A DNA stretch of 64,000 nt from Myxococcales bacterium. GTDB lineage: Bacteria > Myxococcota > Myxococcia > Myxococcales > JAKAPL01. Made by a program: the position numbers and the translations under genes. Where the stretch lies: assembly GCA_021783235.1 (NCBI GenBank), contig JAJXUD010000010.1, forward strand, positions 1 to 64,000, read 5' to 3'. Below are positions 1-64,000 of this stretch, one piece after another (position 1 is the first letter of the stretch; the number at the start of each line of letters is the position of its first letter). The notes beneath the pieces are model-generated. The model made no database searches. It was not told where the DNA came from and saw only the letters and a program-made list of their open reading frames with translations.

Positions 1-537
<537 letters not shown>

Positions 538-596
538 GTAGCGACCGTCCGGCCGAATGGCTAGCTTTCGCCGGCTCACGCGTAAGGAGCAGTCAC

Positions 597-2021
<1,425 letters not shown>

Positions 2022-2052
2022 CCCGCGCCCTTGAAAGCCGCGCGTGACCCGC

Positions 2053-2058
2053 TATCCT
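2053..2058 (+). promoter_or_regulatory. -10 box TATCCT for the 2070 gene
   Basis: GCTATCCT ends 11 nt before the ATG at 2070, with no Shine-Dalgarno between. A transcript starting about 7 nt past the box would carry a leader of only a few bases. One member of the leaderless-type set seen across the window. Confidence 0.5.
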
Positions 2059-2069
2059 CCCGGGCCACG

Positions 2070-3605
2070 ATGAGGCCCGACGCGCGACGCTGGCTCCTGC
2101 CGCTCCTCGCCTTCCTCTACCTCTTTCCGTTCCCCTACTTCCCGGCGATCCGCAGCCCCAACGAGGGCTGCCGGCTCTACGAGGCCCGCGCCATCGTCGA
2201 CGACGGCACCTTCGCCGTCGACCGGCAGCTCGAGCGCTACGGCCCCATGGGCGATCTCTCGATCTTCCGGGGCCACTACTACTCCACCAAGGCGCCCGGC
2301 ATCTCGCTCGCCGGGGCCGGGGTCTACGCCGTCTTGAAGGCGTTCGCCGGCCAGAGGCCGGAGCGGGTCTCGAACGGCGTCTTGCTCTACTTCTTGCGGG
2401 CGCTCCTCTGCTCGGTCCCCACCCTGCTCCTCGCCTGGGCCCTGCGCCGGCGGCTCTGGGCCTGGACCGGCGACGGCCTCGCGGCCGACGCCATCGTCCT
2501 CGCCTACGGCCTCGGCAGCCTGGCCTACACCTACGGCATCCTCTACTTCAGCCACCAGGCCTGCGCGGTGCTCCTCTGCGGCTCGTTCCTCCTCGTCGAG
2601 CGGGCGAGGGAGGAGGACCGGCTCGCTCCCGCCGCCTGGGCCGGGCTCTGCGCCGGCGCCGCCGTGCTCGTCGAGTACACCGCCGCGCTCGCGGCGCTGC
2701 CGCTCGGGCTCTACGCGCTCTTCGCGCTCCGCCGGCGCATCCAGGGCACGCTCGCCTTCGGCCTCGCCTCGCTGCCGCCGCAGCTCGGGCTGCTCCTCTA
2801 CCACAAGGTCTGCTTCGGCGGCTTCTTCGACAACGGCTACAAGCACAACGTGAATCCGCTCTACCAGTCGTGGCACGAGCGCGGCTTCATGGGGATGAGC
2901 CTCCCCACCCTCCACGGTCTCGTCGGCAGCTTCCTCGACCCCGCCCGCGGGCTCTTCGTCTTCTCGCCGTTCCTCGTGCTCGGCCCCATCGGCCTCTTTC
3001 TCCTCGACCGCCGCCCCGAGCGGCGCGCCCCGACCCGCCTCCTCTGGACGATGCTCGGCCTCTACGCCCTCTTCACGGCCTCGATGGTCTACGAGTCCTG
3101 GGGCTGGACCGTCGGCCCGCGCCACCTGACCCCGCTCGCCGCCCTCCTCGTCCTACCCGCGGGCGTCGCGCTCGCCGAGGCCCGAAAGAGGGGGCCGCGC
3201 GCCCTCGGCCTCGCCGCGGGGCTCTGCCTCGCCTCGATCACCATCACCTCGCTCGCCACCGCGGTCTACCCCCACTTCCCCGAGCCGTTCACGAACGGCT
3301 TCTTCGAGCTCACCCTGCCGCTCCTCTTCGCGGGCTTCTTGCCGCCGAACGCGCTCAGCCTCCTCTTCGGCCTCGGCGCCTGGAGCTGGCTCCTCTACTT
3401 CGCGGCGCTCGCCCTGGCGCTCGGCTGGATCGGCTGGAGGCTCACGCCCGACGGCCAGTCGCGCGGCCTCGCCCTCGCGACCCTCTCCGCCTTCTTCCTC
3501 GTCCTCGGCGTCGCGGGCCGCGGCGACAGCCCCCAGAAGCAGTCGATGCTCCGCTTCGTCGAGCAGAGCTACCACGCGCCGGATCAGGTCGCGGGCCGGC
3601 AGTAG
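2070..3605 (+). CDS. Polytopic membrane protein, GT39-like
   Basis: Integral membrane protein of 511 residues with about ten hydrophobic segments. The N-terminal pattern (one TM, then a loop with SPNEGCRLYEARAIVDDGTF and GHYYSTKAPGISL) resembles GT-C glycosyltransferases and dolichyl-phosphate-mannose-type mannosyltransferases, where an early loop with acidic residues follows TM1. GT-C enzymes move sugars from polyprenyl-phosphate donors to protein or lipid on the outer face of the membrane; that function is inferred, not shown. The start is ATG 2070, directly after a TATCCT box; the frame is open 13 codons further up, across that promoter-like box. No sugar-transfer genes adjoin it. Confidence 0.6.
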   Translation: MRPDARRWLLPLLAFLYLFPFPYFPAIRSPNEGCRLYEARAIVDDGTFAVDRQLERYGPMGDLSIFRGHYYSTKAPGISLAGAGVYAVLKAFAGQRPERVSNGVLLYFLRALLCSVPTLLLAWALRRRLWAWTGDGLAADAIVLAYGLGSLAYTYGILYFSHQACAVLLCGSFLLVERAREEDRLAPAAWAGLCAGAAVLVEYTAALAALPLGLYALFALRRRIQGTLAFGLASLPPQLGLLLYHKVCFGGFFDNGYKHNVNPLYQSWHERGFMGMSLPTLHGLVGSFLDPARGLFVFSPFLVLGPIGLFLLDRRPERRAPTRLLWTMLGLYALFTASMVYESWGWTVGPRHLTPLAALLVLPAGVALAEARKRGPRALGLAAGLCLASITITSLATAVYPHFPEPFTNGFFELTLPLLFAGFLPPNALSLLFGLGAWSWLLYFAALALALGWIGWRLTPDGQSRGLALATLSAFFLVLGVAGRGDSPQKQSMLRFVEQSYHAPDQVAGRQ

Positions 3606-3647
3606 GGAAGCGAGCTCGTCGGGCCCCACCCCGTCCCGCGCCGGTGC

Positions 3648-3653
3648 TACATT
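3648..3653 (+). promoter_or_regulatory. -10 box TACATT for the 3664 gene
   Basis: GCTACATT ends 10 nt before the ATG at 3664; no ribosome site intervenes. Same arrangement as at 2053. Confidence 0.5.
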
Positions 3654-3663
3654 CGGCCCCCCG

Positions 3664-4530
3664 ATGCTCCCCGCCCGCGCCGCCCCAGCGCTGCTCGCCG
3701 CGACCCTCCTCGCCTCCCCAGCCCTCGCGGCGAGCGACTTCTCGACCGCCATCGAGGGGATCGAGCTGCGGCCCGAGGTCGGCACCGGCATCTACGGCTA
3801 CGAGGCCACGGGCAACGTCGGCGCCACCTCGATCGGCCTGCGCGACTTCGACCGGCGGCGGATCTTGCTCTGGGACGGCCGCGCCGACCTCACGCTCGGG
3901 GCGGTGGCGAACGAGCATCCGTTCGCCATGCTCTACGGCGCGCAGGCGACGGGCGAGGCCGAGGGCGGCCTGCGGCTCTCGCCGCAGAGGGCCCTCAGCG
4001 CCTACGCGAGCGTCGGGCTCGGGGCGAGCCTCTCGGCCGTCACCCAGTCGGGCGTGCCGTTCGACGGCGGCGCCACCGTCAACAGCCTCGACGGCCTCGG
4101 CGGCGTCCTCGGCAGCGCCGACGTGCGGCTCGGCTTCGGCGGCTCCTACCTGAAGGAGCGGCGCTCGCTCCTCTTCGAGCTCCAGCCGCTCGCCGAGATC
4201 GACTCCGCCGAGGCGAACCAGCCGGCCCTGGGCCTCTTCGGCGGCGCGCTCCACGCCCGCTACGACGTGCTCGATCGCTTCGTCGCCCTGGGCGATCTCT
4301 CGTACGCGCTCGCGCCGCCGCGCGGCGACGCCGCCCTGGGGATCGAGAGCTCGACCAGCCGCTGGATCCTCTCGGGCGAGGCGCTCCAGAGGTGGGGCCG
4401 CTTCTTCCTCGGGCTCGGCCTCTCGGTGAGCCGCGCCGAGACCGTCGTCGCCTACTCGGGCGGCACGAGCTTCCCCACCGTCGCGCCGATCCTCTCGCGC
4501 CTCTACCTGCTCGTGGGCTTCTGGCCATGA
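3664..4530 (+). CDS. Secreted or outer-membrane protein, unknown
   Basis: 288 residues with a clear Sec signal peptide (LLAATLLASPALAAS, cleavage expected after about residue 23). The mature part is rich in alternating hydrophobic/polar stretches with many Gly, Tyr and Phe residues and ends in a hydrophobic strand (LYLLVGFWP), consistent with a small outer-membrane beta barrel. I do not recognise the family. The stop overlaps the start of the next gene as ATGA (4527-4530), so the two are probably translated together and may act in the same compartment. Confidence 0.65.
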   Translation: MLPARAAPALLAATLLASPALAASDFSTAIEGIELRPEVGTGIYGYEATGNVGATSIGLRDFDRRRILLWDGRADLTLGAVANEHPFAMLYGAQATGEAEGGLRLSPQRALSAYASVGLGASLSAVTQSGVPFDGGATVNSLDGLGGVLGSADVRLGFGGSYLKERRSLLFELQPLAEIDSAEANQPALGLFGGALHARYDVLDRFVALGDLSYALAPPRGDAALGIESSTSRWILSGEALQRWGRFFLGLGLSVSRAETVVAYSGGTSFPTVAPILSRLYLLVGFWP

Positions 4531-5861
4531 ACCTTCCGCTCGTCCCGCTCGCCCTCGCCGCCGTGGCCCCCTTCACCTGCTCGCCGCTCTCGGCCGACTG
4601 GGGCTTCGGCGCCTCGGCCGGGATGAAGACCCCGCCCGACCCACCGCTCGCCTGCTCGCTCACGATGCCCCCGGACAGCGCGGCCTCGCAGCGGGCGGCC
4701 TGCGCCTTCGGCCAGGGCGACCACGCCGACGCGACGCTCGGCCTGCCGCCGGGCCTCGCCGCGCAGATCCCGATCCGCCACGTCATCGTGATGATGAAGG
4801 AGAACCGGAGCTTCGATCACCTCTTCGGCCGGCTGCACGACGAGGGGCAGCCGGCCACCGAGGCCGAGCCCTCGACGTACGTGAACCCCGACCTCGACGG
4901 CACGCTCGTCGCGCCGTTCCACGAGCCGACGACCTGCGTGCCGATCGACCCCGGCCACCAGGGCGCCTCGGTCGAGGCCTGCCTCGCGGGCGGCGCCATG
5001 ACCGGCTTCGTGCAGAACGCCGCCCGCACCACCGCGAGCGACGGCCACGCCGTGATGGGCAACTACGAGCAGACGGATCTGCCGTTCTACTTCTGGCTCG
5101 CCTCGAACTACGCCCTCGCCGACCGCCACTTCGCGCCGATGGCCTCGGGCACCTACGCGAACCGCAACTTCTTCCTCTTCGGCACCAACGCCGGCGTCTA
5201 CGACACCGGCATCAGCTACCCCGATCCGTCGACGCCCTCGATCCTCCAGCTCCTCGTCGCGCACGGCTACAGCTGGGCGGCCTACAGCGACAGCCAGCCG
5301 TTCAGCGGCACCCTCGGCTGGGCCCCGGGCGCCCCCGGCCTCCACCCGTTCCACGAGCTGCTCGACGCGCTCGATCAGGGCACGCTCCCGAACGTCGCCT
5401 TCGTCGACGGCGTCGAGAACGTCACCGACGACCACCCGCCCGCCGATCTTCAAGCCGGCGAGGCCTGGTCGCGGTCCATCTACGAGCACGCCGTCGGGAG
5501 CCCCGAGTGGTCGCGGCTCGTCCTCTTCTGGACCTACGACGAGGCGGGCGGCTTCGCCGACCACGTGCCGCCGCCCACCGGCTGCCGCGCCGTCCCCTCG
5601 AGCTCGCCCTTCACGCAGATGGGGCCGCGCGTGCCGCTCGTCGCCATCTCTCGCTGGGCGAAGCCGCACTACGTCTCGCACGTGGTCCACGACCACACGG
5701 CGCTGACCCGCTTCATCGAGGCGATCTTCGATCTGCCGGCGCTGACGGCGCGCGACGCCAACAGCGACGCCCTCTTCGACCTCTTCGACTTCTCCTGCGC
5801 GCAGCCCGCGACCCCCCCCGGCCCCGCGCCCGACGCCGGCACTGGCGGCTGCCCGGGATAG
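4527..5861 (+). CDS. Secreted phosphoesterase (phospholipase C/acid phosphatase family)
   Basis: 444 residues. An N-terminal hydrophobic signal is followed near residue 90 by HVIVMMKENRSFDHLFG, the diagnostic metal-binding block of the PF04185 phosphoesterase family (bacterial phospholipase C and AcpA-type acid phosphatases); N and S/D in ENRSFD are active-site residues. Later conserved blocks include FYFWLASNYALADRHF, WAAYSDS and FWTYDEAGGFADHVPPP, the last supplying D and H metal ligands. The likely substrates are phosphate esters or phospholipids outside the cytoplasm; which one cannot be told. The start ATG 4527 overlaps the upstream stop by ATGA. The C-terminus is Pro/Ala-rich and ends in GTGGCPG, possibly a flexible tail. 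Confidence 0.85.
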   Translation: MNLPLVPLALAAVAPFTCSPLSADWGFGASAGMKTPPDPPLACSLTMPPDSAASQRAACAFGQGDHADATLGLPPGLAAQIPIRHVIVMMKENRSFDHLFGRLHDEGQPATEAEPSTYVNPDLDGTLVAPFHEPTTCVPIDPGHQGASVEACLAGGAMTGFVQNAARTTASDGHAVMGNYEQTDLPFYFWLASNYALADRHFAPMASGTYANRNFFLFGTNAGVYDTGISYPDPSTPSILQLLVAHGYSWAAYSDSQPFSGTLGWAPGAPGLHPFHELLDALDQGTLPNVAFVDGVENVTDDHPPADLQAGEAWSRSIYEHAVGSPEWSRLVLFWTYDEAGGFADHVPPPTGCRAVPSSSPFTQMGPRVPLVAISRWAKPHYVSHVVHDHTALTRFIEAIFDLPALTARDANSDALFDLFDFSCAQPATPPGPAPDAGTGGCPG

Positions 5862-5933
5862 CCCGCGCCGGTCGAGCGCCGCCGCCCGTGGCTCGTGCCG
5901 CCGGAGCCGCTTCTCCTTCCGTCGACTTCTCGC

Positions 5934-5939
5934 TAGGCT
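5934..5939 (+). promoter_or_regulatory. -10 box TAGGCT for the 5952 gene
   Basis: GCTAGGCT ends 12 nt before ATG 5952. No Shine-Dalgarno is visible (the intervening bases are CCAGGGACCGCC). Confidence 0.5.
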
Positions 5940-5951
5940 CCAGGGACCGCC

Positions 5952-7280
5952 ATGTCCGGACCCAAGATCCTCGTCGTCGACGACAACACCGAGCTGCTCG
6001 CCCTCATGTCCCAGATGCTCGAGGAGGCCGGCTACACGCCGCTCCCCTTCTCGCGCGGCAAACCGGCCATCGAGAAGGCGCGGCAGGAGCGGCCCGCGCT
6101 CGCCATCATCGACGTGCTGCTCCCCGACGTGATGGGCCACGAGGTCGCCGCGGTCTGCCGCCGCGAACTCTCCATCCCGGTCATCTTCGTGACCGGCGTC
6201 TTCAAGGGCGGCAAGCACGCCCTCGAGGCCCGCTCGAAGTACGACGCGCTCGGCTACTTCGAGAAGCCGTTCCAGGCGCAGGAGCTGCTCGCGGCGGTCG
6301 CGAAGGTGGTGCAGCCTCCCAAGGCCGCGGCCCCCCCCGCCCCGCCGCCCGCCGCCGCGGCGGCCGAGATCGAGATCGACGTCGAGATCGAGGTGGAGGA
6401 CGAGGTCGCCGGCCCGCAGGACCCGATGGAGCTGACCGGCAAGATCAACCTGCGCGACCTCGGCGGCGTCTCGGCGACCCTCTCGGGAAACAAGCTCACC
6501 GCCGCCCCCGCGAAGGCGCCCGCGAAGCCCGCCACGGCGCCGGCGCCGGCGCCGAGCGCGAGGCCCGCGCCCAAGGCCGCGGGCGACGGCCCCTCGGGAG
6601 AGCTGCGGGACAACCTCCCGCAGCTCATCACCGCCTTCTACCAGGCGCAGAAGAGCGGCGAGCTCATCCTGACCCGCGGCAAGGTCCGCAAGGTCGTCTA
6701 CTTCGAGCGCGGCCAGCCCGTCTTCGCCCTCTCCAACGTCGCCTCCGACCGCTTCGGCCAGTTCCTCGTCCGCGTCGGCAAGATCACGGAGCCGCAGCTC
6801 GCCGAGGCGCTCGCCAAGGCGAAGCCCGAGAAGCGGCGCACGGGCGACGTCCTGCTCGAGCTCGGGCTGCTCAAGGAGACCGAGAAGCTCTACTACGTCG
6901 GCCAGCAGGTGAAGGCGATCATCTACAGCCTCTTCGGCTGGGAGGAGGGGCAGTACCAGATCGGCTTCAAGGACGAGGCGACCGCGCAGGCCATCAAGCT
7001 CGACCTGCCGCCCGCGACGCTCATCGTCCGCGGCGTCAAGAAGCTCTACCGGCCCGAGCGGTTGAGGCGGCTCGTCGGCGCCGAGGACAGCTTTCGCCCC
7101 TCGCAGGACCCGCCCTACCAGCTCACCGAGATCGGCCTCGAGCCGTGGGAGGCGCAGATGCTCACGCTCCTCGACGGCACGCGGAGCTCCGCCGAGATCG
7201 TGAACCGGGTGAAGCGGCCCGAGAACGTCGTCTTCGCGAGCATCGCCGCCCTCTCGGCGCTGCACTTCATCGAAAAGTAG
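5952..7280 (+). CDS. Response regulator with C-terminal DUF4388
   Basis: 442 residues. Residues 1-120 are a receiver domain: acidic pair in VVDDN, phospho-acceptor D in IIDVLLPDV (about residue 56), T in FVTG and K in EKPF. An Ala/Pro/Glu-rich linker follows (about 125-215). The C-terminal half (from SGELRDNLPQLITAFYQAQ) matches DUF4388/PATAN-type effector domains, in which a protein partner rather than DNA is the usual output. No HTH or enzymatic output is seen. No cognate kinase is adjacent, so it is an orphan. It is followed by a convergent gene and a terminator. Confidence 0.85.
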   Translation: MSGPKILVVDDNTELLALMSQMLEEAGYTPLPFSRGKPAIEKARQERPALAIIDVLLPDVMGHEVAAVCRRELSIPVIFVTGVFKGGKHALEARSKYDALGYFEKPFQAQELLAAVAKVVQPPKAAAPPAPPPAAAAAEIEIDVEIEVEDEVAGPQDPMELTGKINLRDLGGVSATLSGNKLTAAPAKAPAKPATAPAPAPSARPAPKAAGDGPSGELRDNLPQLITAFYQAQKSGELILTRGKVRKVVYFERGQPVFALSNVASDRFGQFLVRVGKITEPQLAEALAKAKPEKRRTGDVLLELGLLKETEKLYYVGQQVKAIIYSLFGWEEGQYQIGFKDEATAQAIKLDLPPATLIVRGVKKLYRPERLRRLVGAEDSFRPSQDPPYQLTEIGLEPWEAQMLTLLDGTRSSAEIVNRVKRPENVVFASIAALSALHFIEK

Positions 7281-7315
7281 GGGGAGAAGTAGGGGGGAGG
7301 GTCCGCCGCCCCCAC

Positions 7316-7347
7316 AAAAAAAGAGGGACCCCACCAGGGGTCCCTCT
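7316..7347 (-). terminator. Intrinsic terminator, minus strand
   Basis: Perfect 11-bp stem (7322-7332 with 7337-7347, AGAGGGACCCC) with a 4-nt loop, followed on the minus strand by a run of seven T (7316-7322). It ends transcription of the kinase gene that stops at 7519, or of a separate small RNA between them. Confidence 0.85.
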
Positions 7348-7350
7348 CGT

Positions 7351-7373
7351 GCCGCCCTCGGGCGGGCGGCTTT
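7351..7373 (+). terminator. Possible plus-strand terminator
   Basis: Stem GCCGCCC/GGGCGGC (7351-7357 with 7364-7370) followed by TTT. The U tract is short, so termination of the response-regulator transcript here is only likely. The stem at 7322-7347 could also serve the plus strand. Confidence 0.45.
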
Positions 7374-7518
7374 GGGAACATTCGACTTCGTCAGTCTGTC
7401 AGGCGCGCGCGCGGAGGCGCGCGTGCCAGCGCAGCGTCGAATTGGGTCGTCGCTCCGGCACCTCCTGCGAGGGTTTGAAGCGCTACCACCCCTTCAGATA
7501 ATCACGCCCAGAGCGCTG
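7374..7518. other. Structured spacer between convergent genes
   Basis: No gene is supported. It holds nested inverted repeats: ATTCGAC (7380-7386) with GTCGAAT (7435-7441) enclosing a GC-rich imperfect stem around GGCGCGCG, plus two AGCGCT copies. On the minus strand it runs straight into the T-rich terminator at 7316-7347, so it could be the 3' UTR of the kinase mRNA or a small RNA of about 190 nt. Confidence 0.4.
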
Positions 7519-9060
7519 TCAAGGCGAACGGGCGCGTCCCGCTTCGGGCGCCGCGGCGCCGGCGTCGGGGAGCGGCCCCCACGGCCCGTTCGGGTCCAGC
7601 TCGTCGGGGGTCGTGAGGAGCAGCGGCGAGTCCGAGCGCTGCGGCGCCGCCTCGGTGTAGCGAACCGTGTGGAAGGACGGCTGCGGCCTCGGGCTCCCGG
7701 GCTCGGGCACCGTGAAGGGCCACTCCTTCCAGTGGCTGCCGCCCGGATACGACTGGATGAGGAGGTACTGGTCGTCCGGCAGCAGCGCGACCCGGAAGCG
7801 CTGCCCCAGCTTCGGCTCGTCGACGAACCAGAACGGCTGCTCCGAGCGCATGCTCGTCACCTCGAGCCGGCTCGCGGGCAGCGCGACGGCGAGCGTCAGG
7901 CTGCCGTACCCCTTGGGCGGCGGATCCTCGACGCCGATGGGAAACGCGATCCGTCGCCCCTTGCCGTCGAGCGCCGGCCCCGTCGCCGCCGCCGCGGCGG
8001 CGGGCGCCGCGGCGCCGCTCCAGCGCCAGGGCGGACGCGCCCCCCAGAAGACGCTGCCAAAGCCCGCGGCGCCGAAGGCGATCAGCCCGCCGATGGCGAG
8101 CCAGGCGAAGCGCCGCCTGCCGCGCGGGGGCCCCGCGAAGCCTCCCCCTCCGCCGGGAGGCGGGGGAGGGAGGGCGGAGAGAGGGCTCGCGAGCCCCTCC
8201 CAGCCGGCCCGCCCCACCGCCTTCGCGAGCAGCCCCGCCGCGTCCGTCGCCCCCACGAGCGCGGCGATCTCGACCAGCCGCTCCAGCGCCGGCGCGATCG
8301 TGGGGCGGGCCGCCGCCTCGCGCTGCGCCATCTCGCGGAGGAGCGCGACGAGCAGCGTCGCCCCGCGCCGCACCGAGGGCGGCAGCGCGATCGGCCAGTC
8401 CGGCAGCCGGGGCAGCGGCGCCTCGTCCCCGCTCGCGTCGCCGCCGCCGGGGAGGTCGCGCGCGAGCAAAAAGAGCCCCATCCGCCCGAGCGCGTAGACG
8501 TCCGCGGCGGGGCCGGGCGCGCCCCCCGCCCGCTGCTCGGGAGCCGCGTAGCCAGCCGTCCCCGCCTGGGTGAGAAGCTGGGCATCGACCAGGAAGGCGC
8601 GCCCCCCGCGATCGACCAGCACGTTCTCGGGCTTCAGATCGAGGTGGGCCCGGCCCGGCGGGAGCCGCCGCAGCCGCTGGGCGACCTGGAGCACGAGCGC
8701 CGCCACCTCGGCCGGCCCGAAGGCCGAATCGCGCCGGCAGAGCTCGCGGACGTTCGGACCGTCGACGTGAGGCATGAGGAGGAAGAGCCGCCGCCGCCCG
8801 GCCGGCGGCGCCCCGAGCGCCTCGCGGGCGGGGTCCGGCAGCTCGCTCTCCTCTCCGACGGCGAGGAACTCGAGGATCGCCGGATCGGGGTCGCCCGTGG
8901 CAAGTCCGCGAAGCTCCGAGAGGATCCGGGGAGCGTCGGCCTCCCGGACGTCGATGACCTTGAGCGCGAGCGGCCTCGGCGCCCCCCCTGCCCGGACGAG
9001 GAAGAGCGCCCCCTGCGCGCCGCGGGCGATGGGCGAGAGGAGCTCGATGTCGAGGGCCAT
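7519..9060 (-). CDS. Membrane-anchored Ser/Thr protein kinase
   Basis: 513 residues. Hanks-type kinase fold: glycine-rich loop RGAQGA (13-18), lysine in ALKV (K34), catalytic loop HLDLKPEN (D141, N146), and GYAAPEQ in place of the APE motif (172-176). The DFG triplet reads DAQ (D159 kept), so the metal-binding aspartate is present but the motif is degenerate. A Pro/Gly linker leads to one transmembrane helix (about 318-340) and an extracytoplasmic domain of about 170 residues that I do not recognise. The ATG at 9060 lies 9 nt after a TAGGCT box. It is downstream of, and on the same strand as, an FHA-domain regulator whose FHA module would read phosphothreonine, suggesting a signalling pair. 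It ends at a strong terminator. Confidence 0.8.
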   Translation of the reverse strand: MALDIELLSPIARGAQGALFLVRAGGAPRPLALKVIDVREADAPRILSELRGLATGDPDPAILEFLAVGEESELPDPAREALGAPPAGRRRLFLLMPHVDGPNVRELCRRDSAFGPAEVAALVLQVAQRLRRLPPGRAHLDLKPENVLVDRGGRAFLVDAQLLTQAGTAGYAAPEQRAGGAPGPAADVYALGRMGLFLLARDLPGGGDASGDEAPLPRLPDWPIALPPSVRRGATLLVALLREMAQREAAARPTIAPALERLVEIAALVGATDAAGLLAKAVGRAGWEGLASPLSALPPPPPGGGGGFAGPPRGRRRFAWLAIGGLIAFGAAGFGSVFWGARPPWRWSGAAAPAAAAAATGPALDGKGRRIAFPIGVEDPPPKGYGSLTLAVALPASRLEVTSMRSEQPFWFVDEPKLGQRFRVALLPDDQYLLIQSYPGGSHWKEWPFTVPEPGSPRPQPSFHTVRYTEAAPQRSDSPLLLTTPDELDPNGPWGPLPDAGAAAPEAGRARSP

Positions 9061-9069
9061 GCGCCCGCC

Positions 9070-9075
9070 AGCCTA
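9070..9075 (-). promoter_or_regulatory. -10 box TAGGCT for the kinase gene
   Basis: Minus-strand GCTAGGCT, 9 nt from the ATG at 9060, no ribosome site. The 21-bp repeat array begins 33 bp further upstream, in operator position. Confidence 0.5.
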
Positions 9076-9108
9076 GCGGATCTCCGAGCGTCATCAATGG
9101 ATTCGGCC

Positions 9109-9444
9109 GGACTCTCGCCGGAGGCGCCGGGACTCTCGACGAGAGTCGCGGGACTCTCATCGAGAGTCCCCGGACTCTCGCCGCGATCGCGCGGACTCTC
9201 ATCGAGAGTCCCGGGACTCTCGCCGCGATCGCGCGGACTCTCATCGAGAGTCCCGGGACTCTCGCCGCGATCGCGCGGACTCTCATCGAGAGTCCCGGGA
9301 CTCTCGCTGCGATCGCGCGGACTCTCACCGAGAGTCCCGGGACTCTCGCCGCGATCGCGCGGACTCTCACCGAGAGTCCCGGGACTCTCGCCGCGATCGG
9401 CCAGACTCTCATCGAGAGTCCCGGGACTCTCGTCGAAGGATCGC
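9109..9444. repeat. Sixteen 21-bp repeats headed by GGACTCTC
   Basis: GGACTCTC starts at 9109 and recurs every 21 bp up to 9424, sixteen times with no spacing error (the copy at 9403 has A as its first base). Units alternate: from 9151 on, odd units (9151, 9193, 9235, 9277, 9319, 9361, 9403) continue with ATC or ACC then GAGAGTC, giving a perfect stem with a 3-nt loop. Even units continue with GCCGCGATCGCG or close variants. The real period is therefore 42 bp. GAGAGTCCCGGGACTCTC across unit borders is an 18-bp palindrome. The array lies between the stop of the FHA regulator (9467) and the kinase promoter, both minus strand. 21 bp is two helical turns, so all boxes face the same side. The three frames read as heptapeptide repeats, but no start, ribosome site or domain supports coding. 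Confidence 0.95.
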
Positions 9445-9466
9445 CCGCAGACGGCGAGATCGCCCG

Positions 9467-11161
9467 TCAGCTCGCCTCGGCCCCGTCGTCGTCCGGCGCG
9501 GCCGTCGAGCCCCCCTTCGTCGGGAGGAGGCCATACCGCTGAGCGCGCCGGTAGAAGGTCGTCACCGAGCGGTAGCCCAGCTCGCGCGCCGCCCGCTTCC
9601 ACCTGCCGCCCGCCCGAGCGAGCCCCTCGGCCATCAGCTCCCGCTCGATCGCCTCGAGTCTCGCCGGCACGTCGTCGAGCCCCCACGCCTTCTTCTTCGG
9701 CGCCGCCGCCTGCCCCGGCGCCTCCAGGATCTGGCGCACCGTGCTCGCCTCGATCTCGGCCCCCTCCGTCTCGATCGCCGCGAGCTCGAGCACCCGCTCG
9801 AGCTGCCGCACGTTGCCCGGCCAGTCGAACGTCTTCAGCGTCGCCTCCGCCGCCGTCGAGAGGGTCGGCTTCGACCTCGCGTCGCGCAGCGAGAGGAAGC
9901 GGGCCGCGATGAGCGGAATGTCCGAGAGCCGCTCTCGCAGAGGCGGCACCACGAGCAGCTTGCCGCCGATGCGATAGAAGAGATCCTGGCGGAACTTCCG
10001 CTCCTCCACGAGCTCATCCAGCCTCTTCCAGCTCGCGAAGAGCGGGCGGAAGTCCACCTCGAGGTACTTCGTGCCCCCCTGCCGGCGAAAGGCCTTCTCC
10101 TGCATCAGGCGCAGGAGCTTCGCCTGCAGCTCGAGCGGCAGATCCCCGATCTCGTCGAAGAAGAGCGTCCCCCGGTGCGCCCGCTCCACGAGCCCCTCGT
10201 GGGCGCTCTTCGCGTCGGTGTAGGCCCCCTCTTCGTTGCCGAAGAGATCCCGCTCCATCAGCGTGGGCACCAGCGTGGTGCAGTCCACCGTCACGAGCGG
10301 CCGGCGCGGGTTGTAGTGGTGGGCGAGCGCCTTCGCCACGAGCTCCTTGCCCGTCCCGCTCTCCCCCGTGATGAGCACCGAGATCTTCGAGGGGCCGAGC
10401 TTCAGGATCTCCGCGCGCAGCTGCCGGATGGGCTCGCTGTCGCCGACGATCGCCCCGCCCTCGTCGTCGTCCGGCGGCAGCGCGTAGAGCTCGCGCTCCG
10501 ACCAGACGTCGATGCGCGGCACGTACGGGTTCTCCGTGAGCAGGATCACCGAGCCCGGCAATAGCCGCACCGCGCCGTCGCTCCCCGGGCTGCCGTGCAG
10601 CAGCTGCGAGCCGTGCCGCCCCAGGTTCACGAGGTAGTGGCCGTCGACCCGCTCCTCGATGACCGCGTGCTCCCGCGACACCGCCGGGTGGTCGACGTGA
10701 AGCGCGCAGCGCGGGTCGCGGCCGATCACCATCCCGCCCTTCACCTTGATCACCTTGCTCGCCCGGTCGCGCCGCAGCCTCAGGTACAAGCTCTCCTTCG
10801 GCGGCGGCGTCACCCCGTCCGATTCCTGCGTCGGCGCGAGCTCCTCCGGCGGCTCGCCCGCAAGGAACGACTGCCGGGCCGGCGAGTCGATGGCCACCAG
10901 CCGAAACTGCCCGACCCGGGCCCAGCGGCCGCAGCGCAGGCTGGTGCGAAAGGTCGCGCCGTCGTCCCCGACCAGCGCCGCCTCGCCCACCTCCGTGAGG
11001 ATCAGCCGGTCCTCCCCCGCCTCCAGCCGGCAGAGGAGATCCGGGCAGTCGCGCGGATGCAGGACGAGATCCGCCGCCGGCCCCGACCCCACGTGGTGCG
11101 TCCCCACGCCGAGGTCGAAGACGCGGATGGGAACGTCGTCCTGGGTGACGAGGAGCTTCAT
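9467..11161 (-). CDS. Tandem-FHA AAA+ regulator (enhancer-binding-protein type)
   Basis: 564 residues. Order: degenerate FHA-like domain (about 1-95), canonical FHA domain (about 125-210; VIGRDPRC, VSREHAVIE), AAA+ module (about 235-440; Walker A GESGTGKE 266-273, Walker B GTLFFDEIGD 331-340), Fis-type HTH at the C-terminus (RWKRAARELGYRSVTTFYRR). FHA domains bind phosphothreonine, so a Ser/Thr kinase such as the adjacent one probably controls it. Oddities: the sigma54-contact loop, normally GAFTGA, reads GAYTDA (312-317), and the sensor-I ATN triplet reads ASW, so standard sigma54 activation is uncertain. The start ATG 11161 is 7 nt after a TAGGTT box; the frame extends 106 codons upstream but without domain content. 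Confidence 0.85.
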   Translation of the reverse strand: MKLLVTQDDVPIRVFDLGVGTHHVGSGPAADLVLHPRDCPDLLCRLEAGEDRLILTEVGEAALVGDDGATFRTSLRCGRWARVGQFRLVAIDSPARQSFLAGEPPEELAPTQESDGVTPPPKESLYLRLRRDRASKVIKVKGGMVIGRDPRCALHVDHPAVSREHAVIEERVDGHYLVNLGRHGSQLLHGSPGSDGAVRLLPGSVILLTENPYVPRIDVWSERELYALPPDDDEGGAIVGDSEPIRQLRAEILKLGPSKISVLITGESGTGKELVAKALAHHYNPRRPLVTVDCTTLVPTLMERDLFGNEEGAYTDAKSAHEGLVERAHRGTLFFDEIGDLPLELQAKLLRLMQEKAFRRQGGTKYLEVDFRPLFASWKRLDELVEERKFRQDLFYRIGGKLLVVPPLRERLSDIPLIAARFLSLRDARSKPTLSTAAEATLKTFDWPGNVRQLERVLELAAIETEGAEIEASTVRQILEAPGQAAAPKKKAWGLDDVPARLEAIERELMAEGLARAGGRWKRAARELGYRSVTTFYRRAQRYGLLPTKGGSTAAPDDDGAEAS

Positions 11162-11490
11162 GGGGGCAAACCTACGCGGGCGCACCCACGGCTTCAATCC
11201 TCGGGCTGGCCGATCTCCCGTACCGGCTGAGCCGTTTCGTCGGTCCGTTTCTGATCCAGCCGGATCGGTTTTGCACCCCTCCCCGGGATCACTTCTGCAC
11301 CCCTGACTCGCGCCGACGGGCGTGAGGTCGGCTGGATTCCCATCGAACATCGGGGGCTTGGCTCGACTCTGGCGGAGCCTCGTCCCGAGGCCACCTCGGA
11401 CCCTTGGCACGCTTGCATTGAAGCCTGGTGAGGCCGCGAACGGCGGCCCGGGCGGGCAATGAGGCCCGCGGCCACGCAACGGAGAGCGCC
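11162..11490. other. Divergent intergenic region
   Basis: About 330 bp between the divergent starts at 11161 and 11491. On the minus strand TAGGTT (complement of 11169-11174) ends 7 nt before the regulator ATG. No other convincing promoter, repeat or RNA gene is seen. A TTGGCACGCTTGCA stretch near 11404 looks like sigma54 at first sight but has the wrong spacing. Confidence 0.45.
11169..11174 (-). promoter_or_regulatory. -10 box TAGGTT for the FHA regulator
   Basis: Ends 7 nt from the ATG at 11161, which would put the transcription start on, or within a base of, the start codon: a leaderless arrangement. Confidence 0.5.
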
Positions 11491-12105
11491 ATGGAGAAGA
11501 AGAGCGGAAAGATCAGCGAGACGGCCGAGCTGCTGGGCTACGAGCCGAAGGAGGCGACCAGCGAGGGGGAGGAGAGCCTCTGGGAGCAGAAGCTGCCCGA
11601 GCTGCTGGATCTCGAGCGGGCCCGCGAGGAGCGGAGGGTCCGGGAGGAGCGCGAGGCGGCGGCGGACGTGCAGGTGAGCCTCGGGTCGGCGGACGCGGAG
11701 CCGCTCGCGATCGCGCGGGAGATGAAGGCGCGGTCGGACGCGCTCCGGTCGCGGCCGATGGGGCCGGGCTGGTTCTCGACCTGGGAGAAGCAGTCGCTGC
11801 TGGGGCTGGACCTGGTGGAGGCGAAGGCGCGGACGCTCGCGCTCCAGATCGAGCGCGGGCTCCTCGGGGCGGCGGAGGCGCGGCGCGAGCTGGAGCTCCT
11901 CTCCTGCTCGGCGCTCGCCGCGCGGCAGGACTCCGCCGCGCTGACGCGGGCGCTGGACGAGACGATCCCGCAGGGCGCGAAGCCGCAGGATCCGGAGGAG
12001 CGGCGGCGGGCGCTCGAGCTGATCGAGAACTTCCTCCGGGAGAAGCGGGCGAAGGTGGCGGCGGGTTCTCAGGGCTGGCCGCGCAAGTGGAGGACGGGCG
12101 GCTAG
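11491..12105 (+). CDS. Unrecognised cytoplasmic protein, charged helical
   Basis: 204 residues starting MEKKSGKISETAELLGYEP, with GGAGAG a few bases upstream that selects this start over in-frame codons further up. It is rich in Glu, Arg, Ala and Leu, with long predicted helices (for example LPELLDLERAREERRVREER and LVEAKARTLALQIERGLL), and no signal peptide or membrane segment. I do not recognise a family. It is 105 bp upstream of another unrecognised gene in the same direction. The coding call rests on length, codon pattern and the ribosome site; the minus-strand frame of similar length is a shadow. Confidence 0.6.
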   Translation: MEKKSGKISETAELLGYEPKEATSEGEESLWEQKLPELLDLERAREERRVREEREAAADVQVSLGSADAEPLAIAREMKARSDALRSRPMGPGWFSTWEKQSLLGLDLVEAKARTLALQIERGLLGAAEARRELELLSCSALAARQDSAALTRALDETIPQGAKPQDPEERRRALELIENFLREKRAKVAAGSQGWPRKWRTGG

Positions 12106-12172
12106 CCGCCGCTCCTCCCCCGCGCCTTGGCGAAGGAGTTTGACGAGCTGGACGGGGCAGCGTTCCCGTCCA

Positions 12173-12204
12173 GGCGGGTACCCACCCGCCACGAAAGGAG
12201 GTGA
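12173..12204 (+). promoter_or_regulatory. Hairpin plus very strong Shine-Dalgarno
   Basis: Perfect 7-bp hairpin GGCGGGT/ACCCGCC (12173-12179 with 12184-12190, 4-nt loop), then after 3 nt AAAGGAGGTGA (12194-12204), an essentially complete anti-16S match, 6 nt before the ATG. This is the strongest ribosome site in the window. The hairpin may stabilise the 5' end or gate translation. Confidence 0.65.
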
Positions 12205-12210
12205 TTGGCA

Positions 12211-12828
12211 ATGGGAGCGAACGTGAGCAACGGGACCGCCCCGGGGGCGTTCGAGATCGCGGTCTCGAAGGTCCTCCAGGGTGTGACCGCGGTGATCCCC
12301 GCGACGTCGAACCTGGTGATCGCCGGCTCGCCGATGACGAAGGCCCAGATGGAGCAGAAGCTGCAAGCCATCTTGGCCGAGTACGACGCGATCCGGACGG
12401 CCAGGGCGGCGCTCCAGGGCACCCTGCAGACGGCGAAGTCGAGCCGGATTGCGGACCACGAGTTCCTCATGCAGCTGCATGCGGCGCTCGTGGCGCTCTT
12501 CGGTCGTCAGAGCCCCGAGCTTCAGAAGTTCGGCTACAAGCCGATGAAGCGCCGGACGACGACGGCCGCCGAGAAGGTGTCCGCGGAGGCCAAGCGGAAG
12601 GTCACCCGCGAGCTGCGCCACGTCATGGGGTCGCGCCAGAAGTTGGAGGTGAAGTCCGGCGCGATCACCGACGTGACCGTCTCGAACGGGGAGGTCGTCA
12701 CCCCCCCGTCGGGCGACGCGCCGGCCACGGCGTCCGAGCAGGGCTCGGGCAGCGGGTCGACCGCGGCCAGCGACGCGGCCACCGGCCAGCAGGGCGGTGG
12801 GCAGGGCAGCAACGGCACCGGCAAGTAG
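12211..12828 (+). CDS. Conserved-looking hypothetical protein, probably highly translated
   Basis: 205 residues. The N-terminal part (VSKVLQGVTAVIPATSNLVI) is followed by a helical region with MTKAQMEQKLQAILAEYDAI, then FGRQSPELQKFGYKP near residue 110, a basic segment (KPMKRRTTTAAEKVSAEAKR) and a disordered Ser/Gly/Thr-rich tail ending GQGSNGTGK. No catalytic motif, signal peptide or membrane helix is seen. The FGRQSPELxxFG pattern looks like a conserved family feature, but I cannot name the family. The near-perfect Shine-Dalgarno suggests high protein output. The upstream gene at 11491 may belong to the same transcript. Confidence 0.7.
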   Translation: MGANVSNGTAPGAFEIAVSKVLQGVTAVIPATSNLVIAGSPMTKAQMEQKLQAILAEYDAIRTARAALQGTLQTAKSSRIADHEFLMQLHAALVALFGRQSPELQKFGYKPMKRRTTTAAEKVSAEAKRKVTRELRHVMGSRQKLEVKSGAITDVTVSNGEVVTPPSGDAPATASEQGSGSGSTAASDAATGQQGGGQGSNGTGK

Positions 12829-12853
12829 CGCCGGAGCCGCACAAGTAGGCCAA

Positions 12854-12894
12854 GGGGCCCCCGGGGGCGCGAGGAGCGCTTCGCCGGGGGCCCC
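12854..12894 (+). terminator. Long GC hairpin after the 12211 gene
   Basis: GGGGCCCCCGG (12854-12864) pairs perfectly with CCGGGGGCCCC (12884-12894), an 11-bp stem with a 19-nt loop. There is no U tract, so it may be a Rho-independent-like pause or an mRNA 3'-end stabiliser rather than a standard terminator. Confidence 0.55.
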
Positions 12895-12976
12895 GGGCCG
12901 CCTCGCCCGGCCATCGGCGCCCGGCCGATTGGACCCCCCTCTTGAACGTTCGTTCCATCCCCGGCAGGATCGCGCC

Positions 12977-15040
12977 ATGCCCGCGAGCGCCACCCTCAAC
13001 GCCCAGCAGCGGGCCGCGGCCGAGTATGGCGGCGAGCGGCCGCAGGACGCGGGGCCGCTGCTCGTCATCGCCGGCGCGGGTTCGGGCAAGACCCAGACGC
13101 TCTGCCACCGGATCGCGCACCTGGTCCTCCACGGCGTCGACCCCGGGCGCCTCTTGCTCCTCACCTTCACCCGCCGCGCGGCGGCCGACATGGTCGCCCG
13201 GGCGCAGCGGATCGTCGCCGCGGCGCTCGCGGGGGGGACGGGCCGACCCCCGCCGGTCTCGCTCCCCTGGGCGGGCACCTTCCACTCGGTGGCGAACCGG
13301 CTGCTGCGGCTGCACGCCTCATCGCTGGGGCTCGACCCGAGCTTCACCGTGCTCGACCGCTCGGACGCGGCCGACCTGCTCGACGTCTTGCGCACCGAGC
13401 TCGGTTTCTCGGGCCAGCGGCGCCGCTTTCCGAAGAAGGCAAGCTGCCTCGCCATCTACTCGTCCGTGGTGAACGCCCAGGGATCGCTCGCGGCCTGCCT
13501 CGAGCGGCGCTACCCCTGGTGCGCCGAGTGGGAGGACGAGCTGCGCCGGCTCTTCTCGGCCTACGCCGAGCGCAAGCAGCGCGCGAACGTGCTCGACTAC
13601 GACGACCTGCTCGTCGGCTGGCACCAGCTCATGGGCGAGGAGGCGCTGGCGGCGGCGGTGCGGGCGCGCTTCGATCAGCTCCTCGTCGACGAATACCAGG
13701 ACACGAACGCGCTGCAGGCGCAGATCCTCCTGCGGCTGAAGCCGACCGGCCAGGGGCTCACGGTCGTGGGCGACGACGCGCAGGCCATCTACTCCTTCCG
13801 CTCGGCCGACGTCCGCAACATCCTGGACTTCCCGAAGGCCTTCGATCCGCCGGCCGCGGTGGTGACCCTCGAGCAGAGCTACCGCTCGACCCAGCCCGTG
13901 CTCGACGCCGCCAACGGGGTGATCGCGCTCGCCGCCGAGCGCTTCACGAAGAACCTCTTCTCCAGCCGCCAGGGCGGCGCCCGTCCGCGCCTCGTCACCG
14001 CCGCCGACGAGCAGGCGCAGGTGGACTACGTGGTGACCCAGATCCTGGGGCAGCGCGAGGCCGGGCTCTGCCTCAAGGAGCAGGCGGTGCTCTTCCGCGC
14101 GGCGCACCAGAGCGACGCGCTGGAGCTGGAGCTGGCGCGGCGGCGCATCCCCTTCGTCAAGTTCGGCGGCCTCAAGTTCCTCGAGGCGGCGCACGTCAAG
14201 GACCTCCTCTGCGTCCTGCGCTGGGCCGAGAACCCCCGCGACTTCGTCGCGGGCTTCCGCGTGCTGCTGCTCTTGCCGGGCGTGGGGCCGGCCATCGCGC
14301 AGAAGGCGCTCGCGGCCTTCGACGCGGCGGGCTTCGCGCTGGCGGGGCTCGAGGGCTTCTCGGCGCCGGCCGCGGCGCGGGAGCCGTGGAGCGCGCTCTG
14401 CGCCCTGCTCCGCTCGCTGCGCGACGAGCAGGCGCCCTGGCCGGGGCAGATCGGCCTCGTGCGCCGCTGGTACTTTCCGCAGCTCGAGCGGCGGCACGAC
14501 GACGCGGTCGTCCGCGATCAGGATCTCGATCAGCTCGAGATCGTCGCGAGCGGCTCCCCGTCGCGCAGCCGCTTCCTCGCCGAGCTGACGCTCGACCCGC
14601 CGGTCTCGACGGGCGACCTCGCCGGCGCGCCGCTGCTCGACGAGGACTACCTCATCCTCTCGACCATCCACTCCGCGAAGGGGATGGAGTGGTCGAGCGT
14701 CTTCGTGATCGACGTGAGCGACGGCGCCATCCCCTCGGATCTCGCCACCGGCACGCCCGCCGAGATCGAGGAGGAGCGGCGGCTGCTCTACGTGGCCATG
14801 ACGCGCGCGAAGGAGAGCCTGCACCTCGTCCACCCGTTGCGCTTCCAGATCCGCCACCAGCCGAAGCGCGGCGACCTGCACGTCTACGCGCCGCGCAGCC
14901 GCTTCCTCCCGGACTCGCTGCTCGGATCGTTCGAGCGGCTGAGCCACGGCGGCGCCCAGCCCGACGACGGCGCCCCCGCGCCGGCCGCGGCGGCGATCGA
15001 CCTCGGCGCGCGGCTGCGCGCGACCTGGAGCCGGACCTAG
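12977..15040 (+). CDS. UvrD/Rep-family DNA helicase
   Basis: 687-residue superfamily 1A 3'-5' DNA helicase. Motifs in order: QxxAA region at the N-terminus, Walker A AGAGSGKT (about 32-39), Ia LTFTRRAA, FHSVANRLL, Walker B DEYQDTN, GDDAQAIYSFR (III), LEQSYRST (IV), TIHSAKGMEW (V) and VAMTRAKESL (VI). Such helicases unwind DNA during repair and replication restart. The C-terminus lacks the long RecB/AddA nuclease extension, so it stands with UvrD/PcrA/Rep rather than AddA. The start ATG 12977 is preceded by TTGAAC, a 17-bp spacer and CAGGAT ending 6 nt before the ATG, a promoter-like layout without a Shine-Dalgarno. Confidence 0.9.
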   Translation: MPASATLNAQQRAAAEYGGERPQDAGPLLVIAGAGSGKTQTLCHRIAHLVLHGVDPGRLLLLTFTRRAAADMVARAQRIVAAALAGGTGRPPPVSLPWAGTFHSVANRLLRLHASSLGLDPSFTVLDRSDAADLLDVLRTELGFSGQRRRFPKKASCLAIYSSVVNAQGSLAACLERRYPWCAEWEDELRRLFSAYAERKQRANVLDYDDLLVGWHQLMGEEALAAAVRARFDQLLVDEYQDTNALQAQILLRLKPTGQGLTVVGDDAQAIYSFRSADVRNILDFPKAFDPPAAVVTLEQSYRSTQPVLDAANGVIALAAERFTKNLFSSRQGGARPRLVTAADEQAQVDYVVTQILGQREAGLCLKEQAVLFRAAHQSDALELELARRRIPFVKFGGLKFLEAAHVKDLLCVLRWAENPRDFVAGFRVLLLLPGVGPAIAQKALAAFDAAGFALAGLEGFSAPAAAREPWSALCALLRSLRDEQAPWPGQIGLVRRWYFPQLERRHDDAVVRDQDLDQLEIVASGSPSRSRFLAELTLDPPVSTGDLAGAPLLDEDYLILSTIHSAKGMEWSSVFVIDVSDGAIPSDLATGTPAEIEEERRLLYVAMTRAKESLHLVHPLRFQIRHQPKRGDLHVYAPRSRFLPDSLLGSFERLSHGGAQPDDGAPAPAAAAIDLGARLRATWSRT

Positions 15041-15101
15041 CCCCGCGGGTCGCCGTCGCGCGGCCGAGCGCCGTCCCCGTCGGTTCGAGCCCCGCGAGCG
15101 C

Positions 15102-16208
15102 TCAGCCCACGAGCCGGATCACCTCCCGGGCGATCTGCAGCTCCTCGCGCGTGCGGAGGACGAGGATCCGGCCGCGCGAGCCGGCGGTGGCCACGTCGAG
15201 GTCCGGGAGGGCGGCCGCGTTGGCGCTCGGCGAGAGCTCGAGGCCGAGGCAGCCGAGGCCGCGGCAGATCTCCGCGCGGAGCGCGGCGTCGTGCTCGCCG
15301 ATGCCGGCCGTGAAGACGAGGGCGTCGACGCCGCCGAGGGTGACGGCGAGCGCGCCCACGGCGGAGCGCGCGCGGGCCGAGAAGAGCTGGAGGGCGAGGC
15401 GCGCCCGCTCGTCTCCGTCCGCCGCGGCGCGGGCGATCTCCCGCGCGTCCGCCGAGACGCCCGAGAGGCCGAGCAGGCCGGAGCCGCGCTGCAGCGTCTC
15501 CTCGAGCGCGTCGACGCCGAGGCCGCTTCGCCGCAGGACGTGGAGGAGGATGCCCGGATCGAGCGTCCCCGGCCGCGTGGCCATCGCGAGGCCGTCGAGC
15601 GGCGTGAAGCCCATGGTGGTGGCGAGCGGCCGTCCGTCCTCGATGGCGCTCGCCGAGCAGCCGCTGCCGAGGTGCAAGACGATCGCGCGCCGGGCCCGCT
15701 CGCCGAGGAGCTCCCGCGCCCTCCCCGCGCAGTAGGCGTGGCTGAGGCCGTGGAAGCCGTAGCGGCGGATCCCCCAGTCGGCGTACCAGGACCAGGGGAG
15801 CGGGTAGAGCCGCTCGGCCATCGGCAGCTCGGCGAAGAAGGCCGTGTCGAAGACCGCGACCCGCGGCGCGCGCGGCAAGAGCTCGCCGACGGCCGCGAGG
15901 GCGGCGATCGAGACGGGGTCGTGGAGCGGGGCCAGCTCGGCGGCCCGGCGGATCTCGGCGAGGGCCGCCTCGTCGACGCGGACGCTCCGGGTGAGCCTCG
16001 CTCCGCCGTGGACGACGCGCACCCCCACCGCGTCGATCCCGTCCAGCCGCGCGAGAATTCGCCCCACCGCCTCGGCGATCGCCGGGGGGCCGCTCGGCAG
16101 CGCCTCCTCGCCCCCCGTCTGCTCGTCCAGCGCTCCCCGGAAGACGGCCCACTTGAGGCTGCTCGAGCCGGGGTTCAGGACGAGCAGCCTCAGGCCGTCG
16201 CGGTCCAC
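15102..16208 (-). CDS. ackA: Acetate kinase
   Basis: About 368 residues; converts acetyl phosphate plus ADP to acetate plus ATP. Signatures: LVLNPGSSSLKWAVF at the start, RVVHGGARLT, VFDTAFFAELP, YGFHGLSH, LHLGSGCSASAI, FTPLDGLAMATRPGTLDPG and VFTAGIGEHDA, all in canonical order. It is slightly shorter than the usual 395-400 residues. No ATG is available; GTG at 16206-16208 (VDRDGLRLLVLN) is the best start and overlaps the end of the phosphoketolase gene by 19 nt, so translation is coupled. With Xfp it forms the two-step route from xylulose 5-phosphate (or fructose 6-phosphate) to acetate with ATP gain. Confidence 0.93.
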   Translation of the reverse strand: MDRDGLRLLVLNPGSSSLKWAVFRGALDEQTGGEEALPSGPPAIAEAVGRILARLDGIDAVGVRVVHGGARLTRSVRVDEAALAEIRRAAELAPLHDPVSIAALAAVGELLPRAPRVAVFDTAFFAELPMAERLYPLPWSWYADWGIRRYGFHGLSHAYCAGRARELLGERARRAIVLHLGSGCSASAIEDGRPLATTMGFTPLDGLAMATRPGTLDPGILLHVLRRSGLGVDALEETLQRGSGLLGLSGVSADAREIARAAADGDERARLALQLFSARARSAVGALAVTLGGVDALVFTAGIGEHDAALRAEICRGLGCLGLELSPSANAAALPDLDVATAGSRGRILVLRTREELQIAREVIRLVG

Positions 16209-18541
16209 GTCCAGTCTCGGATCTCGGGCAGGTCCTCGCCGTGCGCGCGGACGTAGCGCGCGTGCTCGCGCAGCTTGCCGCGGCACCAGTCGACGAGCGG
16301 CCCGGCCTGCGGATGGCCCGAGCGGTGGAGCGCCAGGATGCAGAGGTGGTAGCGGCTCATCTCGTTGAGGACCACCATGTCGAACGGCGTCGTCGTGGTC
16401 CCCTCCTCGCGGAAGCCGCGGACGTGGAACCGCTCGACGTTGGTCCTGCCGTGGAGGATCGAGTGGAGCGCCCGCTGGTAGCCGTGAAAGGCGAAGACCA
16501 CCGGGCGGGAGGCGGTGAAGAGCTCGACGAAGCGCGACTCCGGCAGGCCGTGGGGGTGGATCAGCTCGGGGTAGAGGCACATCAGGTCGACCACGTTGAC
16601 GACGCGCACGTCGAGGTCCGGGATGTGGCGGCGCAGCAGCCAGGCGGCCGCGACGGTCTCGAGCGTCGGGATGTCGCCCGCGCAGCCGAGGACGACGTCG
16701 GGCTCGCGGCCGCTCCTCTCGTGGCCGGCCCAGGGCCAGGTCGACGCGCCGTCCTCGCAGTGGCGGATCGCCTGCTCCATCGAGAGCCACTGGAGCTGCG
16801 GCTGCTTGTCGATGACGACGAGGTTCACGTAGCCCTTGCTGCGCAGGCAGTGGTCCGCGACCGAGAGCAGGCTGTTCGCGTCGGGCGGCAGGTAGATGCG
16901 GGCGACCTTCCCCTTCTTGCTGAGCAGGGTGTCGATGAGCCCCGGCCCCTGGTGGCTGAAGCCGTTGTGGTCGTTCCGCCAGCAGGTCGAGGTGAGCAGC
17001 ACGTTGAGCGAGGGGATCGGCGCGCGCCAGGCGAGCTTCGTGCACTCCTCGAGCCACTTCGTGTGCTGCACCGTCATCGAGGCCGAGATCATCGCGAAGG
17101 CCTCGTAGCTGACGTAGAGGCCGTGGCGCCCGGTGAGCGTGTAGCCCTCGAGGTAGCCCTCGCAGAGGTGCTCGCTCAGGACCTCCGTGACCCGCCCGTC
17201 CGGCGCGAGGTGGTCGTCGCCCGGCAGGATCGGCTCCTCGAAGGTGCGGTTCGTCGCCTCGAAGACCGCGCCGAGCCGGTTCGAGTTGGTCTCGTCCGGG
17301 CAGAAGAGGCGGAAGCGATCCGGGTTCTGGCGGAAGACGTCCCTCAGGTAGAGTCCGAGCTGCGCGGTCGACCCCGCCTGCTCGGTGGCCGGCTGGTGGA
17401 CCGGGAGGGCGTAGTCGCGAAACGGCGGCAGCTCGAGCGGCACGCTGAGCCGGCCGCCGTTGGCGCGCGGGTTCGACCCCATCCGCAGCTCGCCCTTCGG
17501 GGCGAGCGCCTGGAGCTCGGGGAGCAGGCGGCCGTCCTGGTCGAAGAGCTCCTCGGGCCGGTAGCCGCGCATCCAGGCCTCGAGCAGCGCGAGCCGATCG
17601 GGCCGCTCTCGGACCTCGGTGATCGGCACCTGGTGGGCGCGGAAGGTCCCCTCGATGGGCACGCCGTCGATCTCCTTCGGGCCGGTCCAGCCCTTCGGCG
17701 AGCGCAGCACGATGGCGGGCCAGCGCGGCCGCTCGAGCCGCGAGCCGCCCCGCGCCTCGGACTGGATGGCCCGGATCCCCGCCCAGCAGTCGTCGAGCGC
17801 GGCCGCGAAGGCCCGGTGCATCGCCATCGGCTCGTCGCCCTCGACGAAGTGGACCGCGAAGCCCTGGCTCTCGATCAGCCTCTGGACGTCGCCGTCCTCG
17901 GCGCGGCCGAGCACGGTCGGCCCCGAGATCTTGTAGCCGTTCAGGTGGAGGATCGGCAGCACCGCGCCGTCGCGGGCCGGGTCGAGGAACTGGACCGACT
18001 TCCAGGAGCCGGCGAGCGGCCCCGTCTCGGCCTCGCCGTCGCCCACCAGCGCGACCGCGAGCAGGTCGGGGGCGTCGAAGACCGCGCCGAAGGCGTGCGC
18101 CAGCACGTAGCCGAGCTCGCCGCCCTCGTGGATCGACCCGGGCGTCGGCGCGCTCACGTGGCTCGGGATGCCGCCCGGCGTCGAGAACTGGCGGCAGAGC
18201 AGCCGCAGCCCGGCGACGTCGCGGGAGACCTCGGGGTAGACCTCCGAGTAGCTCCCCTCGAGGTAGACGTTCGCGACGACCGCGGGCCCCCCGTGGCCCG
18301 GACCCGACAGGAAGATCGCGCTCGCCCCGGTGTCCTGGATGAGCCGGTTCAGGTGGGCGTAGACGAAGCTCTGGCCGGGGGAGGTGCCCCAGTGGCCGAG
18401 CAGCCGCGGCTTGATGTGCTCGGGCCGGAGCGGCTCGCGCAGGAGGGGGTTGTCCCAGAGGTAGATCTGGCCGACGGTGAGGTAGTTGGCGGCGCGCCAG
18501 TAACGGTCGAGGCGCTCCAGGCGGGCGGGGTCGAGGGGCAT
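16190..18541 (-). CDS. xfp: Phosphoketolase (xylulose-5-P/fructose-6-P)
   Basis: 783-residue thiamine-diphosphate enzyme that cleaves xylulose 5-phosphate or fructose 6-phosphate to acetyl phosphate and a triose or tetrose phosphate. Family signatures: RAANYLTVGQIYLWDNP, RLLGHWGTSPG, HVSAPTPGSIHEGGELGY, VGDGEAETGPLAGSWKS (ThDP-binding GDGxxE), SYEAFAMI, WRNDHNGFSHQGPG and GYQRALHS. The start ATG 18541 (MPLDPARL) has GGGAG 7 nt upstream and matches the family N-terminus better than the in-frame ATG 12 codons further up, whose bases also form a GCTAGCTT box. It is followed directly, with overlap, by ackA. The pair gives a bifid-shunt or heterofermentative-type route. Confidence 0.95.
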   Translation of the reverse strand: MPLDPARLERLDRYWRAANYLTVGQIYLWDNPLLREPLRPEHIKPRLLGHWGTSPGQSFVYAHLNRLIQDTGASAIFLSGPGHGGPAVVANVYLEGSYSEVYPEVSRDVAGLRLLCRQFSTPGGIPSHVSAPTPGSIHEGGELGYVLAHAFGAVFDAPDLLAVALVGDGEAETGPLAGSWKSVQFLDPARDGAVLPILHLNGYKISGPTVLGRAEDGDVQRLIESQGFAVHFVEGDEPMAMHRAFAAALDDCWAGIRAIQSEARGGSRLERPRWPAIVLRSPKGWTGPKEIDGVPIEGTFRAHQVPITEVRERPDRLALLEAWMRGYRPEELFDQDGRLLPELQALAPKGELRMGSNPRANGGRLSVPLELPPFRDYALPVHQPATEQAGSTAQLGLYLRDVFRQNPDRFRLFCPDETNSNRLGAVFEATNRTFEEPILPGDDHLAPDGRVTEVLSEHLCEGYLEGYTLTGRHGLYVSYEAFAMISASMTVQHTKWLEECTKLAWRAPIPSLNVLLTSTCWRNDHNGFSHQGPGLIDTLLSKKGKVARIYLPPDANSLLSVADHCLRSKGYVNLVVIDKQPQLQWLSMEQAIRHCEDGASTWPWAGHERSGREPDVVLGCAGDIPTLETVAAAWLLRRHIPDLDVRVVNVVDLMCLYPELIHPHGLPESRFVELFTASRPVVFAFHGYQRALHSILHGRTNVERFHVRGFREEGTTTTPFDMVVLNEMSRYHLCILALHRSGHPQAGPLVDWCRGKLREHARYVRAHGEDLPEIRDWTWTATA

Positions 18542-18593
18542 CGCGGGTCTCCCGAAGGGCCCCGCGAAGCTAGCCATCCCCCGGGCGGCTCGC

Positions 18594-19451
18594 CTACCGC
18601 GTCGCCGCCGTCGGCGCGGGCAGCGGGTCGAACCGCTCGAACGGCTGGTCGAAGTAGTCGCGCAGGGTCTTCGACATGATCGCCGCGTGGACGCCGTCGA
18701 CGATCCGGTGGTCGAAGGTGGCGTTGACCTTCATGGTCCGCCCCACGACGATCCGGCCGTCCTGGACGACCGGGCTCTCGCGGACCGCGCCCGCCGCGAG
18801 CAGGATCGGCACTCGCGAGTAGGGGACCAGCGGGACGTAGGCCTGATCGAGGCCGAGCGAGCCGATGTTCGTGATCATGACGCTGCCGAAGCCGTCCTTC
18901 GGCAGGCCGGCCCAGCGCAGGTCCAGGTTCAGCGTGTAGAGGAGGAGGCCGAGCAGCCAGACGAAGGGGCGCAGGAGCAGGTAGGGGACCTTGTGCAACG
19001 CCGAGCGGGCCTTCTCGAGCTCGGGGTCCTTGCGGGCGCGGACCTGGGCGACGCGGGCCTCCACCTCGTCGACGATCTGGACGAGCGACTTCTGGTCGGC
19101 CTCGTGCACGACGATGCCCGAGAGGTCGATCTTCTCCTCGCCCTCGTCGGTCATCGCGACCTGCATGAAGATGGCGACGTCGCGCCGCAGCCAGATCCGG
19201 TTGAAGCGGAGGATGGCGTTGGCGTCGGGCATGCGCGCCAGCACGCCCGCCGCCGCCTTCGCGAGCAGGTGGGTGACCGTCAGCCGCTTGCCCGTCGCGC
19301 GGCGGAAGGCCTCGAGGTACTCGAGCGCCCGGTCCATGCGCAGCTCGATCGTGCCGTAGACCGACGGATCGCCGACGGTCCGCCAGGTGCCGAGGGCCGC
19401 CCGGCGAAAGCTCGACAGCTCGGTCTTCGGCGTCAGCTCGAGGTTGGGCAT
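18594..19451 (-). CDS. Stand-alone 2-oxoacid dehydrogenase-type acyltransferase domain
   Basis: 285 residues matching only the catalytic (chloramphenicol-acetyltransferase-like) domain of E2 proteins. Blocks: LTVTHLLAKAAAGVLARMPDANA, then the active-site motif FDHRIVDGVHAA (HxxxDG, catalytic His and Asp) near residue 250. No lipoyl or E3/E1-binding domain is present, and a strongly hydrophobic stretch (LLLRPFVWLLGLLLYTLNLDL, about 155-175) is inserted between the two halves. It cannot replace a normal E2 core with swinging arm; it may act on another acyl carrier or scaffold a complex. GGAGGGG lies just before the ATG. It sits upstream of xfp-ackA on the same strand with a 52-bp gap, so co-transcription with acetyl-phosphate metabolism is likely. 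Confidence 0.8.
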   Translation of the reverse strand: MPNLELTPKTELSSFRRAALGTWRTVGDPSVYGTIELRMDRALEYLEAFRRATGKRLTVTHLLAKAAAGVLARMPDANAILRFNRIWLRRDVAIFMQVAMTDEGEEKIDLSGIVVHEADQKSLVQIVDEVEARVAQVRARKDPELEKARSALHKVPYLLLRPFVWLLGLLLYTLNLDLRWAGLPKDGFGSVMITNIGSLGLDQAYVPLVPYSRVPILLAAGAVRESPVVQDGRIVVGRTMKVNATFDHRIVDGVHAAIMSKTLRDYFDQPFERFDPLPAPTAATR

Positions 19452-19514
19452 GGGGCCCCTCCGGTGGCGACTCTACCAGCTCGCCGGGCCGAGGGGCCTC
19501 GGGCGTCGGCCCGG

Positions 19515-20009
19515 CTACGGGTAGCCGCCGCTCGAGCTGCCTCCGCCGCTGGTCGACCCCGCGGAGCTGGAGCCGCCCGTGGTCGACCCTCCAGTGGTGG
19601 AGCCGCCGGAGGTCGAGCCGCCACTCGCGCCGCCCGGCTGCGCCGTGATCGTGCCGGTCATCCCCATCGCGTAGTGGATGCGGCAGAAGTACGGGTAGGT
19701 CCCGGGGCTCGAGAACGTGTACGTGAAGGTCTCCCCGGAGTGCAGCAGCTGGTCGAACTTCCCGTCCGGCTGGCCCGGTGGCCCGCTCGTGACCGTGTGG
19801 TCGAAGGGGTCGTCGTTCGTCCAGGTCACCTTCTGCCCCGCCGAGACCCGCGCCGTCTGCGGCAGGAAGGCGATCCCCTTGAGCGCCACCTGGTAGGCTC
19901 CGTTCGAGACGGTGCCGCCGCTCGTCGTCCCCGACGTCGAGTTCGCCCCGTAGCCGCAGCCGAGCGCGAAGAGCGCCGCCGCCCCCACCCCTGCCAGTCG
20001 TCCGAGCAT
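19515..20009 (-). CDS. Cupredoxin-domain lipoprotein
   Basis: 164 residues. Lipobox LFALGC (Cys18 lipidated). The core is a plastocyanin/azurin-like copper domain: GIAFLPQTARVSAGQKVTWTN, then ligand His71 (DHTV), Cys109 and His112 (YFCRIH), Met115/Met117, a type-1 copper site pattern. The last 40 residues are a low-complexity Gly/Ser/Thr tail (repeats of GGST). Role inferred: periplasmic or surface electron carrier or copper binder, tethered to a membrane. The ATG at 20009 has GAGGGGG upstream, which decides it over an in-frame extension that reads back into the tRNA-derived repeat. No oxidase genes adjoin it. Confidence 0.88.
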   Translation of the reverse strand: MLGRLAGVGAAALFALGCGYGANSTSGTTSGGTVSNGAYQVALKGIAFLPQTARVSAGQKVTWTNDDPFDHTVTSGPPGQPDGKFDQLLHSGETFTYTFSSPGTYPYFCRIHYAMGMTGTITAQPGGASGGSTSGGSTTGGSTTGGSSSAGSTSGGGSSSGGYP

Positions 20010-20100
20010 CGTGTACGCCCCCTCTCGATCAGGGGGAAATACGAGCCATCCCGGAGCCGCCCGGCAAGTGGCCCCCGCCGCCACGAAAACCGCAAGATTC

Positions 20101-20144
20101 GGTGCCCAGGGGCGGAATCGAACCACCGACACGAGGATTTTCAG
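20101..20144. repeat. att copy distal to the tRNA (44-bp direct repeat)
   Basis: Identical over 44 bp to 21396-21439, the 3' part of tRNA-Phe from the discriminator/CCA region through the anticodon. Here the rest of the tRNA is missing (the sequence diverges after 20144), so this is a displaced tRNA end, the usual mark of tyrosine-recombinase integration. Confidence 0.85.
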
Positions 20145-20309
20145 CCCGTGACTGGGTGCTGCCAACCCCGCGTCCTTCCAAGCCAAGGCGACCCCCGCAC
20201 CGTAGCGGGGACAGGGCGGGGACAAGTCATCTACCTGGACGACTTGGCGAAGCCCCGGCTGACGCCCCCGAGAACGAAACCTCGCACGGGAAGGGTCATA
20301 GTTCGTCGG

Positions 20310-20315
20310 TAGGGT
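20310..20315 (+). promoter_or_regulatory. -10 box TAGGGT before the toxin
   Basis: Ends 9 nt before ATG 20325; no Shine-Dalgarno. Same layout as host genes, although this lies inside the imported element. Confidence 0.4.
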
Positions 20316-20324
20316 TCCGTACCG

Positions 20325-20729
20325 ATGCCCATGCCACCCTACGACATCGAGTTCTACGAGGACGAGAACGGCGATCAGCCTGTGAGGCGATGGCTTCGGG
20401 AGGAGCTGACGCCGCGCAAGCGCCGCGCCCTCGGCTACGCGATGCTGGAGGTTCTCCAGCACCTGGGCATCGGGGTCTGCGGGACGGAGTTCGGCAGGCA
20501 GCTCGGAGGTGGGCTCTTCGAGTTCCGGCTGCGGCGTGACCTGGCGGACATTCTCGGGAAGGGTGGCGAGGAGAAGGTTCTGCTTCGCGTCTTCTGCCAT
20601 GCCCACGGTCGGAGACTCGTCCTGCTCCTCGGCGGCTACGACAAGGGTGAAGACACGAGCGCCAAGCGCCAGGAGGCAGAGATAGCCCTGGCTCGCAAGC
20701 GCCTGGCGGACTGGAAGCGCCGCACTTGA
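20325..20729 (+). CDS. HigB/Gp49-like toxin
   Basis: 134 residues of the RelE/HigB superfamily, phage-derived Gp49-like branch: YDIEFYEDENGDQPVRRWL at the start, GGGLFEFRLRR in the middle, KVLLRVFCHAHGRRLVLLLGGYDKG, then the basic helix with AEIALARKRLADW. Family members are ribosome-dependent mRNA nucleases held inactive by an HTH antitoxin. A downstream HTH gene 31 nt away completes the toxin-first order typical of higBA. The start may be ATG 20325 or ATG 20331; the TAGGGT box favours 20325. It lies within the tRNA-Phe element. Confidence 0.85.
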   Translation: MPMPPYDIEFYEDENGDQPVRRWLREELTPRKRRALGYAMLEVLQHLGIGVCGTEFGRQLGGGLFEFRLRRDLADILGKGGEEKVLLRVFCHAHGRRLVLLLGGYDKGEDTSAKRQEAEIALARKRLADWKRRT

Positions 20730-20755
20730 CGGCTGATGGGCTAAAGCACATATTG
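20727..20755 (+). promoter_or_regulatory. Possible internal promoter before the antitoxin
   Basis: TTGACG (from 20727) and CATATT with a 17-bp spacer lie between toxin stop and antitoxin start, in the only AT-rich patch nearby. A separate antitoxin promoter would keep antitoxin in excess. Confidence 0.4.
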
Positions 20756-20760
20756 AAGAC

Positions 20761-21120
20761 ATGGGACGCAGCTTCACCGAGTTCACGCGTGAGGTCGAGC
20801 GGGAGACCCGCAAGGAAGGAGCGGCGGCGGTCGCCGAAGCGGAAGCCTTTCGCACCCACTTCCAACTCGCCCGCGAGTTCATCGAGCGCCGCCAGGCGCT
20901 CGGGCTGACCCAACGCCAGCTCGCGGAGAAGTCGGGCGTCCAGCAGAGCGAGATCAGCCGCATCGAGGGTGGAAACGCGAACCCGACTCTTCAGACGGTC
21001 CAGGTCTTGGCTCGCAGCCTGGGGGCGGAGGTCCACCTCGTGCAGCGGCAAGGAAAGGCTGGAAGAGCGCTCGTGGTCAGACGGCGGGCGGCTGGGGCTG
21101 GGCGGAGACGAAGCCGGTAG
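20761..21120 (+). CDS. HigA-like XRE-family antitoxin
   Basis: 119 residues. Central helix-turn-helix: RQALGLTQRQLAEKSGVQQ then SEISRIEGGNANPTLQTV, the Cro/C1 pattern of HigA-type antitoxins, followed by LARSLGAEVHLV. The N-terminal 45 residues are helical and charged; the C-terminus is Arg-rich (RRRAAGAGRRRSR), which may reflect decay or DNA contact. It should neutralise the preceding toxin and repress the pair. It is 31 nt downstream of the toxin. Confidence 0.88.
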   Translation: MGRSFTEFTREVERETRKEGAAAVAEAEAFRTHFQLAREFIERRQALGLTQRQLAEKSGVQQSEISRIEGGNANPTLQTVQVLARSLGAEVHLVQRQGKAGRALVVRRRAAGAGRRRSR

Positions 21121-21221
21121 GAGTCGTCAGTGGGAAGAGTCCTTCGTTCCAGGCGGTCTCCAACGCCTGCCGATTACGAAATTCTCGGTGCAACCCTCTA
21201 GCCTGCACCGCGAGGAGCCCA

Positions 21222-21394
21222 GACTTTCTCGGCTATGCCCTGCAATACGGGCAAGGTGAGGGTGGGCGGCTCTTCCGCCCGTGGAGCAACGTGCGGCACG
21301 ACCTCGACAAGGCATGCAAGAAGGCGGGCATCCCGCACTGCTCCACTCGGCGAACTCCCCGGACTCTCGCGTGCGCGAGAATATCCAGGGAGTT

Positions 21395-21395
<1 letters not shown>
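21222..21395 (+). pseudogene. Tyrosine recombinase (integrase) remnant
   Basis: A frame without its own start reads DFLGYALQYGQ, then GGRLFRPWSNVRHDLDKACK and KAGIPHCS, the family pattern just before the conserved arginine-bearing NDLRRTFA block of phage-type integrases. That block is here degraded to TRRTPRTLA, and the frame runs into the tRNA 3' end without the catalytic tyrosine. It is the expected position for an integrase beside its attachment site. Only about 58 codons remain. Confidence 0.7.
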
Positions 21396-21470
<75 letters not shown>

Positions 21471-21614
21471 GAGAAGCGGGCTGCTGTATGCCTTGGAAGG
21501 GCGCTTCGGTCAAGAAGCGGAGCGGGCGGCGGAGGGTGGGCGGCCCGGGTGCCGTTCGGGCGGTTGCCGATGCGGCTCGGCGGACCTATCTCCACTTCGT
21601 TTCGGAGGGCGCCC

Positions 21615-21905
21615 ATGGAATGCACTCACCTCGACCAGATCCGCACGACGACGGCCCGCACCGACGGTTGCGAAGAGTGCATCGCGACGGGAGGGAAGTG
21701 GGTCCAGCTCCGGCTGTGCCTCGCCTGCGGCCACGTCGGCTGCTGCGACTCCTCGCCGGGCCGCCACGGGACGAAGCACTTCGAGGAGACCGGTCACCCC
21801 ATCATGCGCGAGTACCCGAACGCGAGCTGGGGCTGGTGCTACGTGGACAAGGAGAAGCTGCCGGCGACGGTCGTCTCGGGAGCCGAGGAGCCGGCCTACT
21901 TCTGA
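21615..21905 (+). CDS. UBP-type zinc-finger protein
   Basis: 96 residues, essentially a single ZnF-UBP domain. Ligands visible: C3 and H5 at the start (MECTHLDQI), CEEC, then LCLACGHVGCCDSSPGRHGTKHFEETGHPIM with the Cys/His set and the GRHGTKHFxETGHP signature. In eukaryotes this domain binds the free C-terminus of ubiquitin; bacterial single-domain copies have no known ubiquitin partner, so the role is open. GGAGG lies 7 nt before ATG 21615. The last 10 bp overlap the 3' end of the convergent methyltransferase. Confidence 0.9.
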   Translation: MECTHLDQIRTTTARTDGCEECIATGGKWVQLRLCLACGHVGCCDSSPGRHGTKHFEETGHPIMREYPNASWGWCYVDKEKLPATVVSGAEEPAYF

Positions 21906-23074
21906 TCCCGGACGCCCAGCGCGTAGAGGGTGGTCGTCTCGCGCGCCCGGAGCGATCGGAGCGGGTCGCGCTCGTCCGTCGTCCGCCGGTGATCGGGGGA
22001 GGTCGAGCGCCTCCATCGGATCTCGAGGCCGGCCCGCGCGAGCTCGTCTCCGAGCCAGTCGGCCGGCCGGAGCGAGAGCAGCTCGGCGAGGTCGCCGAGG
22101 AGGAGCCAGCCCTCCCCGCCGGGCGCCAGCCGCTCCGGCAGCCCCGCGATGAAGCGGCGGAGGAGCTCGCCCCCGGGATCGAACACCGCCCGGTCGAGCG
22201 CCGTGCGCGGCACGTCCGGGATCCAGGGGGGATTGCAGACGACGAGGTCGGCGCGGCCGTCCGGGAAGAGATCGCGCTCCTCGACGCGGAAGCGATCCTG
22301 CAGGCCGAGCCGCGCGGCGTTGTCGCGGGCGCAGGCGACGGCGCGCGGCTCGCGGTCGGTGGCGACGGCGCTCGCGGCGCCGCGCTCGAGCAGCACGAAG
22401 GCGAGCACGCCGGTCCCGGTGCCGACGTCGAAGATCCGTCTCCCCGTGGGGGGCGGCGCCTCGAGGATGAGCCGAACGTACTCCGAGCGGGTGGGGGTGT
22501 AGACGCCGTAGCGGGGCACGAGCGGCCGCGACAGGCCGGGGACGGCGAGCCCCTTGCGGCTCCATTCGGCGGCCCCGAGCGCGCCGAGGAGCGTCGGGAT
22601 CGAGAGGACGACGGGGAGGCCGGGCCACGGCCCCCAGGCGAGCTCGCACGCCTCGCGCACGTCGGGGGCGGCGCCGAGGGCCAAGGACCAGCCGGGGCCG
22701 AGCTCGACGAGGATTCGCCCCTGGACCTCGTGCTCCCGACGGCGCTGCGCCCGCTCGGAGCGGAAGGCGTCGAGCGGGCTCGGCGAGCCCTTCTCGGGCC
22801 GCCGCCGGGCGAGCCGGCGGCCGAGGGCATCGACGAGCTGCCGGGCGTTCTTCCAGTTGCCGCGGTAGAGCAGCGAGCGGCCGCTCTTCGCGGCGCCGAG
22901 GGCGCCATCGGCGGTCGTCTGGTCGTGGGCGAGGCCGAGCGACGAGGGCGGGGGGTCGCCCGCCTCGGTCAGAAAGGCGGCCTCGCGAGCGGGCTCCCCC
23001 GGTGCTCGCAGCTCGAATCGGACGAGAGCCGCGGCGGCGGGCGCCGGGGCGACCTCCGCGGCGCCGCCGTTCAC
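21896..23074 (-). CDS. Class I methyltransferase, HemK/N5-glutamine-like core
   Basis: About 392 residues. The C-terminal half is an S-adenosylmethionine-dependent Rossmann domain: motif I FDVGTGTGVLAFVL, acidic D in ATDREPRAVACA, and motif IV VCNPPW, the (N/D)PPY/W catalytic motif of enzymes that methylate amide or amino nitrogens (PrmC, RlmG/RsmC type). The YTPTRSEYVRLIL segment before motif I fits RsmC/RlmG/PrmC relatives. The N-terminal about 200 residues are not recognised. The start GTG 23072-23074 overlaps the stop of the upstream lipoprotein gene (GTGA), giving translational coupling. The exact substrate cannot be set. Confidence 0.75.
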   Translation of the reverse strand: MNGGAAEVAPAPAAAALVRFELRAPGEPAREAAFLTEAGDPPPSSLGLAHDQTTADGALGAAKSGRSLLYRGNWKNARQLVDALGRRLARRRPEKGSPSPLDAFRSERAQRRREHEVQGRILVELGPGWSLALGAAPDVREACELAWGPWPGLPVVLSIPTLLGALGAAEWSRKGLAVPGLSRPLVPRYGVYTPTRSEYVRLILEAPPPTGRRIFDVGTGTGVLAFVLLERGAASAVATDREPRAVACARDNAARLGLQDRFRVEERDLFPDGRADLVVCNPPWIPDVPRTALDRAVFDPGGELLRRFIAGLPERLAPGGEGWLLLGDLAELLSLRPADWLGDELARAGLEIRWRRSTSPDHRRTTDERDPLRSLRARETTTLYALGVRDQK

Positions 23075-23628
23075 TGGCCGATCGCCTGGTGGAGGCTCGG
23101 GCAGCCCTTCGCGTCGAAGCTGCCCCAGAGGTGGGCGAGGCCGCTCGGCTCGGCCCCGAGCGTCGCGTCGAACTGGCCGACGGCGGTCGAATCGTCCCAG
23201 CGCAGAAGATCGATGGTCGCCTCGGCGGAGCCGCCGAGCAGCGTCGCCCCGCCGTCCGGGGCCCAGCTGAGCTCGGCGGCGCTGGCCGCCGGGGCCGCGT
23301 AGGTTCCGGCGTCGATGGCGCCGCCCTCGCCGTCCAGCCGAAGAAAGACGGCGGTGAAGGGGGGCAGCCCCTTGGGATTGCCTCCGCAGCCCCCCGAGAG
23401 GTCCCGGTCGGCGAGGACGACCTCCATGAGGGTGGGGTCGGGGCCTCCGTCGAGCCGTCGTGGGAAGCTCCAGCCGGCGAAGCGGACCGAGAACGCCGCG
23501 GGGGAGCCGCAGACGTCGTTCGGCCCCGCGTCGACGCAGGCCGGCCCCGCGTCGGCGCCACCCCTCGGGCCGCAAGCCGAGGCCGCGAGAAGGAGCGGCA
23601 GTCCGATGAATCCCGAGCGCACCTGCAC
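23071..23628 (-). CDS. Small secreted lipoprotein, unknown
   Basis: 185 residues. The signal LPLLLAASAC gives a lipobox with Cys19. The mature part has a Gly/Ala/Asp-rich start, a few cysteines (possible disulphides) and beta-rich sequence such as FLRLDGEGGAIDAGTY. No family recognised. The start is GTG 23628; a second GTG two codons later is equally possible. It is coupled (GTGA) to the methyltransferase, an odd pairing of a surface lipoprotein and a cytoplasmic enzyme. Confidence 0.65.
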   Translation of the reverse strand: MQVRSGFIGLPLLLAASACGPRGGADAGPACVDAGPNDVCGSPAAFSVRFAGWSFPRRLDGGPDPTLMEVVLADRDLSGGCGGNPKGLPPFTAVFLRLDGEGGAIDAGTYAAPAASAAELSWAPDGGATLLGGSAEATIDLLRWDDSTAVGQFDATLGAEPSGLAHLWGSFDAKGCPSLHQAIGQ

Positions 23629-23704
23629 GTTGTTACCACGAAACGCATCCGCCGACCCGGGGGGCTGGTAGACTCCGGGGCGTCACCGCGTCCAGGGGAG
23701 CTCC

Positions 23705-24154
23705 ATGCGAAAGTGGATCGTCAATCTGGCCGTCGTCTCGGCGCTCGGCTGCGCGCCCGTCGTCGTCGTCCCGGTCACGCCGCCCGAGGCAATGGAGCAG
23801 TGGGCCCAGCTCCATCCGGCCGGAGCGCAGGCGCTCGGCGTCTGGGTTCGCAACCACCCGGGGGCCGCGAGCTGGCTCTTCGACTGGGACGGCGCCCACT
23901 CCGAGGGGACCCACGAACTCATCAGCTGGGCCATCTACCACCCGGGAGCGGGGGTCCCGATCTTCGTCTCGACCCATCCCGGCTGGTCGGTCTTCGACCA
24001 GTTCGCGATGGCGCACCAGCCGGCGGTCTGGGCGTTCTTCATGTGGGCCCGCCAGTTCCCGGGGGACGCGCAGCGGCTCGCCGACCACCCGAGGGGTCTC
24101 TGGTGGGCAGGCCACCACCTCTACGCCGCCGACGCCCAGATGCTCGGACAGTGA
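23705..24154 (+). CDS. Lipoprotein with repeated HP/aromatic motif
   Basis: 149 residues. Short signal with lipobox SALGC (Cys16). The mature region repeats a pattern of His-Pro followed within a few residues by Trp or Phe: LHPAGAQALGVW, NHPGAASWLF, YHPGAGVPIF, THPGWSVF, HQPAVWAFF, DHPRGLWW, about one every 20 residues. No family recognised. GGGAG lies just before ATG 23705, and TAGACT (23669-23674) is a plausible -10. It ends 64 bp before boxC, but boxC has its own promoter-like box. Confidence 0.7.
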   Translation: MRKWIVNLAVVSALGCAPVVVVPVTPPEAMEQWAQLHPAGAQALGVWVRNHPGAASWLFDWDGAHSEGTHELISWAIYHPGAGVPIFVSTHPGWSVFDQFAMAHQPAVWAFFMWARQFPGDAQRLADHPRGLWWAGHHLYAADAQMLGQ

Positions 24155-24202
24155 CGGCGCCGTCCGGGCGGCCGGGGGGCTAGGCGGACCCGGGCCGAAT
24201 GC

Positions 24203-24208
24203 GATAAT
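24203..24208 (+). promoter_or_regulatory. -10 box GATAAT for boxC
   Basis: GATAAT ends 10 nt before ATG 24219 with no Shine-Dalgarno; the box is close to the full sigma70 consensus. Confidence 0.5.
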
Positions 24209-24218
24209 CAATGCGCCC

Positions 24219-25874
24219 ATGGCCGAAACGACGCCGCAGCCGCCCGTTCAGTTCGAGACCCACCCCGACTCTTACCGCCACTGGAGGCTCGCCTTCGACG
24301 GGCCGGTCGCTCGGCTCACGATGGCCGTCCGGGAGGACGGTGGGCTCCGGCCGGGCTACCAGCTCAAGCTGAACAGCTACGACCTCGGCGTGGACATCGA
24401 GCTGTGCGACGCGGTCCAGCGGATTCGCTTCGAGCACCCAGAGGTGCGCGCGGTGGTGCTGGACAGCGCGCTGCAGAAGATCTTCTGCGCCGGGGCCAAC
24501 ATCTTCATGCTGGCCTCGAGCGGCCACCCGTTCAAGGTCAACTTCTGCAAGTTCACGAACGAGACGCGACTCGCGATCGAGGACGCCTCGGCCCACTCCG
24601 GGATCAAGTGGATCGCGGCCCTCAACGGCACCTCGTCGGGTGGCGGCTACGAGCTCGCGCTCGCCTGCGACGAGATCCTGCTCGCGGACGACGGCAACGC
24701 CTCCGTGAGCCTTCCCGAGGTGGCGCTGCTCGGCGTCCTGCCGGGGACCGGCGGCCTCACCCGCGTCGTCGACAAGCGGCTGGTCCGGCGGGACATCGCG
24801 GACGTCTTCTGCGCCTTGCCCGAGGGCGTGCGCGGAAAGCGGGCGGTCGACTGGCGCCTCGTCGATCAGGCGATCCCGAAGAGCCGCTTCGATCAGGCCG
24901 TCCGCGAGCGGGCGCTCGAGCTCGCGAAGGGATCGGATCGCCCCGGCGGCCCCGGCGTCCGGCTCGCGCCGATCGCCCCGGAGGTGACGCCGACCGCGCG
25001 CCGCTACCGGCACGTGACCCTCGGGCTCGATCGCTCCCGCCGCCAGGCGACGCTCACGGTCCGCGGCCCGACCGGCCCGCAGCCGAAGACCCCGGCGCAG
25101 TTCCTCGAGGCGGGCGGCGATGCCTGGGCGCTCCGGGCCTTCCGCGAGCTCGACGACGCGCTCCTGCAGCTGCGGGTGAACGAGCTCGAGATCGGCACCG
25201 TCCTGCTCCACACGGAAGGGGATCCGCGGGCCGTCCTCGAGGCCGACGGAGCGGTCGCGGAGCTGCGCGGCCACTGGTTCGTCCGGGAGATCCTGGGCCA
25301 GATGCGGCGGACGTTGAAGCGGCTCGATCTGACCGCGCGGACCCTCTACGCGGCCATCGAACCGGGGAGCTGCTTTGCGGGCTCGCTCTTCGAGATCGCG
25401 CTTTCGGCCGACCGGAGCTACATGCTGGACGACCCCGCCCGGGCGACGGCGGTCCAGCTGTCGGCGCTCTCGGCGGGGCTCCTGCCGATGTCGAACGGCC
25501 TGTCGCGGCTCCAGTCCCGCTTCCTCCACGATCCCCCGAGGGCCGGCCGGCTCCTCGAGCGACGCGGCCCCTTCTCGGCGGGCGAGGCGCTCGAGGCGGG
25601 GCTCGTCACCTTTGCCCCCGACGGCATCGACTGGGACGACGAGTTGCGGCTGGCCCTCGAGGAGCGCGAGGCGCTCTCGCCCGACGCGCTGACGGGCATG
25701 GAGGCAAACCTCCGCTTCGCTGGGCCGGAGACGATGGAGAGCAAGATCTTCGGCCGGCTCTCGGCGTGGCAGAACTGGATCTTCCAGCGACCCAACGCCG
25801 TGGGCGAGAAGGGGGCCCTCTCCCTCTATGGGCAGAAGGGGCAGCGGCCCGAATTCGATTGGCGGCGCACCTAG
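24219..25874 (+). CDS. boxC: Benzoyl-CoA-dihydrodiol lyase (2,3-epoxybenzoyl-CoA dihydrolase)
   Basis: 551 residues, the BoxC length. Double enoyl-CoA-hydratase (crotonase) fold: LKLNSYDLGVDIELCDAV, VVLDSALQKIFCAGANIFML, KWIAALNGTSSGGGYELALACDEILLADD and LPGTGGLTRVVDKR in the first half, then GSCFAGSLFEIALSADRSYM in the second. BoxC opens 2,3-epoxybenzoyl-CoA hydrolytically to 3,4-dehydroadipyl-CoA semialdehyde plus formate in aerobic benzoate degradation. boxB follows after 9 bp, as in known box operons. The benzoate-CoA ligase, boxA and the aldehyde dehydrogenase are not in this window. Confidence 0.93.
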   Translation: MAETTPQPPVQFETHPDSYRHWRLAFDGPVARLTMAVREDGGLRPGYQLKLNSYDLGVDIELCDAVQRIRFEHPEVRAVVLDSALQKIFCAGANIFMLASSGHPFKVNFCKFTNETRLAIEDASAHSGIKWIAALNGTSSGGGYELALACDEILLADDGNASVSLPEVALLGVLPGTGGLTRVVDKRLVRRDIADVFCALPEGVRGKRAVDWRLVDQAIPKSRFDQAVRERALELAKGSDRPGGPGVRLAPIAPEVTPTARRYRHVTLGLDRSRRQATLTVRGPTGPQPKTPAQFLEAGGDAWALRAFRELDDALLQLRVNELEIGTVLLHTEGDPRAVLEADGAVAELRGHWFVREILGQMRRTLKRLDLTARTLYAAIEPGSCFAGSLFEIALSADRSYMLDDPARATAVQLSALSAGLLPMSNGLSRLQSRFLHDPPRAGRLLERRGPFSAGEALEAGLVTFAPDGIDWDDELRLALEEREALSPDALTGMEANLRFAGPETMESKIFGRLSAWQNWIFQRPNAVGEKGALSLYGQKGQRPEFDWRRT

Positions 25875-25883
25875 GAGTTCACC

Positions 25884-27295
<1,412 letters not shown>

Positions 27296-27299
<4 letters not shown>

Positions 27300-27823
27300 G
27301 GGGTCCGGCCAGCCGGCTGGCAGTACCGATCGAGGAGCAGGCCGAGCCGAGGCACGGCCTGCTCGACGTTCTTCTTGCCGGTCGGGCGGAGCTTCTCGTA
27401 CGCCTTGCGCAGGGACGAGTTCTTCGTCTGTTGGGCGCGCGCGTCGGTGATGGCGAGCAGCGCCTCGGAGACCTCGCCCGCCCGCGCCTGTAGGTAGGCC
27501 GAGAACGGGCCCGCTCTGCCTGGCGCCCAGGCGTCGTGGAACGGGTCGAGCTTCTGGGCGAACTCCGGCAAGAGCGACTCGAGCACCTCGCGGACGATGC
27601 CGCTCTTGACGGCCTTCACCACCGCGTAGGCGCCCTTGATGGCCATGCCCGCGAGGCCGCCCTTCGAGGCGACCTCCTCGTCGACGAGCTTCTCGCAGTC
27701 GGTGACGACCTGGGGGCGGACGGCGGGGTCGAGGAGCTTCTCGGAGAGGGCGGGCACGGGCCGGAAGATGCCGCCGGAGGCCACTGGCGTCAACCCGAGA
27801 GTTTGGCAGAATGTCGCGCGCAT
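27296..27823 (-). CDS. Small conserved protein, DUF6918-like
   Basis: 175 residues. The core ALSEKLLDPAVRPQVVTDCE, KLVDEEVASKGGLAGMAIKGAY, AVVKAVKSGIVREVLESLLPEFAQKLDPFHDA resembles the DUF6918 family known to me mainly from actinobacteria; assignment is from memory and unsure. It is helical, with no signal or membrane segment. The first about 25 residues may not be real: the annotated ATG sits head-to-head with the next gene's start, and a later start near ALSEKLL would fit the family better. Convergent with boxB, whose stop it touches. Confidence 0.6.
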
Positions 27824-28685
27824 GATCTCCGTCGCCTATCTCCTCATGGTGGCCTCGATGAACGCCGTTCCACTTCCCAAGGCGGCGCGAGCCGAGGTCG
27901 AGCGCTGGCGCGCCGAGCAGGACGCCGAGATGCGCGGCCCCGCTAGCCCGCTCGCCCGCGAGGCGCCCCGGGAGCTCGCGCCGGGCCACAACGTCCTCGG
28001 CAGCGGCCCCGCCGACACCCTCCGGTTCGACGCGCCGGGCGTCCCGGCGAGCGTCCTCGATCTCGTCTGGGAGGGGCAGGCGCTCCTCGCCGAGCCGCTC
28101 CTCCCGATGGTCCTCAAGAACGGCGACCCGCTGGTCGCGGGTCCCGTCGGACCGGGCGACCGGTTGCAGGTAGGGCCCCTCGCGCTCTGGCTCCAGCCCG
28201 GCGGTCGCGGCCCCGCGCTCGCGGTGAGCGACGAGTCCCGGCCCGAGCGGATCGGCTACCACGGCTTGCGCTACCTGCCGCTCGACGGCCAGTACCGGGT
28301 GGCCGCGACCTTCGAGCCGGCCGAGGCGGGGAGGACCCTGACGCTCGAGACGAGCACCGGCGGCCGGCGCGTCCTACCGCTCCGGGGGCTCCTCCGCTTC
28401 GAGCTCGAGGGTCGGGCGCTCTCCTTGGACGCGTTCTCCCTGGGCGAGCGGCCCGACGACTACTTCGTGATCTTCAAGGATGCGACCAACGGCCGCGAGA
28501 GCTACGGCCCCGGCCGCTTCGTCTGGGTTCCCGGCGCCGTCGGCGGGAAGACCGTCATCGACTTCAACCTGGCCTGGAACCCGCTCTGCGCCTACTCGCA
28601 CGCCTTCAACTGCCCGCTCGCGCCGCCCGAAAACCGGCTGCCAATTCGCATTCCGGTCGGTGAGGCGACCTACACGGACGACTGA
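27822..28685 (+). CDS. DUF1684 protein
   Basis: 287 residues. The sequence follows the DUF1684 pattern: VERWRAEQDAEMRGPASPL near the start, then a central beta region, FVIFKDATNGRESYGPGRFV and the C-terminal signature DFNLAWNPLCAYSHAFNCPL with PPENRLPIRIPVGE. Function of the family is not established. The hydrophobic first 20 residues (ISVAYLLMVASMNAVPLP) could be a signal, so later in-frame ATGs at 27846 and 27858 are also possible starts. A CAGAAT box ends 9 nt before ATG 27822. Divergent from the 27296 gene with the two starts overlapping by 2 nt. Confidence 0.8.
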   Translation: MISVAYLLMVASMNAVPLPKAARAEVERWRAEQDAEMRGPASPLAREAPRELAPGHNVLGSGPADTLRFDAPGVPASVLDLVWEGQALLAEPLLPMVLKNGDPLVAGPVGPGDRLQVGPLALWLQPGGRGPALAVSDESRPERIGYHGLRYLPLDGQYRVAATFEPAEAGRTLTLETSTGGRRVLPLRGLLRFELEGRALSLDAFSLGERPDDYFVIFKDATNGRESYGPGRFVWVPGAVGGKTVIDFNLAWNPLCAYSHAFNCPLAPPENRLPIRIPVGEATYTDD

Positions 28686-28755
28686 CCATCGGCAGCGCGC
28701 CCTCATGCCGTCTCCGCGGGGGCTCGGGCGCGACGGGCGCCGCGCCCGTCCCGAC

Positions 28756-31700
28756 TCACTGGCCCTGCTCGAGAAACCCGATCTCGTCCGTGATGACGCT
28801 CTTGTCCTCGGCATCGGGCTTGAGCTGCAGGTACTTCTTGAAGTGCTCGAGGGCGAGCTTCGTCTGGCCGCTCCCCTTGTAGTAGTAGCCGAGGTACTTG
28901 TGCGGCAGCGGGTTCTTCGGCTCCGCCGCGACGGCCTTGCCGTAGTAGCTCGCCGCCTCTTTGCCCTTGCCCTCCTCCTCGAGGGCGCGCCCGATGAGGT
29001 AGTAGGCCTGCACGAGCGACCGATCGCGCTCGAGCGCCCCCTGGTAGCTCGCGACCGCCTTGCGGAAGTCCTTGTCCTTCGCCTCGAGATCGCCGACGGC
29101 GAGCGCGAGCGCGACCCGCTTGTCGTCGAGCGCCATGGCCTTCTGGTAGCTCTGGATGGCATTGGCGTCGTCGCCCTGCTGCGCCTCCACGGAGGCGAGC
29201 TGCTGGAGCGCGTCCGGAAAGGCGGGGCGGAGCGCGATCGCCTGGGCGAGCGACTTGTGCGCCTCGTCGTAGAGGCCGAGGGCCGCCTCTCCCTGCCCGC
29301 GCACGAACCAGTAGTCGGGGTTCTTGGGGCCGAACTCGACGGCCGTCTTCGCCTCTTGGAGCGCCCGGTTGTCGTCCCCGCGGACCAGCAGCGCCTTGGC
29401 GAGGTAGTAATGGGCGTCCGAGACCTTGCTCGAGAGCGCGATCGCGGTGCCGAGGGTGGTCACCGCGGCGTCCACCTGCCGCTCGGCGAGCTCCACGGCC
29501 CCGAGCGAGACGGCCGGCAGCGGGTCGCGTGGCTCGGCCTCCATCGCGGCCTCCAGGGCTTTGTGAGCCTCCGGTAGCTTGCCCTCCTTCCAGAGGAGGT
29601 CACCGAGCGCGAACTCGAGCCCCGCCTGCCGCGGGTCGAGCTTCTCCGCGGCGAGCAGCTCCCGCTCGCCCCCCGCGAGGTCGCCCTGGCCGGCGAGCGC
29701 CCGGCCCAGTCCGAAGCGCGCCTCGGGGTTCTGGCCGTCGATCGCGAGCGCCCGCTCGAACTCGGCCCGTGCCCCCGCGAGATCCCCTGCGGCCAAAAGG
29801 TAGTCGCCGAGTCCGGCGTGCGCGCGGGCGCTCTTCGGAGCCTTCTGCACCGCCGCCTCGAGCTCGACCTTGGCCTTGGCGAGATCGCCGCGGGAGAGCA
29901 GCAGGCGCCCCAGCGCGACGTGCGCCTCCTCGTAGTTCGGGCCGGCGCGAAGCGCGACGAGGAGGTGGCTCTCGGCCTCTTCGGGCTTTCCCAAGGCGAG
30001 CGCCGCGAGGCCCTCGAGCGTCAAGAGGCGGGGATCGGAGGGGTTCGCTCCGAGCGCCGCCGTGAGGACGCGCGTCGCGTCGAGGTAGTGGCCGACGGCG
30101 AGCTGGACGCGGGCGAGCGCATCCGCGATGTCGGGATCGCGCGGGTGGTCCTCCGAGGCCCGAAGCAGGAGGGGGAGCGCCTCCGCCGGACGGTGTTGAT
30201 TCGCGAGGAATCGGCCGTAGGACGCCTCGACCGTGCCGCTCTTGGGATCGAGCGACAGGGCCTTCTTGTACTCGGCCTCCGCCGCCGCGGCCCGATGGTG
30301 AAATGCATCGTCCTCGCCGAGCAGGGCGAAGACGCGAGCCCGCTCGGAGGGTGAGAGGGTGTTCTGGCCCGAGGACAGCGCCCGCAGGTCCGCGTCGACC
30401 CCGTCGCCGCTCCCGTCGAGCTGGGCCTGCAGGAAGTCGGCCTCGAGGCGGGAGCTCTCGTGCTCGGGGTCGGCCGCGCTGGCCTTCTGAAATTCGGCGA
30501 GGGCGTCCTTGATGTCACCCGCCCGCACCGCGAGCCGACCCAGCGCGTCGAGCGCCTTCGCGCTCTTCGGGTCGACGGCGAGCAGCCGCCGCAGGGTCGC
30601 GGTCGCCTTGCGCGGGTCGTGCCTCGCCTGCCCTTCGGCGAGCAGGCTGAGGGCCTCTTTGTCCTTCGGTTCCTTGATGAGCAGTGCCTCGAGCGCCGGT
30701 AGCGCCTCGTCGGGGTTGCCCATCGAGAAGGCGGCTCCGGCGCTCGCACGCACGACGTCCGGATCCCGCCGTCCGACGATCTCCAGCCGATCCAGCTCGT
30801 TCTGCTCTCCGGCCGCACGCTCCGTCGCCTCGCCGTACTTTCGCTCCAGGTAGAAGATCGCCTGCGCCTCGACCGCCTTCGGATCGATGGCCCTGGGCGC
30901 GAGCTTCTCCGCCGAGCGGGCCAGCGAGAGCGCTCGCTGGTATTCGGCGAAGTTGTCCCGCGAGATGGCCGCTCGGGCGTCAGCCACGAGCTTCGCCGCC
31001 GGCGTCCCCTTGTGGGTGTGCGGCGGGCCGAGGATCTTGTTGATGCCGAAGTAGCCGTACACGGTGGTCCCGAGCGAGAGCCCGACACCGACGACGAGGA
31101 GCAGCGCGACGCCCACCGCGATGAAGGGGGCGCGCCGTCGAAGCGCCGCCACGTGGTCGACCGATTCGACGATGGCCGAGTTGGCCATGCGGCCGCCGTA
31201 GAGCTCCTGCAGCCGCCGCAGCGTCTCCTGCTTGTCGCCGTCGTCCGCGGCCGAGGCGTCCGCCCCGATGTGGAAGGCGTCCGCCGGAGCAGCCATCAGA
31301 TCCTCGATGGACTTCGCGAACGTGGGGAGGGTCGAGAGGATCTGCCACTTCTCGCCGTCGCTCGAGGCGTCCTCGTTTCCGAGGAGCTGTCCCTCGCGAA
31401 GCATCCGGACGACGGTCTCCTCGTCGAAGGGGCCGAGCGTCTTCCCGCTCTTGCGGCGGATCTGGTAGCGCTTGGCCCGCGCGCCCGAGGGCGCGCCCGC
31501 CGCTCCCCCTGCCGGGGCGCTCTGGTCGATGAAGTCGAGGACCTCGAGACCGTCCTCGGCGGTCGCCGGGGCCGCCGGCGAACTCGCGAGATCGAGGTCC
31601 GCCTCGAGCGAGTCGGCCGCTCCCGCGGCGGGCGCCGTGGCGGGCATCGGAGCGTCGAAATCGAACTCGAGCGCGTCCGGTGGCGCCGGGGTCGAGGCGC

Positions 31701-32697
31701 GCGTCGACTCCTGGAGGAATTGAATGGAGGCTCGATCCTCGTCGGCCGGGCCGGCGGCAGGCGCCGCGGGAGGGGGCGAGAAGGCGAGACCGAGGTCCGC
31801 GCCGAGATCGAGCGAAGGTGGGGCCTCGACCGCCTCTGGCGGCGCCAGGGGGGGCTCGGCGAGCGAGCTCGGCGGCAGCTCGAACGCGACGCCTTCGCCC
31901 GCTGGAGCTCCGGAGGCGCCGAGGTCGAGGTCGAAGGCGCCGAGCTCCTCGAAGCTGGGCGGGGCCGCGATTGCCGGAGCAGGGGGGGCCACCGCCGTGG
32001 GGGCGGATTCCCAGCTGACCGTCCCGTGGGAGGTCGGCGGACTCGGCGAATCCGGCGCGAGGGCGCCGTCGAAGAGCGAGGCCGCCGAGGGCGAGGCCAC
32101 GACGCTCGCGGGAGCCTCCGGAGCCGCGCCGTCGGGGGCGTCGAAGAGGGCCGCGGCCGACGTCGAACCGAGCAGATCGGGCGTCGGCGCGAGTACTCGG
32201 GTGGCCTCGGGTTCGAAGAGCGCCATCGTCGAGGGCGAGGCCCGGACGGATGGCGCGCCGGCCGGCAGCGCGACCGGGCCGCTCTGCCCCGCCCGTTGGG
32301 CAGGGGCGAGCGGCGGTGGCGCGGAGGCGGGCAGCGGCACTGCGCCGGGCGCCGCGTCACCGAAGAGCGCGGCGGCCGACAAGGAGCCGCGCACCGGTCC
32401 GGCGGGGGGGCGGGGGGGCGCCGGTGGGGGAGGCGAAGCGGGCGCCGGCGCCGAGCCTGGCAGAGGGACGGGACCGATGGTGGTGGCCACGGAGGAGGGA
32501 GGGGGCGCGGGGCGAGCGGGCGGGGGGCCGCCGGCCGAGGGCAGCGGAATGGCGCCTTCTGCGAGGGCCGAGGCGCCGGCCTTGGTCACGAGGAATTGGA
32601 TCGCGCACTTCGGGCAGCGCATCTTGAGCCCGGCGGCCGGGAGCCGCGAATCGTCGACCTTGTACTTCGACTGGCAGGAGGGGCAGGAGAGGTTCAA
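28756..32697 (-). CDS. Giant zinc-ribbon, GYF, TM, TPR protein
   Basis: 1313 residues. Order: MJ0042-type zinc ribbon (C5, C8, C28, C31); long Ala/Pro/Ser-rich disordered region with repeated ALFD/E motifs (to about 400); GYF_2-like domain (about 409-465; GKTLGPFDEETVVRMLREGQ); one transmembrane helix (about 522-540); then some 20 TPR repeats to the C-terminus on the far side of the membrane. The zinc ribbon plus GYF plus TM layout resembles GltJ/AgmX of the myxobacterial gliding machinery, but there the outer part is TonB-like rather than TPR. A trans-envelope scaffold is inferred. The TTG start overlaps the upstream stop (TTGA), with GAGGAT before it. Confidence 0.8.
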   Translation of the reverse strand: MNLSCPSCQSKYKVDDSRLPAAGLKMRCPKCAIQFLVTKAGASALAEGAIPLPSAGGPPPARPAPPPSSVATTIGPVPLPGSAPAPASPPPPAPPRPPAGPVRGSLSAAALFGDAAPGAVPLPASAPPPLAPAQRAGQSGPVALPAGAPSVRASPSTMALFEPEATRVLAPTPDLLGSTSAAALFDAPDGAAPEAPASVVASPSAASLFDGALAPDSPSPPTSHGTVSWESAPTAVAPPAPAIAAPPSFEELGAFDLDLGASGAPAGEGVAFELPPSSLAEPPLAPPEAVEAPPSLDLGADLGLAFSPPPAAPAAGPADEDRASIQFLQESTRASTPAPPDALEFDFDAPMPATAPAAGAADSLEADLDLASSPAAPATAEDGLEVLDFIDQSAPAGGAAGAPSGARAKRYQIRRKSGKTLGPFDEETVVRMLREGQLLGNEDASSDGEKWQILSTLPTFAKSIEDLMAAPADAFHIGADASAADDGDKQETLRRLQELYGGRMANSAIVESVDHVAALRRRAPFIAVGVALLLVVGVGLSLGTTVYGYFGINKILGPPHTHKGTPAAKLVADARAAISRDNFAEYQRALSLARSAEKLAPRAIDPKAVEAQAIFYLERKYGEATERAAGEQNELDRLEIVGRRDPDVVRASAGAAFSMGNPDEALPALEALLIKEPKDKEALSLLAEGQARHDPRKATATLRRLLAVDPKSAKALDALGRLAVRAGDIKDALAEFQKASAADPEHESSRLEADFLQAQLDGSGDGVDADLRALSSGQNTLSPSERARVFALLGEDDAFHHRAAAAEAEYKKALSLDPKSGTVEASYGRFLANQHRPAEALPLLLRASEDHPRDPDIADALARVQLAVGHYLDATRVLTAALGANPSDPRLLTLEGLAALALGKPEEAESHLLVALRAGPNYEEAHVALGRLLLSRGDLAKAKVELEAAVQKAPKSARAHAGLGDYLLAAGDLAGARAEFERALAIDGQNPEARFGLGRALAGQGDLAGGERELLAAEKLDPRQAGLEFALGDLLWKEGKLPEAHKALEAAMEAEPRDPLPAVSLGAVELAERQVDAAVTTLGTAIALSSKVSDAHYYLAKALLVRGDDNRALQEAKTAVEFGPKNPDYWFVRGQGEAALGLYDEAHKSLAQAIALRPAFPDALQQLASVEAQQGDDANAIQSYQKAMALDDKRVALALAVGDLEAKDKDFRKAVASYQGALERDRSLVQAYYLIGRALEEEGKGKEAASYYGKAVAAEPKNPLPHKYLGYYYKGSGQTKLALEHFKKYLQLKPDAEDKSVITDEIGFLEQGQ

Positions 32698-33554
32698 GGC
32701 GATCCTCGAAGGTGCGCAAGGCCTGGGTCTGTGGGTTCGGCCGCCGAGTCATCGAAGCGGCGCTTGAGGCGGAGGTACTGCCGGTAGCTGTCGGCGAGCC
32801 CCTGGGAGCTCTGTCCCGCCTCGGCGAGTCGGGCGTCGAGCAGCCGCTGGACGATGCCCTGGACCTCGTCCTCGGTGAGGCCGGTCACGCCGGCGAGCTC
32901 GGAGGCGGGCACTGGGTCGTAGCGCTGGCCGAGGTCGAGGTAGCAGAGGTAGTCCTCGATGTCTGGGTCAGGGGCGAGAAAGCAGCTCGGCGGCTCACCC
33001 CCGACGATGCCGGCCCGCCGGAGCTGGCGCTCGATCTCCTCGGCCTCCCGCAGCGAGACACCCGCGAGCGTCGCCACGTAGGGCGCGCCGAACTCGGCGG
33101 GGAGCTGGCGCCGCCGGTCGGGTGCACCGCGGGCGAGGCCGCGCACGAGCTCGAGGGCCCTCACCGCACCGTTCGCGGTGAGGAACGCCCCGATCTGCCG
33201 GTCGGCCTCGCGCAGCCGCGCCGAGAGCTTGCGGAGGACGCGCAGCGCGATCTCCCCGTTCGAGCGGACCATCTGCTCGAAGACGGAGCGGTCCAGCTCG
33301 AGCGCCACGGTCGGCTCCTCGGCGGCCGCGGAGGCGGTCCGCGGCAGCCCCTCGAGGGCCGCCATCTCGCCGAGCAGCTCGCCCGGGCCGAGCGAGGCGA
33401 TCTTCACCTCGATGGCGCCGATTCGGCGGAAGACGCGCACGCGCCCGGACTGGATGACATACATCGAGGCGCCCGGATCGCCCTCCTCGAAGAGCCGGGC
33501 CCCGGTCTCGAGCCGGCGCGCAAAGCGCTCCATGGGTTGGGCGGTCTCGGCCAT
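32694..33554 (-). CDS. Cyclic-nucleotide-binding-domain protein
   Basis: 286 residues. Residues 10-125 are a CRP/FNR-type cNMP-binding fold: LFEEGDPGASMYVIQSGRVRVFRR, then GPGELLGEMAALEGLPRTASAAAEE (phosphate-binding cassette) and the long C-helix. The C-terminal part (GAPYVATLAGVSLREAEEIERQLRRAGIV) has helix-turn-helix-like spacing but no clear DNA-recognition helix; a second helical segment (ELAGVTGLTEDEVQGIVQRL) follows. It may be a ligand sensor for its neighbour rather than a transcription factor. Its stop overlaps the TPR gene start as TTGA, so both are made together. TAACCT (complement of 33570-33575) is 15 nt before the ATG. Confidence 0.82.
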   Translation of the reverse strand: MAETAQPMERFARRLETGARLFEEGDPGASMYVIQSGRVRVFRRIGAIEVKIASLGPGELLGEMAALEGLPRTASAAAEEPTVALELDRSVFEQMVRSNGEIALRVLRKLSARLREADRQIGAFLTANGAVRALELVRGLARGAPDRRRQLPAEFGAPYVATLAGVSLREAEEIERQLRRAGIVGGEPPSCFLAPDPDIEDYLCYLDLGQRYDPVPASELAGVTGLTEDEVQGIVQRLLDARLAEAGQSSQGLADSYRQYLRLKRRFDDSAAEPTDPGLAHLRGSP

Positions 33555-33675
33555 CTTTGGGACGCCCCGAGGTTAGCATCGCTCCCGTTCCCCGACAACG
33601 CGCACCGGGGGAGCGCTGGATCGGCAAACCTTTCGGATTCCGGGCAACTTGTGGTACGAGGGCCACGCCCCACCC

Positions 33676-35046
33676 ATGCATGCGATGAAGGACACTTCCT
33701 CGGACGCCCCGGACGTCCTGATCCTCGGCGGCGGCCTCGCCGGCCTTTCGGCCGCGTTGCATCGTGGCGCCGCCATGGGCGCGCGCCCCTACCGGATCGT
33801 CGAAAAGGCGGACCGGGTCGGCGGCTTCTGCCGGACGGAGGTCCGCGACGGCTTCCTTTTCGACGAGACCGGCCACTGGCTCCACCTGCGCGATCCCACG
33901 ATCCGCGCCCTGGTGCTGCGGCTGCTCGGCGACAACCGCGTCGAGCTCCGTCGCCGCGCCCGGATCTACCAACACGGCCGCTTCACACCCTACCCCTACC
34001 AGGTGAACACCCACGAGCTGCCGCCCGAGGTGGCCGCCGAGTGCGTCCTCGGCTTCATCGAGGCGCAGCTCGGCCCAGGGGGGGCGGCGCTGCGCGCGAG
34101 AGAGCCCGAGACCTTCGGCGACTTCATCCGGCGCCACCTCGGCGAGGGCTTCGCGAAGCACTTCATGTTTCCATACAATCAGAAGCTCTGGACGGTGCAT
34201 CCGGACGAACTCGTCGCGAGCTGGTGCGGCCGCTTCGTCCCGCGCCCGACGCTCGAGGAGGTGGTGCGGGGCGCCATGGGCATCGTGAGCGAAGCCGGCT
34301 ACAACTCGACCTTCCTCTACCCACGCGAGGGCGGCATCGAGGCCCTGCCGCGCGCCTTCGCCCGTGAGCTCGATGGGCCGATCGACCTGGGCGTCTCCCC
34401 GGTCGAGATCGACTGGAGGGCGCGCCGGGTCCGGCTTTCGGATGGTCGAATCCTCGCCTACGGGGCGCTCGTCAACACGATCCCGCTCCCCGAACTCGTC
34501 CGAATCTGCCGCGACTGCCCCGAGGAGGTGCGTGCTGCCGCGGGCCGGCTCAAGGCGACCGTGGTCACCTATGTCAACGTGGCGGCGCGGGGCGAAGGCC
34601 CGGCCCACCACTGGGTCTACTTTCCGGAGGCCGAGTTCCCTTTCTACCGGGTCGGCTCCGCGAGCGCCGTCTACCCGGCCCTCGCGCCGCCGGGCGCGCG
34701 TAGCTTCTACGTCGAGTTCAGCCATCGCGGCGAGCTCTCTCCCTCCGTGGCCGAGGCGCAGGCGATCGACGGGCTCCTGCGCTGCGGGCTCTTGCGCTCG
34801 CGCGACGAGCTGCTCTTCGCCTTCGCGCGCGAGATCCACGGGGCCTACGTCATCTACGACCGCGAGCACGGTCCGGCGAAGAAGGCCGTCCTCGACTTCT
34901 GCGCCGCCGCGGGCATCGAGACCTGCGGTCGATACGGCAACTGGGAGTACGGTGGAATGGAAGACGCGATCCTGGGCGGCAAGGCGGCGATGGCCCGAGC
35001 GCTCGAGCGGCTCTCCGCCGCGCCCAAGACGGCCGGAGGGATCTGA
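33676..35046 (+). CDS. FAD-dependent amine-oxidase/UGM-like oxidoreductase
   Basis: 456 residues from ATG 33676 (ATG 33685 is also possible). Dinucleotide-binding start DVLILGGGLAGLSAALH with the acidic residue in RIVEKADRVGGFCRTEV, then FDETGHWLHLRD; the C-terminal FAD block GRYGNWEYGGMEDAILGGKAA is present. Sequence such as FGDFIRRHLGEGFAKHFMFPYNQKLW resembles UDP-galactopyranose-mutase/protoporphyrinogen-oxidase-type flavoproteins. Substrate unknown. The next gene, a GT2 glycosyltransferase, begins at the base after its stop (TGAATG), so the pair is an operon, probably for glycan or lipid-linked sugar modification. Confidence 0.8.
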   Translation: MHAMKDTSSDAPDVLILGGGLAGLSAALHRGAAMGARPYRIVEKADRVGGFCRTEVRDGFLFDETGHWLHLRDPTIRALVLRLLGDNRVELRRRARIYQHGRFTPYPYQVNTHELPPEVAAECVLGFIEAQLGPGGAALRAREPETFGDFIRRHLGEGFAKHFMFPYNQKLWTVHPDELVASWCGRFVPRPTLEEVVRGAMGIVSEAGYNSTFLYPREGGIEALPRAFARELDGPIDLGVSPVEIDWRARRVRLSDGRILAYGALVNTIPLPELVRICRDCPEEVRAAAGRLKATVVTYVNVAARGEGPAHHWVYFPEAEFPFYRVGSASAVYPALAPPGARSFYVEFSHRGELSPSVAEAQAIDGLLRCGLLRSRDELLFAFAREIHGAYVIYDREHGPAKKAVLDFCAAAGIETCGRYGNWEYGGMEDAILGGKAAMARALERLSAAPKTAGGI

Positions 35047-35757
35047 ATGGCGCCCAAGGTCTCGGTGGTCATCCCGGTCTACAACGAGGCAGCCATCCTG
35101 GGCGAGGCCGCCGCGGAGCTCTCCGCGAGCCTCGAGAAGACCGGGTGGGACTGGGAGGTTCTCTTCGCGGAGAACGGCTCGGTCGACTCGACGCCGCAGA
35201 TCCTCGAGGGGCTCGCGCAGGCGAATCCGCGGTTTCGCTCGCTCCACGAGAGCGAGCCGAACTACGGCAGGGCGCTCCGGCGGGGGATCCTGGAGGCTCG
35301 CGGCGACTACGTCATCTGCGAGGAGATCGATCTCTGCGACGCGACCTTCCACGCGGACGCGATGCGAATCCTCCTCGCCGGCGAGGCCGACATGGTGGTG
35401 GGCAGCAAGGCCGCCCCCGGGGCGCGGGACGAGCGGCCCGCGGTCCGGCGCGCCGGGACCCGCGTGCTCAACGGCCTTCTCCGCGCGTCGCTCGGCTACC
35501 GCGGCACCGACACCCATGGCCTCAAGGCCTTCCGGCGCGAGGCGCTTCTTCCGGCCACCAACGCCTGCAAGGTGGAGCGCGATCTCTTCGCGAGCGAGTT
35601 CGTGGTTCGTGCCTACCGAATGGGGGCCGACGTCCGCGAGATCCCGGTCGCCATCCGCGAGAAGCGGCGACCGAGCGTCCACCTCTTCCGGCGGGTGCCG
35701 AACGTCCTCAAGAACCTCGCCCGGCTCGTCTGGGTGATTCGCATCCAGGGCGAGTGA
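35047..35757 (+). CDS. Family 2 glycosyltransferase
   Basis: 236 residues, a GT-A fold without membrane segments: VSVVIPVYNEAAILGEAAAE at the N-terminus, AENGSVDSTPQIL (nucleotide-binding DxS), YGRALRRGILEARGDYVICEEIDLCD with the DxD-position acidic residues, then THGLKAFRREAL and EREVR-like KVERDLFASEFVVRA. Resembles dolichyl-phosphate-mannose synthase-type enzymes that load sugars onto polyprenyl phosphate. Starts immediately after the flavoprotein stop, so translation is coupled. Confidence 0.88.
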   Translation: MAPKVSVVIPVYNEAAILGEAAAELSASLEKTGWDWEVLFAENGSVDSTPQILEGLAQANPRFRSLHESEPNYGRALRRGILEARGDYVICEEIDLCDATFHADAMRILLAGEADMVVGSKAAPGARDERPAVRRAGTRVLNGLLRASLGYRGTDTHGLKAFRREALLPATNACKVERDLFASEFVVRAYRMGADVREIPVAIREKRRPSVHLFRRVPNVLKNLARLVWVIRIQGE

Positions 35758-35823
35758 CGGTCGGAGGGGGGCCCCGGGGCTCCCCGTCTGGCCGGAGCGA
35801 TGGAAAGGCACGGGAGCGCGTGC

Positions 35824-35829
35824 TACTGC
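35824..35829 (+). promoter_or_regulatory. -10-like box TACTGC before the ureohydrolase
   Basis: GCTACTGC ends 9 nt before ATG 35839. The last base is C rather than T, so it is a weaker member of the set; it favours 35839 over the in-frame ATG at 35800. Confidence 0.35.
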
Positions 35830-35838
35830 CTCCCGCCC

Positions 35839-36903
35839 ATGACTCCCTTCGACCCGAATGCCGCCGCCGCTCCCGGATCCGGAGCGTACGGCCTCACTCA
35901 GACGCCCGACGAGGCCCGCGTCGTGCTCCTCCCGGTCCCCTTCGAGGCAACGACCTCCTACGGCGGCGGCACCTCGCGGGGACCCGCGGCCATCCTCGAG
36001 GCCTCGCGCCAGGTGGACCTCTTCGATCTCGAGACGAAGCGGCCCTACGAGGCCGGCATCGCCTGGCTTCCCGAGCGGCCCGAGATCGCCCGCTGGAACG
36101 ACGAGGCCGTGGCGGCGGCGCGCCCGATCATCGAGGCGGGGGGAGCGGCGGGCTGGCCCGATCTCGCCTCGGCGCTCGCTCGCGTGGACGCCCTCTGCGA
36201 GAAGACGCACGCGCTCGTGCGCGAGGAGGCCGCGGCGTGGATCCGGCGTGGGAAGCTCGTCGGCACCGTGGGGGGCGACCACTCGGTCGCCTTCGGCGCC
36301 ATCGCCGCCGCCGCGGAGGCGCATCCGGGGATGGGCATTCTCCACCTCGACGCGCACGCCGACCTTCGCACTGCCTATGAGGGCTTCGCCTGGTCGCACG
36401 CCTCGATCATGGAAAACGTGACGCGAAGGCTCTCGGCGGTGGCGAAGCTCGTGCAGGTGGGGCTTCGCGACCTCTGCGAGGAGGAGCAGGCGCGCATCGA
36501 CGACTCGCGCGGTCGCATCGTCGCCTTTCACGATGCGCGGCTCGCCGAGGAAGAGCTCTCGGGGACCCCATTTTCGCAGCTCGCCTCCCGCGTCGCCGCG
36601 GAGCTGCCGCACGAGGTCTACCTCTCGTTCGACATCGACGGCCTCGACCCCTCGCTCTGCCCGAACACCGGTACGCCCGTGCCCGGTGGCCTCTCGTTTC
36701 GCGAGGTCTCGTTCTTGCTGCGCGCGGTCGCCCGCGCGGGCAAGCGGATCGTCGGCTTCGATCTCACCGAGGTCTCCCCTGGGCCGGGGAAGGCCGAAGG
36801 CGGCAGCCGCGAGGCGTCCGAGTGGGACGCCAACGTGGGGGCGCGGCTGCTCTACAAGATGATCGGCTGGGCACTCGCCAGTCAGTCAATCTCGAACGAG
36901 TAG
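35839..36903 (+). CDS. Arginase/agmatinase-family ureohydrolase
   Basis: 354 residues. Binuclear manganese site visible: GGDHSVAFG (His), ILHLDAHADLR (DxHxD), and SFDIDGLDPSLCPNTGTPVPGGL (DxD) with EVSPG after. These enzymes hydrolyse guanidino groups of agmatine, arginine or related amines, releasing urea. It is longer than typical agmatinase (about 310) because of a helical insert around 95-135 (EARPIIEAGGAAGWP region). Substrate cannot be fixed from sequence. The 3' end overlaps the convergent tonB gene by 22 bp. Confidence 0.9.
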   Translation: MTPFDPNAAAAPGSGAYGLTQTPDEARVVLLPVPFEATTSYGGGTSRGPAAILEASRQVDLFDLETKRPYEAGIAWLPERPEIARWNDEAVAAARPIIEAGGAAGWPDLASALARVDALCEKTHALVREEAAAWIRRGKLVGTVGGDHSVAFGAIAAAAEAHPGMGILHLDAHADLRTAYEGFAWSHASIMENVTRRLSAVAKLVQVGLRDLCEEEQARIDDSRGRIVAFHDARLAEEELSGTPFSQLASRVAAELPHEVYLSFDIDGLDPSLCPNTGTPVPGGLSFREVSFLLRAVARAGKRIVGFDLTEVSPGPGKAEGGSREASEWDANVGARLLYKMIGWALASQSISNE

Positions 36904-37625
36904 ACGTAGCGAATCTCGGTCGCCACCGCCTTCCCGGCGAAGCGCGCCGGCTTGAAGACGAACTTGCGGACCGCCGCCACGGCGGCCTCGTCGAGCCCGT
37001 GGCCGGGGCCCGAGACCTTCTTCACCAGCGCCACCTTGCCCTCCTGGTCGACGGTGAGCATGAGGACGACCTCACCCTCGACCCCGGCCTTGCGGGCCTC
37101 GGGCGGATAGGGCGCCTTCACCTCGGTGACGAGCACGGGCAGCTCGGCGACCTGGTAGGGCGGGACGTACTTCGGTGCCCAGTAGGGCCGCGAGGCGGTC
37201 TGTGGCGACGGGGCCACGCGGGGCGCCTCGCCATAGAGGCTGTTGCCGACCGGCGCGGCGACGTCGCTCGCGGCGACGGTGGACTCGAGGCTGACGCCGA
37301 TGTGGATCGGCGCGGGCGGCCCCGGGTGCGGCGCCGGCTTCGCATTCGGTGGCGGCGGCGCCGATGGAGGCGGGAGCTTCGGCGGCGGCGGCGAATTCTT
37401 CGGCGCGGGGCGAGGCGCGCGGGCCGACGGTACGACCCGGGGCGGCGGCTTCGGCGGCTCCGGCCTCGGCGGCGGGGCCGAGCGGATCTCGAGCTCGACC
37501 GTGGTGTCGCGCCGCGGCGCCGGGCGGCTCGCGGCGCGCACGAGGAAGAGGAGCGCGACGCCGTGGAGGGCGAGCGACCCGAAAAGGCCGATCGAGAGCC
37601 GGGAGAGATTGCGCGTCCGCGCCAC
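36882..37625 (-). CDS. TonB-family energy transducer
   Basis: 247 residues. One N-terminal transmembrane helix (LSIGLFGSLALHGVALLFLV, about 8-27), then a long Pro-rich periplasmic spacer (repeats of PPP with K, A, R), and a C-terminal TonB domain: APYPPEARKAGVEGEVVLMLTVDQEGKV and AVRKFVFKPARF. It transmits proton-motive energy from ExbB-ExbD to an outer-membrane partner. GTG 37625 is the likely start, 20 nt after exbD; the frame is open far upstream but those residues shadow exbD/exbB. Third gene of the exbB-exbD-tonB unit. No TonB-dependent receptor is in the window. Confidence 0.88.
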   Translation of the reverse strand: MARTRNLSRLSIGLFGSLALHGVALLFLVRAASRPAPRRDTTVELEIRSAPPPRPEPPKPPPRVVPSARAPRPAPKNSPPPPKLPPPSAPPPPNAKPAPHPGPPAPIHIGVSLESTVAASDVAAPVGNSLYGEAPRVAPSPQTASRPYWAPKYVPPYQVAELPVLVTEVKAPYPPEARKAGVEGEVVLMLTVDQEGKVALVKKVSGPGHGLDEAAVAAVRKFVFKPARFAGKAVATEIRYVYSFEID

Positions 37626-37645
37626 GGTGCGTGGCCTCGCCGCCG

Positions 37646-38101
37646 CTACGGCGCCCCGGTCGCTGAGGAGGGGGGGGGCGACGTGGGGGACTCCTCGCGC
37701 TCGACGTCGAGCGCGAACTTCGAGAGCCCCTCGCCCTTGAGGAGGTCGATGGCGTGGACCACCGCGCGGTGGCGGCTGTCCTGGTCGGCCGCGATGACCG
37801 CCTTGACGTCGGGATCCTGCGCCTTCGCCTCGCGCACCTTGCGGACGAGGTCCGCGTCGGCGGCGGGGACGCCGTCGACGACGAGGCTGCCGTCCTTCAG
37901 GATGACGACCATCAGCGTCTTGCCGACGGTCTCGCCGCCATGCGCCGCCTTGGGCAGGTGGACCGGGATCGTCTGGCGGACGATGTAGGTCGCGGTGACC
38001 ATGAAGACGATGAGGAGGACGAGGGTGATGTCGACGAGCGGGGTGACGTTGATGCCGCTGATCATCTCGTCGTCCGCCCCTTCCTGTGCAGTGCCGGCCA
38101 T
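37646..38101 (-). CDS. exbD: Biopolymer transport protein ExbD/TolR
   Basis: 151 residues. A short cytoplasmic N-terminus (MISGINVTPLVDITLVLLIVFMVTA) contains the family TM helix with the functional aspartate in PLVDITLVLL, followed by a periplasmic domain (VHLPKAAHGG, VDGVPAADADLVRKVREA, VIAADQDSRHRAVVHAIDLLK). With ExbB/TolQ it forms the proton-driven stator. Lies 3 nt from the upstream exbB stop. A TolR or AglS-type role cannot be ruled out by sequence. Confidence 0.92.
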   Translation of the reverse strand: MAGTAQEGADDEMISGINVTPLVDITLVLLIVFMVTATYIVRQTIPVHLPKAAHGGETVGKTLMVVILKDGSLVVDGVPAADADLVRKVREAKAQDPDVKAVIAADQDSRHRAVVHAIDLLKGEGLSKFALDVEREESPTSPPPSSATGAP

Positions 38102-38104
38102 GCG

Positions 38105-38773
38105 TCAGGCTCCTTGCACGGCGCGTGGGCGAGCGCCACCGGTGGCCTCTCCGGTGGACTTGAGGTGGGAGACGAGCGCGTGGCCGAGCGTGTTCGTGCG
38201 GCCCGTGATGGTCTTGAGCCAGCGCTGGAAGCCATTGAAGGCGACGACCGCCGGGAGCGCCACGAAGAGGCCGACCGCCGTGGCGACGAGCGCCTGCGAG
38301 ATGCCGGCCATCACCGTCTGTGGGCCCTGCGCCGCCTGGCCCGGGGCTGCCTGGGCGAGATCCTGGAAGGCGCGGACGATGCCGAGAACGGTGCCGAGCA
38401 GGCCGACGAACGGCGCGTTGTTGCCGAGGGTACCGAGAAAGGCGAGGAAGCGCTCGTAGTGCATCCGCTGCCGCACGATGCCGCCCTGGATGACCTCCTC
38501 GACGGCGGCGGGGCCGCGGGGCGCGGCCTCGAGGGCAGCGCGCAGGACCTCCCCCTCCATCCCGCGGGCCTTCGCGAGCCGCTCCTTCGCGGCGGCAACG
38601 TCGCCCGAGTGGAGCAGCCCCGCGAGTTCGTCCACGCTCGAGATGCCACGCAGGCCGAAGTAGGCGAGCCGCTCGAGCATGATCGCGACCGAGAGGAAGG
38701 AGAGCGCGAGGAGGAGGTAGAGGATCCAGTCCTCCCCGATGAGCGTGAAGCGCAAGAGCGTCTGGGTCAGCAC
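38105..38773 (-). CDS. exbB: MotA/TolQ/ExbB proton channel protein
   Basis: 222 residues. Three transmembrane helices: about 15-33 (LYLLLALSFLSVAIMLERLAY), about 115-135 (LGTLGNNAPFVGLLGTVLGIVRAF, with the family GLLGTV motif) and about 155-175 (ALVATAVGLFVALPAVVAFN). Forms the proton channel with ExbD. Start ATG 38773; first gene of the unit. A good sigma70-type promoter (38818-38846, minus) and a perfect FNR-type box lie upstream. Confidence 0.92.
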   Translation of the reverse strand: MLTQTLLRFTLIGEDWILYLLLALSFLSVAIMLERLAYFGLRGISSVDELAGLLHSGDVAAAKERLAKARGMEGEVLRAALEAAPRGPAAVEEVIQGGIVRQRMHYERFLAFLGTLGNNAPFVGLLGTVLGIVRAFQDLAQAAPGQAAQGPQTVMAGISQALVATAVGLFVALPAVVAFNGFQRWLKTITGRTNTLGHALVSHLKSTGEATGGARPRAVQGA

Positions 38774-38817
38774 GGAGAGCTCCGGAGCCGCTGCGAACGG
38801 CGATGGGCGCGGCGTTT

Positions 38818-38846
38818 CGTTTAGCCTTCGCCTCTGGGCGCGTCAA
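38818..38846 (-). promoter_or_regulatory. Sigma70-type promoter for exbB-exbD-tonB
   Basis: Minus strand TTGACG (38846-38841), 17-bp spacer, TAAACG (38823-38818). The start of transcription is expected near 38811, leaving a leader of about 38 nt. Confidence 0.65.
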
Positions 38847-38867
38847 CCCGATGATGGGCGGAGGTGT

Positions 38868-38881
38868 TTGATCAGGATCAA
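38868..38881. promoter_or_regulatory. Consensus FNR-type operator
   Basis: TTGATCAGGATCAA is an exact match to the FNR/DNR consensus TTGAT-N4-ATCAA. Centre 38874.5, about -63 for the exbB promoter (near the class I activation position) and about -82 for the plus-strand promoter. It predicts oxygen- or nitric-oxide-linked control by a CRP/FNR-family protein. Confidence 0.65.
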
Positions 38882-38920
38882 CACGCGGGCCCGCGCGCGT
38901 CAGCCCGCGCCTCACAACGT

Positions 38921-38950
38921 TTGACCCACCCGAGCGGCTGCCTGTAAGTT
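38921..38950 (+). promoter_or_regulatory. Sigma70-type promoter for the Cys-rich lipoprotein
   Basis: TTGACC (38921-38926), 18-bp spacer, TAAGTT (38945-38950). Transcription should start near 38957, giving a leader of about 26 nt before ATG 38983, within which GAGG is a modest ribosome site. Confidence 0.65.
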
Positions 38951-38982
38951 TCCCGGCGTTCCACTCGATCGAGGGCCTCCTC

Positions 38983-40152
38983 ATGCGCCAGACGCTTCTG
39001 CTCGCCACTCTCTTCAGCGCCCTCGCGGGGGCCTCCCTCGCCTGCCGCCCGGCGCCGGCCTCCGTGGTGGACGCCGGGCCGCAGGTGGCCTGCTCCACGA
39101 GCGCCGACTGCCTGACGGCGCTCGACGGGGGCGAGTGCGTCGACGGCTACTGCGCCTTCTGCGCCCAGGCCACCGACTGCCCGATCGGCGAGACCTGCGT
39201 TGCGGGAAGCTGCGTCACCCCGGACGGCGGGGCCGGCGGCACGAGCGGTGGCTCGAGCGGTGGGACGACCACGGGCGGCACGACCGGCGGGACCAAGATC
39301 ACCTGTGGCCCGAGCGACGGCGGCCTACCTGCTGGGCAGTGCGTGACGAGCTACGACTGTCCGCCCACCCAGGCTTGCGTCTCGGGTCGCTGTGCGACCC
39401 CGCCCTCGACCTGCCACGGCAACAACGACTGCATCTGCACGGAGGTCTGCTCGGGCGGCAGCTGCGCGCCGAAGTGCGCAAAGAACTCGGACTGCCCGAC
39501 CTCGAGCCCCTTCTGCTACCTGCCGAACGGCGTCTGCGGCCCCTGCACGAACAGCGCGGAGTGCGGGACGGGCCAGGTCTGTACGGGCGGCCTCTGCCAG
39601 TCGTCCAGCGGCGGGAGCTGCAACGCGAGCCATTGCTGCAACAACGGCGACTGCCCGCGCTCGGCGCCCGTCTGCAACGCGGGGAGCTGCGGTCCGTGCG
39701 CCTCATCGACCTCGTGCAGCCAGGGCTACGTCTGCGCGGGCGGGCAGTGCGTCCTGCCGGACGGCGGCACGGGCGGCTGCGGCGCGGGCTGCACGGGTGG
39801 CCTCATCTGCTCGAACGGCCAGTGCGTGACCCCCTGCTGCTCGACGCCGTGCGGCTCGCCCTCGGTCTGCGACCAGGGCAACAGCTGCACCTGCATCTGC
39901 CCGCCCAACTGCGGCGGGAGCTGCCCCTCGGGCACGACCTGCGACACGACGAGCTGCAGCTGCGCCTCGGTCGGCGGGACCAGCGGCGGGATCGGCGGCT
40001 TCCCCGACGGCGGCGGCCTCCCGGGCAGCTGCTTCTCGAACGGCGCCTGCGGGAGCTGCCCCTCGGGGCAGTCCTGCGTCTGCCCCTTCGGCGACGCCTG
40101 CAACGGGACGCTCAGCTCCTGCTCGATTCTCGGGCTGGGCTTCTGCCAGTAA
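38983..40152 (+). CDS. Cys-rich surface lipoprotein
   Basis: 389 residues. The lipobox GASLAC ends a standard signal (Cys21). The mature protein holds more than 50 cysteines in short repeats of the pattern C-x2-7-D/S-C-x5-7-C-x4-6-C (for example ADCLTALDGGECVDGYC and NSDCPTSSPFCY), separated by Gly/Ser/Thr linkers such as GGTSGGSSGGTTTGG. The same domain style is common in myxobacterial surface proteins. Probably disulphide-bonded and extracellular; no catalytic function visible. Divergent from exbB with the FNR-type box between, so possibly co-regulated. Confidence 0.8.
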   Translation: MRQTLLLATLFSALAGASLACRPAPASVVDAGPQVACSTSADCLTALDGGECVDGYCAFCAQATDCPIGETCVAGSCVTPDGGAGGTSGGSSGGTTTGGTTGGTKITCGPSDGGLPAGQCVTSYDCPPTQACVSGRCATPPSTCHGNNDCICTEVCSGGSCAPKCAKNSDCPTSSPFCYLPNGVCGPCTNSAECGTGQVCTGGLCQSSSGGSCNASHCCNNGDCPRSAPVCNAGSCGPCASSTSCSQGYVCAGGQCVLPDGGTGGCGAGCTGGLICSNGQCVTPCCSTPCGSPSVCDQGNSCTCICPPNCGGSCPSGTTCDTTSCSCASVGGTSGGIGGFPDGGGLPGSCFSNGACGSCPSGQSCVCPFGDACNGTLSSCSILGLGFCQ

Positions 40153-40160
40153 AGCGTCCC

Positions 40161-41477
40161 GTGCCAGACGCCCCGCGGCACGAGCCGACGTTCCGCCGCC
40201 GGCGGGCTCGAAACTGGCTCACGCTCGGGACCGCCTATGCGACCTTCTACATGGGTCGCTACAACTTGAGCGTCGCCAATTTCTCGATGAGCCGGGAGTT
40301 CGGCTGGTCCAAGGCCGACATCGGCTGGATCCTCACCGCGGGCTTCGCCGTCTACGGCTTCTCGACGGTGATCAACGGTCCGCTGACCGACCGGTTCGGA
40401 GGCCGGCGGGTGCTGCTCGTCGGCACCGCGGGAGCAGCGGTCTTCAACCTCGCCTTCGGGCTCGGCTCGCTCTTCGGCGCGGGCCGCGGGAGCCTCCTGC
40501 TCGGCTACTTCATCGCGGCCTTCGCGGCGAACAACTACTTCCAGTCGTTCGGCGCCTGCTCGATCGTGAAGGTCAACGCGGGCTGGTTCCGGCTCGAGGA
40601 GCGCGGCGTCTTTGGGGGGATCTTCGGCGCCATGATTCAGGCGGGACGGGCGCTGACGATGGCGGTCGGTCCGGTCATCCTCGCCCATCTTCCCTGGCGC
40701 TGGCTCTTCTTCATCCCATCGCTCCTGCTCGTGGCGGTCTGGCTCGCGGTCTGGCGCAACGTGCGCGATACCCCGGAGCAGGCGGGCCTCCCGACGCTCG
40801 AGACCGGCGACGGCTCGGGGGAACTCGAGGGGCCGGTGTCGTTCTCTTACTTGCTCGCCAAGGTCTTCCGAAATCCGCTGATGCTCTCGCTGACGCTCGC
40901 TTCATTCTGCATCGGCTTCTCGCGGCAGGGGATGGACCAGTGGATGATCCGCTACTTCGAGGAGTTCCAGCGGGTCCGCCATGGGGCGCCGCTTTTTCTC
41001 GCGCTCGGCTGGGGAGCGCCGATGCTCGGCGTGGTCGGCGGGCTCCTATCGGGCGCGCTCTCCGACCGGCTCTTCGCCGCCCGCCGCCCACCCGTGATCT
41101 TCCTCTTCTTCGTCGGGCAGATCCTCTTCTTTCTCCTGCTCGGCCGAGCGGAGGGGCCGTGGGCCGCGGTCTTCGCGATCCTTGGGGCAAGCCTCTGCAT
41201 CAACGGCTGCCACGGACTGCTCGCGGGCGTCGCCACCATGGATTTCGGGGGTAAGCACGCATCGGGGTCGGCCGCCGGCCTCGTCGACGGCGCGCAATAC
41301 CTCGCCGGGGCCCTGGCCGGCCACTGGATGGGGCTCTTGCTCGACCGGCAGGGATGGGGCGTCTGGGGCTATTCACTGATCCCATCGGCCGCGGTCGGAG
41401 CCGTGCTGATGGCACTGCTCTGGAACGCGAAGCCCCACGCCGAGGTCGCGGCCGCGACCGATCCGCTGGGGACCTGA
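40161..41477 (+). CDS. MFS transporter, organophosphate/phosphate antiporter type
   Basis: 438 residues, 12 predicted transmembrane helices. N-terminal TAYATFYMGRYNLSVANFSMS carries the RYN motif typical of the GlpT/UhpT/UhpC branch. Loop 2-3 signature GPLTDRFGGRRVLL is the standard MFS motif. Central loop after TM6 (GLPTLETGDGSGELEGPVS), then ALSDRLFAARRPP for the second half. Likely exchanges sugar- or glycerol-phosphates, or acts as a sensor of the UhpC kind; substrate unknown. GTG 40161 is chosen because it is the nearest start just after the previous stop and before TM1; 8 nt separate the two genes. Confidence 0.82.
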   Translation: MPDAPRHEPTFRRRRARNWLTLGTAYATFYMGRYNLSVANFSMSREFGWSKADIGWILTAGFAVYGFSTVINGPLTDRFGGRRVLLVGTAGAAVFNLAFGLGSLFGAGRGSLLLGYFIAAFAANNYFQSFGACSIVKVNAGWFRLEERGVFGGIFGAMIQAGRALTMAVGPVILAHLPWRWLFFIPSLLLVAVWLAVWRNVRDTPEQAGLPTLETGDGSGELEGPVSFSYLLAKVFRNPLMLSLTLASFCIGFSRQGMDQWMIRYFEEFQRVRHGAPLFLALGWGAPMLGVVGGLLSGALSDRLFAARRPPVIFLFFVGQILFFLLLGRAEGPWAAVFAILGASLCINGCHGLLAGVATMDFGGKHASGSAAGLVDGAQYLAGALAGHWMGLLLDRQGWGVWGYSLIPSAAVGAVLMALLWNAKPHAEVAAATDPLGT

Positions 41478-41480
41478 GCG

Positions 41481-42200
41481 CTACGTCAGGAGGAAGTTCG
41501 GGACGGAGGGGATGCCGGGGGCGAGCGGGATGGGTCGGCCGGAGTGATCGGTGTCGAGGTGGACGCAGAGCGCCTCGGGGAATCGCTCGCGGTAACGGTT
41601 GATGTGAGCGGGCTCGTTGTCGAAGGCGGCGCTCACCGGGCCGAGCGCGCGGACCACCGCGCAGGCCTGCTCCTTCCAGAGGTCGTCGTGGAGCGACTGC
41701 TCGGGCTTGAGCAGGAGCCGAACCCGCTCGTCCGTTGGGATCGGGAAGCCCGAGGATGAGAGGCAGTCCACCGTTCCCGGTCCCATCTCGCTGTGGCGGC
41801 CGGTCAGGTAGACGACGGTTGCGGCCTCGGCGACCGAATGGACGAACTCGACCGCTCCCTGGATGGGGACGTCGTGGCGGCAGTAGTCGCTCGTGAAGAA
41901 GCGATCGTGCCAGAAGGCTCGCGCCTCGGGCTCGAGCGCGAGCGCCCGCGCCTCGGGGAGGCCGGCGTTGCGCATCGCCACGACGAGGCTCCAGCCCTCG
42001 AAGTGGCGGGGCTCGACCTGGGCGAGTCCGGGTTCGCCGAACTGCTCGCCAAACTCACGGAGGATGAGCGCCTGCCGCGGCCGGTTGTCGAGCAGGGTCG
42101 AGTCGAGGTCGAAGAGGCAGAGCCCGCCCTTGGAGCGAAGGCGATCGAGCACCATGGCCAAGGAGAATTTCACCGAGCGGGCGGGTCTACGGGTGGACAT
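41481..42200 (-). CDS. HAD-superfamily hydrolase
   Basis: 239 residues. Motif I LCLFDLDSTLLDN with nucleophile D and the general acid two residues on, motif II TVVYLTGRHSE, and motif IV SAAFDNEPAHI. HAD phosphatases remove phosphate from small molecules; the cap region is small and substrate is not evident. The start ATG at 42200 is 15 codons before a second in-frame ATG (MVLDRLRSKG); the second fits better to the fold, but neither has a good ribosome site. Confidence 0.78.
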   Translation of the reverse strand: MSTRRPARSVKFSLAMVLDRLRSKGGLCLFDLDSTLLDNRPRQALILREFGEQFGEPGLAQVEPRHFEGWSLVVAMRNAGLPEARALALEPEARAFWHDRFFTSDYCRHDVPIQGAVEFVHSVAEAATVVYLTGRHSEMGPGTVDCLSSSGFPIPTDERVRLLLKPEQSLHDDLWKEQACAVVRALGPVSAAFDNEPAHINRYRERFPEALCVHLDTDHSGRPIPLAPGIPSVPNFLLT

Positions 42201-42313
42201 CGGAGGCCGGAGGAGAAACCACGAGCGGCCCGCGTCGTCAAGGCGAGGCGGATCTTCGCGGGCTGCGGCGCCCGCGCGGCGAGCGTCCGGTGGATCGAAC
42301 GTCTGCCCTCAAA

Positions 42314-42342
42314 TTGACGTTGCGCTCGCTCGGTCGTATCCT
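42314..42342 (+). promoter_or_regulatory. Strong sigma70-type promoter
   Basis: TTGACG (42314-42319), exactly 17 bp, TATCCT (42337-42342). One of the best promoter matches in the window. Transcription should start near 42349, 34 nt before the small ORF. Confidence 0.75.
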
Positions 42343-42382
42343 GGCCGAGCCGCTCGTAACCCGGCTCAACTTGGGAGGAGAC

Positions 42383-42466
42383 ATGCCGGCAAAGAAGAAG
42401 CCAGTGAAAAAGGCCGCCCCGAAGTCGACGAAGAAGAAGGTGGCCCCCAAGAAGCGAAAGAAGTAG
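42383..42466 (+). CDS. 27-residue lysine-rich basic peptide
   Basis: A complete short gene: ATG 42383, TAG 42464-42466, 27 residues of which about half are Lys or Arg, the rest mostly Pro, Ala and Val in an AKKKPVKKAAPK-style pattern. GGGAGGAG lies 2 nt upstream and the TTGACG-17-TATCCT promoter precedes it. The composition resembles the tails of histone H1-like or ribosome-associated proteins and suggests binding to nucleic acid. No paralogue or partner gene is visible. Too short for routine gene calling, so probably missed in annotations. Confidence 0.7.
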   Translation: MPAKKKPVKKAAPKSTKKKVAPKKRKK

Positions 42467-42481
42467 CAGCTCCGCCGTACC

Positions 42482-42525
42482 CCTGGCCGTCGAGCGGGAG
42501 CAGGCACCCCCGAGCGGCGGCCAGG
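42482..42525 (+). terminator. Inverted repeat after the small peptide gene
   Basis: CCTGGCCG (42482-42489) pairs with CGGCCAGG (42518-42525), 8 bp, with an inner region that can fold further; followed by C-rich rather than T-rich sequence. It may end or stabilise the short transcript. Confidence 0.4.
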
Positions 42526-42621
42526 TCCCCCCCCTTGCTCGCGACCTCCGATTTGCGCTAAAGCTGCCCGGCTCGCGCTCGGATCCCGGGTGCTCCCCGT
42601 CAGCAGCGCGTTGGAGGTCGC

Positions 42622-43743
42622 ATGCAGCTCCTCGTCTTCGCGCTCCTCTCTCTCTCCGTTGCGACGCCTGCTCCGGCGGTCGCCCCCTCCGATCCCGCGC
42701 GCGCGGGCGGGGGCGACGTGGCCCAGTCGTCCGAGCCCGAGCTGCCCGACACCGCCGCGGAGGCCGAGGTCGCGCCGCCGGAGAAGCCAGGAGTCGGCGG
42801 CAACTTCATCTTCGATAACTCACTCGGGAACGGCGCGTTCGCCGCGAATCCGTACGTCAACAACCCGGCCTGGAGCACGAACCTCTATTTGCGGCCCGAC
42901 TACTCCATCAAGGTGGCTGGCCACACCCTGAAGCTCCAGGCGTGGGAGAACCTCTACTACTACTCGGTCCTCGACAAGAACGCGCAGGACCCGCGGCAGG
43001 TCGACTGGTCGGACCTCCGACTCACCCTCTCCGACGCGAAGATCTGGGAAGAGCCACACACGCACATCAAGATCGGTGGGATGATCCGTGGGGTCGCGCC
43101 GCTCAGCTACATGTCGCGCTTCGACTCGGAGATCACCTCGATTTGGGCCGGCGTGACGGTGAGCAAGTCGTTCTATGGCCTGGATCTCATGGGCGGCGTC
43201 CTGGCCGCGAAGAACTTCTTCCGCTACACGACGGTCCAGTTCCCCTGCTCGGCGGTCCAAGGAGAGCCCGTCACGGTGCTGCCTGGCGAGGGGCCGACCG
43301 GCAGCACGCTGAACGTGCTGAACAACGGGAACTGCCGCTCGGGCGATCAGGCCACGGCGAACAGCACCCCCGCGGACAACGTGAGCTGGGACCTCGTCCC
43401 GTGGTTCTCCGCCCAGTACAACTTCAACGACAAGTGGAACCTGTCGGCGACGGTCTACTACTTCGACCAGTTCGCCTATCCGATGCCGGTCGACGCGAAC
43501 TCCCCCCAGATCACCGATTCGAACGGGAACTTCGTGGCGCAGGCGAACGGCCGGATGGACTCGCTCTGGACGATCGCGAGCCTCCAGTACAACCTGACCG
43601 ACCACTACGCGCTCGGCGTGGGTCTCTGGGACACGGCAGCGCCGAAGTGGAACAGCAATCAGGGCTTCCGGCCGTGGTTCTTCGACCCGGCGCTGGCCAT
43701 GAACTACACGACGGTCTACTTCGACGTCATCGCGACGTTCTAG
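42622..43743 (+). CDS. Outer-membrane beta-barrel-like protein
   Basis: 373 residues. Signal peptide LLVFALLSLSVATPAPA, then an Ala/Glu/Pro-rich linker and many amphipathic beta-strand segments (STNLYLRPDYSIKV, HTLKLQAWENLYYYSV, WNLSATVYYFDQFAYP, LTDHYALGVGLWD), ending in the aromatic terminal residue F (YFDVIATF), the outer-membrane insertion signal. Family not recognised. The start has GGAGG 5 nt upstream and a GCTAAAGC box about 55 bp upstream. Confidence 0.78.
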   Translation: MQLLVFALLSLSVATPAPAVAPSDPARAGGGDVAQSSEPELPDTAAEAEVAPPEKPGVGGNFIFDNSLGNGAFAANPYVNNPAWSTNLYLRPDYSIKVAGHTLKLQAWENLYYYSVLDKNAQDPRQVDWSDLRLTLSDAKIWEEPHTHIKIGGMIRGVAPLSYMSRFDSEITSIWAGVTVSKSFYGLDLMGGVLAAKNFFRYTTVQFPCSAVQGEPVTVLPGEGPTGSTLNVLNNGNCRSGDQATANSTPADNVSWDLVPWFSAQYNFNDKWNLSATVYYFDQFAYPMPVDANSPQITDSNGNFVAQANGRMDSLWTIASLQYNLTDHYALGVGLWDTAAPKWNSNQGFRPWFFDPALAMNYTTVYFDVIATF

Positions 43744-43789
43744 CTTGCTCGTTCCATTGCCGTCCTGGCCAGCGCCCCCATTGGTGGAG

Positions 43790-43795
43790 TAGCAT
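43790..43795 (+). promoter_or_regulatory. -10 box TAGCAT for the 43807 gene
   Basis: Ends 11 nt before ATG 43807; no Shine-Dalgarno. Confidence 0.45.
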
Positions 43796-43806
43796 TGGTG
43801 CCTCGA

Positions 43807-46119
43807 ATGGCGGTTGAGGTGGAAGCCCCCGAGCAGCGGCCTTGGCTTCTCGTCGTTGACGACGAGAACGAGATCTTGAACCTCCTCGTGCGGTCCTTGC
43901 GGGACGACTACCGAGTCCTCACGGCCCAGAACGGCAAGGAGGCGCTCCAGGTCCTCGACGACCACGACGTCGCCGTCGTGATCACCGATCAGCGGATGCC
44001 CTTCATGAGCGGCCTCGATCTGCTCAAGGAGACGATGCGCCGCCGGCCGGACGCCCGGCGCATCCTCATGACGGGCTACGCGGACATGCAGCTGCTCGTC
44101 GACGCGGTCAACGACGGCCACGTCGATCGCCTGCTGCCAAAGCCCTTCGCCACTGCCTCGTTGCGTCGGAGCGTCGGCGACATCCTCGAGCTGCGGCGGC
44201 TCCAGATGGAGAACCGGCGGCTCCTGAAGGATCTCACGGACGCGAACGAGCGTCTGCGCCAGCGCGAGGATCTACTCGAACGTGACCTCGATGAGCGTGG
44301 TCGGTCGCTTCTCGAGGTGAACCGCGAGCTCGAGCGGCTCAACACTCACCTCGCGGGGCTCGCCCGGCGCGACGGCCTGACGAATCTCTACAACCACCGA
44401 ACGTTGATGGAGCGGCTCGGAGAAGAGATCGCGCGCTCGAAGCGCTCGGGGACCCCGCTGTCGCTCATCTTCTGCGACATCGACCATTTCAAGATCTACA
44501 ACGATCTCGTCGGCCACCCCAAAGGCGACGAGGCGCTCATCGAGATCGCAAAGCTCCTCTCCGGCGACTCCGATGGGGGCGGTGCCCAGGCGCGCGCCTC
44601 GGACATCGTCGCGCGCTATGGCGGTGAGGAGTTCGTGCTGCTGCTCCCCGAGACCGACCGGGCTGGGGCTCGGATCAAGGCGGAGCGGGTCCGGCTGGCC
44701 ATCGAGCGGACGATCTTCTCGGGATCCGAGCGGCTGCCTTCCGGGCGATTGACCATGAGCTTCGGAGTCGCCGCCTTCCCCTCCGACGCTTCGAGCGGCG
44801 ATGAGCTCGTCGCGCGGGCGGACGAGGCGCTGTTCGCGGCGAAGCACGGCGGTCGAAATCAGGTGGCGGTCGCAGGTGCCCTCGCGGCGGTCGGCGGGGC
44901 GCCGCTGCGCGAGGTCGGGTCCTACCGTCGGCTCTTGCCCGTCCTCGGCGGTCGGCTCTGCAAGGACGGCGCGCTCGCCGCCCTTTCCGTCAGCTTGACC
45001 CAGCTCTCGAAGGTGGAGGCCGAGTACGGCAGCCACATGTGCCGCACGCTCCTCGCGCAGATCGAGGAGGCGGTTCTCCAAGCGGTGGGGGTGTTCGGTG
45101 AGACGCCCATCCTCGGCACCTGCGAGGACGAGACGAAGCTCGGCCTCCTCGTCTTTCTTCCCGGGCGCCCCTCGGCGCGTTCGGGTCCCGGGCAGAGTCT
45201 CGAGGACCTCGCGACGCGGCTCGAGGCGGCGCTTCATCACCAGCTCCTGCGCATCCAGCGGCTCATCCCGGCGCCCGGCCGCGTCGTGGTGGGCTGGGGC
45301 GAGGGAGTCTATTCGAGCCGGATGCCGGTCGAACGGCTGGTCGGCGAGGTCGCGGCAGAAGCCGCCGAGTGCGCGGCCCGCCGGTTGGCCATTCAGCAGA
45401 GCGCCGATCGCAGCCTCCTGCGGATGCTCCTCGTCGAGGAGCGGCTCGCCTTCCACTACCAGCCAATCGTGATGGTCTCGGGGGAACGGTACGGTTACGA
45501 GGCGCTGGTCCGCGGACCGTCCGACCTATCGTGGGGGCGGCCCGACCAGCTCTTCGGGCGCGCCGCCGAGGTGGGGTTGCTCGACGAGCTCGACCGCGGC
45601 TGTTGTCTGGGCGCGATCCGAGGCGCGAGCGGCAAGCTCGCCGAGCGCGAGCGCCTCTTCTTGAACGTGCTTCCCTCGAGCCTCTACGACCAGGCGTTCG
45701 TCTCGAGCGAACTCCCCTCGGCCCTGGCCGCGGCGGGGATAGCGCCGAGCCGCGTGGTCCTCGAGGTGACCGAGCAGCACGCCATCGAGAGTCTCGCCGT
45801 CTTCCAGGAGTCGCTCCACCGTGTCGTCGAGCAGGGAATGTCGATTGCGCTCGACGACGTTGGCACCGGCAACTCGAACCTCCACTCGCTGCTCGAGATT
45901 CGCCCCGCCTTCGTCAAGCTCGACCGGCAACTCGTCGATGGGATCGCGACCCACGGCGTCAAGCGGCAGCTCTGCGCCGCGTTGGTCGCCGCCGCAGGTG
46001 CGATGCCCGCGCAGCTGGTCGCCGAGGGCGTGGAGAAGCCCGAGGACGCCGAGGAGATCCAGCGTCTCGGGATCGGGTTGCTGCAGGGCTTCCTCTTCGG
46101 GCGGCCCGCGCCATTCTAG
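43807..46119 (+). CDS. REC-GGDEF-EAL cyclic-di-GMP regulator
   Basis: 770 residues. Receiver domain (about 10-130; VVDDE, phospho-acceptor in VVITDQRMPF, KPF), coiled linker, GGDEF domain with intact YGGEEF and an RASD I-site exactly five residues before it (product-inhibition site), a region of about 150 residues without recognised motifs, then an EAL domain: YEALVRGP, LFLNVLP, VLEVTEQ, ALDDVGTGNSNL, VKLDRQLV and AEGVEKPE, the residue set for phosphodiesterase activity. Both synthesis and breakdown of c-di-GMP are possible, switched by phosphorylation. The start follows TAGCAT; a thioesterase gene begins 8 nt after the stop. Confidence 0.93.
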   Translation: MAVEVEAPEQRPWLLVVDDENEILNLLVRSLRDDYRVLTAQNGKEALQVLDDHDVAVVITDQRMPFMSGLDLLKETMRRRPDARRILMTGYADMQLLVDAVNDGHVDRLLPKPFATASLRRSVGDILELRRLQMENRRLLKDLTDANERLRQREDLLERDLDERGRSLLEVNRELERLNTHLAGLARRDGLTNLYNHRTLMERLGEEIARSKRSGTPLSLIFCDIDHFKIYNDLVGHPKGDEALIEIAKLLSGDSDGGGAQARASDIVARYGGEEFVLLLPETDRAGARIKAERVRLAIERTIFSGSERLPSGRLTMSFGVAAFPSDASSGDELVARADEALFAAKHGGRNQVAVAGALAAVGGAPLREVGSYRRLLPVLGGRLCKDGALAALSVSLTQLSKVEAEYGSHMCRTLLAQIEEAVLQAVGVFGETPILGTCEDETKLGLLVFLPGRPSARSGPGQSLEDLATRLEAALHHQLLRIQRLIPAPGRVVVGWGEGVYSSRMPVERLVGEVAAEAAECAARRLAIQQSADRSLLRMLLVEERLAFHYQPIVMVSGERYGYEALVRGPSDLSWGRPDQLFGRAAEVGLLDELDRGCCLGAIRGASGKLAERERLFLNVLPSSLYDQAFVSSELPSALAAAGIAPSRVVLEVTEQHAIESLAVFQESLHRVVEQGMSIALDDVGTGNSNLHSLLEIRPAFVKLDRQLVDGIATHGVKRQLCAALVAAAGAMPAQLVAEGVEKPEDAEEIQRLGIGLLQGFLFGRPAPF

Positions 46120-46127
46120 GAGAGCGC

Positions 46128-46529
46128 ATGCCGAGCCTCGACGATTTCCTGGCGCGCCACCGCGAGAATCCGCTCTACCGATTTTCCGGCTTCCGGCTGC
46201 TCTCGTACGGCGGCGGCCGCGCCGAGGTGGAGTGCCCCGTGGGGCCATCGACCGCGAACGTCAACGGAGATCTGCACGGCGGCATCCTCGCGCTGCTGGT
46301 CGACGAGGCTGGGACGGTCGCGCTGGCCTCTGGCGACCGCGACGGGAGGCCAGGCGTCACGACCGATCTGAACGTGACCTACCTGTCGCCGGGAAAGCCG
46401 CCTGCCGTGCGCGCGGTGGCCGTCGCCCTGCGGATCGGCAAGACCCTGGGCTACGTTCAGGTCGACGTCCTCGGTCCGGATGAGAAGCTGGTCGCCCAGG
46501 GGCGGATGACCAAGTTCATGGGACGCTGA
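46128..46529 (+). CDS. Hotdog-fold thioesterase (PaaI type)
   Basis: 133 residues. NVNGDLHGGILALLVDEAGTVA carries the family HGG motif and the catalytic Asp/Glu of PaaI-like acyl-CoA thioesterases; TDLNVTYLSPGKPP is the second conserved strand. Acts on acyl- or aryl-CoA esters; substrate unknown, though an aromatic-CoA pathway (boxC/boxB) exists elsewhere in the window. GGAGAG precedes ATG 46128. Confidence 0.88.
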   Translation: MPSLDDFLARHRENPLYRFSGFRLLSYGGGRAEVECPVGPSTANVNGDLHGGILALLVDEAGTVALASGDRDGRPGVTTDLNVTYLSPGKPPAVRAVAVALRIGKTLGYVQVDVLGPDEKLVAQGRMTKFMGR

Positions 46530-47315
46530 GTGGGCGCCGCCTGCTCGGTGGACGAGCTGCTCGAGAGCGCCGTCCTGCTCGCACGGCGTGGTGGGGAGGA
46601 GCTCGCGCGACGTTGGGGGAGTCCGCGCCAGGTGGAGTTCAAGGGGGAGATCGACCTCGTCACCGACGCCGACCGCGCGTCGGAGGCTGCGATCCTCGCG
46701 CTCTTGAGGGGACGCCATCCAGACCACGAGATCGTCGCGGAGGAGAGCGCCCGCTCGACCACCGGGAGCGCCTACCGCTGGTACGTCGATCCCCTCGACG
46801 GGACTACGAACTATGCCCACGGAGTCCCTCACTTTTGCGTCTCGGTCGGAGTGAGCGACGAGGGCGGGCTCGCGGCGGGCGCGATCTTCCAGCCGCTGAC
46901 GGGGGATCTCTACCAGGTGGCTCGAGGGCGGGGGGCCTTCCGCGGAGCCGCCCGGCTGGCCGTCTCGACGCGCGCGCCACTCTCGCAGGCGCTCGTCGCC
47001 ACCGGCTTCCCGTACGACGTCTGGCATCGACCCGACCGGCCGCTGACGCTCTTCTCGCGGATGCTCGTCCGGGCACGCGGCATCCGACGGTTTGGAGTGG
47101 CGGCCCTCGACCTCGCCTACGTCGCCGAAGGGCGGTTCGACGGCTACCTGGAGCTCGGGCTCCGTCCATGGGACGTCGCCGCCGGCACGCTGCTCGTCCA
47201 GGAGGCCGGCGGGGTCGTCACGGACCTCTCGGGTGGGCCCGCCCGTCTGGACGGCGGGGAGATCGTCGCGGGGAACCCGGTCGTGCATGCCGAGTTGCTG
47301 GCCCTCTCCCGCTAG
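46530..47315 (+). CDS. Inositol monophosphatase-family phosphatase
   Basis: 261 residues. Metal and substrate motifs: AEESARS (Glu), WYVDPLDGTTNYAHG and WDVAAGTLLVQEAGG, plus DLVTDADRASE at the start. The family covers inositol-phosphate, 3'-phosphoadenosine and histidinol-phosphate phosphatases; NYAHG in the second motif fits the inositol/histidinol branch. GTG 46530 follows the previous stop directly (TGA then GTG), so it is coupled to the thioesterase. The 3' end faces the convergent kinase gene with a 9-bp gap. Confidence 0.9.
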   Translation: MGAACSVDELLESAVLLARRGGEELARRWGSPRQVEFKGEIDLVTDADRASEAAILALLRGRHPDHEIVAEESARSTTGSAYRWYVDPLDGTTNYAHGVPHFCVSVGVSDEGGLAAGAIFQPLTGDLYQVARGRGAFRGAARLAVSTRAPLSQALVATGFPYDVWHRPDRPLTLFSRMLVRARGIRRFGVAALDLAYVAEGRFDGYLELGLRPWDVAAGTLLVQEAGGVVTDLSGGPARLDGGEIVAGNPVVHAELLALSR

Positions 47316-47324
47316 CCCCGCCCC

Positions 47325-48941
47325 TCACTCCCCAGGCAGAGTGACCGTAAAGCGCGTTCCGTGGGGGGTCACGGACTCCACATCGACCGCGCCGCCGTGG
47401 CTCGTGACGATCCCCTGGACGATCGCGAGGCCCAGACCGGTGCCCTGTCCCGGTCGCTTCGTCGTGAAGAAGGGCTCGAAGATCCTCTCACGCAGCTCGG
47501 GAGAGATGCCCTGGCCGTCGTCCTCGACGCGAAGCACGAGCTGGCCACTCCTCCGCTCGGCCGAGAGCTGGACCGAGCCACCCCCCTCCACCGCCTGGCA
47601 GGCGTTCGTCACGAGGTTCACGAGGACCTGGATCAGGTTTGCCCGGATGCCGCGAATCTTCGGCAGGTCGCCTTCCAGGCTCACCGAAACCAGCGCTCCG
47701 CTCTGCCGGATTGGGATGGTGCAGTACTCCACCGCCTTCTGGACGAGCTCCCCGGCATCGACGATCTCCGTCTGGGTCGGCGCGGGGCGGGCGTAGGCCA
47801 GTAGCTCGCGGGAAAATCGCTGCAACCGCCCAGACGCCTCGGTGATCTTCCCCAAGAGCTCGCGCTCCTCCTCATTGGATCCAAACGCGGTCCTTCCAGA
47901 CAAGGCCTCGGCGCTCATCGAGATGATGGTGAGCGGGTTCGAGAGCTCATGAGCGATCCCCGTCGCCAGCTTGCCGATGCTGGCGAGCTTCTCCGCCTGC
48001 CAGAACCGGCGCTCGAGTTCCCGCAGGCGCGTCAGGTCGTGACCGATGGCGATCACGCCCTCGACCGAGCCGTCCGGGGCGACCAGGGTCGCTGTGGACA
48101 TGGCGACCCGGGCTTCGCTCCCTGCGGCCGTGACGAGCCCTAGCTCGACCCGATCGATCGAGCGGCCGCGCAGCGCCGCCGCGACCGCCCGCAGCATCGA
48201 CTTCCGATCGGAATGTCCAACCAAGTCCAAAAGGTCGACCCCGATGACCTGGTGACGGGGAAAGCCAGAGAGCCTGCAGAACGCCTCATTGAACACGCGG
48301 ATGCGGCGCCGTCCGTCCGTGACCAGCACGAGCGCGTTCGCGCGATCGAGCAGCTCCTCGTGGCGTCGCTCGTTTGCTCTCAGCTCACCGAGCTCCCGGA
48401 CGGCGCGCAGCGCAACCGCGAGCGCCGGGGCGGCCTTCTCTAGCAGGCGCCGGGCCGCCGGCACTTGCCGGGATTCCCTCCGTGGCTCGACGTCGATGAC
48501 GCCGACGAGTCGCCCCTCGGCGACGAGCGGGACGGAGAACCCGGGTCGAGTCCCGGCGAAGAGCCGGCCGGATCGATCGGAGACCCGGACGTTCGGCGGC
48601 AGCTCGATCCCGCCGGCCCCCACCCGCTCGAGCGCGCTGCGAGAAAGCTGGATGGCCTCCCGCCGCGAGGCGGCAAGTCGTCCCCGGGCGACGGCAGCCG
48701 TGAGGCGCCCGGTGCGCGGGTCGATCGTCCGGACGGCGCACGCGAAGCCGTCGAACATCGAGAAGACGCGCTCCGCCACGGCCATGACCGCGAGCTGCTC
48801 ATCTGGCTGCGCGAGCGCGAGCCTCCAGAACTCCAGGTCGCCGGGCGACGCGGTCTCCGGCGGCCGCCGCCGGTCGCCCTCCCGCCCCCCATCGGGCTGT
48901 CGGGCCTGGCGCCGACGGGCCTTCGGGGGGTCAGCCGCCAC
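47325..48941 (-). CDS. Sensor histidine kinase (GAF-like, PAS, HisKA, HATPase)
   Basis: 538 residues, cytoplasmic (no membrane segment). An Arg/Pro-rich N-terminus, a GAF-like region (about 45-185), PAS domain (about 200-300; LVTDGRRRIRVFNEAFCRLSGF), H-box GIAHELSNPLTII (phospho-acceptor His), N-box NLVTNACQAV, G1 VEDDGQGI and G2 GTGLGLAIV. Complete two-component kinase. Overlaps the 3' end of the upstream PAS/HisKA gene by 11 nt. No response regulator adjoins it. Confidence 0.9.
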   Translation of the reverse strand: MAADPPKARRRQARQPDGGREGDRRRPPETASPGDLEFWRLALAQPDEQLAVMAVAERVFSMFDGFACAVRTIDPRTGRLTAAVARGRLAASRREAIQLSRSALERVGAGGIELPPNVRVSDRSGRLFAGTRPGFSVPLVAEGRLVGVIDVEPRRESRQVPAARRLLEKAAPALAVALRAVRELGELRANERRHEELLDRANALVLVTDGRRRIRVFNEAFCRLSGFPRHQVIGVDLLDLVGHSDRKSMLRAVAAALRGRSIDRVELGLVTAAGSEARVAMSTATLVAPDGSVEGVIAIGHDLTRLRELERRFWQAEKLASIGKLATGIAHELSNPLTIISMSAEALSGRTAFGSNEEERELLGKITEASGRLQRFSRELLAYARPAPTQTEIVDAGELVQKAVEYCTIPIRQSGALVSVSLEGDLPKIRGIRANLIQVLVNLVTNACQAVEGGGSVQLSAERRSGQLVLRVEDDGQGISPELRERIFEPFFTTKRPGQGTGLGLAIVQGIVTSHGGAVDVESVTPHGTRFTVTLPGE

Positions 48942-49629
48942 GCTTCTCGGGCTCGACCGCTCGGTCGAGATCGACGATCCGGGATTCGCCCACGTAGTGC
49001 TTCGTCTCGTACTTCGTCACCTTGCCGATCCTTCGCACCAGATCCGCCATTCGCTCGGCTTCCTTGAGGATGATTGTGATGGCCGGTCGGCTCGGGTCGT
49101 TCGGATCGAGCCGCCGGGTCAGCAGCTCGGCATAGCCGACCACCGAGGTGAGCGGCTGGTTGAGCTCGTGGGCGGCGGTGCCGGCGAGCTCCGCGAGCAG
49201 CACCTGACGCTCCCCGTGGTCGAGCCTCCCCTGGAGTCGCGCCAGCTGATCCTCGACCCGAACCTGATCGCGGATGTCCTCGACGAAAAACGCGACCGTC
49301 GCCCGGCCGCCGCCATTCTCGATGGGAAAGGCGCTCACGGCGACGGGGACGCGGTCGCCCCCCGCCGTCAGAATCTCGCTGCGGGCGCGCTCGAGGCGCA
49401 TCCTGCCGCCGAGGCCTCGGCCGAGGTAGCGCCGTCGCATCTCGCGGGCGACCCCGGGGGGGCAAAGATCCTGAATCGAACGCCGCTCGACGAGATCGTC
49501 CAGCGCCCAGCCAAAGAGCTGGACCGCCGCCGCGTTTGCATACAACAGCTTACCCTCTCGATCCGCGACCAGGGTGGCGGTCGGGGCGAGCTCGACGAGG
49601 GCGAGAGCTTGGGGCGCGTCCGTCGACAT
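48931..49629 (-). CDS. PAS-HisKA protein without ATPase domain
   Basis: 232 residues. PAS domain (about 8-120; LVADREGKLLYANAAAVQLFG), then a HisKA helix pair with H-box GTAAHELNQPLTSVVGYAELL. It stops just after the second helix: there is no N-, G1- or G2-box, so it cannot phosphorylate itself. The next gene, overlapping by 11 nt, is a complete kinase, so the two may form a heterodimer with this subunit as phospho-acceptor or dimer regulator. The start ATG 49629 follows TACAAT with an 8-nt gap. A stop-codon error splitting one long gene is an alternative, but the downstream gene has its own PAS and HisKA. Confidence 0.85.
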   Translation of the reverse strand: MSTDAPQALALVELAPTATLVADREGKLLYANAAAVQLFGWALDDLVERRSIQDLCPPGVAREMRRRYLGRGLGGRMRLERARSEILTAGGDRVPVAVSAFPIENGGGRATVAFFVEDIRDQVRVEDQLARLQGRLDHGERQVLLAELAGTAAHELNQPLTSVVGYAELLTRRLDPNDPSRPAITIILKEAERMADLVRRIGKVTKYETKHYVGESRIVDLDRAVEPEKRGG

Positions 49630-49637
49630 CTTCGTTC

Positions 49638-49643
49638 ATTGTA
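49638..49643 (-). promoter_or_regulatory. -10 box TACAAT for the 49629 gene
   Basis: Minus-strand TACAAT, near full consensus, ends 8 nt before the ATG; no Shine-Dalgarno. Confidence 0.5.
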
Positions 49644-49692
49644 CCACCGGCGGTCGGAGCAACGGGGACTCGGCCGGAGGGGGAGCGGATCA

Positions 49693-50559
49693 TCAGCGCG
49701 CCGCATGCTTCGGTTTGCGGGTCGCGCGAGCGAGCTCCGCGAGCTTCTGCTTGGCCTGCTTTGCGAGCGGAAGCTTGGCCGCGCAGCGATGCAGGGTCTC
49801 CTCGAAGGCCGCCCGGGCGTCCTCCGGCATCTTGAGGCCGAGCAGGGTCAGCCCGAGCTTCAACCGGGCGTCGCAAACCTTGTCGCTCTTCGGGTATTGA
49901 TCAGGGACCTTCCCGAAGGCGAGCGCCGCCTGCTTGAGGCGCCCCGTCTGGAAGAAGCCGTCGCCCACGAAGTACTGGGCATCGCCGTCCCTGGGGTCGG
50001 CCGGGTAGCGGCGCAGGAACTCGAGGAAGAGCTCGCGGGCGACGTCGGGGTCGCCTCCCTTGTACTGCTTGATGGCGACGTCGTAGAGGCCGTCGCGATC
50101 GGCGGGCGCGAGTTTGTGAGCCTTCTCCTTCGCGCTGATCTCGGCAATCGCCTGCGGCCCAAGCGCGGCGGCGAGCTTTCGATCGGTCTCTTGGCTCGCG
50201 GTGGCCTGTGCCGCCTGGAGCTCTTCGACCCGATGGCGCGCTTCGGCGATCTGACCGCCGAGCGCCTGCATCTTCTCCTGCAGGTCGTCGAGCCTGGTCT
50301 CGACATCGGCGCCGGTCCGGTGGGTCGCGCGGTTGAGCTTCTCGAGGGCCGCGGTCATCTCCTGGAGCTTCGCGTCGATCCGAGGGAGCTGCTCGGCGAG
50401 CTTGCGCTCCTGGCCATCGAGGGCTTTCTGGTGGTCCTTGTCGTCGGCCTCGAGGGCCTGAAGCCGGTCGTCGATGATCTGACCGTGCTGGGCGCTGGTC
50501 CAGCACCCCGAGGCTAGAAGGGAGAGGACCGCGATGAGGGCGCGCAGGGGGAGATGCAT
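49693..50559 (-). CDS. cpoB: CpoB/YbgF-like TPR lipoprotein
   Basis: 288 residues. Lipobox LLASGC (Cys19). A coiled-coil region (about 25-130) with long charged helices, then TPR repeats (LYDVAIKQYKGGDPDVARELFLEFLRRYPADP, AQYFVGDGFFQTGRLKQAALAF, ARLKLGLTLLGLKMPEDARAAF), the CpoB layout. It usually works with TolA/Pal to couple septal cell-wall synthesis to outer-membrane constriction. A Pal gene is about 3 kb upstream on the same strand, but the tolQR-like genes here are at 37646-38773. The ATG at 50559 follows a TAGAGT box with a 10-nt gap. Confidence 0.85.
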   Translation of the reverse strand: MHLPLRALIAVLSLLASGCWTSAQHGQIIDDRLQALEADDKDHQKALDGQERKLAEQLPRIDAKLQEMTAALEKLNRATHRTGADVETRLDDLQEKMQALGGQIAEARHRVEELQAAQATASQETDRKLAAALGPQAIAEISAKEKAHKLAPADRDGLYDVAIKQYKGGDPDVARELFLEFLRRYPADPRDGDAQYFVGDGFFQTGRLKQAALAFGKVPDQYPKSDKVCDARLKLGLTLLGLKMPEDARAAFEETLHRCAAKLPLAKQAKQKLAELARATRKPKHAAR

Positions 50560-50569
50560 CGTGCGCGGA

Positions 50570-50575
50570 ACTCTA
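50570..50575 (-). promoter_or_regulatory. -10 box TAGAGT for cpoB
   Basis: Minus-strand GCTAGAGT ends 10 nt before the ATG at 50559; no Shine-Dalgarno. It lies in the 30-bp gap after the stop of the preceding gene. Confidence 0.45.
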
Positions 50576-50589
50576 GCCGAGGTTCGCGC

Positions 50590-53124
50590 TCAGGGACAAG
50601 GCGAGGCGGCCGTGATGGGGCTCGTGCTGTCGACGGTTCCGCCCCCGCTGCCCGCGGAGCAGACGTCCACGCCCCCGGTGCACGAGGTCGTCGACTGGGT
50701 GGGGGGGGCATGGTCCCAGTCGTCGAACTCGGCCGTCAGCGTGCCGGTCGTCCCGCCGCCCAGCCAGACGTCGGCGGCCCCGTTGCAAGAGAAGGTGTTG
50801 AACCCCGCCTCGGTGTTGATCGACCCGAGGTCCAGCGCCCAGGTCTGGCCGCCGCTGCCCACCCAGACGCCGTAGTCGGCATTTCCGACGAAGCTCGTGC
50901 TCTCGACGATCGTTGGGTTCGGTATCGGGCCGCCGTCGGAACTCGGGGCGTTGCCGTTCGAGAGAAAAAGAAGGCCGGTCCGGGCGCCGCTGATCAGGTT
51001 GCCCGCGCCCCCGTCGAGCCGGCTGGCGCTCGGGTCGAGAGTCGCCCCAGATGTTCCCTGGATGCAGATGGCGACACCGCTCGGCAGCGCCGACTGTGGC
51101 GCGATGCACCCTCCCGTTCCGTCGCAAGCCGCAGGCTCGGGGCAGATCTCGCTCGCCTGGGTGCCGTTGTCGAAGCTGTTGCCCGAGAGCAGCACAGGGA
51201 ACGAGCCTCCAAAGCCGCTCTCATCCTGAATGAAGACGCCGCCGCCGCTGATCCGGTTGTTCGTGACCTGAGCCGAGGAGCCGTCGAGTTGCAGCGAGAC
51301 GACGTCGGCAGAAAGGACATTCGAATCGATCGTGACGCAAGGCAACGGACCCATGGTGATCCATTCGTGGACGCCCCGGCCGAAGCCGTTGATCTGGCTC
51401 CCAACGATGCTCTCGCCGCAGGTGAAGGCCTCCACCCCGATGGAGGCGGGGCTGCCATCGCCTTGGAGGGTCACGCCGGAGATCCCTGAGCCTTGTGCGA
51501 AGAGCCAGACGGCGAGGCCGGAGCCGGCGTGGACGATGGTGGTGCTCGACGATGATTCCCCCTGGATGGAGGTCGGGGTCGTGACCTCCAAGGGAAAGGT
51601 CTCGCTCGAATAGGTCCCTGGAGCGAGGTCGATCGTCGAGACCTGGGGGCCGGTGCCTTGGCCAGCGGTGGTGGCGACGGTGAGCGCCTTCGTCACGGTG
51701 GCGAACGGGCAGATCGACGAGCCGTTTCCGGAGACGTCGTCGCCATGCACGCTATCGGCGTAGAGCGAATAGCTTCCTCCGTCCGGGCGAGCGGCGGCAG
51801 GGCAGGCGCAAGTGCCGCCGTTCTGGATGAACCCTGGTTCGCAGCCGAGGATGCATTCGGCCGCGGCCTTTCCAGAGTTGCCGGCGCAAGCGTACGTGCC
51901 GTCGGCTGGGTTCGACGGGCAGGGCGCACAGTCGCTTCCGCAAGCAGCCGTGGTCGTGCAAGCCACGCAGCTCCCGGACAGCTCGTGCTGTCCGGCGGGA
52001 CAGGACGAAAGCGTGCAGGACGTCGATGCCGGGTCACGGTTTCCCGAGCAGATGTACGTACCGCCGCCGGTCGGGCAGGGAAGGCAGTCACTTCCGCAGG
52101 CGCTGGTCGACAGGCAGGCCGCGCAGGTGCCGGACACCGCCTGATAGCCGGCGTTGCACGACAGTGCGCAGGATTGCGCCGCGGGCGCGCTGTCTCCGGC
52201 GCAGCTCTCGGTGCCGCCGGCGGGCGCGGTGGGACAGGGCTGGCAGTCGCTCCCGCAGCTCGTGAGGGCAGTGCATGGGACGCAGGCCGGAGCGCTGCTC
52301 CCGCCACCGAGGGTCGTTCCGGCGGGACACGTCACGAGGCAGCTCCTCGACGCCGAGAGGACGTTACCGGCGCAGGTGACGGTTCCGCCGGCCACGGCAG
52401 TGCAGGCGCGGCAGTCCGAGCCACAGGCGGCGAGCGTCTCGCAGCGGCTGCAGGCTCCATTGCTGCCGCAGATCGAGCCCGGTCCGCACAAGGCAGCCGT
52501 GCAACCACAGTGGCCAGCGTCACAGGGGGAGCCTCCGGGGCAGGCGAGGCCGCAGCCCCCGCAGTTCAGGGGATCGCTCGCCGGGGAGACGCAGCCGCCG
52601 TCGCACGAGAGCTGCCCCGATCCGCAGACGAGCTCGCACCGACCGGCGTTGCAGCCGGTCCCTCGAGGGCAGGCGACGCCGCAGCCGCCGCAGTTCGATG
52701 GGTCGGTTTGCGGCGCGACGCAGCCCCCGTCGCAGGCCAGCTCGCCCGTGGCGCAAGTCGAGCCGCAGCTCGCGTGGCTGCAGAGCGCTCCATGGCCGCA
52801 CGCCTTGTCACACGCCCCGCAATTCGCGGGGTCGCTCGAGAGGTCGGCGCAGCCGCTTCCGCAGACCGTGAGGCCCGAGGGGCAAACGAAGGCGCAGCCA
52901 CCGCCGACGCAAGCGGGCGTTGCGCCGACCGGGGCCGGGCAGAGCATGCCACAGCCGCCGCAGTTGTCGGGGTCGGTCTGGAAATCCACGCAGCGGCCGC
53001 GGCAGCTCGACTGTCCGCCTGCGCAGCTGCCACCGTCCGTCGGGGCGAGCGATGGGCCTGGACACGCCGCGAGCAAGGCGGCGGCCGCCACCGACAGGAA
53101 GGCTCGCTCACCGGCCGCTCGCAT
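50590..53124 (-). CDS. Stig1-like Cys-rich lipoprotein with beta-helix C-terminus
   Basis: 844 residues. Lipobox LLAAC (Cys21). The N-terminal half has about a dozen Stig1-type repeats of the form CxGGCVxxxxDPxNCGGCGxxCP, followed by a series ending in CGSDCxPCP units. The C-terminal half (from LYADSVHGDDVSGNGSSICPFATV) is a DUF1565-like right-handed beta-helix, typical of surface or secreted adhesive/carbohydrate-interacting proteins. A large disulphide-bonded surface protein is inferred. The ATG is exactly 6 nt after TAGGAT (complement of 53131-53136). In the same-strand series with pal, miaE and cpoB. Confidence 0.85.
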   Translation of the reverse strand: MRAAGERAFLSVAAAALLAACPGPSLAPTDGGSCAGGQSSCRGRCVDFQTDPDNCGGCGMLCPAPVGATPACVGGGCAFVCPSGLTVCGSGCADLSSDPANCGACDKACGHGALCSHASCGSTCATGELACDGGCVAPQTDPSNCGGCGVACPRGTGCNAGRCELVCGSGQLSCDGGCVSPASDPLNCGGCGLACPGGSPCDAGHCGCTAALCGPGSICGSNGACSRCETLAACGSDCRACTAVAGGTVTCAGNVLSASRSCLVTCPAGTTLGGGSSAPACVPCTALTSCGSDCQPCPTAPAGGTESCAGDSAPAAQSCALSCNAGYQAVSGTCAACLSTSACGSDCLPCPTGGGTYICSGNRDPASTSCTLSSCPAGQHELSGSCVACTTTAACGSDCAPCPSNPADGTYACAGNSGKAAAECILGCEPGFIQNGGTCACPAAARPDGGSYSLYADSVHGDDVSGNGSSICPFATVTKALTVATTAGQGTGPQVSTIDLAPGTYSSETFPLEVTTPTSIQGESSSSTTIVHAGSGLAVWLFAQGSGISGVTLQGDGSPASIGVEAFTCGESIVGSQINGFGRGVHEWITMGPLPCVTIDSNVLSADVVSLQLDGSSAQVTNNRISGGGVFIQDESGFGGSFPVLLSGNSFDNGTQASEICPEPAACDGTGGCIAPQSALPSGVAICIQGTSGATLDPSASRLDGGAGNLISGARTGLLFLSNGNAPSSDGGPIPNPTIVESTSFVGNADYGVWVGSGGQTWALDLGSINTEAGFNTFSCNGAADVWLGGGTTGTLTAEFDDWDHAPPTQSTTSCTGGVDVCSAGSGGGTVDSTSPITAASPCP

Positions 53125-53130
53125 GAAGCG

Positions 53131-53136
53131 ATCCTA
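53131..53136 (-). promoter_or_regulatory. -10 box TAGGAT for the Stig1-like gene
   Basis: GCTAGGAT ends 6 nt from the ATG, so the first transcribed base should be the A of the start codon. The clearest leaderless case on the minus strand. Confidence 0.55.
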
Positions 53137-53148
53137 GCCGAATCCCAC

Positions 53149-53712
53149 TCAATGAACAGCGGGACGGAGCGGGAGCCGGACGATCAGCTCGGCTTCGCGC
53201 TCCAGCAGCTCTTCGAGCCGGCTCCGAGCTGCCTCTCGTCCAACGAGATCGCTTGCCAGCCGGAGGAAGACCGAATGATGGCCGGCCTCCGCGGCAAGAA
53301 GCGACCCGTACAGCTTCTTCAAGCGTTCGTCCGTGCAGTGGCGCTCGAGCAGAAAGAAGCGCTCGCAGCTACGAGCCTCGATGATCGCGCCGACGAGCAG
53401 CCGGTCGCAGAGGCGAGCCTCGCCCTCCGATCGGATGAACGATCTGAGCGCCTTCGCGTATGGGTCGCTCGCGCAGCGCCCAAGCGGCTGGCCGCGCCGT
53501 TCGAGCTCCGCGAGAACGAGGAAGAGGTGGCGTGTCTCCTCCTGGGCGAGCCGCGAGAGCGCCGCCACGAGCTTCGGCTGGTCCGGATGAGCCGCGATCA
53601 GAGAGAGCGCGGTCGCGGCGGCCTTCTTCTCACAGTGGGCGTGATCCTGCAGCAACCGATCGACCTGGCCCAAGGCCAGCTCGACCCACGCGGGATCGGT
53701 CTCGCGGCGCAG
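53149..53712 (-). CDS. miaE: tRNA-(ms2io6A37) hydroxylase MiaE-like
   Basis: Ferritin-like di-iron hydroxylase that hydroxylates the ms2i6A base of tRNAs reading UNN codons. Signatures: LLQDHAHCEKKAAATALSLI, LAQEETRHLFLVLAELERRG, LVGAIIEARSCERFFLL and LLAAEAGHHSVFLRLA, with the Glu/His ligands of the metal site. Start problem: conserved N-terminal residues (RRETDPAWVELALGQ) are coded upstream of the first TTG (53673), but back to the pal stop codon the frame has no ATG, GTG or TTG. CTG at 53712 (given here) or an ACG at 53721 must be used, or the sequence has an error. Pal's stop TAG is in the same frame, just upstream. Confidence 0.8.
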   Translation of the reverse strand: MRRETDPAWVELALGQVDRLLQDHAHCEKKAAATALSLIAAHPDQPKLVAALSRLAQEETRHLFLVLAELERRGQPLGRCASDPYAKALRSFIRSEGEARLCDRLLVGAIIEARSCERFFLLERHCTDERLKKLYGSLLAAEAGHHSVFLRLASDLVGREAARSRLEELLEREAELIVRLPLRPAVH

Positions 53713-53733
53713 GCCGAGCGTGGTGAGCCGCCC

Positions 53734-54486
53734 CTACTCCTGGAAGTCGTCGCGGCGGTTCTGGGCCCAGCAGCTCTCGCTCGACTCCGAGCAGACGGGC
53801 TTGTCCTTCCCGTAGCTGATCGTCTTGAGCTGCTTCTTGGAGAGGCCGAGGTTCATCAGGTACTTCATGGCAGCGTCGGCGCGACGCTGGCCGAGGTGGA
53901 GGTTGTACTCCTCCGTGCCGCGCTCATCCGCGTTGCCAGCGATGGTGATCCGGCCGCCGCCCTGCTTGCTCTTGATGCAGTCGGCGTCGCGCTGCAGCGT
54001 CGACTTGGCGTCGTCATCGAGCTTCGCCTCGTTGTAGGCGAAGTGGATGGTCTCGAGGTTGCAGCCGACCGGCGCCTGGCAGGCGCCCGCGACGCACTTG
54101 CCCTTCCCGCCGCAGTCCGCGTCCGTCGTGCATTCGGGCTTCACGGTGCACTTGTTGTTCTTGCAAACCTGACCCTGGCCGCAGTCGGCGTCAGCGGTGC
54201 ACTCGAACACGCACTTCTCGTTCCGGCAGATCTTCGGGGAGGTGCAATCGGTGTCGGACTGGCACTCGGGCTTCGGCGTGCACTTGTTCGACCGGCAGAC
54301 GAACCCAGCCTGGCAATCCGTGTCCTTGCCGCACTCCTGGCAGTTGCCATCGATGCAGACGCCGTGGTGCCCGTCCCGGTTGCAGTCGTCGCTGCTGTCG
54401 CACTTCGGGTAGCTGGGCTTACAGCCGGTCGCGACGAGCGAAAGGCCCGCGACGGCGGCGAAGACCACGGCAAGGCGGTTCGACAT
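53734..54486 (-). CDS. pal: Pal-type OmpA-domain lipoprotein with Cys-rich repeats
   Basis: 250 residues. Signal with lipobox VATGC (Cys22). Then five Cys-rich repeats of the form DxDCxxGxxCxxxxC (about 28-130) where ordinary Pal has only a short linker, then an OmpA-like peptidoglycan-binding domain: IHFAYNEAKLD, GNADERGTEEYNLHLGQRRADAAM and the NRRDDF end. Pal anchors the outer membrane to peptidoglycan. The start ATG 54486 has GAGGAGGGAG upstream; the in-frame extension of 24 codons has no support. The promoter lies at 54528-54555. Confidence 0.9.
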   Translation of the reverse strand: MSNRLAVVFAAVAGLSLVATGCKPSYPKCDSSDDCNRDGHHGVCIDGNCQECGKDTDCQAGFVCRSNKCTPKPECQSDTDCTSPKICRNEKCVFECTADADCGQGQVCKNNKCTVKPECTTDADCGGKGKCVAGACQAPVGCNLETIHFAYNEAKLDDDAKSTLQRDADCIKSKQGGGRITIAGNADERGTEEYNLHLGQRRADAAMKYLMNLGLSKKQLKTISYGKDKPVCSESSESCWAQNRRDDFQE

Positions 54487-54527
54487 GAGCGGCTCCCTCC
54501 TCGGAGTTCGAAAGCCGGAACGGGCGC

Positions 54528-54555
54528 GTTTTAACACCGCTCCGTGCGATGTCAA
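54528..54555 (-). promoter_or_regulatory. Sigma70-type promoter for pal
   Basis: Minus strand TTGACA (54555-54550), 16-bp spacer, TAAAAC (54533-54528). The -35 is a perfect consensus. The leader of about 35 nt contains the strong ribosome site. Confidence 0.65.
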
Positions 54556-54612
54556 CAACTATCCCGGGCGCCGGCGCCCCGCCGCCGTTGATCGAGGGGC
54601 GCTTTCGGGTGC

Positions 54613-54618
54613 TAGGAT
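54613..54618 (+). promoter_or_regulatory. -10 box TAGGAT for the 54629 gene
   Basis: GCTAGGAT ends 10 nt before ATG 54629. TTGATC lies 19 bp upstream as a possible -35. No Shine-Dalgarno. Confidence 0.5.
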
Positions 54619-54628
54619 CGGCCCGCTC

Positions 54629-55423
54629 ATGGCCCGCGAACCCTCCGGCCTTCAACTCGAGCTGCCGCTCGCCAGACCGCCGCTCCAGGCGCCTGCCCTC
54701 GCCGCCACTCCGGTCGCGTCCGCGCGCCTTCGCGAGCGGCTCGCGCGGCTCGCGGGAGAAGACGTCAGGCTCTCGATCCATGACAACCGCTCGACCATGG
54801 TGTCGTACCGGCGGATGCAGGGGACGCTCGAGCTGCGCCTCCACCACATGTTTCTCGATGCGGACGAGGGTACGGTGCGGGCGCTCTCCGAGTTCGTGAC
54901 CGCGCGTCGGGAGCGCTCGCGGGCCGGTCTTGCCATCGACGCGTTCGTGCGATCGCACCAGGCTCGAATCAGGCCGTCGGAACCGCGACCGCACCTCGAG
55001 CCGCGCGGTCGCCAGCACGATCTGGCCCAACTCTATGCCTCCCTCAACGAGCGCTGGTTCGGGGGCGCCATCGATGCGCGGATCGGCTGGGGCCGGCTGC
55101 CTCCCCGGCGGCGGCGCCGCACCATCAAGATGGGCGTCTACTACCACGAGAGCCGCACGATTCTCATACACCCCGCCCTCGACCGGCCGGAGGTCCCGGA
55201 GTTCGTCGTGGGGTTCGTCGTCTATCACGAGATGCTCCACCAGGCCGTCCCGCCGATTCCCGGGCGCAACGGCCGCAAGCGCATCCACCCACCGGCTTTC
55301 GTCGCGCGCGAGCGGGCGCACCCCGATCGCGCGCGGGCGCTCGCCTGGGAGAAGGCGAACCTCTCGATGCTTCTCGGGCCGCGGCTTCGACCCAGAGGTT
55401 CGCCGCCCTCTCCGACGGGGTAG
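54629..55423 (+). CDS. SprT-like zinc metalloprotein
   Basis: 264 residues. HExxH motif YHEMLHQA (His200, Glu201, His204) in a SprT/DUF45-like context: FVVGFVVYHEMLHQ, preceded by TILIHPALDRPEVPEF; the third ligand probably lies in the following PAFVARERAHP region. The N-terminal part (VRLSIHDNRSTMVSYRRMQGTLELRLHHMFL) is typical of bacterial SprT relatives. Possible protease or metal-dependent hydrolase of unknown substrate. ATG 54629 is chosen over the long in-frame extension because of the TAGGAT box. Divergent from pal. Confidence 0.75.
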   Translation: MAREPSGLQLELPLARPPLQAPALAATPVASARLRERLARLAGEDVRLSIHDNRSTMVSYRRMQGTLELRLHHMFLDADEGTVRALSEFVTARRERSRAGLAIDAFVRSHQARIRPSEPRPHLEPRGRQHDLAQLYASLNERWFGGAIDARIGWGRLPPRRRRRTIKMGVYYHESRTILIHPALDRPEVPEFVVGFVVYHEMLHQAVPPIPGRNGRKRIHPPAFVARERAHPDRARALAWEKANLSMLLGPRLRPRGSPPSPTG

Positions 55424-55459
55424 AGGCGAATGCGGGGTGGCGGGCGGCCGGGCGCGCGC

Positions 55460-55465
55460 TATCTT
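55460..55465 (+). promoter_or_regulatory. -10 box TATCTT before the Omp85 gene
   Basis: GCTATCTT ends 7 nt before GTG 55473, so transcription should start on or within a base of the GTG. Confidence 0.5.
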
Positions 55466-55472
55466 GCCGCGC

Positions 55473-57557
55473 GTGCGGGGGAGCGTCGTCATCGCGCTGT
55501 ACGGTTTCGCGCTCGCCGCTTGCACGCGGCCCCCGCGCGATGGCGAGGCCCCCGAACTCCGTTCGCTCGACATTCAGGGCAACCGGCACTTCTCATCGTC
55601 CGAGATCCTCGCGCGCCTTGCGACGTCCCCATCGAGTTGGCTGCCCTTTGGGGCGACGTCGCGCTTCGATGAGTCGCTCTTCGAGAGCGACCTGCGGCGG
55701 ATCGTCGTGTTCTACCAGGCGCACGGCTACTTCGACGCGAAGGTCGTCTCGAGCCAGGTGACGCCCGACGGGCCCCACGCCGTCCGCGTGACGATCCGGG
55801 TCGTCGAGGGCAAGCCGTCCCGCGTCGCCGCGCTGGACGTTCGGGGTCTCGAGTCGTTGCCGCCGGCGGTCGCGGCGTCGCTGGTGGCGTCCCTCCCGCT
55901 CCAGCTGGGGAGCGTCTTCACACAGGCGGGCTTCGAGGCCGACGAGAAGGAGCTCGGCGAGGCGCTGCGCGATCAGAGCTACGTTGGCGCGAAGGTCTCA
56001 GGGAAGGCGCTCGTCGATCCAGCCGCCCACGCGGTGCGTCTCGTCCTCGACGCGGCCGTGGGGCGGCGCTACCGTTATGGCGCGATCCGGATCGAGGGGA
56101 ACTCGCGCGTCCCAACCGAACGGATCGAGCGCGAGGTCCGCGAGGAGATCACGCCGGGGAGCCTCTACCGGGCGTCCGAGGTGGCGGAGGCGCAGCGGCA
56201 CGTCTTCGGGCTGGGCGTCCTCTCCGCGGCGCGCGTCTTCCCGGGCCCGCCGGATCCAGCGACGGGAACGGTCCCGGTCGAGGTGCGAGTCCAGGAGGCT
56301 CCCTTTCGCACGACCCGGCTCGGGGCCGGCTTCGGCCTGGACGTCGAGCACGAGGAGGTGCACGTCACGGGCGGCTACACCGATCGCAACTTCTTCGGCG
56401 GGCTGCGTCGCTTCGATTTCGACAACCAGTTTGCGCTCGTCTGGATCCCGACGGTCTTCGCGCCGGTCTTCGCCGCTGCCGCGCCTGCCGGCTCTTCGAC
56501 CGTCCAACTCACCCAGCCCGAGATCTTCACCCACGGCCTCGACCTGACTGCCAAGCTGACGGGCGAACGGGCGGTCGAGCAGGGCTTCGAATTCTGGTCG
56601 ATCCGGGGCCGCCTCGCGATTCCTTGGCACGCGACCCCGCGGCTGACGCTCGAGGCCGCCTATGCCGACGAACTCTACCTCTTCCAGAACGAGTTCAACG
56701 GCATCGACCTCAGCCCCGCGGCGCTCCTCTCCACCAACGGTTGCTCGACCTGCGTTCTCTCCTACCTCGAGCAGAGCATCGTCTGGGACGGCCGCGACGA
56801 TCCGCTGGAGCCGCGCCGCGGGCTGTACGCTGCCCTGTCGCTCCAGGAGGGCGGTGGGCCACTCGGGGGCGACTTCAGTTATCTGAGGGTCGCGCCCGAC
56901 ATCCGAGGCTACTTCCCCCTCGGGATCGCGGACGTTCTCGCGGCCCGTCTCCAGGTGGGCGCCCTGATGCCGCTGGGGGGAACGGCCAGCCCGATCACGC
57001 AGAAGTTCTTCCTCGGCGGGATCGACGGCGTGCGCGGCTACGGCTCGCTCCGGCTGTCCCCGATGTATCGCATCAACACCTGTGGCGTTCTTCCCTGCCA
57101 CAACCCGGGCAACAGCATCGGCGTGGTCGACATCCCCGTGGGAGGAAACGGCCTACTCGAGGCGACCGTGGAGCTGCGCCACCAGCTCACGAGGCTCTGG
57201 ACGGTCGTGGCCTTCGTCGATGCCGGTGAGGTCACCGTCGACCCTTGGCAGTTCGATCTCTCGTCGAACAGCCTCGCGGTCACCCCGGGAGTCGGCTTCC
57301 GGCTCGCGACGCCGCTCGGCCCGCTGCGCGCCGACTTCGCGTACCAGGCCACGACTCCATATCGGCCGATCGTCGGGGCCTATGGTTACCCGAGCGGGGT
57401 CTCGTTCGAAGGGCAGCCAGCCGTGGACAGCTGTCCTTACCCTTACGGCCTCGTCCCTCAGACGGGCTGGGGCGGCAGCTACTCGCATCCTTCCGCCTGC
57501 TCGAGCACCTTTCTACAGCGCTTCAGCTGGATGCTCACGATCGGCGAGGCGTTCTAG
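55473..57557 (+). CDS. Omp85 protein, TamA-like
   Basis: 694 residues. The N-terminus looks like a lipoprotein signal (VIALYGFALAAC, Cys at about 16), unusual for the family. Three POTRA domains follow (starting LRSLDIQGNRHFS, VAALDVRGLES, YGAIRIEGNSRVPTERI), then a 16-strand barrel with the conserved loop-6 motif GIDGVRGYGS and a final aromatic residue (IGEAF). Three POTRAs plus a TamB-like neighbour fit TamA rather than BamA (five POTRAs). Works in outer-membrane biogenesis or lipid transport. GTG 55473 after TATCTT is the best start. The TamB-like gene follows after 88 bp. Confidence 0.88.
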   Translation: MRGSVVIALYGFALAACTRPPRDGEAPELRSLDIQGNRHFSSSEILARLATSPSSWLPFGATSRFDESLFESDLRRIVVFYQAHGYFDAKVVSSQVTPDGPHAVRVTIRVVEGKPSRVAALDVRGLESLPPAVAASLVASLPLQLGSVFTQAGFEADEKELGEALRDQSYVGAKVSGKALVDPAAHAVRLVLDAAVGRRYRYGAIRIEGNSRVPTERIEREVREEITPGSLYRASEVAEAQRHVFGLGVLSAARVFPGPPDPATGTVPVEVRVQEAPFRTTRLGAGFGLDVEHEEVHVTGGYTDRNFFGGLRRFDFDNQFALVWIPTVFAPVFAAAAPAGSSTVQLTQPEIFTHGLDLTAKLTGERAVEQGFEFWSIRGRLAIPWHATPRLTLEAAYADELYLFQNEFNGIDLSPAALLSTNGCSTCVLSYLEQSIVWDGRDDPLEPRRGLYAALSLQEGGGPLGGDFSYLRVAPDIRGYFPLGIADVLAARLQVGALMPLGGTASPITQKFFLGGIDGVRGYGSLRLSPMYRINTCGVLPCHNPGNSIGVVDIPVGGNGLLEATVELRHQLTRLWTVVAFVDAGEVTVDPWQFDLSSNSLAVTPGVGFRLATPLGPLRADFAYQATTPYRPIVGAYGYPSGVSFEGQPAVDSCPYPYGLVPQTGWGGSYSHPSACSSTFLQRFSWMLTIGEAF

Positions 57558-57645
57558 TCTAGCGGGCAGGGGCCGGCTCGCTACCCCGCCGCGGGTCGCC
57601 TTTGATCCCGCCGACGACTACCCTCGACTTGGCTGTTCTCTAGAC

Positions 57646-60600
57646 GTGACGAACGAACCGTCCCCTCCCGCCCCGGCGCTGCCGCGACGGCGGCTTCTCT
57701 GGCTTCTGGCCTGGACCGCTGGAGGTCTCGTTCTGCTGCTCGGCGGGCTGCTCGGCCTCCTTGCGAGCGGCCTCGGCAACCGCCCCTTCGTTCAGCCCGT
57801 CCTCATGCTCGTCGATCGGGCCATCGCCGGGCGGATTGAGATCGATGCCGCGCGGCTCCTCCCGAACGGCGAGGTCCACCTGGTGGGGGTCCGCGTGCGC
57901 GATCCAGACGGTCGCGTCGCGGCGTCTGCCGAGCGGGTGGATGGTCGAGTGTCGCTCCTCTCCTTGCTGCATCGCCACGTTCGCGTCACCGGCGGCCGGG
58001 CCGTCGGGGTGATGCTCGACCTCTCGCCGCTGCCCTCGGGCGGCGTCGGTCTGGCGAACGCCTTCCGTCCGCGGCGGCCCCTGCCGCCGGCGGGGGTCCG
58101 AGGGGACGCGGGCGCTCCGGGCTGGGCCGTGGATCTCGCCCTCGAATCGACAGCCGTCCGTCGCTTCGTCCTTCGCCCTCGGCCCCTCGCCCCGCCGCTC
58201 GTCGAGCTCGATTCGCTCGAGCTCTCCGGGACGCTTCACGCCTTGGATGGAGAGACCCTGATCGAAGCCCGAGCCGGAGGAGGCGAGGGCGTCGCGCCGC
58301 TTCGCGGTTCGCTCTCCGCGCAGGCGAGCCTGCGCTTTTCTGGCGGTCGGTTCGCCGGCCGCGGTGCGCTCGCGCTCGGCGATTCGTCCGCGCGAGGGCG
58401 CTGGGATCTCGCGCTGGGCGAGCGGCCCACGGGTCAAATCGACCTCGACGAGGCCCTGCTCGGGCGGGCTCTCCTGGCGCAGCTCGCGCCCTGGGCCGCC
58501 TTGGGCCAGGTCGGGCTCTCTGGTCAGCTCGGGCTCCAGGCGGGCCGCTGGTCCGCGAACCTCGTCGTCCCAGCGGGGCGCGGCCGCCTGTCGATCGTCG
58601 CCAGCATCGACGCGGTCTCCGGGGAAGGCCGCGCGCGAGTGATCGGCGTGCAGGCCGATCCCTCTGCCTTCTCGGCGGCCTGGCCTCGCGGCTCGCTCGA
58701 TCTCGAACTCGCCGTCGGGGCGCGGCATCTCTTTTCGAAGGGGCCCCTCGCGCCGGGCCTTGGTTCCGGCGGGCCCGACGGAGGTCGCCGCCTCACGGCA
58801 CGTCTCTCGCTTCGCCCGTCTACTCTGGGCGGGAAACCGCTCGGCCCCGGCGAGGCGTCCCTCGAGCTGTCGAGCCGGCGCGTCCTGCTCGATCGGCTCG
58901 CGCTCCAGATCCCGGGCGCGTTTCTGACCGGGAAGGGTCGGCTCGGAATCCGCGAGAGCGCCCTCTCGCTCGAACTCGACGCCTCGCACGTCGCCTTGCT
59001 GCGGGAGGCCGCCGAGGCCGCCTTCGGTGCGCGGCTACCGGAGCTCGCGGGCGTCGGCGCGGCGCGGCTTCAGGTGACTGGGCCGCTCGCCCACCCGGCG
59101 ATGAGCGCGCAGATCAGCGCGCCCGAGCTCTCCCTCGGAGGGATCGTGGCCCAGGGTTTGCGCGGCGAGATCGAGACACCGCGGCTCGGCCGGCCGGTGG
59201 ATCTGCGCGGCGAGCTCACCGCCGAAGAGGTCGACATCGGCGGCGGAGTCGAGGGGGCGCCTGACCTGAGCGGCTGGCCGGGAGTCCGGAGGCTCGGGGC
59301 CGTTCGGATCGAGGGCAGCTGGGTCGGCCCGACCCTCGCGCTCACCGCGAAGGAGCGGACCCGCCACGGCGAGAGCGGGCTACGGGCCGAGCTTCGGCTT
59401 CCGCCCGACCTGCGCGGCGCGACGCTGCGCTCGCTCGAGCTGTCGATGCCCTCGGGCGACTGGCGCCTCGTCCAGTCGGCACACGCGAGCTTCATCGGCG
59501 GTCTCGAGCTGCGGAATCTCGTGCTTCGCTCGGGACCGCAGCGGATTTCGGTGGATGGCGCCGTTCCCAACGCTGGGGGCCCCTGGGCGCACGTGCGGCT
59601 CCAGTCGCTCGATCTCGCCGCGCTACCGCGCGACCTCGTCTCCACCCGCTTTGGGCTCTCGGGTCACGTCGAGGGCGAGCTCGCCTACCAGGAGCCTCGG
59701 GGCCGCCGGGGCTCCCCTCCCGGGCGGGCGTCGGCGCTCTCTTCGGTGCGGCTCTCTTGGAGGGACGGCGGGCTCCTCGGCGTTCGAGTCTCGCGGCTCG
59801 ACCTCGACCTCGTCTCGGAGCACGACGAGCTGAGCGGGCGGGTCGAGGGGAAGCTCGCCTCGGGTACGGTCGCTGGCGCGATCCGCTGGCCGTTGCCCGG
59901 TGCGGCGGCCGTTGCGCCGCTCGAGGGCTCGCTCGATGTGCAGAACCTAGCGCTGGGCGAGCTCGCCCGGGTCATCCCGGCGCTCGCTCCCTTCCAGGGC
60001 ACCGTCTCGCTCGACGGCCGGGCGCGGGGCGAGCTGCGTGCTCCCGAGCTGACGTTCGCCGCCACGATCATGGGGCTCGTGCGAAGGGGAGCTGCCGGCC
60101 CGTCCGCCCCGGTCGATCTCGCGGGCCATGTCGCGCTACGGGCCTCGGGGCTCGACTTCGATGCGCAGGCGAGTCGCCAAGGCCGGCCGCTCGCCAAGGC
60201 GGCCGCGGGGCTGCGGGTCGAGGCCGAATCGTTGCTCCGAGCGCTGAGCTCGCCCTCGGCGCTGCTCGCTCGGCTTAGCTTGTCGCCCGCCTCGCTCGAC
60301 GCGAGCCTCGGTAGCGTTGAGCTCGCAGAGATCGACCGCGAGCTCGATCTGGGGGGCGAGCTCTCTGGAGAGGCTTCGGGAGAGTTGCATCTGCAGGGCA
60401 GCCTCCTGAGCCCCCGCGGATCGGCGTCGCTGCGGCTCGCGCGCCTCTCCTTCGCCGGTCGGGAGCTCGGCGACGCTTCGCTCCGGCTGGCCGCGACCGA
60501 GGCGGCGACCCGGCTTCAGGCGGAGATCTCGGGCGCACGGGCCGCCGGGAGCCTGGATGGCAGCTTGGAGTTGGCCCTGCCGCTCGAGCGGCTCCGAGAT

Positions 60601-62259
60601 CCGCGGGCCGTCCGCGTCGCGGCGCTCCAGGGCCGGCTCTCCGCAGCGGGCTGGCCGCTCGCGCTCGTCGAGCCGGCCTCGCCGGCGGGATCGCTGCTCG
60701 GAGGCCGCGTCGGCGCCCAGCTCTCCCTGCTCGGCAGCCTGTCCCATCCGGCTCTCGTCGGGACGGCCGCCGTCTCCGACCTCGAGGTGCGGGGGCAGCC
60801 GCAAGGGTCGGCGCACGCCGAGCTCCACTGGGACGGTGAGGTCGCGTCACTCGGGCTCGCGCTGCGCCAGCCGGCGGGCGGCGCGCTCGATCTCTCAGCG
60901 CGGCTGCCGCTTGCGGCGAACGACACCGCTGAGGGCCCGCTGATTCGCCTGGATTCGGCCGCGCCGCTCTCGGGCGAGCTCTCGGCGCGCTCGGTCGATC
61001 TCGGGTTTCTCTCCGGGATCGGCGATCCCGTGCGCAAGGCGGCGGGGCTCCTGGATGCCCGCCTGTCGATCGCGGGCACGCTCTGGACGCCCGTGGCCTC
61101 GGGAGAGGTCGCGCTCGCCCGCGGCGAGCTCGCCCTCGTGGGGCTCGGGGACTTTCGAGAGATCGAGGCCCGCGCGCGGCTCTCCCCGTCGATCATCCAG
61201 CTGGACGAGCTACGCGCGGCCTCGAGCGAGGGCACGCTCGAGGCGAAGGGGGAGATCGACCGGACGCGAGAGGGCGCCCACCTCTTCTCGGGCCAGGCGG
61301 AGACGCGCGACTTCGGTCTTTGGACCGGGGATGCGCTTCGCGGCTACCTGACCTCCCGGCTGGTGATCGCGGGCCACTTCTCACGCCAGGGGATCGTGGC
61401 GGAGCTGCGTGCCCTCGACGCCGAGCTGCGGCTCCCCGACGTCCAGAGCCGCGAGCTCGAGCCCCTCTCCCTTCCTTCGAACATCGTCGTCCTCGGGGGG
61501 CGTCCGAAGGCCAAGAGCCCGGGGCTGCCGCTGGACGTTCACCTCGTCGCGCCCGGGCCCCTGGAGGTGACGGGCTCAGACCTGAAGGCGAAGGGCAAGG
61601 CCGATCTCTGGGCGCACGTCGACGCCCGGGGGGTCCGGCTGCGCGGCCGGATCGACGTCTCGAAGGGCAGCCTCCAACTCTTCGGAAGGACATTCGGCGT
61701 CGACCGGGCGACGTTGGGCTATGGCCCCGTGGACGGCCCTGGCCGAGCCCCGGACGATCCCCGCCTGTCGGCCCTCGCCACGGAGACGACCCCCTACGCC
61801 AAGGTGCTCGTCTCGGTGACGGGCAGCCTGAAGGCCCCTGAGATCGATCTGACCAGCGAGCCGCCGCTCTCGCGCCAGAAGATATCGAGCCTGCTCGCGA
61901 CGGGGACCCTTCCGGGGGCGGGGGGGACGAGCCCCGGCGCGGGCGGGGGCGGCGTCGAGGCGTCCGGGGTCGCCGCCTCGGTCGCCGGCGCCTTTCTCGC
62001 CGGCGAGATCAAGGGGGCCCTCGGTCACTATCTGCCGCTCGATGTGCTGACGCTGGATCCACGCCATGCCGAGGTTGGCGAGCACCTCGGGAAGCGGCTC
62101 TACCTGGGCTACGTCCAGAACTTCGGGGTCGTCGATCCCCGGATCAACACGAACGAGATCCGGGCGCAATACCAGCTGAACCGAGAGTTTTCGCTGGACA
62201 GCGAGTACGGCGACGCCGGTGCCGGCCGCCTCGATCTCGACTGGAAGCACGACTGGTGA
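57646..62259 (+). CDS. tamB: TamB-like inter-membrane protein
   Basis: 1537 residues. One N-terminal transmembrane helix (about 18-45), then a very long beta-rich region with repeated DL.G.L/ELxLxG patterns, the AsmA/TamB-type groove, and a C-terminal DUF490/TamB domain (from LFGRTFGVDRATLGYG, with SGSLKAPEIDLTSEPPLSRQKISSLLATG and YLGYVQNFGVVDPRIN, DSEYGDAGAGRLDLDWKHDW). It links the inner and outer membranes and is thought to carry phospholipids. GTG 57646 is the best start; the open frame before it (from 57082) is a shadow of the barrel gene. Partner of the upstream TamA-like gene. Confidence 0.88.
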   Translation: MTNEPSPPAPALPRRRLLWLLAWTAGGLVLLLGGLLGLLASGLGNRPFVQPVLMLVDRAIAGRIEIDAARLLPNGEVHLVGVRVRDPDGRVAASAERVDGRVSLLSLLHRHVRVTGGRAVGVMLDLSPLPSGGVGLANAFRPRRPLPPAGVRGDAGAPGWAVDLALESTAVRRFVLRPRPLAPPLVELDSLELSGTLHALDGETLIEARAGGGEGVAPLRGSLSAQASLRFSGGRFAGRGALALGDSSARGRWDLALGERPTGQIDLDEALLGRALLAQLAPWAALGQVGLSGQLGLQAGRWSANLVVPAGRGRLSIVASIDAVSGEGRARVIGVQADPSAFSAAWPRGSLDLELAVGARHLFSKGPLAPGLGSGGPDGGRRLTARLSLRPSTLGGKPLGPGEASLELSSRRVLLDRLALQIPGAFLTGKGRLGIRESALSLELDASHVALLREAAEAAFGARLPELAGVGAARLQVTGPLAHPAMSAQISAPELSLGGIVAQGLRGEIETPRLGRPVDLRGELTAEEVDIGGGVEGAPDLSGWPGVRRLGAVRIEGSWVGPTLALTAKERTRHGESGLRAELRLPPDLRGATLRSLELSMPSGDWRLVQSAHASFIGGLELRNLVLRSGPQRISVDGAVPNAGGPWAHVRLQSLDLAALPRDLVSTRFGLSGHVEGELAYQEPRGRRGSPPGRASALSSVRLSWRDGGLLGVRVSRLDLDLVSEHDELSGRVEGKLASGTVAGAIRWPLPGAAAVAPLEGSLDVQNLALGELARVIPALAPFQGTVSLDGRARGELRAPELTFAATIMGLVRRGAAGPSAPVDLAGHVALRASGLDFDAQASRQGRPLAKAAAGLRVEAESLLRALSSPSALLARLSLSPASLDASLGSVELAEIDRELDLGGELSGEASGELHLQGSLLSPRGSASLRLARLSFAGRELGDASLRLAATEAATRLQAEISGARAAGSLDGSLELALPLERLRDPRAVRVAALQGRLSAAGWPLALVEPASPAGSLLGGRVGAQLSLLGSLSHPALVGTAAVSDLEVRGQPQGSAHAELHWDGEVASLGLALRQPAGGALDLSARLPLAANDTAEGPLIRLDSAAPLSGELSARSVDLGFLSGIGDPVRKAAGLLDARLSIAGTLWTPVASGEVALARGELALVGLGDFREIEARARLSPSIIQLDELRAASSEGTLEAKGEIDRTREGAHLFSGQAETRDFGLWTGDALRGYLTSRLVIAGHFSRQGIVAELRALDAELRLPDVQSRELEPLSLPSNIVVLGGRPKAKSPGLPLDVHLVAPGPLEVTGSDLKAKGKADLWAHVDARGVRLRGRIDVSKGSLQLFGRTFGVDRATLGYGPVDGPGRAPDDPRLSALATETTPYAKVLVSVTGSLKAPEIDLTSEPPLSRQKISSLLATGTLPGAGGTSPGAGGGGVEASGVAASVAGAFLAGEIKGALGHYLPLDVLTLDPRHAEVGEHLGKRLYLGYVQNFGVVDPRINTNEIRAQYQLNREFSLDSEYGDAGAGRLDLDWKHDW

Positions 62260-62286
62260 GGGGGCGTTCCGGTGCGCCCCCTGTGC

Positions 62287-62292
62287 TAAGTT
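62287..62292 (+). promoter_or_regulatory. -10 box TAAGTT for the chemoreceptor gene
   Basis: GCTAAGTT ends 9 nt before ATG 62302; no Shine-Dalgarno. Confidence 0.5.
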
Positions 62293-62301
62293 CGAGGGCT
62301 C

Positions 62302-64000
62302 ATGCGGAAGTCCCTGGTCCCGCTCGCCATCGGCGCGCCCTCCTTTCTGCTCTTCTGGGGCGTCTGCACCGGCGTGGGCGCGCCGCTCACGGTCGGGCAG
62401 GCGGGAGTCGCGCTCGCGCTGCTTCTCGGCGCGGCGCTCGCGGTCGAGCTCGTCCGCTCGTCGCCGTCCGGGAGCAGCTCGCAGCGCGAGGAGGCGCTCG
62501 CGGCCCTCGCTCGGGGCGACCTCGCCCAGGAGCTCGGCGTCGCGGCCGATCCCCGCGGCGAGCTCTCCCAACTCGTGGCGGCGATGCGGCGCACGGTCCT
62601 CGAGATTCGCCGGCTCGCCACCGAGGTCGAGGAGACCGCCGTCGCCGTAGATTCCCAGTCGCGCGAGATCGGGGGCGCGTCCCGGCGCGAGGCCGAGGAG
62701 CTGAGGCGAGTCTCCGAGGCCGCGCGGGAGGCCTCGGAGGGGCGGCGCGCGTCGGCGCAGCGACTCGGCGAGCTGTCGCGTCTCGCCGACGAGAACCGCG
62801 AGGCCGTCGGCCGGCTCGCGGACCAGTCGAGGCGTATTGGCGAGCTGCTCTCGAGTCTGTCCGCCTTCGCCTCTCGAGGCGAGACGAGCATGGCGCAGGC
62901 CTCGGCCCGCTGGGGCGAGATGGTCGCCGCGACCGCGCAGTTATCCACCTTCGCGACCGAGAGCGGAGCGTACGCCGCCTCGGTGGGGGCCCAGCTCTCG
63001 CAGCTGCGCGAGCGCTCCGAGGAGGTGACCGGCTACGCCCGCGAGGTCTCGCAGAGCGCCGAGGAGGGGCGCGCCCTGGTGCAGGACGCGGTCCAGGGGC
63101 TCTACCGGATCGACGAGAGCATCAAGCGGGCCGAGGGGCTCGTCGCGGCGCTGGGCGATCGCTCGATCCGCATCGGCCGCATCGTCGATGTGATCGACGA
63201 GATCGCCGATCAGACGAACCTGCTCGCGCTCAACGCGGCCATCATCGCCTCCGGCGCCGGTGAGCAGGGGCGGGCCTTCGCAGTGGTGGCCGAGGAGATC
63301 CGCGGACTCGCCGAGCGGACCGCCCGTTCGACCCGCGAGATCGGCGGCCTCGTGGGCGGAGTTCAGGACGACGTGCGCGCCGCCGTTCAGCTCGTGGCGA
63401 GGAGCAGCGAGGAGGCCGAGGCGGGCGTCGCCCTGGGAGAGCGGGCGAAGGGGGCGCTCTCCCGCATCGGCGAGACGCTCGAGCGCGCCTTCACCTTCGT
63501 CGGGCGGGCGCTCGGAGAGACCGGTCGCATCGGGGACGACGGCCTGCGCGTCGCCGAGAGCGCCCGCGGCGTCGCCCAGCGCGTCGAGGTGGTCAACTCG
63601 GCCGCGAAGGAGGAGTCGTCTCTCGCGGCCGATCTGCGGCAGAGGACGCAGGAGGTGGCCCAGCTCGCCCGGCGAGCCCAGGCGGAGGCTCAGGAGCAGG
63701 CGAAGCGTTGCCAGGATCTCGCCCGCAGCTCCGACTCCATGACCGCCTCGACGAAGGAGCTGATCGGCGAGCAACGGAGCGCGGACCTGCTCTGGCAGCA
63801 GAGCGAGTCGGCGCTGCGGCCGCTCGGCGACGACGCCGCACGGCTCACCTCGATCGCCGACGGTCTCGCCACGGCCGTGCGCGGACTGCGCCACGGCGCC
63901 CGGACGCTCGACCGCGAGCTCTCGAGATTTCGGCTCCCCTCGCCCCGCCGCGGCGGGACCCTGCGGCTCGCCTTCGACGCCCCGGGCCTCTGGGAGATGT
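62302..64000 (+). CDS. Methyl-accepting chemotaxis protein (3' end cut off)
   Basis: At least 566 residues; continues past the window. Two hydrophobic segments near the N-terminus (about 5-27 and 38-55) with only about ten residues between, so there is no periplasmic sensor. A long coiled coil leads to the signalling tip around residue 290: [21 protein letters not shown], then [21 protein letters not shown]. Adaptation-region repeats with Glu/Gln pairs are on both sides. The tip reads [15 protein letters not shown] where most receptors have AIEAARAGE. A cytosolic-signal sensing receptor is inferred. The start after TAAGTT was chosen although the frame has no stop inside the window. Confidence 0.9.

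Follow-up and report, generated by a model that had tools for sequence, protein, structure and literature searches.

The sixteen-box array described here, which lies in a 64,000-nucleotide stretch of DNA (the window), very probably belongs to a class of intergenic tandem arrays with a 21-bp period that recurs across genomes of one GTDB family of Myxococcales-like bacteria. In the best overall reading, to which we give about an even chance, these arrays are fast-turning intergenic satellites that have in common a helical geometry (units of exactly 21 bp, frequently dyad-symmetric) and not a sequence.

The window array and its relatives

A regulator gene ends on one side of the array and a kinase-like gene starts on the other, and the locus is made up as follows.

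7519..9060, minus strand: kinase-like gene (PF00069 by Pfam), the downstream neighbour, outside the array; its counterparts in homologous pairs overlap the regulator gene or come shortly after it
9085..9108, no strand: left flank, base-for-base identical in the second copy on contig C6 and the left end of the duplicated block (comparison of copies)
9109..9432, no strand: tandem array of 16 GGACTCTC boxes at 21 bp with a higher-order period of 42 bp, very probably non-coding, dyad-symmetric (box positions, Tandem Repeats Finder, codon and dyad tests)
9433..9466, no strand: array right end, then the spacer that reaches the stop codon of the regulator gene; the end CTCTCGTCGA..GATCGCC is also found in the C6 copy and in contig C92 of G002, a genome of a sister genus
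9467..11161, minus strand: regulator gene with FHA, sigma54-interaction and Fis-type HTH (HTH_8) domains (Pfam), the upstream neighbour; the duplication on C6 includes its final ~570 bp together with the array

The boxes, GGACTCTC, begin at 9109, 9130 and so on to 9424, spaced at exactly 21 bp with no slip, and the one at 9403 (AGACTCTC) is the sole departure among the sixteen. A palindromic unit, GGACTCTCA(T/C)CGAGAGTCCCG, alternates with a second unit, GGACTCTCGC(C/T)GCGATCGCGC, and Tandem Repeats Finder places 9108-9432 far above the other arrays of the window, with a period of 42, 7.7 copies and a 93% match. Box positions and Tandem Repeats Finder thus confirm the original prediction of sixteen slip-free boxes at 21 bp in alternating units with a true period of 42 bp. 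The exact 8-mer occurs 23 times in the window on both strands, compared with 6.9 +/- 2.6 times in shuffles, and 22 of these occurrences fall within the array at 9109-9432, the dyad symmetry of which reaches a p value of about 0.001-0.004. A CRISPR array is made of identical repeats and unique spacers; the units of the window array are contiguous and alternate, with no unique spacers between them.

A second copy with 12 boxes was found at C6:243893, where it adjoins other genes than the window copy. It is part of a duplicated block of ~955 bp, which begins 24 bp upstream of where the kinase gene starts and contains the array and, as a truncated piece, the final ~570 bp of the regulator gene, without the kinase gene. 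Of the 574 positions of the regulator part, 11 differ between the copies, all of them in the first 100 and last 74 bases, and each array has homogenised its core on its own, to GCCGCGATCGCGC in the window copy (contig C45) and to GATGCGATCGCGC in C6. Like minisatellites or VNTRs, the two copies thus consist of head-to-tail units in differing number (16 and 12 boxes). An open reading frame beside the C6 copy (L006 8858-9544) was taken by eye for a Y1 transposase, an assignment that neither Pfam nor the family search supported.

The window box array was found at these two places only in its genome. In 85,462 GTDB species genomes, the pattern of the hairpin plus the next box matched 5 stretches, one of which, DAIDIT010000092 (contig C92 of G002), is kin of the window array: it has a period of 21, the same palindrome (GACTCTCGTCGAGAGTC), an alternate unit with GCGATCGC and a nearly identical right end. 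The same pattern matched 5 stretches in viral contigs. A box search in 115 class members and 95 phylum members, two overlapping sets, gave 3 stray matches outside the genome of the window and none at 21-bp spacing.

A family-wide class with a 21-bp period

Three genomes of one GTDB family were sampled over ~1.36 Mb, namely that of the window (G000; about 17% of the genome), G001 (12%) and G002 of the sister genus (3%); many of the sampled stretches begin at contig ends, which are repeat-rich, and a few were picked because of a match. Autocorrelation was measured in intergenic DNA, defined as the remainder after a codon-usage-trained gene finder. With both window-sequence arrays excluded, the top five lags in G000 were 21, 42, 84, 63 and 105. 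Regions of at least 160 bp were then scored for periods of 10-44 at z>6, a procedure that selects arrays by their 21-bp autocorrelation and thus favours in-phase examples, and 24 of 261 intergenic regions of the family carried period-21 arrays (12 of 125 in G000, 8 of 112 in G001 and 4 of 24 in G002), the sole other scoring period in these regions being 42, the double of 21. This count includes an array on C31 (L108) with coding-like codon use (0.42) that may be part of a gene and was also kept in the kinship, slip and main dyad tests, while being left out of the tests for covariation and three-base variation. The match in L168 is doubtful, as 5834-6700 of that stretch resembles a collagen-type gene that the gene finder overlooked, and some long arrays of 21-bp multiples were called as open reading frames (L109, L111, L112, L117, L179 and L180). 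The twelve arrays of G000 come from a sample of 0.79 Mb out of 4.6 Mb, and stretches of G001 drawn after the hypothesis had been set gave 6 further arrays and no competing period.

Elsewhere in the order, 135 regions (27 loci, 10 genomes) gave no match at period 21, one at 20 and one at 42, and the one period-21 match among 69 regions of other class and phylum members (20 loci, 20 genomes) is a heptamer repeat and not a real array. Tandem Repeats Finder assigns a period of 21, 42, 63, 85 or 126 to 51 of 78 non-coding arrays of the family, compared with 2 of 20 in the order. A unit of 42 bp with two 21-bp halves, present three times in another family of the order (L124 1-126; G004 C17), may indicate that the class extends beyond the family. 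The idea that the 21-bp, two-turn phase matters is supported, and it reaches far beyond the window locus for which it had been put forward. In the literature searched, mostly outside subscription journals, we found no published description of such a class.

Arrays of the class comprise about 6 to 35 units, a higher-order unit being built from 1, 2, 3 or ~4 base units, and many have a fresh core and decayed edges that are still in phase. Their unit sequences are mostly unrelated, with few clear kinships among 325 pairs (two parts of C17; G2C127 and G2C7; C45 and G2C92; more weakly, C45 and C83). They occupy tandem, divergent and convergent spacers without preference, next to genes for glutamyl-tRNA synthetase, dihydrouridine synthase, an OPT transporter, MutS2, deoxynucleoside kinase, glycosidases and response regulators, and next to a Cas12b locus. 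At all four sites examined, sister genera have the orthologous gene without the array, which points to fast turnover.

Several further features were seen in the sampled stretches. Higher-order units of 85 bp (4 x 21 + 1) form arrays at contig ends (L110 5746-6331, L078 1-484, L104 1-1498 and L077 1-250), and a CTGATCGRYCG core is present in L110 and L078 as well as in a 42-bp array at L109 8127-8860; the 85-bp-unit arrays and the L109 array are probably one large, assembly-breaking array family. An array of CCTCTSAGGGGCCCTCG units at L177 16401-16631 (G001 C107) probably explains the 11 matches of the backwards control pattern in G001. The Cas12b locus is of CRISPR type V-B (L075 1868-7885; G000 C17) and has a 21-bp array upstream; Cas12b (C2c1; 1868-5314 by Pfam) is followed by a Cas4-Cas1 fusion-like open reading frame (5341-7116) and a Cas2-like one (7120-7398), and the end of the contig carries two 36-nt repeats 73 bp apart. 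At L064 10940-11071, Rfam identifies a cobalamin riboswitch (RF00174, 59 bits).

Symmetry, phase and the origin of the period

Dyad symmetry was tested within automatic array limits against a null of permuted columns (the 21 columns of the unit profile), with a set of intergenic regions as control. Fifteen of the 24 arrays are dyad-symmetric at p<0.05, where about 1 is expected, and 11 at p<0.01, compared with 10 of 139 controls at p<0.05; a significant dyad is missing in about a third of the arrays. Slips, counted with a cyclic profile HMM, number 9 in 10,018 bp of arrays against 2,923 differences from the consensus, which are not to be equated with mutation events, as amplification copies substitutions and slips alike. 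Five of the nine fall within one array, where they seem to be copies of a single slip in an amplified 85-bp unit. The phase is not absolute, since single-base slips occur. When four 1-bp indels were planted in eleven arrays, the majority of which are strongly diverged, the HMM recovered 3.5-5.2 slips on average, and the arrays C83, G2C20 and C34 are slip-free even though their mismatch amounts to 39%, 45% and 51%, respectively.

That units diverged by 40-50% keep their phase suggests that the spacing is under selection: homologous exchange cannot register units so diverged and neutral decay adds indels, which makes selection on the spacing more likely. We put the probability that selection acts on helical geometry a little short of even. 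Given that coding is excluded (see below), that the autocorrelation scan shows no other multiple of three as an intergenic period and that 21 is the smallest integer number of base pairs equal to whole helical turns, a one-faced lattice is favoured, whereas the absence of a 10.5-bp harmonic in the W/S composition of the arrays counts against simple bend phasing. The arrays would grow and shrink by 1, 2, 3 or about 4 units, would be homogenised locally and sometimes carried along by segmental duplications, and would be replaced between genera. As a dyad repeat of 21 bp would set a symmetry axis every 10.5 bp, or one helical turn, with all axes on the same face, the selected property might most readily be a one-faced platform for a putative symmetric, weakly sequence-specific DNA-binding protein lattice, the proposed role of which would be in nucleoid or chromatin architecture and not that of a gene-specific operator. 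The most specific form of this proposal is tentative, and we consider it possible: in one bacterial family, intergenic arrays that are free to vary in sequence and fixed at two turns, with a dyad per turn, would be the preferred platform of a putative dedicated chromatin-like protein filament, a bacterial analogue of phased satellite chromatin.

The alternative that survives best, and one to which we assign an appreciable if lesser probability, is a family-specific process that copies in fixed steps of 21 bp, by slippage, template switching or a putative enzyme acting on two-turn DNA loops, so that the arrays would be neutral satellites that keep their phase. It would fit the restriction to the family, the unrelated unit sequences, the higher-order units made from 1, 2, 3 or ~4 base units, the fresh cores with decayed edges, the presence and absence of arrays at orthologous sites and the indifference to the type and orientation of genes; in addition, the inverted units of some arrays (L076) fit template switching, which could create dyads too. 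Fast turnover is also expected of a neutral satellite and counts against selection. What speaks against fixed-step copying is that units too diverged for homologous exchange stay phased and almost slip-free, while neutral decay should have introduced indels.

Operator, RNA and coding readings, and known repeat systems

The window array had been predicted to be an operator switch for the adjoining kinase gene, which we reject as in all likelihood mistaken. Its position between the regulator and kinase genes, the strict phase and the Fis-type HTH of the regulator would all suit a mechanism in which the FHA/sigma54 regulator binds the array cooperatively on one face and controls the kinase gene, yet such control is very unlikely in view of the homologous gene pairs. 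In a paralogous pair of the same genome (G000 C26) the two genes overlap by ATGA, in the sister genus they are 8 bp apart (G002 C127) or have almost no gap (G002 C11), and all three pairs are array-free, so that arrays do not always flank FHA regulator/kinase pairs in relatives, as the prediction would have it; in a fourth pair (G002 C20) other genes intervene. The window array is hence better seen as an insertion or expansion within a normally compact pair. Moreover, the C6 copy lies beside unrelated genes and lacks the kinase gene, and arrays with this period but different sequences flank genes of all types and orientations (gltX, mutS2, the OPT transporter, dihydrouridine synthase and others), convergent spacers included. 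A search of 8900-9700 found neither a sigma70-like promoter nor a terminator, which leaves the proposed -10 box of the kinase gene unsupported.

Two observations concern the gene pairs themselves. The kinase-like protein of the window (7519-9060) has kept HLDLKPEN and has VDAQ at the expected position of DFG, and could be a kinase that is inactive or atypical. In the fourth pair (L058; G002 C20), the space between the regulator (24103-25752) and kinase (27791-29128) genes holds an AAA/OLD-type ATPase-like open reading frame and another one, which may be an inserted defence module.

A role of the arrays as chains of RNA hairpins, acting in mRNA stability, in termination or as non-coding RNA, is very improbable. 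The window array folds far better than its shuffles (z = -9.7), but good folding is expected of a palindromic repeat by construction. The left and right arms of the units covary in only 2 of 23 arrays, each of which has alternating units, which argues that the symmetry belongs to the consensus and not to individual hairpins. Rfam gave no gathering-level match over any array in the eight array-bearing loci searched, all matches in the window region (mainly to microRNA models) being below the gathering score; the terminator search was negative, and arrays are present whether the neighbouring genes are divergent, tandem or convergent. As about a third of the arrays have no significant dyad either, the predicted hairpin chain does not hold as a general explanation.

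The arrays are very probably non-coding, as had been anticipated for the window array. Translated heptapeptide repeats would account for a multiple of three (21 bp being 7 codons) and for the open frame in several arrays, and are nevertheless highly improbable. Codon log-odds per codon lie around zero and are mostly <=0.16, compared with a coding mean of 0.37 and a 5th percentile of 0.16, the exceptions being C31, which is clear, and C27, which is short and borderline. In addition, a three-base pattern of variation reached p<0.05 in 1 of 29 arrays (median p 0.53), some arrays, such as C17, have stops in all six frames, and the autocorrelation scan found no other multiple of three as an intergenic period of the family.

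Unit lengths of VNTRs differ within a genome. Tandem arrangement, change in copy number and local homogenisation are common to minisatellites, VNTRs and the present arrays, which differ in that one base period dominates the non-coding arrays of the family. The parS heptads of pSM19035 are 7 bp long. Iteron and heptad arrays with filament-forming proteins, such as pSM19035 parS (PMC9499535), are also regularly phased short sites that can nucleate a protein lattice, but in them one sequence serves one protein at few loci, whereas the present class has many sequences at many loci and a putative binder. Borg repeats of Methanoperedens extrachromosomal elements (PMC9879509) are perfect repeats of variable unit length, about half of them within ORFs, with 14-38% of the intergenic unit lengths divisible by three. 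They resemble our arrays in that many sequence-unrelated arrays of independent origin and rapid turnover are spread across a genome; the present arrays differ in being fixed at 21 bp, degenerate, often dyad-symmetric and intergenic.

REP or PU palindromes and BIMEs are likewise intergenic palindromic units, at times in tandem, for which architectural roles have been proposed, and REPs are described as sequence families in which a single sequence is present many times, in many cases with GTAG or CGTC at the ends, alongside a cognate RAYT (PMC2817692, PMC3733652). Spread of such palindromes by a RAYT (Y1) transposase is extremely improbable here, despite the tandem palindromic intergenic units, because no one palindrome is dispersed among the arrays (units are mostly unrelated, and the box array of the window is confined to its two places) and RAYT genes are not enriched, with one Y1_Tnp match per family member compared with 0-5 in other members of the order.

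Bacterial repeat families are normally recognised by their sequence, and a class whose members have only period and symmetry in common escapes similarity searches; the intergenic period scan used here is applicable to all genomes. If the spacing is selected, this lineage keeps dozens of phased DNA platforms and must possess a reader of two-turn geometry, and if the period stems from copying, the lineage has an unusual process of fixed-step duplication.
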